Assembly: GCA_903867185.1 (NCBI GenBank)
Contig: CAIPQK010000213.1
Location: 1 to 41,009 of the forward strand
Source of the DNA: an uncultured Candidatus Nemicrothrix sp.
GTDB lineage: Bacteria; Actinomycetota; Acidimicrobiia; Acidimicrobiales; Acidimicrobilacustridaceae
DNA: 41,009 nt
Reading direction: 5' to 3'
The notes beneath the pieces were generated by a model. The model saw only the letters and a program-made list of their open reading frames with translations, ran no database searches and was not told the origin of the DNA. The position numbers and the translations under genes are program-made. Shown here one piece after another: positions 1 to 41,009 of the stretch. The number at the start of each line of letters is the position of its first letter. Position 1 is the stretch's first letter.

Positions 1-869
1 ACGACAACGATGGTGTTGTCCCATTGACCAGACTCACGAAGCGCTTGCCACACTCGCCCAAGTTGCTGATCGACGTCGCTAATCATCCCGTAGTACTGCG
101 CGCGCATTTCGCGCTGTCCTTCTTCGTCTGTCGGCGCCGCGAAGTAGGAGATTGACAACAAGAAGTCGTGAAGAGGGTGCAATTCGGTGCTTGGCGGAAT
201 CGGAAGATCAATTGCAGAACGGTCATACGCAGTGGCCCACTCCCCCGCCGCGGCGAATGGCGGATGGGGACGCAAATGACTCAAGTGCACAAACCATGGA
301 TCTTCTTGAGTCGGCAGCCACTCAAGGAATCGATTCGTAAGGAACGCGCTGATACCCACTTCTGCCGGTCGATCCGATTCCGTTGCTAAACCTTTTTCGG
401 GATCGCTCGGCATCTCATACCCCTGTGACCGAACCCAATCCGCCCACACCTCGCGACCACGAGTGAGATCAAGTTCGCATCGAAAGCCTGGAAGGACCCC
501 TTCATAGGTTTGGAGCCTTGGATCATCTGCAGCGACAGTGCGCGGGTCGATTGCTTGGTCGGTATAGCCAAAGAGCACCGGGTCGTAGCCACTTCGACGA
601 GCAGCACGAGCGATGTTGTCGAATCGATCATCAAGCGGCGACCCATTCATAACGACGCGGTTATTCATTTGGTAGGTGCCCGTATACAGCGCAGCTCTTC
701 CCGGACCGCATGGCGCTGCTTGGCCGTAATGGCGAGCAAAGCGCACCCCTTCTGCACACAAGTCATCAAGTGCAGGAGTACGCACAACCCGATGGCCCGC
801 AACCGACAAGCACTCAGCCCTGAACTCATCGAGGGTGATGAAGAGAACGTTGGGACGACCTTCAGCCAT
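1..869 (-). CDS. Phosphonate monoester hydrolase-like sulfatase (3' end beyond window)
   Basis: Alkaline phosphatase superfamily, type I sulfatase branch. From the ATG at 869 the 289 visible residues contain the first metal-ligand region (NVLFITLDEF, Asp14) and the formylglycine motif CGPGR (Cys54, Arg58) followed by LYTG, which fits C-x-P-x-R of enzymes whose Cys is converted to formylglycine. The stretch after it (MNNRVVMNGSPLDDR, then GYDPVLFGYT and DPRT) resembles the rhizobial/Burkholderia phosphonate monoester hydrolases (PMH) more than classical arylsulfatases; this is from memory of that family. PMHs are about 510 residues, so some 220 residues with the second Asp-His metal site lie outside the window. 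An in-frame ATG at 893 is an alternative start; 869 fits PMH N-termini better and has TANNNT 6 nt upstream. Divergent to the PhnY-like/PhnZ-like pair, suggesting hydrolysis of phosphonate esters. A sulfate or phosphodiester substrate cannot be excluded. Confidence 0.85.
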   Translation of the reverse strand, partial: MAEGRPNVLFITLDEFRAECLSVAGHRVVRTPALDDLCAEGVRFARHYGQAAPCGPGRAALYTGTYQMNNRVVMNGSPLDDRFDNIARAARRSGYDPVLFGYTDQAIDPRTVAADDPRLQTYEGVLPGFRCELDLTRGREVWADWVRSQGYEMPSDPEKGLATESDRPAEVGISAFLTNRFLEWLPTQEDPWFVHLSHLRPHPPFAAAGEWATAYDRSAIDLPIPPSTELHPLHDFLLSISYFAAPTDEEGQREMRAQYYGMISDVDQQLGRVWQALRESGQWDNTIVV

Positions 870-875
870 GAACGG

Positions 876-881
876 AGCGTA
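876..881 (-). promoter_or_regulatory. Candidate leaderless -10 element of the PMH-like gene
   Basis: On the minus strand TACGCT ends exactly 6 nt before the ATG at 869, and no Shine-Dalgarno sequence is present. This is the spacing expected when transcription begins at the start codon. No convincing -35 is visible. It mirrors the element of the divergent oxygenase gene. Confidence 0.35.
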
Positions 882-892
882 CGGCACCGACA

Positions 893-898
893 TAACAT
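893..898 (+). promoter_or_regulatory. Candidate leaderless -10 element of the PhyH-type oxygenase gene
   Basis: TAACAT is followed by 6 nt and then the GTG start at 905. An in-frame stop (TAA at 893-895) means the coding region cannot begin further upstream, and there is no Shine-Dalgarno sequence. A leaderless transcript is the simplest reading. The -35 is not recognisable. Confidence 0.4.
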
Positions 899-904
899 CG
901 GCAT

Positions 905-1672
905 GTGGATCAACCATTCTTCGACACCATCGAACCCGGACCCGATGCCGAAGAGCATTTCCGTCAGTTCGGCTGGGTACTGACCGAGCCCCTTCGCCCC
1001 GAAACTGTCGCCGAATTGCGCAGTTGGGTCGACGATCTCATGTTGTGGCCCGACGACGGTCCTTGGCTCCACTACCGAGAAGCCACCGCGAACGGCCCCC
1101 GCCTTTGCCGAACAGAAAACTTTGTTCCTTTTCACGACGACCTACGGGAACTTCTCACTCGAAGCGAACTGTCCGATACCGCGTCGATACTGCTTGACGA
1201 AACTGCGGTGCTCTACAAAGAGAAGATCAACTACAAGGCTCCAGGCGGTGCCGGCTATTCAGCGCATCAAGATGCGCCCGCATACCGATTTATCGAAACG
1301 CATGTGTCGTGCATGTTGGCCATCGACGATTCACGAGAGTCCAACGGTTGTCTCGAAGTTGTCTCGTCGATGCACGATGAAGTTCTTCCTGTGGACGATA
1401 AAGGCTGCATCCGCGCCGACATCATTGAGCAACTCGATTGGACTCCCGCCCCCATCTGGGCGGGTCAGGCGTTGTGGTTTCATTCCCGCACTCCGCATCG
1501 CAGCGGCCCAAATACTTCGAATGAACCACGCCGTGCTCTCTATCCCACCTATAACGCGCTGCGAGAAGGCGACCTACGAGCGGCCTATTACGAGCAGAAA
1601 GCAGCGGAATTCGCTGCGTCTGACGGACCACGCGTGTCGCTCATCGGCGACTTTGAAGGCCAGATGCTCTGA
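905..1672 (+). CDS. PhyH-family Fe(II)/2-oxoglutarate dioxygenase, PhnY/TmpA-like
   Basis: A 255-residue member of the phytanoyl-CoA dioxygenase family. The facial triad is visible as His121-x-Asp123 (HQDAPAY) and His198 (TPHRSGPN), with Arg209/Arg210 (RRALYPTYN) placed to bind 2-oxoglutarate. The preceding KEKINYKAPGG stretch is typical of the PhnY/TmpA-type branch, in which a phosphonate is hydroxylated at the carbon next to phosphorus. The GTG at 905 is the only possible start because an in-frame stop lies at 893-895. The stop codon overlaps the ATG of the HD-domain gene by one base (TGATG), so the two are translationally coupled. This is the pairing seen in PhnY-PhnZ and TmpA-TmpB systems. 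The exact substrate (methylphosphonate, 2-aminoethylphosphonate or a derivative) cannot be read from the sequence; another PhyH substrate is possible but less likely given the partner. Confidence 0.85.
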   Translation: MDQPFFDTIEPGPDAEEHFRQFGWVLTEPLRPETVAELRSWVDDLMLWPDDGPWLHYREATANGPRLCRTENFVPFHDDLRELLTRSELSDTASILLDETAVLYKEKINYKAPGGAGYSAHQDAPAYRFIETHVSCMLAIDDSRESNGCLEVVSSMHDEVLPVDDKGCIRADIIEQLDWTPAPIWAGQALWFHSRTPHRSGPNTSNEPRRALYPTYNALREGDLRAAYYEQKAAEFAASDGPRVSLIGDFEGQML

Positions 1673-2220
1673 TGTCGACAGCGTCGATCGAGTCCATCGT
1701 TTCCATGTACGCCAGTTGGGGAAGTGAGAAGTACGACGAAGAGATAACCCAGCTCGCACACGCCTTGCAATGCGCAGCACTGGCTTCACGTGATGGCGCA
1801 AGGAACGAACTCATCGCCGCCGCCCTCCTGCACGACATTGGCCACCTGTTCGAAATCGAACGCAAGAATGGCCCCGATCACCACATAGACCTTCGACACG
1901 AGCGAACTGGTTCAGAATTTCTTCAAGCGTTCTTCCCCAAATCCGTCACCGCCCCAATCGCCATGCATGTTGAGGCCAAGCGCTACTTGGCAGCCAACGA
2001 GCCCGGCTACGTCGAAGCTCTCTCGCACGGCTCGCAGCAGAGCCTCGAGGTGCAAGGCGGGCCATTTACTGCCAGCGAATGCGCAGAGTTCCTTGGGCTC
2101 GAAGCAAGCGCTGACGCGATCAACCTTCGTCGGTGGGATGACCACGGAAAAGTGATCGACCTCATGGTCCCCGAGTTTGATTCCTGGATTCCACTCCTGC
2201 GCGAAGTGGCAAACGGCTGA
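1672..2220 (+). CDS. HD-domain oxygenase, PhnZ/TmpB-like
   Basis: 182 residues, about the size of PhnZ, a mixed-valent di-iron oxygenase that splits alpha-hydroxyphosphonates to phosphate and a carboxylic product. Candidate metal ligands are His30, His54-Asp55 (LLHDIGH), His76, His99 and Asp156 (LRRWDDHGK). The His30-to-His54 spacing (24) and His54-to-His76 spacing (22) equal those I recall for PhnZ (H34/H58/H80), and the RRWDD motif is characteristic. Tyr21 and Glu23/Glu24 sit where PhnZ has its substrate-sensing Tyr24/Glu27, shifted by one residue, so substrate preference may differ. It is coupled to the upstream PhyH oxygenase by a TGATG overlap. An ordinary HD phosphohydrolase is the alternative, but the partner gene and spacing argue for the oxygenase branch. 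It converges with the next gene with a 3-bp gap. Confidence 0.82.
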   Translation: MSTASIESIVSMYASWGSEKYDEEITQLAHALQCAALASRDGARNELIAAALLHDIGHLFEIERKNGPDHHIDLRHERTGSEFLQAFFPKSVTAPIAMHVEAKRYLAANEPGYVEALSHGSQQSLEVQGGPFTASECAEFLGLEASADAINLRRWDDHGKVIDLMVPEFDSWIPLLREVANG

Positions 2221-2223
2221 AAA

Positions 2224-3300
2224 TCAGCGGAGACGGATCTGCGCTGCGCCGGAAATAAACGGGAGATCTGCAGGACTCAGAGCACCTGCTGCTGCTTCGC
2301 ACACTGCCGGAATCGCATTGACGCATCGATTCGCGGCACTCGCGTTGCCACCACCGGCAGCACCGGGCTCGCCCGGTTCGTTGCCATGAATGGTGATTTC
2401 CATATGTGGATGTCCGCTCATAACGACTCGGTGTTCGCCGCCCGGATTCAACGGCTGTTGCCAATCGGGTGCGCAGTCGTCGTCGATTCGGGTGACATGT
2501 TCCACCACAAGAAGTGGATGTCCCTTGACAACACCGGTCACTTCAAAGCGAAATGCTCCGAGTGTTCCTTCTTCGAAGGTTCCCATTCCAGGAACTTCGA
2601 TCGTTCGTTCCAGCGGACGACGCTCGACTGTCGTAACCACGTCATCAATCTCAACTTCGAGGATGTCGGCTAAGACTCGGACCATCGGTGCCCAGACTGT
2701 CATCAAGGAAATCGGCTCAAGCATCTGCGGCGTTGCATCCATCGGGCCACCCAGCCCGATGACATTTCGCACGACATCAGGTGCGTCATAGAGCGCGTAG
2801 TTAAAAATCTCCTGAATGCGAAGCTCGGTGATACCCGCTCCAACTCCACTGATGAGGGCAGGAAGAATGTCGAGAGCCCAGCCCGGATCAATTCCAGAAA
2901 CGAAAACTGATGAGTTTCCAGCGTCCATCGCTGGAGTCAACATGCCCATCAACTCAGGTGGCGCACTTGCCGGATGCAGCAATGGATAGAAGGCAGTCGA
3001 AACGACATTTCGACCCGAACGCAACAAACGTTCGAGGTCCATGTACGCCTCCATCGGTCGAGTATCTGCAGTTGCGGCATACACCACGCAATCGACGTCA
3101 GGAGCGAACGCGATTTCGACATCATCGGTCGCCGCCACACCCAGTGGTGCGATTCCCGCGAGTTCCCCCGCGTCTTTACCAACCTTTGCCGGATTTGAAA
3201 CAACGACTCCAACCAATTCCAGATCGCGATGTGCCGCGACTGCTCGAATTGCCGGTCTCCCGACGTTTCCTGTTCCCCAGACAACCACTCGAAATGTCAT
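2224..3300 (-). CDS. Dihydrodipicolinate reductase-like NAD(P)-dependent oxidoreductase
   Basis: 358 residues beginning with a Rossmann nucleotide-binding segment (VVVWGTGNVGRPAIRAV, GxGxxG). The length and the C-terminal half fit the DHDP reductase-like / 2,4-diaminopentanoate dehydrogenase-like family abundant in mycobacteria and other actinobacteria. It is not a canonical lysine-pathway DapB, which is about 250 residues. The frame is open further upstream, but that part overlaps the epimerase gene and is low-complexity, so the ATG at 3300, directly before the Rossmann strand, is preferred. It lies 47 bp downstream of the epimerase-like gene on the same strand, probably as one transcription unit. 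The substrate is unknown; members of the family are often found near lipid or steroid catabolism genes. Confidence 0.8.
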   Translation of the reverse strand: MTFRVVVWGTGNVGRPAIRAVAAHRDLELVGVVVSNPAKVGKDAGELAGIAPLGVAATDDVEIAFAPDVDCVVYAATADTRPMEAYMDLERLLRSGRNVVSTAFYPLLHPASAPPELMGMLTPAMDAGNSSVFVSGIDPGWALDILPALISGVGAGITELRIQEIFNYALYDAPDVVRNVIGLGGPMDATPQMLEPISLMTVWAPMVRVLADILEVEIDDVVTTVERRPLERTIEVPGMGTFEEGTLGAFRFEVTGVVKGHPLLVVEHVTRIDDDCAPDWQQPLNPGGEHRVVMSGHPHMEITIHGNEPGEPGAAGGGNASAANRCVNAIPAVCEAAAGALSPADLPFISGAAQIRLR

Positions 3301-3347
3301 AGGGCGGGACCCTAGTAGCGAGAGCGACGCACACGCTGCGGCCGTCG

Positions 3348-4454
3348 TTAGTTTTCGAAGGTTGCTTGACTCCGTGGCCGCCCACCGGGGCCGCTGTAGG
3401 CAAGCCCCACCCCAGGAACGACAGCGAACTCCACCGATGGCATCGAGCCGATCGCGGATCTCCATGCCTCAATCAATTGATCCTCCGCCGCATAATCAAA
3501 CGGATCGGTAAGAACAAACTCTTCAGGGGCACCAGGCGCGATCGGATTTTCCGCCAGCCAACGAGCCGTGCGAGCAACAGCTTCACGGGCTGGGACCAGA
3601 TCGGCATAACCAAGTCGGGTCTTGAGAAGCGAGGTGTCTAACACTCGATGTGTCGGGGACGGCTGAGCCAGCAATGGTCGAGCAGGAACCGCTAACTCAA
3701 ATGGCATAGAAACGATTTCGAGTGCAGCGCCAAGTTCTGTCGCAATGATTTCAATCACTTGGCGAATGGTGAGTACCTCATCATCACCACAATTGAATGC
3801 GAGTCCAGCAGCATCGTCTGGGCGATCGACTCCACAAAGAACCGCGTGAGCGAGGTTCTCTGTGTAGCCGTGATGATGGAGGGTCAACCCATCGTCAGCG
3901 ACAACGATCTGACGGCGCCCATCAAGGATTCGACGAACAATGCTCCATTCGCGCGGAACAACTTGAAGTGGGCCATATGCGTACGGGTAACGGAAATGCG
4001 CGGCGTTTGGATGACTTGCAAAAACAAACTCCTCGGTGCGCGCAACGCGAAAACCCTTCTCATCCTCTTCCGGTAGGCCAACAACAGGCGCTGCTTCGCT
4101 TACCGGAACAGGAAGACCGTCTGGCTCGAACAACCACGGATTCATCCAGCCGCGAATCGCCGGCACCCCACCCACAGAAACAAAACGTTCGGTCCGTCCG
4201 ACCATGAATTCGGCGATACGGCGCAATCGGCCGTACATCACAACCGTGAGATCCCACGTGCGATCGCCCATCGCTTCTGCCAGTGAATCCATGTCATAAG
4301 GGTCGGCATGGATGTGCTCGATACCCAAGGGAGTCTCTGGTCGCTCGTGAGTGCCCCGATGAAGGATGACGACCTCATGGCCTCGGTCGATAAGGCCGCG
4401 AACTAAGTGGATCCCCGTTGGGCCAGTTCCACCAATCACCAATGTGCGTGTCAT
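3348..4454 (-). CDS. NAD-dependent epimerase/dehydratase family protein
   Basis: 368 residues with an extended-SDR fold. The N-terminal motif (TLVIGGTGPTGIHLVRGL, GxxGxxG) binds NAD(P). The sequence keeps the pattern of atypical NAD-epimerases that resemble isoflavone reductase or mRNA-binding CSP41-like proteins (for example HHHGYTENLAHAVLCGV), so a classical sugar epimerase role is not assured. I do not see a clear Y-x-x-x-K pair. A Shine-Dalgarno-like GAGGGCGAGAG precedes the ATG at 4454. It is the first gene of a probable two-gene minus-strand unit with the DHDP-reductase-like gene and is divergent to the SDR at 4602. Confidence 0.78.
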   Translation of the reverse strand: MTRTLVIGGTGPTGIHLVRGLIDRGHEVVILHRGTHERPETPLGIEHIHADPYDMDSLAEAMGDRTWDLTVVMYGRLRRIAEFMVGRTERFVSVGGVPAIRGWMNPWLFEPDGLPVPVSEAAPVVGLPEEDEKGFRVARTEEFVFASHPNAAHFRYPYAYGPLQVVPREWSIVRRILDGRRQIVVADDGLTLHHHGYTENLAHAVLCGVDRPDDAAGLAFNCGDDEVLTIRQVIEIIATELGAALEIVSMPFELAVPARPLLAQPSPTHRVLDTSLLKTRLGYADLVPAREAVARTARWLAENPIAPGAPEEFVLTDPFDYAAEDQLIEAWRSAIGSMPSVEFAVVPGVGLAYSGPGGRPRSQATFEN

Positions 4455-4601
4455 CTCTCGCCCTCATCGTCTGGCGGCTCTTCGCTGCTGACCCTACAAG
4501 GCCACCAGCATCTGGTCCGTTCCATCTGTTCGGTCAACAAGGACTATCTCATCGTGGTAGCAATCACTCTCGGCTCCAGAGCCGAAGCAAAAGGGGAAAC
4601 C

Positions 4602-5384
4602 ATGATTCTGGAAAACAAAGTCTCAATCATTTCGGGGATCGGCCCGGGACTCGGACAAGAACTCGCCTATTCCTTCGCGCGCGAAGGTTCCGATGTCGTC
4701 CTTGTCGCCCGTACCGAATCAAAGTTGCGCCAGGTTGCCGACGAAATTGCTCGGCAGTGGCCCGACCGACGCGTTTTGGTCTGCCCAACCGACATCTCAG
4801 ATGCAACCCAGACGCAGAGCATGATCGATGCGACGATCGCCGAATTTGGTCGCATTGATTGTCTCGTGAATAGCGCATACGTGCCACCTCCATTCACAAT
4901 GTTCGAAGACGCGAACTTTGATGACTGGCGTAAATCATTCGACATCACCGTCTTCGGAACGCTGCAGCTCACACAGCAGGTCGTGCCGCATATGAAAGCC
5001 AATGGCGGCGGCTCCATCGTTTTCGTGAATTCAATGATTCAGAAGAAGCCCCTCGCCACGCAGTCGGGCTACGCGACATCAAAGGGTGCGCTCACCGTCG
5101 CTGCTCGAATGCTCGCTAAGGAACTCGGGGCCTACCGCATCCGAGTCAATTCCACCTTTATGGGTTGGATGTGGGGCCCGCCCGTCGAGGGCTACGTCGA
5201 CTACGCCGTCAGCACCGGTCAGGATCGCGCTGCAGTTATTGCCGAAATCACCAAAGACATTCCGCTTGGCATCATCCCCGACGATGCCGACTGCGCCAAC
5301 GCCGTCGCATTCCTTGCCTCAGATCTCGCCAGCGTGATCACCGGTGCTGAACTCGACGTCAATGGCGGCGAGATGATGCTCTGA
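4602..5384 (+). CDS. Short-chain dehydrogenase/reductase (SDR)
   Basis: 260-residue classical SDR. The cofactor motif is ISGIGPGLGQELA near the N-terminus, and the active-site motif SGYATSKGA has Tyr at about residue 157 and Lys four positions later; NSMIQ supplies the catalytic Ser region. The C-terminal DVNGGEMML ending is typical. The longer open frame upstream is rejected because AAGGGGAAACC directly precedes the ATG at 4602 and the upstream peptide has no family similarity. Substrate unknown. It is followed 64 bp downstream by the DDN-type protein on the same strand. Confidence 0.85.
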   Translation: MILENKVSIISGIGPGLGQELAYSFAREGSDVVLVARTESKLRQVADEIARQWPDRRVLVCPTDISDATQTQSMIDATIAEFGRIDCLVNSAYVPPPFTMFEDANFDDWRKSFDITVFGTLQLTQQVVPHMKANGGGSIVFVNSMIQKKPLATQSGYATSKGALTVAARMLAKELGAYRIRVNSTFMGWMWGPPVEGYVDYAVSTGQDRAAVIAEITKDIPLGIIPDDADCANAVAFLASDLASVITGAELDVNGGEMML

Positions 5385-5448
5385 TCGAGCCCATCGACAC
5401 CCGCACGATCTGACACAATCACCAAAGACACAATCGAGGAGGATCCCT

Positions 5449-5931
5449 ATGCCCACCGAACAATACGCAGAGATGTTGTGGGAAACACCCACGCACGAAG
5501 AGATCATTGGCATCACCAAAGGCCATGTCGAAGCTATGGAAACAATGGACATCGACGATGTTTGGGTCCAGGCCGGCATGCACCATGTGATGCTCCGAAC
5601 CATCGGGCGTAAGTCCGGAAATGAACACAAAATCGCGCTTCCCTACTGGCGTGATCCAGAAGGCGTCCGCATTGTTGTGGCTTCGTACGCCGGACACGAA
5701 AAGCATCCGGCATGGTTCCTCAACCTTCGTGACCGAGCCGCAAATCCCGAGGTTTATGTCAAGGTTCAGGGCGGCGAGTTCTGGTCTGTCCCCGACATCC
5801 TTGACGGCGGCCCCGAACACGACCGCATCTGGGAACTCCTGTGCGACGACCGTGCGTGGTACCGCGATTATCAGAAGAAGTGCGACCGCACGATTCCATT
5901 GGTTCGACTTCCCGAAACTCGTTCGGTCTGA
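5449..5931 (+). CDS. Deazaflavin-dependent nitroreductase (DDN) family protein
   Basis: 160 residues. The segment around LRTIGRKSGNEHKIALPYWRD followed by VVASYAGHEKHPAWFLNL and NPEVYVKVQG is the signature of the DDN/PNPOx-like split-barrel family, whose members use the deazaflavin F420 (some F/HORs use it or FMN) to reduce quinones, nitro compounds or unsaturated substrates. A strong GAGGAGG lies 7 nt before the ATG. The presence of this family suggests the host makes F420. The individual substrate is unknown. Confidence 0.82.
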   Translation: MPTEQYAEMLWETPTHEEIIGITKGHVEAMETMDIDDVWVQAGMHHVMLRTIGRKSGNEHKIALPYWRDPEGVRIVVASYAGHEKHPAWFLNLRDRAANPEVYVKVQGGEFWSVPDILDGGPEHDRIWELLCDDRAWYRDYQKKCDRTIPLVRLPETRSV

Positions 5932-5965
5932 ATCTCAAAACGAACAAGCGCTGCTGACCAAACTT

Positions 5966-6679
5966 TCAGTCGCAACCTTCAGGACCGCAGACCTCGCCCT
6001 CGACGACAAGTTCGAGGGCGGGTTCGCGTTCGGACCACACACGTTCGAGCACTTGACGCAAAACCTCAGGGGGCTGCGCTCCAGCAACGGCAAGGCGACG
6101 GTCAAAGACGAAGAACGGAACTCCGCTCACCTGCATTGACGCAGCTGTCGCTTCGTCGATCCGAACTTCATCAGCAAATGCCTCGGTTCGAAGCACGGCA
6201 GCAACTTCGTCGGCATCTAGCCCTGCATCGATTGCTAACCGTTCAACAACTTCGGGAAGTCCAATAGCTTCACCTTCAGAGAGATACCCGCGGAGGAACC
6301 GCTCTTTGACTTCGGTCTGAAGACCTCGGGCAGCGCCCAAGTGGATCAACCGATGGGCATCAAATGTGTTGCCTGGTTGCACGATGTCGAATCGAAACTC
6401 CACGCCACACTCAACTCCAGTGGCCGTCATTCGGTCGACCATGGCTTGAGCTTCATCGTCGGCAACGCCGTACTTCTTCGCCAACATCCCGACATAATTT
6501 CCGGCCCGCGCCACAGGAGCTGTTGGATCGAGTTCATAGCTGTGCCAAACGATTTCGACATTGTCAGAATGTTCAAAGTCTGCGAGCGCCGCATCGAGAT
6601 TCGCTTTGCCGATCGCACACCACGGACAAACGACATCAGACCAAATATCAACTCTCAAGGTTTCGGTCATTGTGCTCAT
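5966..6679 (-). CDS. DsbA family oxidoreductase, FrnE-like
   Basis: 237 residues of thioredoxin-like DsbA fold without a signal peptide. The redox motif CPWC is at Cys18-Cys21 (DVVCPWCAIGKANL), followed by a helical insertion and a C-terminal VSGVPFFVFDRRLAVAGAQPPEVL segment with the cis-Pro loop (GVPFF). This matches the cytoplasmic FrnE / polyketide-associated DsbA group. GGAG lies 4 nt before the ATG at 6679, supporting it over the ATG three codons later. It converges with the DDN gene (34 bp) and is divergent to the MFS gene. Confidence 0.88.
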   Translation of the reverse strand: MSTMTETLRVDIWSDVVCPWCAIGKANLDAALADFEHSDNVEIVWHSYELDPTAPVARAGNYVGMLAKKYGVADDEAQAMVDRMTATGVECGVEFRFDIVQPGNTFDAHRLIHLGAARGLQTEVKERFLRGYLSEGEAIGLPEVVERLAIDAGLDADEVAAVLRTEAFADEVRIDEATAASMQVSGVPFFVFDRRLAVAGAQPPEVLRQVLERVWSEREPALELVVEGEVCGPEGCD

Positions 6680-6794
6680 GGATCTCCAGACGTGTCAGCC
6701 TTGAGCGTATAGGCGACCCGTCAAGCCTTCGACGAACAGCGACCCGTGATCGAGGCAAACGGCTAGGTTGAGCCACTACTAGGGGGACGAAAAC

Positions 6795-7997
6795 ATGGAA
6801 GACGGCATCACGCCGCCAGAATCTGACGAGCGCGAGCACCCCCTCACTCGGGCGATGATCCTGCTATTCCTGCTCACCGCCCTCATGTCACTTGGCTACG
6901 GCAGTGTCTTCACCCTTCTCGCTGACATTCGGGACAAATTCGGCTTCACCGACGGCCAAGTCGGACTAATTGCGTTCGCTGGGCTCTTCACCGGCGTACT
7001 CAGCCAGCTCTTTCTCGCCCGCTATTCCGACCGCGGCTACGCGGTCGTCATGATGCGGGTCGGAATCGCTACCGCCGCATTCGGCATGCTTTGGATGGTT
7101 TTTGCAACATCCCTCTGGCAATGGATTGCCGCACGACTGCTGCTTGGCTTGGGCTCAGGAATGGTTGGACCCGCCATTCGCCGAGTGATCATCGCCCGCG
7201 ATCCTCAACGAGTCGGAGCAAACCTCGGCCGACAAACGGCGTTTGACGTCGCCGGCTTTGTGCTTGGACCGGCCCTTGCCGCTGCCCTGGCGCAGATCTT
7301 CGGGCTTCGAGCGCCATTCATTGTGCTCACCGTCGTCTACGTGCTTGCCGTTTTCTTGGTTGGAAAAGTTACGACCGCTGAAGACGCAGCCGCCTCCGAG
7401 ATCTCAACGGCAAAACGTTTTTCGCTCATTCGCCTTCCCGCGATGCAATCAGCCCTCTTTGCAGCAATCGCGTTCTATTTAACAATCGGAATGTTCGAAG
7501 CCCTCTGGTCGATTCTTCTTCGTGACCAGGGTGCGGCGACATGGCTCATCGGCGTCACTCTGAGCCTGTTCACAATCCCAATGATTGTGTTCGCTCCAAA
7601 GGGTGGCGCCTTAGCCCAGCGGATTGGTCCGATACGAGTGGTGACCGTGAGTATCACTGTCGCTGCAATCGCAACCTGCCTCTATGGATTCTTGCCATTG
7701 TGGTTACTCATTGTTATTTCTGGCATTCACGCAATCGCCGACGCCTACACGATGCCGGCGAACCAAGTCGCCGTTGCGGTTTCGAGTCCACCCGATCAAC
7801 TTGCCGCAGGACAGGGTCTCCTCGGGGCGACAGGTCTCGCCATTGCCGCTGCATCGGCACTCATTGGATCAGCTGTGTACGACATGTACGGCCGAAGCTC
7901 AATCTTCGCTGGCACCGCAGTGCTCATGATGATTTGCCTTGTACTCGCGCGTTGGCGTTGGAACGCTCAGCCCGCGCTTCACGGAATCACGGGTTAG
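6795..7997 (+). CDS. MFS transporter
   Basis: 400 residues, strongly hydrophobic, with the 12-helix layout of the major facilitator superfamily. The motif-A-like loop between helices 2 and 3 reads ARYSDRGYAVVMM, and a motif-C-like segment is FVLGPALAAALAQ after helix 4. An AGGGGGA Shine-Dalgarno sequence precedes the ATG. It looks like a drug-proton-antiporter or sugar-efflux type, but the substrate cannot be assigned. The stop is 10 bp before the next gene, so they are probably cotranscribed. Confidence 0.88.
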   Translation: MEDGITPPESDEREHPLTRAMILLFLLTALMSLGYGSVFTLLADIRDKFGFTDGQVGLIAFAGLFTGVLSQLFLARYSDRGYAVVMMRVGIATAAFGMLWMVFATSLWQWIAARLLLGLGSGMVGPAIRRVIIARDPQRVGANLGRQTAFDVAGFVLGPALAAALAQIFGLRAPFIVLTVVYVLAVFLVGKVTTAEDAAASEISTAKRFSLIRLPAMQSALFAAIAFYLTIGMFEALWSILLRDQGAATWLIGVTLSLFTIPMIVFAPKGGALAQRIGPIRVVTVSITVAAIATCLYGFLPLWLLIVISGIHAIADAYTMPANQVAVAVSSPPDQLAAGQGLLGATGLAIAAASALIGSAVYDMYGRSSIFAGTAVLMMICLVLARWRWNAQPALHGITG

Positions 7998-8007
7998 CGT
8001 CAGCCCA

Positions 8008-8667
8008 ATGGGCGAACTTCTTTCTAAGGTCATCCCGCTTTCGCTCGGTGCAGCGATTAGCCCGACTGTTCTCGCACTCGAGTTACTCATTTTGTCGGGC
8101 AAGCGATCAAAGGCCCGAGCCTCGATGTTCCTTCTTGGCCTGCTGCTTGTTTTCGCCGCGATCACAGCGTTTGGGCTGCTGCTTTCACACACAACTTCGA
8201 CTTCACCTGCGCAAGCCTCGATCACGAAAACTGTCGATGTCGTGACGGGCAGTCTCCTGCTACTCCTCGCGCTAGGGACAATTCTGCGTTCGCTTGTTCA
8301 TGACTCGGTAGCTCCCGTCGGCGGTGAAACGAACGACACGAAACATCCCGGCCTTCTCTCGGCATTTCTCTTAGGCCTTGCGATCATGGTCACGAACTTC
8401 TCCACGATCCTGCTGTACATCCCAGCGATGCGATCTATCAGCGCTAGCGATATCTCAACGCCTGACAAAGCAGTCGCCGTTGCAATCGCATTCCTCATCT
8501 CAGCGGCACCGATTCTCTTTATCTACGTATTCGCAGTTGGATTTCCGAGGATCGCGACTCCACCTCTGAAAAAACTTCGGGGATCGATCGATCGCCACCA
8601 GCGCACGATTGGCATCGTGATCGAAGTCATCTTTGGTGCCTACCTGATGTTCAAAGCATTTCGGTAG
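8008..8667 (+). CDS. GAP/Sap family membrane protein (LysE-like fold)
   Basis: 219 residues with about six membrane segments. The start MGELLSKVIPLSLGAAISP, with LELLILSGKRSKARA in the first loop, fits the actinobacterial GAP family (Sap, sulfolipid-1-addressing protein; related to LysE/RhtB exporters). The open frame extends further upstream but into the MFS gene, so the ATG at 8008, 10 bp after the MFS stop, is preferred. No strong Shine-Dalgarno sequence is visible, which suits translation coupled to the MFS gene. The export substrate is unknown; some family members help export glycolipids. Confidence 0.75.
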   Translation: MGELLSKVIPLSLGAAISPTVLALELLILSGKRSKARASMFLLGLLLVFAAITAFGLLLSHTTSTSPAQASITKTVDVVTGSLLLLLALGTILRSLVHDSVAPVGGETNDTKHPGLLSAFLLGLAIMVTNFSTILLYIPAMRSISASDISTPDKAVAVAIAFLISAAPILFIYVFAVGFPRIATPPLKKLRGSIDRHQRTIGIVIEVIFGAYLMFKAFR

Positions 8668-8679
8668 ACGAAAACTGCG

Positions 8680-9612
8680 TCACACATCGGGCTCGAGCAC
8701 ATAGGACTTGTTGCCCGCAGGGTCTACCGGGACATCGCCAGCGAGCGTGACCCGTTCATGACAACGGTGCATGCCCTTAGGGATATCTGTGGGAACGATG
8801 TGCGCTGTTGCTCGATTGTCCCAGAAGGCGATGCTGCCTGGCTCCCACCGGAAGCGCACAGTGAACTCTTGGCGCTGCAGATGCTCGTAGAGCATCGCAA
8901 GAATGTGGTTGCTCTCTCGACGCGATAACTCAACGATGTAATCGGTGAAGTTAGGTTCGACGAAAATGACCTTCTCGCCAGTTTCGGGATGCACTCGAAC
9001 GACTGGGTGCACCGCCCGCAATGGCTTTGACATGAATGCCTTGGCAATCTCACCCGGCATTTCACCTCGATCGATGGGGAGTGCATTGTGATTGACCGCA
9101 TGGAGTCCATCGATAAAGACCTTGATCTCGGGCGAGAGATAGTTGTACGCCATCGCAAGATTCGACCATTGCGTATCGCCGCCATAGGGAGGAACGACAA
9201 CTGCTCGAAGAATCGATGCCATCGGTGGCGCTTCAACAAATTTCACATCGGTGTGCCAACGGCTTTCGATACGGGGGCCGCTAGCGCCCTTCTTCTCTTT
9301 TACGTTTGCGGTGCCTTGTTGATTATCGAGCAGCAGAATTTCGGGGTAATCAGGAAACGACGGCGGGAACGTGGGGTGACCAGGAAGCGGCTCACCAAAG
9401 GCGCGCGCAAGAGCGAGGTGCTGATCGCGATCAATGAACTGATCACGAAAGAACACCACCTTCCACTCCAACAGCGCTGCCCTAATCTCGGCGGCCACTT
9501 CAGGTTCAATGGGCTTTGTCAGGTCAACACCGAAGATTTCTGCTCCGGTGTAGCCCGTCATCGGACGAATATCGAGTCCCAGTTCCGTCGCGTTCGTCGT
9601 GCTCTGCCCCAT
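8680..9612 (-). CDS. TauD/TfdA family Fe(II)/2-oxoglutarate dioxygenase
   Basis: 310 residues. The iron site is His120-x-Asp122 (SRWHTDVKF) and His271 (RATAHIVPTD), with an Arg in MHRCHERVTL positioned to bind 2-oxoglutarate. The WDNRATAH motif is diagnostic of TauD/TfdA/AtsK enzymes, which hydroxylate taurine, alkyl sulfates, phenoxyacetates or related acids. The N-terminal LDIRPMTGYTGAEIFGVDL is typical. A GGGGGA Shine-Dalgarno sequence lies just upstream of the ATG at 9612. No sulfonate transporter is adjacent, so taurine is not assured. It converges with the Sap-like gene (12-bp gap). Confidence 0.88.
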   Translation of the reverse strand: MGQSTTNATELGLDIRPMTGYTGAEIFGVDLTKPIEPEVAAEIRAALLEWKVVFFRDQFIDRDQHLALARAFGEPLPGHPTFPPSFPDYPEILLLDNQQGTANVKEKKGASGPRIESRWHTDVKFVEAPPMASILRAVVVPPYGGDTQWSNLAMAYNYLSPEIKVFIDGLHAVNHNALPIDRGEMPGEIAKAFMSKPLRAVHPVVRVHPETGEKVIFVEPNFTDYIVELSRRESNHILAMLYEHLQRQEFTVRFRWEPGSIAFWDNRATAHIVPTDIPKGMHRCHERVTLAGDVPVDPAGNKSYVLEPDV

Positions 9613-9744
9613 GAGTCCCCCTTGATTGACGAAACCAACGTTAGAGCAACTTGGCGCCGCCGCCGAATGTAAATGGGTGCCACGAACCTGACCACAAGGG
9701 GTGCTCTACTTTGCCAGTCCCCTTTCTCTGCATCCGGAGCTCGA

Positions 9745-10368
9745 ATGACCCCCCGGTTCACACCCTCCCGGCTCGTGTCGGCCATCGTCCTAACTCTCAC
9801 CATCACGTTTGCCCTCGCGTCCTGCGACGGAACCTCTTCAAAGGCTGCCCAAACGACGACGAGCGAATCAACGACAACGACCGAGGCTCCAGCACCAACA
9901 ACAACTGTCGACCCTGGGACACTCCCCCAGACCGACGAGAAGCCGACGGGAACGGGCGCGGAATTCGATGGCCGCATGAAGGTGCTGGCCAACGCAATCA
10001 TCACCAATACTCCCGATACAGCCCTCTCGGCGTTTTTCCCTGTCTCCGCTTATAAGCAAACCAAGAAGAACACTGATCCCGCTGCGGATTGGAAAAATCG
10101 TCTCATTGCCAATTTCAAAGTTGATGTCGCCGACGCCAACAAAAAGCTCGGACCCAACGCCAAGAACGCGGTGTTCACGGGTGCCACCGTTCCCAACACG
10201 GTCGTATGGGTGAAACCCGGCGAGGAATACAACGTCGGGCCCTACTGGCGCGTCTTCAAAGCGCAGATGAATTTCACTGTCGATGGAAAGACTGTCCAAA
10301 TTCCGATCGAATCAATGATCTCTTGGCGCGGTCAGTGGTACGTCGTGCATCTCGGCACTATCCGCTAG
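9745..10368 (+). CDS. Putative lipoprotein with Thr-rich linker
   Basis: 207 residues. A basic N-terminus and hydrophobic core end in the lipobox LASC, so it is predicted to be lipid-anchored outside the membrane. A linker rich in Thr/Ser/Pro/Glu (about residues 35-60) precedes a compact soluble domain of about 140 residues ending in WRGQWYVVHLG, reminiscent of NTF2/SnoaL-like domains found in actinobacterial lipoproteins; that resemblance is tentative. The ATG at 9745 has GGAG upstream and begins the signal peptide; the longer in-frame start would add non-signal sequence. Function unknown. Confidence 0.8.
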   Translation: MTPRFTPSRLVSAIVLTLTITFALASCDGTSSKAAQTTTSESTTTTEAPAPTTTVDPGTLPQTDEKPTGTGAEFDGRMKVLANAIITNTPDTALSAFFPVSAYKQTKKNTDPAADWKNRLIANFKVDVADANKKLGPNAKNAVFTGATVPNTVVWVKPGEEYNVGPYWRVFKAQMNFTVDGKTVQIPIESMISWRGQWYVVHLGTIR

Positions 10369-10389
10369 GCGCTCACACCAAGGCGCTAA

Positions 10390-11181
10390 TCAGCCAGTGG
10401 TCTTTTTTCGGTACTTCTCCATGTGATCACGGACGTCAGGCGCGTAATTCAGAAGATTTTGATTTCGCGCTTCGAGCGCAATTGCACTCGTGAGGCTGCT
10501 CGCTTCGGCGTTATGCCAGAGCACTTCCTTGGTCGTGCGGAGGCCACTCGCCGTATACCCCGCCATTCCGCGCGCGTAGCTAAGGGCAAGATCTTCAAGT
10601 TCGCTGTCGGCCACGACTCTCGACACCAGACCCATGCGCAATGCTTCTGCAGCGTCGATATCGCGGCCGGTGAGAATCAGATCGAACGCGTGGGCATTAC
10701 CAATAAGCCGCGGCAATAAGTAGGTGATTCCGATATCGGTTCCGGAAAGACCTGTGCGAATAAAGGCCGAGCAGAACTTGGCCGAGTCGGAAGCCACGCG
10801 AATGTCGGCGGCACATGCCAAAGCCAGACCGCCACCAAATGCCGGGCCATTTACGGCGGCAATAATCACCTGCGGAAGATCCCGCATGCGCACCGTCAGG
10901 TTCGACATAAACGTTTGCGCGTCAACGCCAGCGGGCATATGCCGATGCTCTCCAGGTTTTGGAGGAGTTCCGAAATCCTTCAAGTCGAGACCGGCACAAA
11001 ACGCGCGGCCTGCTCCGGTGAAAATCACAACTTTGCAATCGATATCCGCTGCGATTGCATCGAATGTGTCATGAAGTTCGGTGACGAGCTCAAACGAAAT
11101 TGCGTTGAGTCGTTCCGGACGGTTGAGGCGAACCACCGTGATATGCGGCTCGGGTTTCGTCACTTCAGCGAGTGCACTCAT
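10390..11181 (-). CDS. Enoyl-CoA hydratase/isomerase family protein
   Basis: 263-residue crotonase-fold protein. The CoA-binding/oxyanion segments are visible as AFCAGLDLKDFG and AAVNGPAFGGGLALACAADIR, with the GGG oxyanion-hole loop intact. It probably hydrates or isomerises an unsaturated acyl-CoA in beta-oxidation-type catabolism. The ATG at 11181 overlaps the stop of the upstream acyl-CoA dehydrogenase in ATGA, a classic coupling, so the start six codons upstream at 11199 is less likely. It converges with the lipoprotein gene (21 bp). Confidence 0.9.
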   Translation of the reverse strand: MSALAEVTKPEPHITVVRLNRPERLNAISFELVTELHDTFDAIAADIDCKVVIFTGAGRAFCAGLDLKDFGTPPKPGEHRHMPAGVDAQTFMSNLTVRMRDLPQVIIAAVNGPAFGGGLALACAADIRVASDSAKFCSAFIRTGLSGTDIGITYLLPRLIGNAHAFDLILTGRDIDAAEALRMGLVSRVVADSELEDLALSYARGMAGYTASGLRTTKEVLWHNAEASSLTSAIALEARNQNLLNYAPDVRDHMEKYRKKTTG

Positions 11182-12365
11182 TTCGGAATATCTGTCCATG
11201 GGACAGCGCTATCGACACGAACGTCGCCCGGCAGCCCCAGAACTCGCTCACCAAGAATGTTGCGCATGATCTCAGACGTACCGCCTTCAATCGTGTTGGC
11301 ACGAGCACGCAGAAACCGACCAGTTCGGGTGGACATTCCCGCAGACGAACGAGTCATCGGATATCCGGGCTCGTGCAGCATGCCGGCGGCGCCTTCAAGG
11401 TCAACAACGGCGGCCGTGACTCGCTTCGAAAGTTCGGCAGAAGCCAGTTTGCTCACTGAACCTTCCGGGCCCGGATTCCCGCCAACTGCAGACTGCTTCG
11501 CACGTGCATTCGTGAGGCGAACGATTTCAGCCTCAATCCAAAGCCCCATGACACGATCACGCCAGATCTCGTGCTCAACCGGCGAAAGTTGCGACTTTCG
11601 AACTGCCCACAACTTCATGAGTTCGTTGATCGGGCCAGAACCCCGCGGCGCAGGACCGCCGGCGAGGGCAACGCGCTCGTTCATGAGCGTTGTGATGGCC
11701 ACACGCCAACCATCACCCTCGTCGCCAAGACGCAAGGAATCGTGAATACGCACGTCGGTCAGGAAGACCTCATTGAATTCGGCTTCACCGGTCATTTGGT
11801 AGAGCGGGCGAACATCGACTCCTGGGGCATGCATGTCCAGAACGAAATAGCTAAGACCTTTGTGCTTTGGAACATCTGGATTTGTTCGAGTCAGAAGCAT
11901 TCCGAAATTGGACGTATGAGCCAATGTCGTCCACACCTTTTGTCCGTTGACCACCCATTCATCGCCATCTCGAACCGCGCGACTCGGAATGCCAGCAACA
12001 TCGGATCCGTGGGTGGGTTCTGAAAACAACTGACACCACACATCTTCACCAGTGAAGATTTTTCGGATGTGCTTCTGTTTCAATTCATCGCTGCCATAGG
12101 CCAGAACCGTTGGCGCGCCCATTCCGATGCCGATCGGATTGATACGAAGGTCTTCGTAATTCACGCCGTGTGAGCGCAGTACCGCATCGATCACGGCCTG
12201 CTGGCCACGGTTGCCACCAAGACCGCCGAACTCCTCAGGGAAATGCACCATCGCTAAACCAGCGTCGAACTGCTTGCCACGAAACGCGAACTGATCGTCG
12301 AGGATGTCTCGATTTTCCTCAACCAGTTCCTCAGTGCGCTTCGCCAGATCCTGATCTTCGTACAT
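11178..12365 (-). CDS. Acyl-CoA dehydrogenase
   Basis: 395 residues, the normal length of a flavin acyl-CoA dehydrogenase. The FAD/substrate segments are LFSEPTHGSDVAGI and VNGQKVWTTLAHTSNFG, and the C-terminal EGGTSEIMRNILGERVLGLP carries the family signature including the position of the catalytic Glu in many members. It resembles the FadE-type enzymes that mycobacteria and related bacteria use in fatty acid and sterol side-chain degradation. GAGG precedes the ATG at 12365. It is coupled by a 4-bp overlap to the downstream enoyl-CoA hydratase, giving two consecutive beta-oxidation steps in one unit. Confidence 0.92.
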   Translation of the reverse strand: MYEDQDLAKRTEELVEENRDILDDQFAFRGKQFDAGLAMVHFPEEFGGLGGNRGQQAVIDAVLRSHGVNYEDLRINPIGIGMGAPTVLAYGSDELKQKHIRKIFTGEDVWCQLFSEPTHGSDVAGIPSRAVRDGDEWVVNGQKVWTTLAHTSNFGMLLTRTNPDVPKHKGLSYFVLDMHAPGVDVRPLYQMTGEAEFNEVFLTDVRIHDSLRLGDEGDGWRVAITTLMNERVALAGGPAPRGSGPINELMKLWAVRKSQLSPVEHEIWRDRVMGLWIEAEIVRLTNARAKQSAVGGNPGPEGSVSKLASAELSKRVTAAVVDLEGAAGMLHEPGYPMTRSSAGMSTRTGRFLRARANTIEGGTSEIMRNILGERVLGLPGDVRVDSAVPWTDIPK

Positions 12366-12562
12366 GCGTCCTCACAGTTCTCGATTTGAGATCGAACTCA
12401 GTGACTCAGTTTCCGCCTTGGGTCACGAATCCTCAGGGGAGCATCGTGTCACTAGATAGCGGATCCCACCAGCCAATGTTGACTGATCCCGTAAATCGAT
12501 CTGACGCACCCACACCTCACAGGAGAACCACCCCACCTAGCAACGAGTTACTAGCATCTGAA

Positions 12563-12578
12563 TGTTCCGGACGGAACA
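12563..12578. promoter_or_regulatory. Perfect inverted repeat before cydA, candidate operator
   Basis: TGTTCCG-GA-CGGAACA: two perfect 7-bp arms around a 2-bp centre, 25 bp before the proposed TTG start of cydA. Size and symmetry suit a dimeric regulator. It lies in the 238-bp gap 12366-12603, which holds no gene. I cannot name the regulator; a redox or respiration sensor is plausible for a bd-oxidase operon. An ATG inside the repeat (12562) opens the same frame but lacks a Shine-Dalgarno sequence. Confidence 0.5.
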
Positions 12579-12603
12579 GATAGAGCAGAACGAGGGCAGC
12601 AAA

Positions 12604-14013
12604 TTGAGCGTCGAAGTCCTTCACCGTATTCAGTTCGCTCTCACCATCTCGTTCCATTTCATCTTCCCGCCCCTCTCTCTCGGCGTGGGCATGATCCTCG
12701 TCATCTTCGGGATCAAGTCGGTCCGGACCAAGGACCCAAAGTGGCGCCAGCTCTCAATGTTCTGGGTCAAGATTTATGGACTGATTTTCGCGATGGGTAT
12801 CGCCACCGGCATCGTGCAGGAATTCGAGTTCGGCACGAACTGGTCGCAATACTCACGTTTCGTCGGAAATATTTTTGGGAGTCTTCTCGCCGCTGAAGGA
12901 ATTTTCGCGTTCATGCTTGAAGGCGGCTTTTTGGGCCTCATGCTTTTTGGTGGAACTCGACTCGGAAACCGTATGTGGCTCTTCGCTACAACGATGGTGG
13001 TAGTCGGAGCAACATTCAGCGCGACCTGGATCGTCATGGCGAACTCCTGGATGCAAACCCCACAGGGGTTTGAGATCAAAGACGTTGGTCAAGGCCCTCA
13101 AGCCTTCATGACAAGTTTTCACGATGTCGTGTTCACTCCGTCGTTCCTACCGCGCGTCCTCCATGTGATCGCTGCGTGCTGGATGGTTGGTTCGTCGCTT
13201 GTCCTTAGCGTCGGAGCGTTCTACATACTGAAAAAACGCCACGTTGAACTTGCGAAGACAATGGTCCGAGTTGCGCTTCCAGTTTTCACGGTGGTCGCAC
13301 TGCTTCAGGTCGCCGTATTCGGCGCTAACCAGGCAACTGAAGTAGCGAAAAACCAGCCGGCGAAGCTGGCGGCGATGGAGGGTCTGTACCAAAGCGAATC
13401 CTGCGCACCCATGTATCTCCTGGGATGGACCGATGCCAACGCACAAACGACTAACGGAATCCATATTCCGTGTCTACTGAGTTTCCTCACCGATAAAAGT
13501 TTTGACGCAACCGTTACGGGCCTCGAAGCCACTCCTCGCGATGAGTGGCCAGCCGTCAACCTGGTCTTTCAGGTGTACCACCTGATGATCAATCTCGGAA
13601 TGTTGTTCATCCTGATTGGTCTGGTCGCGTGTGGATTCTGGATATGGAAACGCAAGATCTGGAACCAACGATGGCTTCTGTGGATTCTCGTTTCTTCTGT
13701 CGTACTCACTGAGCTTGCTACAGAGACGGGCTGGTGGACTGCTGAATTCAGCCGTCAACCTTGGATTGTTTGGCAGGTGCTCAAGACCACTGACGCCTAT
13801 TCGCCGAACGTTTCATTCAGTCAGGTCATGTTCTCGATTGTGATGTTCGTCTTGCTCTACATCGTGGTGTTCGTGGTGTTCATCCGGCTTCTTGATCGAC
13901 ACATCAAAGAGGGACCACCACCGCCCGTTGATCCCGATGAAACCTCCTCACTCCCCGACTCCTTCGGCGAAATCTTTCGGCGTCGCTCACGCGTCTCAAG
14001 TGGAGGTGATTGA
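12604..14013 (+). CDS. cydA: Cytochrome bd ubiquinol oxidase subunit I
   Basis: 469 residues from the TTG at 12604, which has GAGGG 9-10 nt upstream. It yields an N-terminus aligned with E. coli CydA, placing heme b595 ligand His at residue 18 (E. coli His19). His187 matches the heme b558 ligand His186, Met328 (YHLM) the second axial ligand, and Glu98/Glu106 the conserved acidic pair. The short Q-loop gives the reduced length compared with about 520 in E. coli. The usual GRQPW reads SRQPW here (residues 383-387). The protein reduces oxygen to water with quinol electrons in the cytoplasmic membrane. It is the first gene of cydABDC. A start at 12562 would add 14 residues and lie inside the inverted repeat. 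Confidence 0.95.
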   Translation: MSVEVLHRIQFALTISFHFIFPPLSLGVGMILVIFGIKSVRTKDPKWRQLSMFWVKIYGLIFAMGIATGIVQEFEFGTNWSQYSRFVGNIFGSLLAAEGIFAFMLEGGFLGLMLFGGTRLGNRMWLFATTMVVVGATFSATWIVMANSWMQTPQGFEIKDVGQGPQAFMTSFHDVVFTPSFLPRVLHVIAACWMVGSSLVLSVGAFYILKKRHVELAKTMVRVALPVFTVVALLQVAVFGANQATEVAKNQPAKLAAMEGLYQSESCAPMYLLGWTDANAQTTNGIHIPCLLSFLTDKSFDATVTGLEATPRDEWPAVNLVFQVYHLMINLGMLFILIGLVACGFWIWKRKIWNQRWLLWILVSSVVLTELATETGWWTAEFSRQPWIVWQVLKTTDAYSPNVSFSQVMFSIVMFVLLYIVVFVVFIRLLDRHIKEGPPPPVDPDETSSLPDSFGEIFRRRSRVSSGGD

Positions 14014-14015
14014 TC

Positions 14016-15035
14016 ATGTGGCTTCAAACAACCTGGTTCGTTCTCTACGTCATCATCATCAGTGGGTACGTCATCCTTGATGGCTTTGACCTCGGCGTCG
14101 GAATGCTCTCGCCATTCATCACCCACAACGATCACGACCGACGGATTCTCCTGAATTCCATTGGGCCAGTCTGGGACGGCAACGAGGTCTGGCTCGTTCT
14201 CGGTGGTGGCGCCCTGTTCGCGGCCTTCCCACTTGTCTACGCGTCGCTATTCAGCGGTTTTTACCTTGCGATGATGCTCGTGTTGCTCGTCCTCATCATG
14301 CGAACGGTGGCCATCGAGTTTCGTTCGAAACGCCCAGAAGCCTGGTGGCGTTCTCTATGGGACTGGACCTTCACACTTTCCTCATTCGGAATCACCATTC
14401 TTCTTGGCGTCGCGTTAGGAAACGTGATTCGAGGTGTGAGCCTTGATCAACATGGCAACTTAAACGTGAGTCTCCTCGACTTACTCAACCCCTACTCGAT
14501 CGCTCTCGGGCTCGTTGCTGTCGCAATGCTTTGCCTTCACGGCGCAATTTTCCTCACACAAAAGACCGAAGGTGAACTTCTCACTTCGATTAAGAGGCTC
14601 ATACCGAAGTTGCTCATCGCGTTCTTCATTCTCATGACCGCTCTCATCATCTGGACACTTCTTCGAGATGAGCAGTTCACACAGAACTTCAAGGATCGAC
14701 CATGGACGGCGTTCTTCCCGCTCTTGGCCTTCATATCAATCGCTGCCGCGTGGCTCTTCATTCGTCGAGGCGCCTACCTCAGCGCCTTCCTCGCTTCGGC
14801 AACGATGATTGCCCTCCTCATGGGTGCCATTGCTTGCGGGATGTATCCCGTCATGCTGCGCTCGACAACAAACAGCGCCTACGACCTCACGGTGCAGAAT
14901 GCGTCGGCGGCCAAGGAAACACTCACGGTGATGTTTGTGATTGCCCTCATCGGCATGCCATTCGTCTTGCTCTATACCGCTGGCGTCTATTACTTCTTCC
15001 GCGGAAAAGTAGAACTCGACGACGACAGTTACTGA
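14016..15035 (+). CDS. cydB: Cytochrome bd ubiquinol oxidase subunit II
   Basis: 339 residues, polytopic, with LDGFDLGVGMLSPF and GPVWDGNEVWLVLGGGALFAAFP carrying the conserved Asp and Trp-Asp residues of CydB that line the heme b595/d and proton pathway. The ATG at 14016 sits 2 bp after the cydA stop and has a near-perfect GGAGGTGAT Shine-Dalgarno sequence inside the cydA end, so expression of the two subunits is tightly linked. The TTG two codons earlier is a weaker alternative. It pairs with CydA to make the oxidase. Confidence 0.95.
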   Translation: MWLQTTWFVLYVIIISGYVILDGFDLGVGMLSPFITHNDHDRRILLNSIGPVWDGNEVWLVLGGGALFAAFPLVYASLFSGFYLAMMLVLLVLIMRTVAIEFRSKRPEAWWRSLWDWTFTLSSFGITILLGVALGNVIRGVSLDQHGNLNVSLLDLLNPYSIALGLVAVAMLCLHGAIFLTQKTEGELLTSIKRLIPKLLIAFFILMTALIIWTLLRDEQFTQNFKDRPWTAFFPLLAFISIAAAWLFIRRGAYLSAFLASATMIALLMGAIACGMYPVMLRSTTNSAYDLTVQNASAAKETLTVMFVIALIGMPFVLLYTAGVYYFFRGKVELDDDSY

Positions 15036-15072
15036 GACCACGCCGGCGATCAACGCGGTACCGTCACACCCC

Positions 15073-16722
15073 ATGAGTCCTCGGGAATTGCTGTCACAAG
15101 TTCCAAGTGCTCAACGCCTCCACAGACTCGGCGTTTTAGCGGGCGCTCTCGGTTCCATCGCCCTCGTCGCATGGACCCTTTCGCTGGCACGATCAATCTC
15201 TGGGCTATTTGAACATCGATCACCAACCCCGGCACTTCTCGGACTCGCAGGCTTTCTCGCGTTGCGAGTCGGATTCCGGTTTGCCAGCGCAAGGCTGCTC
15301 GCGACCTCGAGCAGCCGCCTCCGCGTGGGCGTCCGATCAGCCCTCACCGCCTTCTGGGGAGCCAAGCAAACGTCGTCGACATCGGCATCGACCGGCGTCG
15401 ACAGCACCCTCTTGGGCCCCGGCGTCGATTCGCTCGATGACTACATCACCAACTACCTCCCTGCTCGGTCGCTCGCCACTGTCATCCCGCTCGTTGTCTT
15501 CCTGACGATCGGCGTTCTTGACCCGTGGACGTTGCTCATCTTGCTTTTTGCTGGACCGATGCTGATTCTCTTGCTCGCTGTCATCGGCTCTCGAACTCGC
15601 ACGCTTGCCGACCAACGTTTCCGCGAACTTGGATGGCTCCGTTCCTTCTACCTCGACATGGTGCGCGGCATTCCAACGCTCAAGGTATTTGGTCGAGCGA
15701 CTGAAAGTGTTGTCACCATCGAAGAGATCAGCGATCGTTTTGGACGCACCACGATGAGTGTTTTACGTACTGCCTTCCAGACATCACTCGTCATCGAATG
15801 GGCCGCCACTGCAGCAACCGCGCTCGTTGCTGTTCAAGTCAGCTTCCGCATGATCGATGGAACTATCAGTTTTGCTACAGCCCTTGCCGTTTTGATGCTC
15901 ACGCCTGAATTTTTTGCTCCCCTGCGAAATTTGGCGGTTGACTACCATGCCGGGCAGGCAGGAAACGCTGTCCTCGCTCAGCTCCCGGACTTTGCCGAAC
16001 TCATTTCTCGGCCATCATCAGACCCACAACGTCGGTTGACGCGTCCATCCAGACCACCAACTCTCCGATTCGAGGAGGTTTCGTTCGCGTATCCGGGGGC
16101 TGACCACCTCACTCTCGATCACGTCTCTTTCTCAGTCACGGCTGGCGAGACTGTTGTTCTTCTAGGGCCGAGTGGTGTTGGAAAAACTACGGTTCTCGAT
16201 CTTCTCCATGGCCGAATCCAGCCATCAGCCGGAAAAATCACAATCGACAACACACCCCTCACGGATCTCGACCCCGAGGTGTGGCTGCGAGACATCACCT
16301 CGGTCCCCCAGAACCCATTCATGTTCAGTTCGTCTATCCAGGAGAACGTTGCCCTTTCAAATCGCGATATCTCCGCAGAGCAGCTCCGCGCCGCACTCAA
16401 CCTTGCACTCGCTTCAGAGTTCGTCGCAGAACTCCCACTTGGAATTGACTCACCGATAGGAGAAGAGGGAACGACCCTCAGCGGAGGCCAACGACAGCGT
16501 TTGGCAATCGCCCGAGCCCTGCTTCGCGATGCCCCACTTGTTCTGCTCGATGAGTTCACCGCTCACCTCGATCCCGAGACCGAACTCGAACTGATCTCGT
16601 CGCTTCATCCATTTCTCCAGGATCGAACAGTTGTCATCGTCGCCCACCGGGAAGCGACACTTACGCTCGCCGATCGAGTGTTCCGACTCGAAAACGGACG
16701 CATCGAAGCGGTACCGCGATGA
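15073..16722 (+). CDS. cydD: Thiol reductant ABC exporter subunit CydD
   Basis: 549 residues: an N-terminal type I exporter membrane domain (about residues 15-310) and a C-terminal ATPase. Walker A is GPSGVGKTT at about residue 366, the signature is LSGGQRQRLAIARA at about 469, and Walker B is LVLLDEF. CydDC exports reductant (glutathione/cysteine in E. coli) needed for bd oxidase assembly. In actinobacteria lacking glutathione the cargo may be cysteine or another thiol, which is inference. It starts 37 bp after cydB and overlaps cydC by 4 bp (ATGA). Confidence 0.93.
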   Translation: MSPRELLSQVPSAQRLHRLGVLAGALGSIALVAWTLSLARSISGLFEHRSPTPALLGLAGFLALRVGFRFASARLLATSSSRLRVGVRSALTAFWGAKQTSSTSASTGVDSTLLGPGVDSLDDYITNYLPARSLATVIPLVVFLTIGVLDPWTLLILLFAGPMLILLLAVIGSRTRTLADQRFRELGWLRSFYLDMVRGIPTLKVFGRATESVVTIEEISDRFGRTTMSVLRTAFQTSLVIEWAATAATALVAVQVSFRMIDGTISFATALAVLMLTPEFFAPLRNLAVDYHAGQAGNAVLAQLPDFAELISRPSSDPQRRLTRPSRPPTLRFEEVSFAYPGADHLTLDHVSFSVTAGETVVLLGPSGVGKTTVLDLLHGRIQPSAGKITIDNTPLTDLDPEVWLRDITSVPQNPFMFSSSIQENVALSNRDISAEQLRAALNLALASEFVAELPLGIDSPIGEEGTTLSGGQRQRLAIARALLRDAPLVLLDEFTAHLDPETELELISSLHPFLQDRTVVIVAHREATLTLADRVFRLENGRIEAVPR

Positions 16723-18395
16723 CATCGGAATCCTCGGGCCGCGAACTCTTTCAACGTATTGGCAAGACCCATCGCTGGTTAGCGCTCAGTTCACTCCTCG
16801 GAATCATCACAATCGGTTCTGGCATCGGGCTACTCGCCATGGCGATTTATCTTTTGACGCGTTCAGCAGTTCTCGGAACGGCCGCATCTCTTTCCCTCAC
16901 GATTCTTGGCGTGCGCTTCTTCGCATTGACGCGAGTCGTTGGTCGCTATTGCGAGCGCTATCTCGGACACCTTGGAACGTTCCGAGTACTTAGTCGGCTT
17001 CGCGTTTGGTTATTTGAACATCTCATCGCAACCGACTCAATCATTCTCGCCGATCAGCGCCGAGGCGACCTCGTCACAGGACTTGTAGACGATGTCGACA
17101 CAATGCAGGACCGTCTTTTACGAGTCTCTAGCCCGCCATTTGTGGCGTTCGGTACGTTGGCCATCGCTCTTGTCGCGTCGCTCGCGATTGATGTTCGCAG
17201 CGCTGTCATTCTCGCCCTGTTTTTTCTTGTTGGAGCGTTGGGCATTCCGCCGCTTCTCTGGTCACAAACCCGTCAACTTTCTGCTCAGTTGATCCGACTG
17301 CGCGCTAATCGACTCGCCGAGGCAACTGAGTTATTCGATGGTTTGGAGACACTCAAGATTTGGGGGAGAACCGATCAACTCTCAGAATCAATCGCATACT
17401 TCGATGCAAAAGAAATCGAGCTCACGCGTAAACTGGCGCGGACACGTTCACTTCTCGATGTCGCAGTCATGGGCCTTACGGGCTTATGTGTTCTCACAAT
17501 TGTTGCTGCACTCAGAACTACAGATGCTTCGACGCCGAACATCTGGTGGATCACCACAACACCTTTGATCGCGCTTGCCGCATTTGAAGCACTTGGCCCG
17601 CTTCTCGCTGCTCCCGACTATCGGGCCCAGACCGATGCTGCTGCGGGCCGAATTCTTACGATGGCCACGCCCACAACGATCACTGATCCGCCAGTTACAA
17701 CAGAGCAACAGTCATTTAGCGACCTTCCACGAAATCCAGAAATCGAGATTTCAAACCTTTCGTTCTCCTACGGAGATCACGTGCCCCTTTTCCGCGACGC
17801 CTCTCTCACTATCCCGTTCGGTGCGACTGTTGCCATCGCCGCTCCATCAGGTATGGGGAAATCCACGCTCTTACAACTCCTCGTTGGGCTGCTCCCCTGC
17901 CCAGAAGGATCCATTTCGATCGGGGGCCATCAAACTGCCGATCTCCTAGAACTGCCTCGCCCCTGCATCGCGGCCGTGATGCAGGACGACCACGTCTTCG
18001 ACACGACTGTTCGCGACAACCTCCTGGTCGGGGACGGCGATGCAACAGATCAACAACTCCTTGATGCCTGCGCTATCGCTGGCTTTCAACAGTTTCTCGA
18101 TACCCGACCCGGCGGTCTCGATGCACCTATCGGAGCAAATGGAGAACTGCTCAGCGGCGGCGAGCGTCAACGGCTGATGATCGCTCGCGCCGTTCTTGCC
18201 AATTCTCCAATCCTCATCCTTGATGAAGCCACAGAACACCTTGAACCCGAACTTCGTTCGTCGGTAATCGATGAAGTCATCCGGTCACGCAGGAACCGAA
18301 CCACCGTGATCCTCGCCCACGACATTGACGCACAGACTCATGCTGATGTCGTTTACGACATCGTCGACGGCGCGTTCATGAAGCGTCAGTCATGA
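16719..18395 (+). CDS. cydC: Thiol reductant ABC exporter subunit CydC
   Basis: 558 residues with the same two-part layout as CydD: six-helix membrane domain, then ATPase with Walker A APSGMGKST at about residue 375, signature LSGGERQRLMIARA and Walker B ILILDEATEHLE. Its ATG overlaps the cydD stop in ATGA, so the heterodimer partners are translationally coupled. The 3' end overlaps the convergent hydrolase gene by 10 bp, leaving no room for a conventional terminator between them. Confidence 0.93.
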   Translation: MTSESSGRELFQRIGKTHRWLALSSLLGIITIGSGIGLLAMAIYLLTRSAVLGTAASLSLTILGVRFFALTRVVGRYCERYLGHLGTFRVLSRLRVWLFEHLIATDSIILADQRRGDLVTGLVDDVDTMQDRLLRVSSPPFVAFGTLAIALVASLAIDVRSAVILALFFLVGALGIPPLLWSQTRQLSAQLIRLRANRLAEATELFDGLETLKIWGRTDQLSESIAYFDAKEIELTRKLARTRSLLDVAVMGLTGLCVLTIVAALRTTDASTPNIWWITTTPLIALAAFEALGPLLAAPDYRAQTDAAAGRILTMATPTTITDPPVTTEQQSFSDLPRNPEIEISNLSFSYGDHVPLFRDASLTIPFGATVAIAAPSGMGKSTLLQLLVGLLPCPEGSISIGGHQTADLLELPRPCIAAVMQDDHVFDTTVRDNLLVGDGDATDQQLLDACAIAGFQQFLDTRPGGLDAPIGANGELLSGGERQRLMIARAVLANSPILILDEATEHLEPELRSSVIDEVIRSRRNRTTVILAHDIDAQTHADVVYDIVDGAFMKRQS

Positions 18396-19483
18396 CGAGA
18401 AACAAGTTCTAGTGGCGATGTAGATGCGGCTGCTTGGGTCTGCATCATTGAATCTGTCGAACCGGTTAATCGCCATAGAAAATCGAACGCAATTAATCGA
18501 GCAACTGCTGGTTCGGTCTCTGGATCAATTGCCGACCCAAGGTGCGATGCACCTTGGACCATGACGAGCATCGCGGGCCCCGGATCATTTTCAACCAACG
18601 TCTCGGAGCTCTCAAACGGATTAATTTCGTCGAATTCACCATGAATGGCCAGCAACGGCGGATCGCTGGTCGTAAACCATTCGCCACCGAACGTGTCGAA
18701 GTCGCCGGAAATCGCTGCGACGGCTGCAACTCGACTATCGGCAAAACGCGGTGCATATCCGGCGAGGAGCGCGGTGACCGCCCCGTCGGAATGACCAACA
18801 AGGCCTACCGGCCCTGGAGCGATCATCGCCGCCAATACGGGTGGCGCATCTGATCCTGTCATTGCGGTGATGAGAAATGAAAGGTCTCGAGTTTGTTCTG
18901 GAATCTCATATTCGTCTGGAGCCCCATCGAACACGGTGCTCGACATTGGGAACTCTGGCGCAGCAACAACGAACCCCGACGCAGCGAGGTCGTGCAACAA
19001 CGATGAATAACGCTGGGACGAACTATCAAAACCATGCGCAAACAAGATCAGCGGCGCCGGCGCATACGCCGGAGCGTCGGGGATTTCCTCCTCGCTCGGC
19101 ATTCCCGCCGTTGGGTAACGCACCGTGACAGTGAGCGGACGCGTCGTCAGCGTTTCACGATCGCCACGTGCGGGGGTACTTCGAGTGAGGTCGGTGAAGG
19201 TCATCACCGATATCCCGACTGCAGATTGCTGATCCGGACTTACGTAATCAGAGAGTTTCGGAAGCGCCACCGTCACCGGAGTCGTTGGAGCGACGGTGCC
19301 GTCAGTCGAACTGAGACCCTCGGCAGTCGTTGACGCCGCAAACTCATGCGGACTGTCGCCGCTCACCCAAGCAGCCACGGCGATGCCACCGCCCGCAATG
19401 GCCAACGACACAGCCACACTCACAACAATGACGGGCCAGCGTGGGCGCTTCGACGAGCTCGCTGGAGGAATGGGCACCCTCAC
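18386..19483 (-). CDS. Membrane-anchored alpha/beta hydrolase
   Basis: About 365 residues. A basic, Pro-rich start is followed by one membrane segment (WPVIVVSVAVSLAIAGGG), a Thr/Ser-rich spacer and an alpha/beta hydrolase domain placed outside the membrane. The triad is visible: nucleophile Ser in GHSDG, Asp in HGEFDEINPFE and His in GASHLGS; the oxyanion region is LFAHGFDSSSQRY. It resembles chlorophyllase or platelet-activating-factor acetylhydrolase-like esterases. The start is uncertain: the GTG at 19483 has AGG upstream, GTG 19477 is possible, and the ATG at 19582 would add a basic tail without a Shine-Dalgarno sequence. Substrate unknown. Confidence 0.8.
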   Translation of the reverse strand: MRVPIPPASSSKRPRWPVIVVSVAVSLAIAGGGIAVAAWVSGDSPHEFAASTTAEGLSSTDGTVAPTTPVTVALPKLSDYVSPDQQSAVGISVMTFTDLTRSTPARGDRETLTTRPLTVTVRYPTAGMPSEEEIPDAPAYAPAPLILFAHGFDSSSQRYSSLLHDLAASGFVVAAPEFPMSSTVFDGAPDEYEIPEQTRDLSFLITAMTGSDAPPVLAAMIAPGPVGLVGHSDGAVTALLAGYAPRFADSRVAAVAAISGDFDTFGGEWFTTSDPPLLAIHGEFDEINPFESSETLVENDPGPAMLVMVQGASHLGSAIDPETEPAVARLIAFDFLWRLTGSTDSMMQTQAAASTSPLELVSRHD

Positions 19484-19605
19484 AGGATGCCTGATCCGGG
19501 TGAGGATTCGGTGAGTAAAGACCCATCTCAGTCTGAGCCTCACCCTTTTCTCACCTTCGTCGGCTAGCAAGACCCCTACCATCGTGCCCAATTCCGGAGA
19601 CCCCT

Positions 19606-21417
19606 TTGTCTGAGCCCACCATCGAATCCTCCGATCAGCCCCAACCTGATCGCGACCTCGGCATGCCCGAGCACCGTGGCGCACGCAACAAAGCAATTAC
19701 CTGGCTTCCCGCGATTATCGCTGTGCTTTTCTTCCTGGCCTTCTCCGCAATCGTGCTGAGCCAGCCCGAGAAGATGATCGAGCCCGATCCCTACGCCTAT
19801 CGAGCATCGATCGCTGCACTTGAGAACGGCAACATCAATCTCAGTCAGGAGCAATACGACGCTCTCTCTCTAGAACTTCAGCAGACATCGCTCAGCGGCG
19901 GAATCATGCAGTGGCATCAGAACGATGACGGATCCTGGGTCAGCGAAAAGAATCCGGGCTACCCGTTTCTTGCAGTCGGCTTCGATGAAGCGGGAGCACT
20001 TCGCCTCGCTCCCCTCTTTTATGGCGCACTCGCGTGTCTTGCGATGTGGTTCGGTGCTCGTCGCTGGCTAGGCCGCTGGGGTGGCACATTCGCAGTCGGC
20101 GCATACTGCTCAACTGCGCTCGCCATGGTCATGGCGTGGCGATCGACGATGCCAACGTTTACTGATGCATCACTCATTGCCGCCGGACTTGGTTTACTCA
20201 TTTGGAGTGTCGTTGCCCTCGATCGGTCGCGCCGTATTCGGACGATCGTGGGTGCGTTGGCGTTCTTTTCGTTTGGGCTCGCCGTCTCCGTCCGCTATAC
20301 AAGCGCTGCTGTTCTTGGAGTTGCCGCAGTCTTTGCATTGATCGTCTGTCTCCAATCCAAATGGAAACTTGGCTGGTCGACGCTCTTGTGGTGGGCGATT
20401 GCCTCTCTCCCGCCGGCGATCACTTCGCTTGCCTATAACGCTGTGTATTTCGATGGACCATTTTCGACGGGCTATAACGCAAGCACGGTGAAGTTCTCGA
20501 CGAGCGCAATCTCGCCAAATTTGCGCATCATGCCCAGCCGCCTTTGGCAGGCAATGCCGGTGTTCGTCATCGGTCTCGCCGCGATTGCAGTCTTGATCGC
20601 GGTGCAAATCATTCACGCAGTTCGGGTACGTTCGAAAAACAAATCTTCGCAAGAGATCACAAACCCCGAGAACCAGAGTGCGTTCTCTGAACGCTCCACA
20701 GTCGATCAACCAATCGACCCCTCACCTGCGACGATTGATCGCTGGATCGGGAGCTTTCTCGTCGTTACATGGGCCGCAACCTGGGTGATGTATTCCGCGT
20801 ACGAATGGACCGCGAACCTCGGTGGAGGCTTCGGCGGCGGTCGCGCTGGTGGAGTTCCCAGTTTTGGCGGTGCACCCGGCGGCGCAATGGGCGGCATGTC
20901 GCAACCGGTGTACAGCACTGTTCGCTTCTACCTCCCCGCACTCGGGGCCATTGCGTTACTTGTTGCTTGGCTCTTCACTCGAATACCCGCCGTGATCGGC
21001 GTCCTTGCCCTCATCGCGCTCTTCGCCTTTGGTGGCCACGAGTTCATCAACACCGTGAACAGTTCGTGGGCGTCGATGTCGATCGGTGGCGGCGGTTCGA
21101 TGATCGGCCCCGGCGCAAACGGCGGACCGGGGAGCCAAGGAGGATCAGGCGGGTTCCCACAGTTCGATCCATCGAAGTGTCCGAATCTCCCCCAACTCCC
21201 CCAAGGTGGCCCCAATCAGGGCGGCGGAGCGCCCGGAGGTCAACGACCACAAGCTGGTAATGATTTGGGAACACTCCCGAATGGCCAGCAGGACCGGGGC
21301 GGAATCACCTTTGACGAGAACGGCTGCCCAGTTCTGCCCGGTAGCACTTCGTCGGGCAGCAGCACCTCGACCACCACGAGTTCGGTCTCACCGGTCTCAA
21401 CAGGCGTCTCCGCGTAA
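19606..21417 (+). CDS. Polytopic membrane protein with Gly-rich loop and tail (GT-C-like?)
   Basis: 603 residues from a TTG with GGAG 6 nt upstream. After a hydrophilic N-terminus there are about nine to ten membrane segments. The first outside loop contains EKMIEPDPYAYRASI, an acidic motif like those of GT-C glycosyltransferases or PMT-like proteins, so a membrane glycosyltransferase is possible but unproven. A Gly-rich loop (around residues 405-430) lies between membrane segments, and the last 130 residues are a Gly/Pro/Gln-rich extracytoplasmic tail with two copies of FD-x3-CP-x-LP, ending in a Ser/Thr stretch. Function unknown. Confidence 0.75.
   Translation: MSEPTIESSDQPQPDRDLGMPEHRGARNKAITWLPAIIAVLFFLAFSAIVLSQPEKMIEPDPYAYRASIAALENGNINLSQEQYDALSLELQQTSLSGGIMQWHQNDDGSWVSEKNPGYPFLAVGFDEAGALRLAPLFYGALACLAMWFGARRWLGRWGGTFAVGAYCSTALAMVMAWRSTMPTFTDASLIAAGLGLLIWSVVALDRSRRIRTIVGALAFFSFGLAVSVRYTSAAVLGVAAVFALIVCLQSKWKLGWSTLLWWAIASLPPAITSLAYNAVYFDGPFSTGYNASTVKFSTSAISPNLRIMPSRLWQAMPVFVIGLAAIAVLIAVQIIHAVRVRSKNKSSQEITNPENQSAFSERSTVDQPIDPSPATIDRWIGSFLVVTWAATWVMYSAYEWTANLGGGFGGGRAGGVPSFGGAPGGAMGGMSQPVYSTVRFYLPALGAIALLVAWLFTRIPAVIGVLALIALFAFGGHEFINTVNSSWASMSIGGGGSMIGPGANGGPGSQGGSGGFPQFDPSKCPNLPQLPQGGPNQGGGAPGGQRPQAGNDLGTLPNGQQDRGGITFDENGCPVLPGSTSSGSSTSTTTSSVSPVSTGVSA
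21163..21192 (+). repeat. First copy of FD-x3-CP-x-LP motif
   Basis: Encodes FDPSKCPNLP (residues 520-529) in the low-complexity tail of the 603-residue membrane protein. It matches a second copy 147 bp downstream in pattern but not at every base, which suggests a protein-level repeat. Confidence 0.6.
21310..21339 (+). repeat. Second copy of FD-x3-CP-x-LP motif
   Basis: Encodes FDENGCPVLP (residues 569-578). Together with the first copy it supplies the only two Cys residues of the extracytoplasmic tail, which could form a disulfide with each other or with a partner. Confidence 0.6.
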
Positions 21418-21509
21418 CACGCGCAACCGGTAAGACTCAGCATATCGACTGCGCTCCCCCTCATCACCGAGTTGTCACGGCAATTCGCCGCTCCGCGATC
21501 CTGACACTT

Positions 21510-22580
21510 TTGACGTTCAGCCTTGTCGCCGCTGGATGTGGCTTGCAGTCTCACTCGTCCAACTCGAAAAGCCCGTCAACCTTCCCCGAAATCGATTCGG
21601 CGATGGCACTCAGAGTTGCAAGCGAACATCTCGATGGAGCTGGGTTACTCGTCGTCGCTGGTGGAACCGAGTACCGAAATACCTTTTACGGTTCCTATGA
21701 CAGCGAGACTGTCATTCCAATTGCATCGGCCAGCAAATGGCTCACCGCTGCGACGATGATGAGTCTCGTCGATGCCGGAAAGGTCTCACTCGACGATCCG
21801 GTTTCAAAATTCCTACCGAACTTCACTGAACCAGTCGGGTCGGCAACGATCCGACAACTCCTTTCGCATACAGCTGGCATTGCTCAAGCGAACTGCATCT
21901 GGGAGCAGCAACGATCGCTGGCCAACTGCATCGACGAAGTGGCAACACAGGAAGCGTCCTACAAACCCGGCACCAAATTTTCCTATGGGAACACCAGTTT
22001 TTCTGTGATCGGGCGAATCATCGAAGTCGTAACCGGCCAATCATTCGAGAAAGCATTCGAATCCCGCATTGCTCTTCCTCTCGGAATGAATCACACGCGC
22101 TTCGATGGCAACTACTACCCCACCGAATCGAATCCCGTTCCTGCTGCTTCTGCTGAATCAACCCTCAACGACTACGGGAAATTCGTCGAAATGATCTTCA
22201 ACAAAGGTTTTCTTAATGGCGTTCAGGTTCTTTCCGAACATTCAGTGCTTGAAATGGAAACAGATTCAGTTGTTGGCATCAACACAAGGGCCGACTCGGC
22301 AGTCCGAACCACAGGCATTCCAACGTACGGATTGGGAACCTGGCGCGACGTGACATCCGCCAACGATGTGGGAGTCATCACGAGTGGAAATGGCGCCTAC
22401 GGGTTCTACCCATGGGTTGACCGATCCCGGAATGGTTTCGGAATCGTGTTTGTCTATGACCAGCGCGGATCTGACCAGGCAGTCCCTGAATCACAGAGGG
22501 AACTCCACTGGGTATGGACTGCCCTCGATGCGCTCGGAGTTCCGCAGTCATCGACCCCAACCACCATCTACGGGCGTTAA
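21510..22580 (+). CDS. Serine beta-lactamase-like hydrolase, probable lipoprotein
   Basis: 356 residues from the TTG at 21510. Class C beta-lactamase/DD-peptidase (PBP4*-like) fold: the SxxK motif is Ser73-Ala-Ser-Lys76 and the YxN motif is YGN in FSYGNTSF; the third motif is probably SGNGAYG. Such proteins act on peptides or esters outside the membrane. The N-terminus is problematic. TTG gives only MTFSLVAAGC, too short and uncharged for a signal peptide, yet the frame stays open upstream and encodes IRRSAILTL just before it, which together make a good lipoprotein signal ending in AAGC. No ATG/GTG/TTG exists upstream in this frame for at least 140 bp, so an ATT start at 21483 or a sequence error is possible. 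Confidence 0.78.
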   Translation: MTFSLVAAGCGLQSHSSNSKSPSTFPEIDSAMALRVASEHLDGAGLLVVAGGTEYRNTFYGSYDSETVIPIASASKWLTAATMMSLVDAGKVSLDDPVSKFLPNFTEPVGSATIRQLLSHTAGIAQANCIWEQQRSLANCIDEVATQEASYKPGTKFSYGNTSFSVIGRIIEVVTGQSFEKAFESRIALPLGMNHTRFDGNYYPTESNPVPAASAESTLNDYGKFVEMIFNKGFLNGVQVLSEHSVLEMETDSVVGINTRADSAVRTTGIPTYGLGTWRDVTSANDVGVITSGNGAYGFYPWVDRSRNGFGIVFVYDQRGSDQAVPESQRELHWVWTALDALGVPQSSTPTTIYGR

Positions 22581-22590
22581 CAGCAGCCGA

Positions 22591-23874
22591 TCAGGGCTTG
22601 ATTGCTCGCTTCACAGGCCGGTCCCAGCCGGGCTGTCCCGTTGATTTCGGGCTCGGCCAGAGACCAGGGCCCATTTCGAGAATGCCGTGGTGAGAACCGT
22701 ATTCGCCGAGCAGATTCAGGTAGCGAGCAGCATCGAATGCCTCGGCGCCACGCACACCAGTTCCTACCCAACCACCGCTGGCGAGAAGCTCGATTGCGAC
22801 CACGGGACAAATCGCCGTTTGCCACAGCACTGCCTGTGAACCCCAGTCGCGCATTGTCGTTTCGTTATCGGCGACGTGATACAGGTAGACCTCGCGCTGG
22901 GCACCGTCGAACGTTCCGCGCACCCAGGTGCCTGCGCACGTCTTTCCGTGCATAAGGTGACCGAGTTCCGCTGGGTTCGGTAATAGTGCGGCGAGAACAT
23001 CACGCGGAGCGACTCTCGCATCGCCCACTTTGATCTTTTCTGTGGAGTCGAGTCCGAGGTACGCGAATGTCTTGAGCCAATCGATGAACTCAGCACCCAA
23101 ACCGTATTTAAACGTGACTCGGCGACAGTCGACTTCACGAGGAACAAGGAGGACCTCCTCGTGCTCGACATTCACACACTCGATAGGACCAATTCCCGCG
23201 GGGAAGTTGAAGACTTCAGGTTCACTAAAACATTCCGTCGTAAAGAATCCGCGATCTTTTTCCCAAATAAGTGGCGGATTTAAACATTCTTCAATAGTTG
23301 TCCAAATTGAGAACGTTGGAGCGAAGTCATACCCATCGATTGAAAGATTTGAACCGTCTCGAATTCCGATTTCGTCAATCGTGTCAAAAAGATGATCCGC
23401 TGCGTAGCGGGCGAAGATGTCAGACAGGCCCGGCTCGACTCCCATGCCGACGATCGCGAGTAATCCCTTTTCCCGCCACGCCTCGTCAGCGGCGAGCTGC
23501 GCAGCACCAAGAGGTACACCGACCTGGTTGTAGGGGTCGGTCGCGTGCGGCTCGCTGAGATTCATCGCCATGTCGATGTAATTCGTACCGGCAGTAAAAC
23601 AGGCGTTGAAGATCGGTTCATTCAACCGCGGATCGCAAGCGTTAACAACGATGTCGGCCTTTGTCTCTGTGATCAACGCAACAATGTCAGCCTCACTGCG
23701 GGCATCAATGGCTGCCGCCCGAAATCTCCCGGGGTCATCCAGTTCGTCGATTGCACGTTGCGCGGAGTCAAACGAAATATCCGCGAGCGTGAATGTTGAA
23801 AAGAAGGGACGATCTTCAGCGATCGACGCCATCGATGCGCCAACACCGCCTGCTCCGATCACCAGGATGTTCAT
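22591..23874 (-). CDS. Saccharopine dehydrogenase-like NAD(P)-binding protein
   Basis: 427 residues. The N-terminal Rossmann motif is NILVIGAGGVGASMASIA, followed by an acidic strand end (LADIS) and the NACDPRLNEPIFNAC segment typical of the saccharopine dehydrogenase / carboxynorspermidine synthase family. The ATG at 23874 directly precedes the Rossmann strand; the longer frame to 23931 adds an unrelated peptide. Possible roles are amine or lysine-related reductive coupling or polyamine synthesis (carboxynorspermidine dehydrogenase is the closest named homologue I recognise), but neither is certain. It converges with the serine hydrolase (10-bp gap). Confidence 0.8.
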   Translation of the reverse strand: MNILVIGAGGVGASMASIAEDRPFFSTFTLADISFDSAQRAIDELDDPGRFRAAAIDARSEADIVALITETKADIVVNACDPRLNEPIFNACFTAGTNYIDMAMNLSEPHATDPYNQVGVPLGAAQLAADEAWREKGLLAIVGMGVEPGLSDIFARYAADHLFDTIDEIGIRDGSNLSIDGYDFAPTFSIWTTIEECLNPPLIWEKDRGFFTTECFSEPEVFNFPAGIGPIECVNVEHEEVLLVPREVDCRRVTFKYGLGAEFIDWLKTFAYLGLDSTEKIKVGDARVAPRDVLAALLPNPAELGHLMHGKTCAGTWVRGTFDGAQREVYLYHVADNETTMRDWGSQAVLWQTAICPVVAIELLASGGWVGTGVRGAEAFDAARYLNLLGEYGSHHGILEMGPGLWPSPKSTGQPGWDRPVKRAIKP

Positions 23875-23990
23875 AACTACCCGTCTGAGGAACGCCTCGG
23901 GTGCGAGGTCGTGACCTCCAGTCTGCCTCATCCATCGCCAGTCTCGGCGGCCAATAAGGGGGCTTTACGGCTATTTGGCAACCAGATTCA

Positions 23991-24749
23991 TCAGCGCCGA
24001 CTTCTCGTTGCCGGCTCCCCAAGGACTCGCAGGGGCCTGAGCCGGTCGGCCAATCCGAACCGCTGCACTGTCTGCTCTTGGATGTAGCTAGCCGCTTCTG
24101 AAGGGTCGTCGGTAACGAGCAGGAGGTCTAAGTCGCCCCTCGAAATCATTCCGGACCTCACCATTTCCTCAAGCTGTTCAACGAGGTTGCCCCAGTACTC
24201 CACCCCCATGAGCACCACAGGAAACTGCTCGATCTTTCCGGTTTGGATGAGTGTGAGAGCTTCGAACATTTCATCGCCGGTACCGAAACCGCCTTGCATG
24301 ACAACGAAGGCGTAGGAGTACTTCACCATCATCACTTTTCGAATGAAGAAGTGATCAAACGAGACTTCGAGATCAAGGTAGGGGTTTGAAGCCTGCTCGT
24401 TTGGTAACTCGATTGTGCAACCCACACTCATCGCGCCGACATCTTTCGCCCCACGATTGGCCGCTTCCATGATTCCCGGCCCTCCCCCGCTCAGGATGGT
24501 GAAACCCAGCTCACCAAGCAGGGCAGCAGTCGATCGGGCCATCACATAAGCGGGTTCAGTTTCGGCAAGTCGAGCAGATCCAAAAACCGTGACACAAGGC
24601 CCAACAAAATGGAGGCGCCGGAATCCGTGGAGAAGTTCGCGGCCGACGCGGAAGATGGTTCCGAGTTCACGGCGCCGAAGCCGTGGCCCGCGCAGGAACA
24701 CGAAGTCTCTATCGGAGCGAGCTCCAAATCTGCGACCTGATCCAGTCAA
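23991..24749 (-). CDS. LOG family protein (TIGR00730-type Rossmann fold)
   Basis: 252 residues. The lysine-decarboxylase-like fold is shown by SGGGPGIMEAANRGA and by the Arg137-Lys138 region (FFIRKVMMVKYS). Family members cleave nucleoside 5'-monophosphates to base and ribose phosphate, releasing cytokinins in plants and some bacteria. The diagnostic PGGxGTxxE motif is altered to QGGFGTGDE (residues 152-160): Pro is replaced by Gln while Glu160 is kept. The TTG start at 24749 has GAGGGG 5 nt upstream. An Arg-rich N-terminal extension of about 45 residues precedes the core. Function in this organism unknown. Confidence 0.82.
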   Translation of the reverse strand: MTGSGRRFGARSDRDFVFLRGPRLRRRELGTIFRVGRELLHGFRRLHFVGPCVTVFGSARLAETEPAYVMARSTAALLGELGFTILSGGGPGIMEAANRGAKDVGAMSVGCTIELPNEQASNPYLDLEVSFDHFFIRKVMMVKYSYAFVVMQGGFGTGDEMFEALTLIQTGKIEQFPVVLMGVEYWGNLVEQLEEMVRSGMISRGDLDLLLVTDDPSEAASYIQEQTVQRFGLADRLRPLRVLGEPATRSRR

Positions 24750-24786
24750 CGCGACCCCTCAACCCTTCTCCGGAGCATCGTCGCAC

Positions 24787-24828
24787 ACCGGTGGGCACTG
24801 CGCGTGACTTCTGCGAGTACCCACCGGT
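24787..24828 (-). terminator. Long-stem inverted repeat downstream of the cellulase gene
   Basis: ACCGGTGGG and CCCACCGGT form a perfect 9-bp stem, extended after one mismatch by two further pairs, around an 18-nt loop. It lies just after the cellulase stop and before the LOG gene. No T-run follows on either strand, so a terminator is tentative; an operator or RNA structure is possible. Confidence 0.35.
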
Positions 24829-24845
24829 TCTACGAATCCACGTCT

Positions 24846-26402
24846 TCAGCCGACAGTGAACACACACGGTGCAGAGTTCAACGAGCACGATGTCGGAATC
24901 GCTGAACCTTGAAGGACATAGCCAACTGACCAGGTTTCCCCCGGCGCTATCGACTTGTGCCAAGAAGGACCGGTCGCAACAATCGACTGACTCGAACCAG
25001 CGAATGTTGTTGTCCAGTCTGCGTTCCACAAACTCGACATCGTTACACCGGCAGGTAGCTGAAACTTAAGGCTCCAAGGCACGGATACAGAACCAACAGC
25101 CGAGTTTCCCGTATTCGTGATGTCAATCGATGCTTGGAGTCCACCCGGCCACGCATTGATTACGCGGTATCGAACGATTGCTTTCGCTACTCCAGTTGAT
25201 GATGGCGTTGTCGTCGTAGTCGTGGGCATTGTCGTCGTTGTTGTACTTGGTGCAGTCGTTGTCGTCGACACAGGCCGACTCGTGCTCGTTGTTGTTGCTG
25301 CAGTTCCGCCAGCGAGCGCAGCGAGGTGATCTCGGTATCCGACACCGAAACCGGTCGGAGTTCCCGAATAGTCCGAGATCAACGAAGGACCATTTGTGCA
25401 CGACCACCCACCAGCAGCATCCCAAGTCCAACCCATGTAGGAAATGCCCTTTCCGTCGAACCAGTTCATAAGGGAATCGATGAATCCATGCGCACAATCT
25501 GTTTCTCCAATCTCACCGGCGACTATTGGGAAAAGCGCCGCCGTCGGAGCTACTGACTGATCCCACGATGCCTGCGTGTTGAATTGGCTGAAGTTGTAGA
25601 GGTGCAGGTCAGCGATGATCTGCTTTTGTGGGTCATTTGGAACCCACGTATTCCACGCGGAAAGATCACCCGCCCAATTAAGGCCGGAAACCATGATCGG
25701 TTGCGTTGCGCCCGTCGATCGGACTGCGTTCACAAGTGATTGCATTCCGGCCGCCTGCCACCCTCCGGATGTCGTGCAACCGTCTCGCCAGCACGACCAA
25801 GAAATATCGTGAGGTTCGTTGTAAAGGTCAAAAATGACTCCGGGATCTGTCTTAAAGGCAGTCGCCACCGATGTCCAGAACGCCGGAGCGTGGTCGGCGT
25901 CAGCCATGAGTTGCTGACTCGTGGCCAGTGTCGTTCCGGCAGCATTCCAATGAAGGTCGAGTACAACTGCCATCCCTGCGTTGTGAAGTGACTTCACGTA
26001 TCCAGCGATTGCATTCTGATAGTTGATCCCTGAATAAGCGGTATTCGCACCGTTGATGCCGAGCCAGCAATCCTCATTCAACGGCAGTCGAACGGAATTG
26101 ACATTCCACGACGCAATTGACGCAATTGACGCCGCATCGATTGGTCCGTCGAACAATCCCCAACCCTGAGCACACGCGTATTCACTTCCCGATCGATTCA
26201 CTCCGAGAAGTCGAACCGTCTGGCCCGTCGCATTCACCAAATGGTTACCCACCACTTTGATCGTTACTGGTGTTCCAAGAGTTGGAGCTGATGCTGCACT
26301 CGCAGCACCTCCACCAACCGCTGTCATCGTGACTAACGATGCAATCAGCACTGCCACTACTGAAATCAAAGCAATCGCGCTCGTCCGAATTCGAACTCTC
26401 AT
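24846..26402 (-). CDS. Secreted GH5 cellulase with CBM2
   Basis: 518 residues in four parts: signal peptide (about 1-38, ending ASAAS), GH5 catalytic domain (about 45-365), Thr/Ser/Pro linker (about 368-403) and a C-terminal family 2 cellulose-binding module (about 405-518) with NAWPGGLQ and the terminal CSLNSAPCVFTVG Cys pair. The acid/base is Glu196 in YNEPHD and the nucleophile probably Glu297 in VAGEIGE; VRLPLNEDCW is a conserved GH5 segment. It should hydrolyse beta-1,4-glucan outside the cell. AAGGGGAG lies 7 nt before the ATG. No other glycoside hydrolase is nearby, so it appears to be a solitary enzyme. Confidence 0.93.
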   Translation of the reverse strand: MRVRIRTSAIALISVVAVLIASLVTMTAVGGGAASAASAPTLGTPVTIKVVGNHLVNATGQTVRLLGVNRSGSEYACAQGWGLFDGPIDAASIASIASWNVNSVRLPLNEDCWLGINGANTAYSGINYQNAIAGYVKSLHNAGMAVVLDLHWNAAGTTLATSQQLMADADHAPAFWTSVATAFKTDPGVIFDLYNEPHDISWSCWRDGCTTSGGWQAAGMQSLVNAVRSTGATQPIMVSGLNWAGDLSAWNTWVPNDPQKQIIADLHLYNFSQFNTQASWDQSVAPTAALFPIVAGEIGETDCAHGFIDSLMNWFDGKGISYMGWTWDAAGGWSCTNGPSLISDYSGTPTGFGVGYRDHLAALAGGTAATTTSTSRPVSTTTTAPSTTTTTMPTTTTTTPSSTGVAKAIVRYRVINAWPGGLQASIDITNTGNSAVGSVSVPWSLKFQLPAGVTMSSLWNADWTTTFAGSSQSIVATGPSWHKSIAPGETWSVGYVLQGSAIPTSCSLNSAPCVFTVG

Positions 26403-26538
26403 GTCGCAACTCCCCTTCCCCGCAGCCCGCCTTGAGCCACAGCAACGAGTGTCAGCGAAAAAGCGCCAAGATTCCGTTCACTACAGAAGTAATTGACCTT
26501 GACTTTGCCTGGATTTTGAATACCCGTCGGTAACTTAG

Positions 26539-26557
26539 AAGGCCGATTCCTGGCCTT
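26539..26557 (-). terminator. Short hairpin at the monooxygenase stop codon
   Basis: AAGGCC and GGCCTT pair across a 7-nt loop and overlap the stop codon (TAA) of the minus-strand Baeyer-Villiger monooxygenase gene. The following bases are modestly T-rich. It is a plausible but weak intrinsic terminator, located in the 153-bp gap before the cellulase start. Confidence 0.4.
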
Positions 26558-28505
26558 ACGCGAAGTCGTAGTCGTCGGAAGTAACGCCGCGAGTCCACGC
26601 CCAATAGTCAGGAATCGGCCATGGCGAGAGGGTGTAGATCTTGCCGTTTTTGTTCTTGAAATGGGAGAACTTCACCGTTTCATGAGCCCACACCATCTGA
26701 CTGATTTCTGATTCATACGTGGCGACGTACTTGTCATGCACTTCAACCTTCGGTTCCATCGCCCGCTTGCCAGTGATCAGAAGTTCGTGAATCGCGCTCA
26801 TCACGTAATTCACCTGACATTCCGATTGAAAAATCAAACTCGCGCCATGGGCCAGATTTGTACCGGGACCGTAGAGACAAAAGAGATTCGGGAAGTTCGG
26901 GATTGAGATTCCGAGATAGGCAGTGGGCTCTTCGCCAAACTGTTCGCGAAGAGCGATTCCATCTCGACCGATAATCGTCATCGGGAACAAATAATCGTTG
27001 TGACGAAAGCCGGTCGCATAAATGATGACGTCGGCCTCATGGACTTCACCGTCTTCAGTGACAACCCCCTCGGCAGTCACACGTTCAATACCGGTACGAA
27101 TGAGTTCGACGTTCGGCTTCAACAAGCATTTAAGCCACGACCCGTTGTCTTGAAGCATGCGCTTGGCAGAAGGTGGGTAATGCGGCATCGATTTTTCGAT
27201 CAGATCAGGGTGGCCTCCAAGGTGACTCGTGATCCATCCTTCAAAAACACTGCGCCGCTCAAAACTCGCTTGACTAATCGACCGGCCTTCAGGGTCATGC
27301 CAGGTCGGATCGACTCGTGATCCCTCGATGCTGAGGCCTGATGCTGGATAGAACATCAGGAATCGAAACCATCGTGCGTAAAACGGAAGATGACGCATCG
27401 CCCACGCATCGCCCGAGGGAACCTCGCGGTGATAGTTCATATTCGGGAACATCCACTGAGCAGTGCGTTGGAAAATATCAAGATGCTCGACCTCATCGGC
27501 GATAGTCGGAGCGATTTGGAAACCACTTGCTCCCGCACCAACCTGAGCAACTCGTTTTCCAGCAAGATCAAGACCCTCTGGCCAGCGCGCTGAGTGGAAC
27601 GAAGGCCCCATAAAATCTTCTATGCCCGGAATGTCGGGCATTCGAGGAGCATTCAAGGCGCCGGTACCACTCACGATCACGTTTGCGGTGATGACGTCGG
27701 TGCCGCCATCGGGAGTGCGAACCTCAACAGACCAAGTTGACGATTCCTCGTTCCACACCGCCTTGATCACTTTGGTATTGAATCGACACTTTTCATCGAC
27801 CTTGTACTTACGCATGACGCGTTCGAAGTAGTCGCGAAGTTCCGGCTGCCGGCAGAAATATTCGCTCCAATGGTCTGATGGCTCAAAGGAGTAGCAGTAG
27901 AAGTGGCTGCCGATATCGACGCGCGCGCCTGGGTAGCGGTTGTCGCGCCAAGTGCCACCGGGGCCATCGGTCTTCTCGATAATTGTGTAAGGAATGCCGG
28001 CCTGGTCAAGACGAATTCCCGTCAACAGCCCCGACTCGCCACAGCCAATCACGACAACATGAAACGCGTCGCGGACATCGGACGGGATTTCGTCCTTCCA
28101 CGTGATCGCGCCGCTGTCGGCGCCATCAAAATGAAGATCATCAGCAAACATTTCAACGACTGCGGGATTCACCGGCGCTGCCGCCATGAAATCCATGAGT
28201 TCTTTCACGAGTTCTAGCGAAGGAACCACTGGTTCAGGGCAACCCGCATCACGCCACCGTGCAATGGCAGGAACTGCACGTTGGCGAACCTCGGCCTGTT
28301 CCTCGACCGTCAGTCCGCTCTCGTAGTTATTCAGCATCGCAAACCGAGGACGTATTTCTCCGCGGATCCACGACGGATCGCCAGTCATGTGCACCAGCGA
28401 ACACATCAATGCCGGAACGCAGACATCCTCAAGAGCGAGGGCGATCGAAGCATCATCATCATCAGTGAATGGAGTGCCAGCATGAGGATTGCGATTGGTC
28501 GCCAT
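26556..28505 (-). CDS. Flavin-containing Baeyer-Villiger monooxygenase, HAPMO-like
   Basis: 649 residues. FAD-binding GxGxxG is VVIGCGESGLLTG (about 151-163), the type I BVMO fingerprint FxGxxxHxxxWP is FMGPSFHSARWP (298-309), and the NADPH motif is QVGAGASGFQ (321-330). A 140-residue N-terminal extension precedes the FAD domain, as in 4-hydroxyacetophenone monooxygenase (about 640 residues) and unlike cyclohexanone-type enzymes of about 540. It should insert oxygen next to a ketone to make an ester or lactone. The ATG at 28505 has GGAAGAG upstream; the frame runs on into the lipoprotein gene and is not coding there. It probably shares a transcript with the small lipoprotein gene upstream. 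Confidence 0.9.
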   Translation of the reverse strand: MATNRNPHAGTPFTDDDDASIALALEDVCVPALMCSLVHMTGDPSWIRGEIRPRFAMLNNYESGLTVEEQAEVRQRAVPAIARWRDAGCPEPVVPSLELVKELMDFMAAAPVNPAVVEMFADDLHFDGADSGAITWKDEIPSDVRDAFHVVVIGCGESGLLTGIRLDQAGIPYTIIEKTDGPGGTWRDNRYPGARVDIGSHFYCYSFEPSDHWSEYFCRQPELRDYFERVMRKYKVDEKCRFNTKVIKAVWNEESSTWSVEVRTPDGGTDVITANVIVSGTGALNAPRMPDIPGIEDFMGPSFHSARWPEGLDLAGKRVAQVGAGASGFQIAPTIADEVEHLDIFQRTAQWMFPNMNYHREVPSGDAWAMRHLPFYARWFRFLMFYPASGLSIEGSRVDPTWHDPEGRSISQASFERRSVFEGWITSHLGGHPDLIEKSMPHYPPSAKRMLQDNGSWLKCLLKPNVELIRTGIERVTAEGVVTEDGEVHEADVIIYATGFRHNDYLFPMTIIGRDGIALREQFGEEPTAYLGISIPNFPNLFCLYGPGTNLAHGASLIFQSECQVNYVMSAIHELLITGKRAMEPKVEVHDKYVATYESEISQMVWAHETVKFSHFKNKNGKIYTLSPWPIPDYWAWTRGVTSDDYDFA

Positions 28506-28578
28506 GGCGACACTCTTCCTCATTGGCGTGACCGACGCCACATTCAGTTTGGGAGACTGGGAAGCCCCAGTACTCGAC

Positions 28579-28800
28579 TTACTTCGCAGCAGTCGTCGGT
28601 GAACTCGACATACCTGACATCGTGCCCTCCACCGTGGTGGTTGAACCCGATCCGGCAGTTGTCGTCGTTGTTGCCATCGTCGCCGGCGGAATTGAGCCAG
28701 TAATGGGGGTCTGATGCTTCGTCGAACTCGCGCAACCAGCCACAACAGCAGCACTCAGGGCCAGAGCTGCAACGAACACCTTGATTCCACGTGAAGTCAT
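28579..28800 (-). CDS. Small lipoprotein
   Basis: 73 residues: basic start, hydrophobic core and lipobox VAGC, then a mature part of about 50 residues that is almost entirely Thr/Ser/Gly/Met with no globular features. No homologous family recognised. There is no Shine-Dalgarno sequence; TAGTCT ends 6 nt before the ATG, suggesting a leaderless message. It lies 73 bp upstream of the Baeyer-Villiger monooxygenase on the same strand and divergent to exonuclease III. Confidence 0.65.
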   Translation of the reverse strand: MTSRGIKVFVAALALSAAVVAGCASSTKHQTPITGSIPPATMATTTTTAGSGSTTTVEGTMSGMSSSPTTAAK

Positions 28801-28806
28801 GCCATG

Positions 28807-28812
28807 AGACTA
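28807..28812 (-). promoter_or_regulatory. Candidate leaderless -10 element of the small lipoprotein gene
   Basis: TAGTCT on the minus strand, 6 nt from the ATG at 28800. No Shine-Dalgarno sequence and no clear -35. Same geometry as the elements at 893-898, 876-881 and 30481-30486. Confidence 0.4.
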
Positions 28813-28860
28813 GCGACCGGGACGCACCAGTCCGAACTCAGAACGTGACACGATCGGCGG

Positions 28861-29658
28861 GTGCTGAGAATCGCAACTGTCAACGTCAATGGCCTCCGAG
28901 CCGCCACCCGCAAGGGCATGCATGACTGGCTGGCCGAGAGTCAACCCGATGTCGTCACTCTCCAGGAGGTTCGGGCACCCGATGAGCTTGTCGCCGGCCT
29001 CATGGGAGAGGGCTGGCACATCGTGCACGCGGAATGCTCGGTCAAAGGCCGAGCTGGCGTTGCAGTGGCCAGCCGACTTCCAATCGCCGATTCCCGCAGC
29101 GGCGAACATTCCGTTTCCTTCTCGGACAAAGGCCGCTGGATCGAAGCCGATATTAAAACCGGCAAGCGGAAGGCGTTCACGGTCATCTCCGCGTACGCCC
29201 ACACGGGCGACGAAACATCCCCTGCGAAGATGAAAGAAAAGTTGGCTTGGTTCGACGCGGCCACCGAGCGGCTCACCGAACTTCGGGCCGATGGCCGTCA
29301 TGTGGTGTTCACCGGTGACCTGAATGTCGCCCATCGCGAAGCCGACCTCAAAAATTGGAAGGGCAACATCGGTTGCGCCGGTTTCTTGCCCGAAGAGCAG
29401 GCGTACTTCGACAACTGGTTCGGTGAACTCGGATGGGTCGATGTCGTTCGATCCTCCTATCCCGATGACACCGGCCCGTATTCGTGGTGGTCCTACCGCG
29501 GTAAAGCCTTCGACAACGACGCTGGCTGGCGGATCGACTATCAGATCGTCAACCCTCAGCTTGCAAAGCTGGCGAGCAACGCTCGAGTCGACAGAGCACC
29601 CTCATACGACACGCGCTGGAGCGATCACGCTCCAGTAGTCGTTGACTACGACATCTAA
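28861..29658 (+). CDS. xthA: Exodeoxyribonuclease III
   Basis: 265 residues of the endonuclease/exonuclease/phosphatase fold. Conserved active-site blocks are all present: ATVNVNGLRAA (Asn), LQEVRAP (metal-binding Glu), GDLNVAHRE (Asp/Asn), DNDAGWRIDYQ and SDHAPVVVDY (Asp-His). It repairs abasic sites and 3' blocked ends. The GTG at 28861 has no Shine-Dalgarno sequence; a CACGAT hexamer lies 6 nt upstream, so it may be leaderless as well. Confidence 0.92.
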   Translation: MLRIATVNVNGLRAATRKGMHDWLAESQPDVVTLQEVRAPDELVAGLMGEGWHIVHAECSVKGRAGVAVASRLPIADSRSGEHSVSFSDKGRWIEADIKTGKRKAFTVISAYAHTGDETSPAKMKEKLAWFDAATERLTELRADGRHVVFTGDLNVAHREADLKNWKGNIGCAGFLPEEQAYFDNWFGELGWVDVVRSSYPDDTGPYSWWSYRGKAFDNDAGWRIDYQIVNPQLAKLASNARVDRAPSYDTRWSDHAPVVVDYDI

Positions 29659-29682
29659 ACCACTCCAGGTGTCGTTGACGAG

Positions 29683-30423
29683 TTACGAATCTTCGCCAAC
29701 AAAAGTGCCAGCTACAAAGTCCTGGAATCGAGAGATCTTGGTTCGCCAGCGAGAATCGAACTCAGCTTCACGCTTCTTCGACTTCTGCATTCGATGCGGA
29801 TGCTTTCCATAAGAGCGCTTTGCCCATGGCGAATCTGGACGAGCAACACGCAGAGCCCCGACGTAAGCAAAGAGCGGAACAGCGATCCCCGCCACTGCTG
29901 TTCCCAATTTCCCCTTCGCCGCGCAGACTGCAGCCATCACGAGATCAATAGCGATCAGCACCAGGAGGGCAATCCGAAGATGTGACTGATTCCGATCAAC
30001 GTCGATTCCGAAAGGTGAATCAGCAACGAGCAGAAGAAACATCACTCCTGCAAGGACAAATACTGCATCAACCGACAGTCGACCTTCCTCCTCCCAATAC
30101 ACGTCTTGCAGATGGAGAATCAGCGCGAACTCGTCAAGTACAAGTGCAAGTCCCATACCGAAGATGACACCTGCGAAGTTGTCCCAACCCGTTCCGATGC
30201 CGCCAATGGCTAACAATCCGCCGGTGATCATCAGGAACAGTCCGGGGACAACGTGATGAATATGCACACCACCAACGGTGTTGTCCTTAAAGGGTCCACG
30301 GCCCGAACGAATCATGCGGACAACAATCCGTGTGATCACGAATGTCGCAATGAACGTGATCATGCACAGCAATAGGGGCAACTTGTGCGCGCTATCGACG
30401 TTTCCGCTCCAGATGTCGCCCAT
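29683..30423 (-). CDS. Integral membrane protein of unknown function
   Basis: 246 residues with about six membrane segments and a basic, soluble C-terminal tail rich in Lys/Arg. The most distinctive motif is GGVHIHHVVPGLFLM between early helices, two His pairs next to a membrane edge that could bind metal. The ATG at 30423 is preferred because GAGGAGG lies just upstream; the longer frame to 30459 adds a peptide containing that site. I do not recognise a characterised family. It converges with xthA (24 bp). Confidence 0.72.
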   Translation of the reverse strand: MGDIWSGNVDSAHKLPLLLCMITFIATFVITRIVVRMIRSGRGPFKDNTVGGVHIHHVVPGLFLMITGGLLAIGGIGTGWDNFAGVIFGMGLALVLDEFALILHLQDVYWEEEGRLSVDAVFVLAGVMFLLLVADSPFGIDVDRNQSHLRIALLVLIAIDLVMAAVCAAKGKLGTAVAGIAVPLFAYVGALRVARPDSPWAKRSYGKHPHRMQKSKKREAEFDSRWRTKISRFQDFVAGTFVGEDS

Positions 30424-30480
30424 GGTCCTCCTCGAGAGGACCCAGCGTACGACGTGCAAGACAGAAGCCCATGATCTTCG

Positions 30481-30486
30481 TACACT
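30481..30486 (+). promoter_or_regulatory. Candidate leaderless -10 element of the 116-residue protein gene
   Basis: TACACT followed by exactly 6 nt and the ATG at 30493, with no Shine-Dalgarno sequence. This is one of four elements with the same geometry in the window. Confidence 0.4.
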
Positions 30487-30492
30487 TCGTGC

Positions 30493-30843
30493 ATGGCAAT
30501 CGATGTTCGATCAATTCTTGATTGCAAAGTCTGGCCGCAAGATGTCCATGATTTCGTAGGCGACGTCGTTGACATTCTCGATGAGCAACTAGAGCCGCTC
30601 GATCAGATTGAACGAAGAGATGCCGCAAATCAGGTCCTTTCGCTCCTCGGCGACGATGACCTCGTGATTCGATCCTGGGCCGTGCTCTCACTGCGACGCG
30701 TCGTTGACATTCTCGGGATTGATCAAGCCCGTGACGCCGTCGATTCCCGCAGTCGCTATCTAACAGTTGCCCCGCCAGATATGTGGCGAATCCAATACCC
30801 GACGTTGCTCGAAGAAGCGAACTACCGGCTTACTTCGACCTAA
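30493..30843 (+). CDS. Conserved-looking hypothetical protein, alpha-helical
   Basis: 116 residues, acidic, without a signal peptide or membrane segment. The central part (about residues 40-80, LSLLGDDDLVIRSWAVLSLRRVVDIL) reads like one or two HEAT-type helical pairs, but too short to be sure. No named family recognised. It is supported as a gene by clean spacing between its neighbours and by a leaderless-type promoter element 6 nt before the ATG. It converges with the DMT transporter gene (18 bp). Confidence 0.62.
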   Translation: MAIDVRSILDCKVWPQDVHDFVGDVVDILDEQLEPLDQIERRDAANQVLSLLGDDDLVIRSWAVLSLRRVVDILGIDQARDAVDSRSRYLTVAPPDMWRIQYPTLLEEANYRLTST

Positions 30844-30861
30844 CTCGTAAAAACGGGGTCG

Positions 30862-31689
30862 TCACTCCATCGGTGGAGACACAAGCGTGAGACCAACTAC
30901 AGCAACAATTGTGACGACAAATGAGATTGCGGCGATCTCTTCGAAACCAACCCGAGCGCTGTCGCCGAGAATCGTCAGACCGATGATTGAAGGGACAACT
31001 GTCTCGGCCGTGAAGAGCCAGGCCGATGCCACTGTCACTGATCCACGCTGGAGCGCTGAAGCGAAGAAAATGAGGCCCATTGCGCCGAAGGAAATCATCG
31101 CCCAGAGAAGAGGGTCGCCGATTGCCGCAATCGAAACGCCAGCCATAAACGCCCTCGCACAAAGAGCCGTGCCGCCGAATGCCAACCCGGCAAATGCACC
31201 CAATAGCGCAGCGGCCCGATCACCCCGCAACCGGTTGATCACGAGTGTTCCGAGCGCGGCGAGTACGACCACACCAATCCACATCGCCCACGAATAAGCC
31301 GGCGTTGTCGCCCGAGCTTCTTCTGGTGCGCCACTTATTGCCAAACCCGCGAGACCTGCACCTAGAACAAGGATGAACCACATCTGCCGGCTTGTCGGGC
31401 GAACATGCTGAAAAACGGCAGCGAATAAGACCGTAAATCCGATCGCACCGGCAACCATCGCTTGCACGACAAATAACGGAAGTCGAGCGAGTGCAATGAG
31501 CGAAAGCAGCCACGCGAACCCATCAAGACCAAGCCCAACGAGGTAGGGGACTTGCGTTGCGATTCGTGCGAGCGAACGAGGATCAATCGACTCACTGGCC
31601 TCGACGCGACGAGCCCCGATGCTCTGGAGGACCGATGCCAGTCCGTAGCAAACCGCGCAAAGAATTGCCGCTACGTATGCCAAAACCAT
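30862..31689 (-). CDS. DMT superfamily (EamA/NIPA-like) membrane transporter
   Basis: 275 residues, almost entirely hydrophobic, with about nine to ten membrane segments in two homologous halves. The start VLAYVAAILCAVCYGLASVL and the repeat-like second half (LFTAETVVPSIIGLTILGD) are typical of drug/metabolite transporters, including those annotated as NIPA-like magnesium carriers. Substrate unknown. A weak GGGA lies upstream of the ATG. It is 49 bp downstream of the MMPL gene on the same strand. Confidence 0.8.
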   Translation of the reverse strand: MVLAYVAAILCAVCYGLASVLQSIGARRVEASESIDPRSLARIATQVPYLVGLGLDGFAWLLSLIALARLPLFVVQAMVAGAIGFTVLFAAVFQHVRPTSRQMWFILVLGAGLAGLAISGAPEEARATTPAYSWAMWIGVVVLAALGTLVINRLRGDRAAALLGAFAGLAFGGTALCARAFMAGVSIAAIGDPLLWAMISFGAMGLIFFASALQRGSVTVASAWLFTAETVVPSIIGLTILGDSARVGFEEIAAISFVVTIVAVVGLTLVSPPME

Positions 31690-31738
31690 CAGTGGAATTC
31701 CCGCTCAACACTCACAAAGAATGAGCGTAGATCGTCGT

Positions 31739-33958
31739 CTAGTTCGAAACAGACTCTTTGCGTTGGTGTTCTGAAATTTCGTACTCCGCTTCCGGCAATC
31801 GACTTTCACCCTCAATATCGAGATTGGGGATGATGCGATCAAGGAAGTTTGGAAGCCACCAGTTGGCGTTGCCCATGAGGCGCATAGAGGCCGGCACCAG
31901 CACCATTCGAATGATTGTCGCATCAACGAACACTGCGGTCGCCAAACCAAGCCCCATCATTTTGATGGTTGGTTCTCCGCCGAACACGAAACTGATGAAC
32001 ACCGAGATCATGATCAGTGCAGCCGACGTGATGACGCGAGCCGTTGCAGTAATTCCGACGATGACCGATTCAGTGTTGTCGCCCGAATGGTTGTACTCCT
32101 CACGAATGCGACTGAGGATGAAGACCTCATAGTCCATTGACAATCCGAAAAGGATCGCAAACATAAACATCGGGATGAAACTCACGATTGGCAAAGATTG
32201 ATGAACGCCAAAAAGTTCCGCGCCCCATCCCCATTGGAAAACAGCCACAATGACGCCATAGGCCGCGCCAATCGAAAGCAGGTTCATGATCGCCGCTTTC
32301 AAGGGAACAAGAATTGAGCGAAAGACGATCATTAGCAACAGAAATGAAAGTCCAACAACACAACCGATGAAAAGTGGGAGACGATCAGCAACACGGTTAC
32401 TGAGATCAATGAAGGTCGCGGTCTGACCGCCGACATAGACCGTTCCACCAGTCGTGGCCAGTGCAGCCGGGAGCACCGAAGAGCGCAATCGAGCAACCAG
32501 TTCGCTCGTCGCCTTGTCCTGCGGGGCGCTCTTGGGAATCACCTGAATGACTGCTGCTTTGCCATCGGGACCGACGGCTGCACGTGCGATTTTGGCCACA
32601 TCTGGGTCAGCAGCGAGCGCAGCACTTAGTTGCTCGACAACCTGCTCCGGAGGAAGGGTGGCGCCTTCAAGATTGACGGCGAGAACAAACGGGCCATTGA
32701 AACCAGGCCCAAACCCTTGGGCGAGAAGGTCATAACTGCGCCGCAACGTCGACGTTGTGGGACTTTGACTTGAATCAGTCTGGCCAAGCCGAAGGTCAAG
32801 AATCGGCGCCGCCAGAGTGAGCATGAATGCAAGTCCCACTAACAGATACACCACGGGATGGCGAGAAACGTGATGGGCCCAACGCGCCCAACCGTGATAT
32901 TCCCCATCAACGTTTGTTGTCGAACCTTCACTGACACGCTTTGTCCCTGGAAGACCAAATCGATCGATGTTGTGTCCGGCAAATCCCATGAGTGCCGGAA
33001 GAAGTGTGAGTGATGATGTCACCATCACTGCCACCACGATCGCTGCACCAATTCCCATGAACGTGATCATCGGGATACCAGCAACCGCCAGACCACAGAT
33101 CGCAATCACAACAGTTCCACCAGCGATGAGCACCGCTTGGCCTGCTGTAGCAATCGAGCGGCCAGCAGCATCTTCCACCGTGAGGCCGCGATGAAGCCCT
33201 GCCCGATGTCGGGTGATGATGAAGAGGGCGTAATCGATGCCAACACCGAGTCCGATCATTGACGCAAGCATCTCTGACGTTGACGGCATATCGACAAATG
33301 CCGACAAGCAAGTAATCGCAGCGATACCCGCGCCCAAACCGAAGAGAGCCGTGCCAATCGGGAGGCCCATCGCGATAACTGATCCAAAGGCGAACAACAG
33401 AATCACCATTGCCGCGAGAAGGCCGATTCCTTCGGTTCCACCAAGACTCGGTTGCTCCATCAGTCGAGGAAACTCACCACCGAACTCAACTTGAACACCA
33501 GCGGCTGTCGCGACTTCCGTCGTGGCAACCACCTCGTGATACACCGACCGAGGCAACGCACGAACTTCATCGTCAAATTGAACAGTTGCTAAAACAGTCG
33601 TGCCATCGCTAGAAACTCGCTTTACGAGGGCGGGAGCCGGTTGCACAACGTGCGGCACAGTGGCCATCGCATCAAGTGACGCGGCCACCGCTGATACAGC
33701 AGGTTCATCGGCAATAGTTCCGTTCGGGACATGGAACACAACTTGCATCGATCCGCCCGCTTGGGACGGAAATGTTTCAAGGAGGAGATTCGTGGCTTTT
33801 TGTGATTCGACCCCTGGGATCTGAAGCCGATCTACGAACTGTCCACCCGCAACTTTGCCAACGACGACAAGCGCTATGACGATTGCGACCCACCCAAACA
33901 ACACGCGCCAACGTCGTCGGGTACAGACGCGACCAATTCGATAGAGAACATTCGACAT
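31739..33958 (-). CDS. MMPL family RND transporter
   Basis: 739 residues with two repeats, each a membrane segment, a large outside domain and five further membrane segments. The proton-relay Asp-Tyr pairs are visible in both halves: GLGVGIDYALFIITRHR and GLSMDYEVFILSRIREEY. These are hallmarks of MmpL-like exporters that move lipids or hydrophobic compounds. It lacks the long C-terminal cytoplasmic tail of mycobacterial MmpL3. The ATG at 33958 lies 26 bp from a strong hairpin in the 5' region. No MmpS partner or tetR gene is adjacent. Confidence 0.9.
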   Translation of the reverse strand: MSNVLYRIGRVCTRRRWRVLFGWVAIVIALVVVGKVAGGQFVDRLQIPGVESQKATNLLLETFPSQAGGSMQVVFHVPNGTIADEPAVSAVAASLDAMATVPHVVQPAPALVKRVSSDGTTVLATVQFDDEVRALPRSVYHEVVATTEVATAAGVQVEFGGEFPRLMEQPSLGGTEGIGLLAAMVILLFAFGSVIAMGLPIGTALFGLGAGIAAITCLSAFVDMPSTSEMLASMIGLGVGIDYALFIITRHRAGLHRGLTVEDAAGRSIATAGQAVLIAGGTVVIAICGLAVAGIPMITFMGIGAAIVVAVMVTSSLTLLPALMGFAGHNIDRFGLPGTKRVSEGSTTNVDGEYHGWARWAHHVSRHPVVYLLVGLAFMLTLAAPILDLRLGQTDSSQSPTTSTLRRSYDLLAQGFGPGFNGPFVLAVNLEGATLPPEQVVEQLSAALAADPDVAKIARAAVGPDGKAAVIQVIPKSAPQDKATSELVARLRSSVLPAALATTGGTVYVGGQTATFIDLSNRVADRLPLFIGCVVGLSFLLLMIVFRSILVPLKAAIMNLLSIGAAYGVIVAVFQWGWGAELFGVHQSLPIVSFIPMFMFAILFGLSMDYEVFILSRIREEYNHSGDNTESVIVGITATARVITSAALIMISVFISFVFGGEPTIKMMGLGLATAVFVDATIIRMVLVPASMRLMGNANWWLPNFLDRIIPNLDIEGESRLPEAEYEISEHQRKESVSN

Positions 33959-33983
33959 GCGGGGGGAGATCCTCTCGGGCAGC

Positions 33984-34007
33984 CTGAGCGGCGCCTCGAC
34001 CGCTCAG
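33984..34007 (-). promoter_or_regulatory. Perfect 8-bp hairpin between thioesterase-like and MMPL genes
   Basis: CTGAGCGG and CCGCTCAG are exact complements around an 8-nt loop, in the 93-bp gap between two same-strand genes. No T-run follows, so it is either a weak terminator of the upstream gene or a structure or operator in the MMPL leader. Confidence 0.35.
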
Positions 34008-34051
34008 ACGATACCGGGGGGAAAGTTCATGGCCACCCCCGACGAACAGGG

Positions 34052-34900
34052 CTAGCTGGGACTAGGAGCGACACGAACGACACCGGATGTCGTTCGCCTT
34101 CCGTTTCCATCGTCATCAAACAGGTCCACTCGGATGCATCCTTCCGAAGGTGGACCGACAAAACGCGCTGAGCTGACAATCGGGGCAATGCGATTCTGGG
34201 CAAGAAAACGCACTTCCATCTCAATGACGACATGCGGATGATCTCCCCCAAGCAATTCGTCAGCGAGATCCTCAGCGGCGGCTTCGATCAATCCGGCCAC
34301 AACGGCTCCCTGCATCGCCCCTGCCGGATTCAGCAATTCCGTCTGCAGTTCTGCAGCGACTTCTCCGCGCGAACGATCCCGCGAGATGAAACCCGCCGCT
34401 GAACGAAGCGTCTCATCAAGCGGCACCGATGGCATCCGAGTTACTGCCGAGTGCGCATCGAACGGCGGCTTCACCGGATCGCCATCACGACGAGAAACTT
34501 TCGCGAAGCTAATGAGGCTGCTCCCCCACTCAACCTCGTCGACCACAAGTGGCATTTCGCAAACTGCCGATCGTCCACCATTGCGAAGAATCACCGCTCG
34601 CGTTTCAATCGATATCGGTGCAATGGCACGAGGGAGCCGTATCGACAGATCCGATGTGAATGCCCAGCAGTTTGGATCGGTATCGATTGTCATTCCGCCA
34701 ACAACATCAATCAAGAACGCAACTGCCGCCATCGATGCTGCACCGCGTGATGCAATCGCTCGCGGTGAGGACAAGTGGCCAACCAATTGACCGTTGTCCA
34801 AAGTGAGAGACGTGCCGAGACGAGCCGGAATCGAGGAAATCACATTGGGGATATCAGTCACGCCGAGACGATAATGCCCAACGGCAAGAGGACTGCACAC
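34052..34900 (-). CDS. Hotdog-fold thioesterase-like protein (double hotdog)
   Basis: 282 residues from a GTG. Two successive regions look like PaaI/4HBT-type hotdog domains: the first around AAVAFLIDVVGGMTIDTDPNCWAF and SIRLPR, the second around GAMQGAVVAGLIEAAAEDLA and EVRFLAQNR. Such tandem proteins hydrolyse acyl-CoA thioesters. The start is uncertain: no Shine-Dalgarno sequence precedes 34900, and in-frame GTG codons 13 and 19 codons later are alternatives. It is divergent to an SDR gene (64 bp). Confidence 0.75.
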   Translation of the reverse strand: MCSPLAVGHYRLGVTDIPNVISSIPARLGTSLTLDNGQLVGHLSSPRAIASRGAASMAAVAFLIDVVGGMTIDTDPNCWAFTSDLSIRLPRAIAPISIETRAVILRNGGRSAVCEMPLVVDEVEWGSSLISFAKVSRRDGDPVKPPFDAHSAVTRMPSVPLDETLRSAAGFISRDRSRGEVAAELQTELLNPAGAMQGAVVAGLIEAAAEDLADELLGGDHPHVVIEMEVRFLAQNRIAPIVSSARFVGPPSEGCIRVDLFDDDGNGRRTTSGVVRVAPSPS

Positions 34901-34964
34901 TCGTCAGAGAATCGACGATCGTTTTACAGCAGCGCTGTCGCCTCAACGGTGACAGGATGCGCCT

Positions 34965-35708
34965 ATGTTCGATCTCACTGGAAAGACCGCCCTCGTCACT
35001 GGCTCTGGACAAGGAGTCGGCCTTGGAATCGCCCGAACACTGATTGATGCAGGCGCAATCGTCTACATCAATGACCTCGTTGGCGAACGTGCAATCGCTG
35101 CGGCCGACGAACTCGGCCCTAAGGCCCGGCCGCTTCCATTCGACGTCGCAAACTTTGCCGATGTCGAAGCGGCGATCGCTACTGCCGATCCGATCGACAT
35201 TTTGGTAAACAACGCCGGCATCCCACCCTCGATGCGCGCCGTGAAGTTCCGCGACCTTCCTCGCGAGGAATGGGGACCGTACGTCGATGTCAATCTCTAT
35301 GGCGTGCTCAATTGCGTAAAGGCTGTTCTTGACGGCATGTGCGAGCGCAGTTGGGGTCGCATCATCACGATCTCTTCTGGAGCAGGCACCCAGGGTTTGA
35401 ACATTGGCGTTTCCATCTACGGGGCGGGCAAAGGCGCCGGAATTTCCTTTATGCGCCACATCGCTATGGAGAACGCTGGAGACGGTGTTACTGCCAACAC
35501 GCTTGCGCTTGGCCTTATGCAACGCGATGAACCCGGGATCTCCGAAGACCAGCGAACAGTTACTGCAAAGATCGCAAAGACGGTTCCTGCAGGGCGGCTC
35601 GGCTCGGGGACCGACATCGGTTACGCCTGCGTTTACCTCGCCTCCGAAGAAGCCTCTTGGGTAACAGGACAAACCATCGCGATCAACGGCGGGTCTTCCA
35701 CCACCTGA
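34965..35708 (+). CDS. Short-chain dehydrogenase/reductase (SDR)
   Basis: 247-residue classical SDR: cofactor motif TALVTGSGQGVGLGIA, NAG motif NNAGIP, catalytic Ser in TISSGAG, Tyr152 and Lys156 in YGAGKGAG, and the usual C-terminal GSGTDIGYACVYLASEEASWVTG ending in INGG. It probably acts as a 3-oxoacyl or alcohol dehydrogenase; substrate not determinable. The ATG at 34965 has AGGA 7 nt upstream, and also a CAGGAT hexamer 6 nt upstream, so a leaderless start is not excluded. Confidence 0.88.
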   Translation: MFDLTGKTALVTGSGQGVGLGIARTLIDAGAIVYINDLVGERAIAAADELGPKARPLPFDVANFADVEAAIATADPIDILVNNAGIPPSMRAVKFRDLPREEWGPYVDVNLYGVLNCVKAVLDGMCERSWGRIITISSGAGTQGLNIGVSIYGAGKGAGISFMRHIAMENAGDGVTANTLALGLMQRDEPGISEDQRTVTAKIAKTVPAGRLGSGTDIGYACVYLASEEASWVTGQTIAINGGSSTT

Positions 35709-35788
35709 GGCATTTCTGCGGAGCATGCAATCGCCAAGCAAGCACAAGCTCGCCGTCACGTCTTTCCCCTGCCATGTATGCACGAAGA

Positions 35789-35818
35789 AGAGGGCGCCGG
35801 CCGAAGCCGACGCCCTCT
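35789..35818 (-). terminator. Rho-independent terminator of the substrate-binding protein gene
   Basis: A 12-bp stem (8 pairs, one mismatch, 4 pairs) closed by a CGAA tetraloop, GC-rich, 27 bp after the stop of the minus-strand gene at 35846. On that strand the following bases are TTCTTCG. It lies within the 137-bp gap 35709-35845 and may serve both converging genes. Confidence 0.75.
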
Positions 35819-35845
35819 CAACATGGATGACTCAGTACCTACCGA

Positions 35846-37264
35846 TTACGAAATCGGATACCACTTGCTGTCGACGGGCACCCAGCACTGAATATCAACG
35901 GGGCAGTTGTTATAGGTGCCGTTGGCATTCTTTGCCGTACCGGTCGGGGCAGCGGTCAACTTGTCAGCGTGGACATACAGGGCCAGATACGACTTACCCG
36001 GTGCCTGTGAACCCTTGCCATCGGAACCCAGCGCATACGGCAGATCACCAAGTCCGCGAACGGCCTTCATAAAACTCTCGCGGGTCAGGTTCTTTCCTGC
36101 CTTTTCCAAGCCCTTCTTGATGACGTCTGCAAACATGCACTCGTTCGGCGGATAGTCAGAGCTGACCTTCATTCCGTCAGGCAGTGTGCGAGTTTCACCT
36201 GAAGGAACGCCGGCATAGGACTTTGCTCCTGCAAAATCATTCACCACGAGTGCGTCGTACGTTGCCCGACACTGCTTCTCGAAGTCATTGTCGGCTCGCA
36301 GCTTTCCATCGGAAGTCGTTGAGTCACCATCAGAGGTGAAACAGACGCTGCCAACCGCTGACGCTTTAAGGCTCTTGCCGCCATAAGCCGAGCACATTGA
36401 TGAAGCAACATCGAGAATTGAAAAGTTCCATTTGTTGTCAGCAACGTTGTCCCAGAACCCGCCAGAAGCGGTGAACTGAAGGGCAACAACTACATCGGTC
36501 ACGTTGGCTGCTTTAAACGTGTTCACAGCAGCTGCCGATTCCGTGTTCTGAATACCCGGATCACCCTGAAGGGTATTGACCTGCGCAACGGTGACTTTGT
36601 TGCCATTTGCTTCAAGTAAGGCCTTTGCGGTTGCCGTCGCAGCAATGTGCTCTGGTCCGTTACCGGACAAGATTCCAACCACTGCAGTTTTACTGATACG
36701 TCCTGAATCGATTGCCGCTTTCGTTCCAGCTGCAGCATTGGTTTCCACTGGCGCCTTGGTTGACGTCAACCACCCGGTGTCGTGAGCGGACTGCGGCGCC
36801 ACGTCACCGAAGAAGGACGGGACACCTGCAGCGACTATGCACTCGATGTACTTCGCTCCGAGACCATTGGCATTGACGAAAGCGAAAAGTTCGTTGTTGA
36901 TGGTGGCGTCGTCACAAACTTTCTGGCCAGTTGCGGGCTTCACCGGATCCCAGGTCAGCACGACACCTTCGACCTTGCGGCCGTTAATGCCGCCAGCAGC
37001 ATTCCAAGCATCGAAGTATGACGTGACGCGTTTTGAAAGATTTTGGGTCGTTAACGCCGGGGCGAGAGCCATTCCGGCAGCACGAAGCCCATCGAGATCG
37101 GAAACCGCAACACCGATCTTGATCGTGGTGTCGGTGACTCCGGTGGTGTTACCGCCGCCCGATGACCCACTGCCACTGCTTGAACCACATGCAGCAGCTC
37201 CAACCGTGAGCAACATCGCACACGTGATGGCACCCAGAATTCGCACTGTCGATGACCGTCTCAT
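35846..37264 (-). CDS. ABC transporter substrate-binding lipoprotein, Liv/amide type
   Basis: 472 residues. A signal peptide ends in a lipobox (GAAACGSSS), followed by a Gly/Ser linker and a type I periplasmic-binding-like domain (TTIKIGVAVSDLDG at the N-terminus, DAWNAAGGINGRKVE as the family hallmark). Members bind branched-chain amino acids, amides, urea or aromatic compounds for high-affinity import. Permease and ATPase genes are not in the window, so it may be an orphan receptor. AGGGTCAGGA directly precedes the ATG. A strong terminator follows. Confidence 0.9.
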   Translation of the reverse strand: MRRSSTVRILGAITCAMLLTVGAAACGSSSGSGSSGGGNTTGVTDTTIKIGVAVSDLDGLRAAGMALAPALTTQNLSKRVTSYFDAWNAAGGINGRKVEGVVLTWDPVKPATGQKVCDDATINNELFAFVNANGLGAKYIECIVAAGVPSFFGDVAPQSAHDTGWLTSTKAPVETNAAAGTKAAIDSGRISKTAVVGILSGNGPEHIAATATAKALLEANGNKVTVAQVNTLQGDPGIQNTESAAAVNTFKAANVTDVVVALQFTASGGFWDNVADNKWNFSILDVASSMCSAYGGKSLKASAVGSVCFTSDGDSTTSDGKLRADNDFEKQCRATYDALVVNDFAGAKSYAGVPSGETRTLPDGMKVSSDYPPNECMFADVIKKGLEKAGKNLTRESFMKAVRGLGDLPYALGSDGKGSQAPGKSYLALYVHADKLTAAPTGTAKNANGTYNNCPVDIQCWVPVDSKWYPIS

Positions 37265-37460
37265 TCCTGACCCTTCGATTGAGTTCTGATTTGCCCCGTT
37301 GAGGGCACGCCCCTGACTTGCGATTCATGGCCAATAGAACGACTTATCGTCTCTGGCAGGGGTGTCATCGGTCACAGTACCCTGAAAGAGGACTTTCTGC
37401 GACGATGTTCCAGAAATCTGGTCATGCTCTGCCACGCTCCCAATGACGAAGGAAACACAC

Positions 37461-38186
37461 ATGTCGGTCGATCCCGCCGCGCAACCCGACACAAGTCACC
37501 TTCGACTCCAGATTCATCTCGCCGCCAGAGGCGGTTGCCGCGGTGCACTCGCCGAACGCGTTCGCGAACTCGCACACGAAGCCGCCGCGACCCTCAAGAG
37601 CAACGTCTCGATCACGTTGTTGACCCAGGTCGACAACGATCCGTTCCCCGCAGCAAACCCCTTGTGTCGTCCCTTTGACGTCGTGCTTGAGATCGAAACT
37701 GACTCGATATCCGGCCTCGACTCACTACTTGATTCTGTGCAAAATTTCGGTGACAGCGTCGCTGATCTCGCCCACCTTGATCTTTCGGCAGCGCTCGTTG
37801 GCGCCCCGCAGAAACTCATCCAGAGCACTCCCCCACCGTTGCGCTACCTCTACCTCATGCGTCGAAAGGCTCATACGACACATGACGCGTACATCGACTA
37901 CTACTTCCACAATCATTCAAACTTCGGCTTTATCACCCCAAATATTTCTGGCTATACCCAGTTTCATGTCGATGCAGCAGCATCCTCCGATGTGGCAAAA
38001 CGCCTGGGCGTAGGAACGACCGTCGTTGACAGCGTGAGTGAACTTTCGATTGAGTCACTCGATTTGTTCTTCGAGGGAATTGGCGATGGCCGACTTGGAA
38101 TCGAAGCAGCGGAGGATGAAGCGCGTTTCGTCGATCGAGACAATTCCGTTTCGTTTCTCTGCACTACTGAGACGATTGTTGCGTGA
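37461..38186 (+). CDS. EthD domain-containing protein
   Basis: 241 residues. The C-terminal half contains an EthD-type ferredoxin-like domain (RYLYLMRRKAHTTHDAYIDY, then HNHSNFGFITPNISGYTQFHVD); the N-terminal half has a similar alternating strand-helix pattern and may be a degenerate second copy. EthD proteins accompany ether- or steroid-degradation oxygenases, with unclear biochemical role. The ATG at 37461 is preferred over 37443 because AAGGA lies 7 nt upstream. The 196-bp gap before it holds no recognisable gene. It converges with the phosphotransferase (2-bp gap). Confidence 0.8.
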   Translation: MSVDPAAQPDTSHLRLQIHLAARGGCRGALAERVRELAHEAAATLKSNVSITLLTQVDNDPFPAANPLCRPFDVVLEIETDSISGLDSLLDSVQNFGDSVADLAHLDLSAALVGAPQKLIQSTPPPLRYLYLMRRKAHTTHDAYIDYYFHNHSNFGFITPNISGYTQFHVDAAASSDVAKRLGVGTTVVDSVSELSIESLDLFFEGIGDGRLGIEAAEDEARFVDRDNSVSFLCTTETIVA

Positions 38187-38188
38187 GA

Positions 38189-39265
38189 TCAGAAGCCACC
38201 AAATGATCTGATAGCCGAACGAGCTTCAAGATCAGCGACCGCCGCCTGTGATCTGTCGAGAAATGCAGCGGCGAACACCTGTCGTTGCGGTGTCGCATCG
38301 ACAGGGAAGGTAACGACCTGACACGAGGCCAAAACCGTGTACCCCGCGTGGACCCGATGGGCCAGCCAAGCGTCATCCCACGAAAGCGGTTCTCCCCCGC
38401 CAGCATTCCAAATCTCGAGATAGTGCGAAAGTAAGTCGCGCTCATGGGTACGTCGATCTTCAACAGCAAGAGCCATTGTGAGGAAGTAACTGACATCTCT
38501 CATTGGCGTATTGATATTGATGATTCCCCAATCTAAAAATCCCGTGCGGCCTCCATCAAAAAAGAGATTTCCGATATGGGGATCACCGTGGATAACAGTC
38601 TGTGGACCGCGATGCCAGAGTTCCTGCAATTGGGCTGGATGCGCGACGCAAAGCTCTGCCATCTCGGCAAACTCATCGCTTAACCGATCACGGTGGTTTT
38701 CGAGTCCGTAACGAAGCATGACTGATCCGTAATCGCTACTTGAACTCGTCGCCAGAATCCAAGGCACTTCTGATTTTCGGGTCTTCGGGTCGAGATAACG
38801 CAGATGGAGCGCCGCTAAATCTTCAAGCGCTACCGCCGCCGAATCTGAGGTGACCCCTAGGCGTCCGTCGGAAATCACACAGCCCGATGCATCGAGATCT
38901 TCGAGAAGAAGGATGAACGTTCCATCGGAGCGCTCTTGGGCAACCAACACTTCGGGAACACGCATGCCGAGCCTCGGAGCAAGTTGCTCGTAAAACTTCA
39001 CTTCGCGCTCGCCCATGCCGGTGCGCAGTATCGCTTCGCGTCGGTTCGGGTCGCTTGGCGGAAGTTTGCAAAACATTGTTTCAGGCGCGCCGCCAGAAAT
39101 GTCATACGAGACGCGCAACTTTGCATGTGCATTAGTGACTTGTCGCTGTTGCGTCACTTCTATCGATGAAACAGCGACCCCGGGGAATTTCACAGTCAGC
39201 GCCTGCGAGAGCCACTCGGGGTGAATCTCCGTTGCATCTGACGGCAGCACAGAATGATCTGTCAC
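38189..39265 (-). CDS. APH/choline-kinase-like phosphotransferase
   Basis: 358 residues of the aminoglycoside-phosphotransferase/ecdysteroid-kinase-like fold. Motifs are FILLLEDLDASG (hinge), the catalytic loop HGDPHIGN with Asp and Asn, and FLDWG supplying the second metal-binding Asp. In actinobacteria such proteins, including ACAD10-like ones, often sit with acyl-CoA or hydroxyacid metabolism and phosphorylate small hydroxyl substrates; resistance is not implied. The GTG start overlaps the stop of the upstream 2-hydroxyacid dehydrogenase in GTGA, so translation is coupled. Confidence 0.85.
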   Translation of the reverse strand: MTDHSVLPSDATEIHPEWLSQALTVKFPGVAVSSIEVTQQRQVTNAHAKLRVSYDISGGAPETMFCKLPPSDPNRREAILRTGMGEREVKFYEQLAPRLGMRVPEVLVAQERSDGTFILLLEDLDASGCVISDGRLGVTSDSAAVALEDLAALHLRYLDPKTRKSEVPWILATSSSSDYGSVMLRYGLENHRDRLSDEFAEMAELCVAHPAQLQELWHRGPQTVIHGDPHIGNLFFDGGRTGFLDWGIININTPMRDVSYFLTMALAVEDRRTHERDLLSHYLEIWNAGGGEPLSWDDAWLAHRVHAGYTVLASCQVVTFPVDATPQRQVFAAAFLDRSQAAVADLEARSAIRSFGGF

Positions 39266-40359
39266 TTCTCCCCCATGGCGATCTCGTCGTCAGACAAAAC
39301 TTGGTTCTTCAGCGATTCGCCGGCGAGGTAGCGCTGCAGATTTTCACGGAAGAGAGCGTGCAGGTTTGCCCAGAAGTTGTCGCTGGACGTTGAGCAATGG
39401 GCAGAAATCAGAAGATTCGGTACTTCCCAGAGTGCCGAACTTGCGTCAAGTGGTTCCGTGCTGGCCACATCAATTGCCGCGCCAGCAAGATGTCCAGATG
39501 AAAGTGCCTCGGACAGTGCTCGTTCATCGACCGCGCTGCCACGACCCACATTGATGAACAACGAACCTTTCGGCATCGCTGCGAATTCGACATCTCCAAA
39601 TAGTCCTCGGGTCGTTGCCCGTTCAGGAACAGCAGAGACCACCGCATCGCATCTGGCCAACATGTTGTGAAGTTGATCGGTGGGAAAGAGCCCGTCGACA
39701 TCGGGATCGATGTCGCCCGGGCGAGCCGATGCACGAGTCGCAAGCACTTCCATTCCAAACGCTCGGGCCCGCAACGCCACCTGACGTCCTATGGCGCCAA
39801 AGCCGACAATCCCAAGTGTTGAGCCAGCGATTTCTTTCCCGTACTTCGGCTCCCAACTATGGGCCCGTTGCATTGCGTCGATCTCGGGAAGGCGCTTCCA
39901 GTGCTGGAGCAAGCGAGCGAGAACGAACTCAGAAATAGAGACTGCGTTGACGCCAGCTGCATTTGTAAGGCGGATTCCCGCTGGACCGAGACCAGCCGAC
40001 ATCAACTGACTAGCGCCAGCCCCCATACCCTGAACCCATCGAAGGTTTGGGGCCACGGTTGACACGTCAAACGGCAAGTCCATCGCAAGGACTATCTCGA
40101 CTCGCCCAAACGCGTCACGCTGTTGTTGCGTCAACTCGGGGCACAGTTGGCGATAGTCCTCGTTGGGTTTCGCACCGCGTTGTGTGCGGAGTTGTTCGCT
40201 TTCGGTGTAGCGCACATTGAGAACTTCGATTCGCGCATCCAATGCCTTCAGCGCCGCGATATCGCGCTCGAATTCCTCGCGAGGACGTAGTTCCCATTCT
40301 CCTGGGTACATGATGCCCACGACGATTGGCGCAGTCGTCTCGCTCTCACCAACCCGCAT
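39262..40359 (-). CDS. D-isomer 2-hydroxyacid dehydrogenase family protein
   Basis: 365 residues from the ATG at 40359, which has GGGG 6 nt upstream. The NAD-binding domain has STLGIVGFGAIGRQVALRA, and the catalytic Arg, Glu and His lie in INVGRGSAVDE, VASTEPLD and SAHCST. These enzymes reduce 2-keto acids or oxidise D-2-hydroxyacids (glycerate, lactate, phosphoglycerate-type substrates). The acidic start-domain sequence QGMGAGASQLMSAGL fits the glyoxylate/hydroxypyruvate reductase-like branch. The frame is open to 40473, but that part lacks family features. It is coupled to the phosphotransferase gene, suggesting a shared pathway. Confidence 0.87.
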   Translation of the reverse strand: MRVGESETTAPIVVGIMYPGEWELRPREEFERDIAALKALDARIEVLNVRYTESEQLRTQRGAKPNEDYRQLCPELTQQQRDAFGRVEIVLAMDLPFDVSTVAPNLRWVQGMGAGASQLMSAGLGPAGIRLTNAAGVNAVSISEFVLARLLQHWKRLPEIDAMQRAHSWEPKYGKEIAGSTLGIVGFGAIGRQVALRARAFGMEVLATRASARPGDIDPDVDGLFPTDQLHNMLARCDAVVSAVPERATTRGLFGDVEFAAMPKGSLFINVGRGSAVDERALSEALSSGHLAGAAIDVASTEPLDASSALWEVPNLLISAHCSTSSDNFWANLHALFRENLQRYLAGESLKNQVLSDDEIAMGEK

Positions 40360-40520
40360 GCAGTCCCCCAAGGTTTTCTGACGAGGCAGCAGGAGCATCT
40401 CCCCGCCATTCACAGTGTTCCAAACTTCCCTTGCCCTCGCCGAGCCAATCCCCGGGAAGAATCCACGGCCCACCGAAGCAACTTGCCGAATAGAGTTCCG
40501 AAGGACCTAGGGGGAAGATC

Positions 40521-41009
40521 GTGGACATCGAAATAGTTGCTGAAGGACTTGGCTTTGCCGAAGGTCCAGTTGAGATGCCCAACGGTGACATCGTCACTGT
40601 TGATGTGCGCGGTGGGCGAATCATGCGGAGTCAGGCAGACGGGTCAACCCGAGAGATCGCATCGCCCGGCGGTGGCCCGAACGGCGCCGCCATCGGCCCC
40701 GATGGAGCTCTCTACGTCGTCAACAACGGTGGCTTCCCGTGGAGCGAACGCAGTGGACTGCTTATTCCCGTCGACGAAAACGGCAGCACGCGACCGGCGA
40801 ACTTTGAAGGCGGCTGGGTCGACAGAATCGATCCCGAAACCGGCGACATCAACCGACTCTTTGATGGCCTTGATGGAGAGCGTTTCCTTGGCCCAAACGA
40901 CATCGTCTTCGACCAAAGCGGCGGATTCTGGTTCACCGACCTCGGAAAGTCCGACTCTCGCTCGATGGACCGTGGCTCGCTGTTCTACGCGCGTCCCGAC
41001 GGAACGGGA
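40521..41009 (+). CDS. SMP-30/gluconolactonase family protein (5' part only)
   Basis: 163 residues visible, running off the right edge. Beta-propeller features of the SMP-30/gluconolaconase/LRE-like family: GFAEGPVEMPNGDIVTVDV contains the first metal-ligand Glu, SPGGGPNGAAIGPDGALYVVNNGG the second blade, and FLGPNDIVFDQSGGFWFTDLG the Asn and Asp region. Members hydrolyse sugar or other lactones. The GTG at 40521 has a strong AGGGGG 6 nt upstream. It is divergent to the 2-hydroxyacid dehydrogenase (161-bp gap, in which I see no other gene). A lactonase next to an acid dehydrogenase fits sugar-acid catabolism. Confidence 0.85.
   Translation, partial: MDIEIVAEGLGFAEGPVEMPNGDIVTVDVRGGRIMRSQADGSTREIASPGGGPNGAAIGPDGALYVVNNGGFPWSERSGLLIPVDENGSTRPANFEGGWVDRIDPETGDINRLFDGLDGERFLGPNDIVFDQSGGFWFTDLGKSDSRSMDRGSLFYARPDGTG

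Follow-up and report, generated by a model that had tools for sequence, protein, structure and literature searches.

A PMH-like hydrolase gene beside a PhnY/PhnZ-like oxygenase pair in Acidimicrobiia: a candidate C-P-lyase-independent route for phosphonate esters

The locus and its three proteins

The window, that is, the whole stretch of DNA analysed here (41,009 nucleotides), is the entire contig C213 of a 2.57 Mb assembly in 232 contigs (genome G000). The gene of a PMH-like hydrolase (Pfam Sulfatase) lies on the minus strand at 1..917, where the frame runs from 917 to 3 and the contig stops before its 3' end; 305 of about 488 amino acids are encoded, the length being taken from a full-length homologue (L067). 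On the plus strand, a gene for a PhnY-like Fe(II)/2-oxoglutarate oxygenase of the PhyH family (905..1672, 255 aa; Pfam PhyH) is followed by one for a PhnZ/TmpB-like HD-domain oxygenase (1672..2220, 182 aa; Pfam HD), and the stop of the former and the start of the latter share one base (TGATG). A hydrolase gene divergent to coupled PhyH and HD genes had been described in a sequence-only reading of this DNA, and all three frames were found at the positions given there. As called, the 5' ends of the divergent hydrolase (917) and PhyH (905) genes overlap by 13 bases, and an in-frame ATG at 869 is a possible alternative start for the hydrolase. Scanning the window for Rfam families and tRNA genes gave no match.

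The HD protein scored 214.0 bits against the NCBIfam model Phn-HD (TIGR03276), just under the cut-off of 214.6, which was passed by the HD proteins of five genus-mates. Its scores against the NCBIfam models PhnZ1 (150.9) and TmpB (148.3) were nearly equal and both under the cut-off of 300; in the six relatives scored, PhnZ1 exceeded TmpB. A PDB sequence search at E<=0.001 matched PhnZ and TmpB only, with E values from 7e-30 to 5e-29. An AlphaFold2 model of the protein, built from 30 sequences (mean pLDDT 91.9), gave ten Foldseek matches at E<=0.001, all of them PhnZ or TmpB chains (E 4e-13 to 2e-11), and the next match was myo-inositol oxygenase (MIOX) at E 0.07. With PhnZ and TmpB closest in both the PDB sequence and the Foldseek matches, an ordinary HD phosphohydrolase was rejected. 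Residues E23, H30, H54-D55, H58, H76, H99, K103, S121, Q128, R153 and D156 were the same in all 30 aligned rows, and Tyr21 was present in at least 90% of them. From PhnZ structures, we take H30, H54-D55, H76, H99 and D156 to be the metal ligands and Tyr21/Glu23 to be the gate, and the HD protein conserves both the PhnZ/TmpB ligand pattern (H, HD, H, H, D) and the gate. We also considered a Tyr-loop peculiar to the window's protein and dismissed it, as the Y-x-E spacing is usual among the aligned rows. Judged by profile scores, PDB sequence matches and predicted fold, the HD protein is related to PhnZ and TmpB, and its earlier assignment to that group holds.

The sole NCBIfam match of the PhyH protein at E<=0.001 was PhnY(GIM8) (NF052437), the Gimesia-type methylphosphonate hydroxylase, at 242.3 bits, which does not reach the equivalog cut-off of 500; the same model was the best match for the PhyH proteins of three distant members of the gene group. 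The earlier note had named PhnY/TmpA for this protein. The PhnY part agrees with the only NCBIfam match, whereas no TmpA appeared among the matches at E<=0.001 in NCBIfam and PDB, libraries that may lack TmpA. His121-x-Asp123, His198 and Arg209 were present in 75 of 75 aligned rows. In line with the PhyH family, His121, Asp123 and His198 are presumably the 2-His-1-carboxylate triad and Arg209 the 2OG-binding residue, and the PhyH protein thus has both of these family features. The predicted model of this protein was poor (mean pLDDT 66.7). By sequence, the PhyH-HD pair resembles PhnY/PhnZ and stands closer to the methylphosphonate branch. Since all equivalog scores fall below the curated cut-offs, exact substrates are not transferable.

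For the hydrolase, the best NCBIfam match was PehA, with 245 bits for the window fragment and 425 for the full-length L067 homologue against a cut-off of 900, and the best PDB matches were 4uph, 2w8s and 2vqr, which are ArPMH, BcPMH and RlPMH, respectively (PMC12421950). In an alignment of 130 rows, some of which duplicate one gene, Cys70 of the motif P-C-G-P-G-R (codon at 708-710) was present in 128 rows and Asp30 in 127; Tyr118 (126 rows) and Asp120 (128 rows) both lie within the window fragment, and Asp309 and His310 were each present in 126 rows, the fragment itself stopping before 309. The fourth metal ligand in PMHs is described as His, not Asn (PMC12421950). Arylsulfatases and PMHs are separated, in the cited part of PMC5488252, by His versus Asp/Thr at one position and Lys versus Tyr at another. 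The hydrolase has the PMH-type Tyr and Asp at these two positions, and by that criterion an arylsulfatase was rejected. The metal ligands of a PMH would be Asp, Gln and an Asp-His pair, at positions 30, 31, 309 and 310 of this alignment. Position 31 is Gln in 112 rows and Glu in 15; the Glu31 rows all come from genus g1, the window's hydrolase among them. No hydrophobic N-terminal export stretch was seen by eye in the hydrolase, which disfavors direct extracellular attack on polysaccharide, and the polysaccharide-bound substrate proposed earlier is thus not supported. PMHs are catalytically promiscuous, so phosphodiesters or sulfates may also be substrates of this hydrolase. Cleavage of phosphodiesters by PMHs is reported in PMC5649143.

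Conservation in the genus and recurrence in the class

The trio of hydrolase, PhyH and HD genes is real, conserved and recurring. We compared 37 genomes of the family, 21 of them in the window's genus, counting an HD gene at >130 bits. The HD gene was present in 19 of the 21 genus genomes and absent in two (G011 and G012). A divergent hydrolase gene lay beside PhyH-HD in every one of the 16 genus genomes whose flank is assembled, the window's own included, and in the other three (G001, G008 and G018) the contig stops before the hydrolase's expected place. A divergent hydrolase in 16 of 19 HD-bearing genus genomes, with the other three cut by contig ends, indicates that the trio is more than a chance arrangement. 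Within the genus, the genes flanking the trio are also conserved. In a second genus (g11), the trio was found in two of two genomes (G034 and G035) without the five neighboring genes of the window that were tested, and we therefore left the downstream genes (DapB-like, epimerase, SDR, F420 enzyme and DsbA) out of the system.

A sample of 395 genomes of the class was searched, with PhyH counted at E<=1e-25 and the hydrolase at E<=1e-60. PhyH was found in 60 genomes and the hydrolase in 101 (at 102 places), with both in 49; a Fisher test of this co-presence (49, 11, 52, 283) ignores relatedness and is not to be read as a probability. The genes formed one cluster in 11 of the 49 genomes with both, from 7 genera and 6 families: five genomes of one genus (G000, G006, G014, G015 and G020) together with G034, G125, G129, G274, G323 and G421. 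A rough binomial for this clustering likewise ignores relatedness and is not a probability. Five families besides the window's own hold the trio in this sample, with one genome each. The arrangement varied: hydrolase, PhyH and HD followed one another in this order and in one direction, about 10 to 110 bases apart, in G125, G323 and G421 (loci L140, L145 and L156), the order was hydrolase, HD, PhyH in G274, and hydrolase and HD were oriented against PhyH in G129. The proposed co-occurrence of the three genes thus holds within the genus and extends to a second genus and to further families of the class. On a midpoint-rooted FastTree tree of the hydrolase (103 class rows before short ones were dropped), trio members occupied about six positions, confined to one half of the tree, with branch support left aside.

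Hydrolase and PhyH lay apart in 38 of the 49 genomes with both. The PhyH-HD pair was about 9 kb from the hydrolase in G185 and G124, hydrolase and HD were together with PhyH on a separate contig in G090, and a weak HD match stood at the hydrolase place in G225. At 89 of the 102 hydrolase places in the class, neither PhyH nor HD was seen within the 1.5-4 kb of flank retrieved, which contig ends shorten in some cases. These 89 places and 38 genomes count against a role of the hydrolase exclusively beside PhyH/HD. Outside genus g1 and G034, 54 PhyH loci had HD in 42 cases and PhnD in 4 within the fetched stretch. A phylum sample of 396 genomes contained one PhyH outside the class (G511), which was accompanied by HD and had no hydrolase within its 1.5 kb flank.

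The neighbors of the hydrolase were grouped over 113 loci, duplicates included, and the resulting families were named by eye. The two largest (42 and 38 loci) consist of frames that run antisense to the hydrolase, and neither was counted. Where gene calling around full-length homologues gave spurious long frames in GC-rich loci, our statements are based on tblastn and HMM matches. PhyH-like neighbors occurred at 14 loci and HD-like neighbors at 10. An equally common group of hydrolase loci had alpha/beta-hydrolase-like (14) and amino-acid-ABC-transporter-like (12, 11 and 10) neighbors. The RlPMH gene on pRL9 is also situated among ABC transporter genes, as is a Pseudoroseomonas hydrolase gene, and plasmids of Dietzia and Rhodococcus carry PhyH-HD with no hydrolase of the PMH kind within 5 kb. 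The ABC-transporter settings and the PhyH-HD pairs without a hydrolase indicate that the hydrolase family has other uses.

Hydrolase maturation and other phosphorus genes

The enzyme had been called a formylglycine hydrolase. The Cys motif is there, but the maturase FGE (PF03781) gave no match in 20 of the 21 genus genomes, G000 among them, and that wording is not supported. A weak FGE match was present in G011 of the genus, and matches were found in 14 of the 16 family genomes outside it, some of them split within one long frame that we take to be the ergothioneine enzyme EgtB. When 13 genomes were rechecked at E<=1, G129 matched strongly (236 bits) and G090 less strongly, though over the full model (113 bits); the matches in G035 and G274 were split, and the other nine genomes had none. 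An anSME-type maturase was above cut-off in 11 of the 21 genus genomes, G000 included; weak anSME matches elsewhere (about 1e-10) are probably other radical-SAM enzymes. Neither FGE nor anSME was found in four trio-bearing genomes of 93-100% completeness (G007, G010, G015 and G020), and the sulfatases retrieved from G010 (4), G015 (7) and G020 (3) have Cys motifs throughout. A contig end in G015 may conceal a maturase. In E. coli, some Cys sulfatases are modified by machinery described as unidentified, and BcPMH without the modification retains some activity (both from the cited part of PMC6189696).

Other phosphorus genes were also searched for. PhnJ of the C-P lyase was not found in G000 and was present in one of the 37 family genomes (G025). 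The phosphonate-binding protein PF12974, present in 18 of the 37, was not found in G000, and no transporter was recognized beside the trio. PEP mutase was above cut-off in none of the 37 family genomes and below it in six, none of them in the genus; recycling of the cell's own phosphonates was rejected on the absence of above-cut-off matches.

A proposed pathway, its rivals and known systems

The best reading of the trio, and one that we consider likely, is a C-P-lyase-independent pathway for phosphonate esters. Its basis is the protein families, the active-site residues, the conserved and recurring linkage, and the lack of a PhnJ match in G000. By their sequences, these genes would probably allow an actinobacterium to cut phosphonate esters and oxidize the freed phosphonate to phosphate without methane. 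With the substrates, order of steps, cytoplasmic location and operon structure that we infer, a cytoplasmic PMH would convert a small imported phosphonate monoester (or diester) to an alcohol and a free phosphonate; the PhyH enzyme, of the PhnY type, would hydroxylate the carbon adjoining phosphorus using O2 and 2-oxoglutarate; and the HD diiron oxygenase, of the PhnZ type, would cleave the C-P bond with O2 to yield phosphate and a carboxylate, which would be formate from methylphosphonate and glycine from 2-aminoethylphosphonate. As a first guess, at a little under even odds, the phosphonate may be methylphosphonate or a near relative. The joint role in phosphonate ester use proposed by the sequence-only reading is thus favored by the families and the linkage, and is weakened by a hydrolase family found mostly away from PhnYZ genes.

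That same distribution could be explained if PhyH-HD were a PhnYZ pair for free phosphonates and the hydrolase acted separately, on phosphodiesters or sulfate esters as a P or S source, with only nutrient scavenging shared. The 89 of 102 class hydrolase places without a PhyH or HD neighbor, the PhnYZ pairs that often lack a hydrolase, and the pRL9 PMH among ABC transporter genes are all as this explanation would predict. We nevertheless regard it as unlikely, given that trio members occupy about six positions in the hydrolase tree (support left aside), that three genomes have close co-directional trios, that the second genus retains the trio with the five tested neighbors gone, and that the PMH-specific residues are conserved. 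A proximity without shared function, simply inherited inside one genus, would fit the flanking genes that are likewise conserved there; it is very improbable in view of the g11 trios, which lack the five tested neighbors, and of the trios in five more genomes, each from a different family outside the window's own.

A variant of the pathway differs in its substrate. The ester could be a phosphonolipid or glycerophosphonate-type headgroup, with PhyH-HD of the 2-aminoethyl- or trimethylaminoethylphosphonate type, giving glycine or betaine and phosphate rather than formate. Near-equal PhnZ1 and TmpB scores of the window's HD protein point this way, as does the action of PMHs on phosphodiesters (PMC5649143), whereas the PhyH protein matches the methylphosphonate hydroxylase model only and PhnZ1 outscored TmpB in the six relatives scored; the variant appears somewhat improbable to us. 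To return to the ester-to-phosphate pathway, its widest form is that feeding an oxidative PhnY/PhnZ pair is a main natural role of the trio's PMH branch, and that an aerobic, methane-free ester-to-phosphate route has been assembled repeatedly in Acidimicrobiia-like actinobacteria, some species having a Cys-type hydrolase though neither known formylglycine maturase was found. This wider statement is possible, but we doubt it more readily than we accept it.

In marine high-molecular-weight dissolved organic matter, phosphonates are ester-bound to polysaccharide; the cited part of the same paper only postulates cleavage of the ester, by an alkaline-phosphatase-like enzyme, and names a PEH from Sulfitobacter, in most cases alongside C-P lyase (PMC5649143). 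Methylphosphonate yields methane through C-P lyase and formate through the oxidative route, of which a review counts four versions, with no ester hydrolase mentioned in the part cited here (PMC10574752). Polysaccharide esters have been suggested as a possible substrate of Prochlorococcus carrying phnYZ, again with no hydrolase named in the cited part (PMC6581173). We found no literature joining a PMH-type hydrolase with PhnYZ in a search that covered few subscription journals, and the grouping appears to be new while each part is known. If our reading is true, the conserved hydrolase-hydroxylase-oxygenase trio would act, in actinobacteria with no C-P lyase detected, as a sink for phosphonate esters that releases no methane, and the promiscuous PMH family would gain a natural job.

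The TmpA/TmpB pathway is known from Leisingera caerulea. The HD enzyme of the trio is close to TmpB (6npa, E 6.8e-30), whereas its first enzyme belongs to the PhyH family and TmpA was not among the matches, in libraries that may lack it. The oxidative PhnY/PhnZ pathway is known in an AEP type from HF130 and in a methylphosphonate type in Gimesia maris and Prochlorococcus MIT9301. The trio shares with it a PhyH oxygenase followed by an HD oxygenase, with PhnZ fold and ligands conserved, and differs in the added PMH-like hydrolase and in scores under the equivalog cut-offs. Prochlorococcus MIT9301 has ptxABC beside phnYZ (PMC6581173), unlike the trio with its lack of a recognized transporter. 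With RlPMH (2vqr), BcPMH (2w8s) and ArPMH (4uph), the hydrolase shares the Cys motif, the Tyr/Asp specificity positions and, in the 126 of 130 aligned rows that show it, the Asp-His metal pair, but its motif is C-G-P-G-R, Gln31 is replaced by Glu in part of the genus, and it is linked to PhnYZ whereas the RlPMH gene lies among the transporter genes of pRL9. The closest published idea, that of a Sulfitobacter PEH acting with C-P lyase (PMC5649143), concerns the same family and an ester hydrolase possibly freeing phosphonates; in the cited part of that work C-P lyase makes the cleavage and methane is released, whereas the trio has an oxidative pair in a genome in which no PhnJ was found. Compared with these systems, the trio combines known enzyme families in a new way and involves no new kind of chemistry.

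Metal site of the hydrolase and maturation of sulfatases

At residue 31 of the window's PMH-like hydrolase (codon 827-825, minus strand), the metal-site Gln is replaced by Glu. This replacement was seen in 15 of the 130 rows of the alignment of hydrolase homologues, in which some rows are duplicates of one gene; these were the window and 14 more, and they were restricted to part of the window's genus. The sulfatases fetched from three genomes of this genus that carry the trio (G010, G015 and G020; loci L288-L294 and L300-L306), 3 to 7 per genome, were all of the Cys type. Yet of the two known formylglycine maturases, FGE was not found in these three genomes, nor was an anSME-type enzyme above the cut-off.

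Other genes of the window and related records

Elsewhere in the window, the genes for cytochrome bd subunits I and II are followed by two ABC transporter genes (12562-18395), a cydABCD-like order, and a GH5 cellulase with a CBM2 module is encoded at 24846-26402. Two fetched stretches, L034 and L035, were 82-84% identical to the window's genus and had their gene order in common with it. Since their record titles, 'Bifidobacterium breve', are at odds with both, these records are probably mislabelled.

Comparison with other lineages

In a different actinobacterial lineage (L044:3-6077 and L045:2-6537), genes for a choice-of-anchor I protein, PhnD, PhnC and a probable permease are divergent from PhyH-HD. 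On plasmids of Dietzia and Rhodococcus (L318 and L319), PhyH-HD is preceded by a methionine-synthase-II-like gene, a 2OG oxygenase and a YaaH-type transporter, and these genes are arranged alike in the two. Other phosphoesterase families, namely PhnA-like/type I phosphodiesterase, metalloenzyme superfamily and calcineurin-like, lie near PhnZ-like genes in Prochlorococcus (L051 and L053), Emticicia (L057), Spirosoma (L050) and Bryobacterales (L060), the calls at L051 and L060 having been made by eye only. These loci are from other phyla. There may be a broader theme in which a hydrolase accompanies PhnZ.
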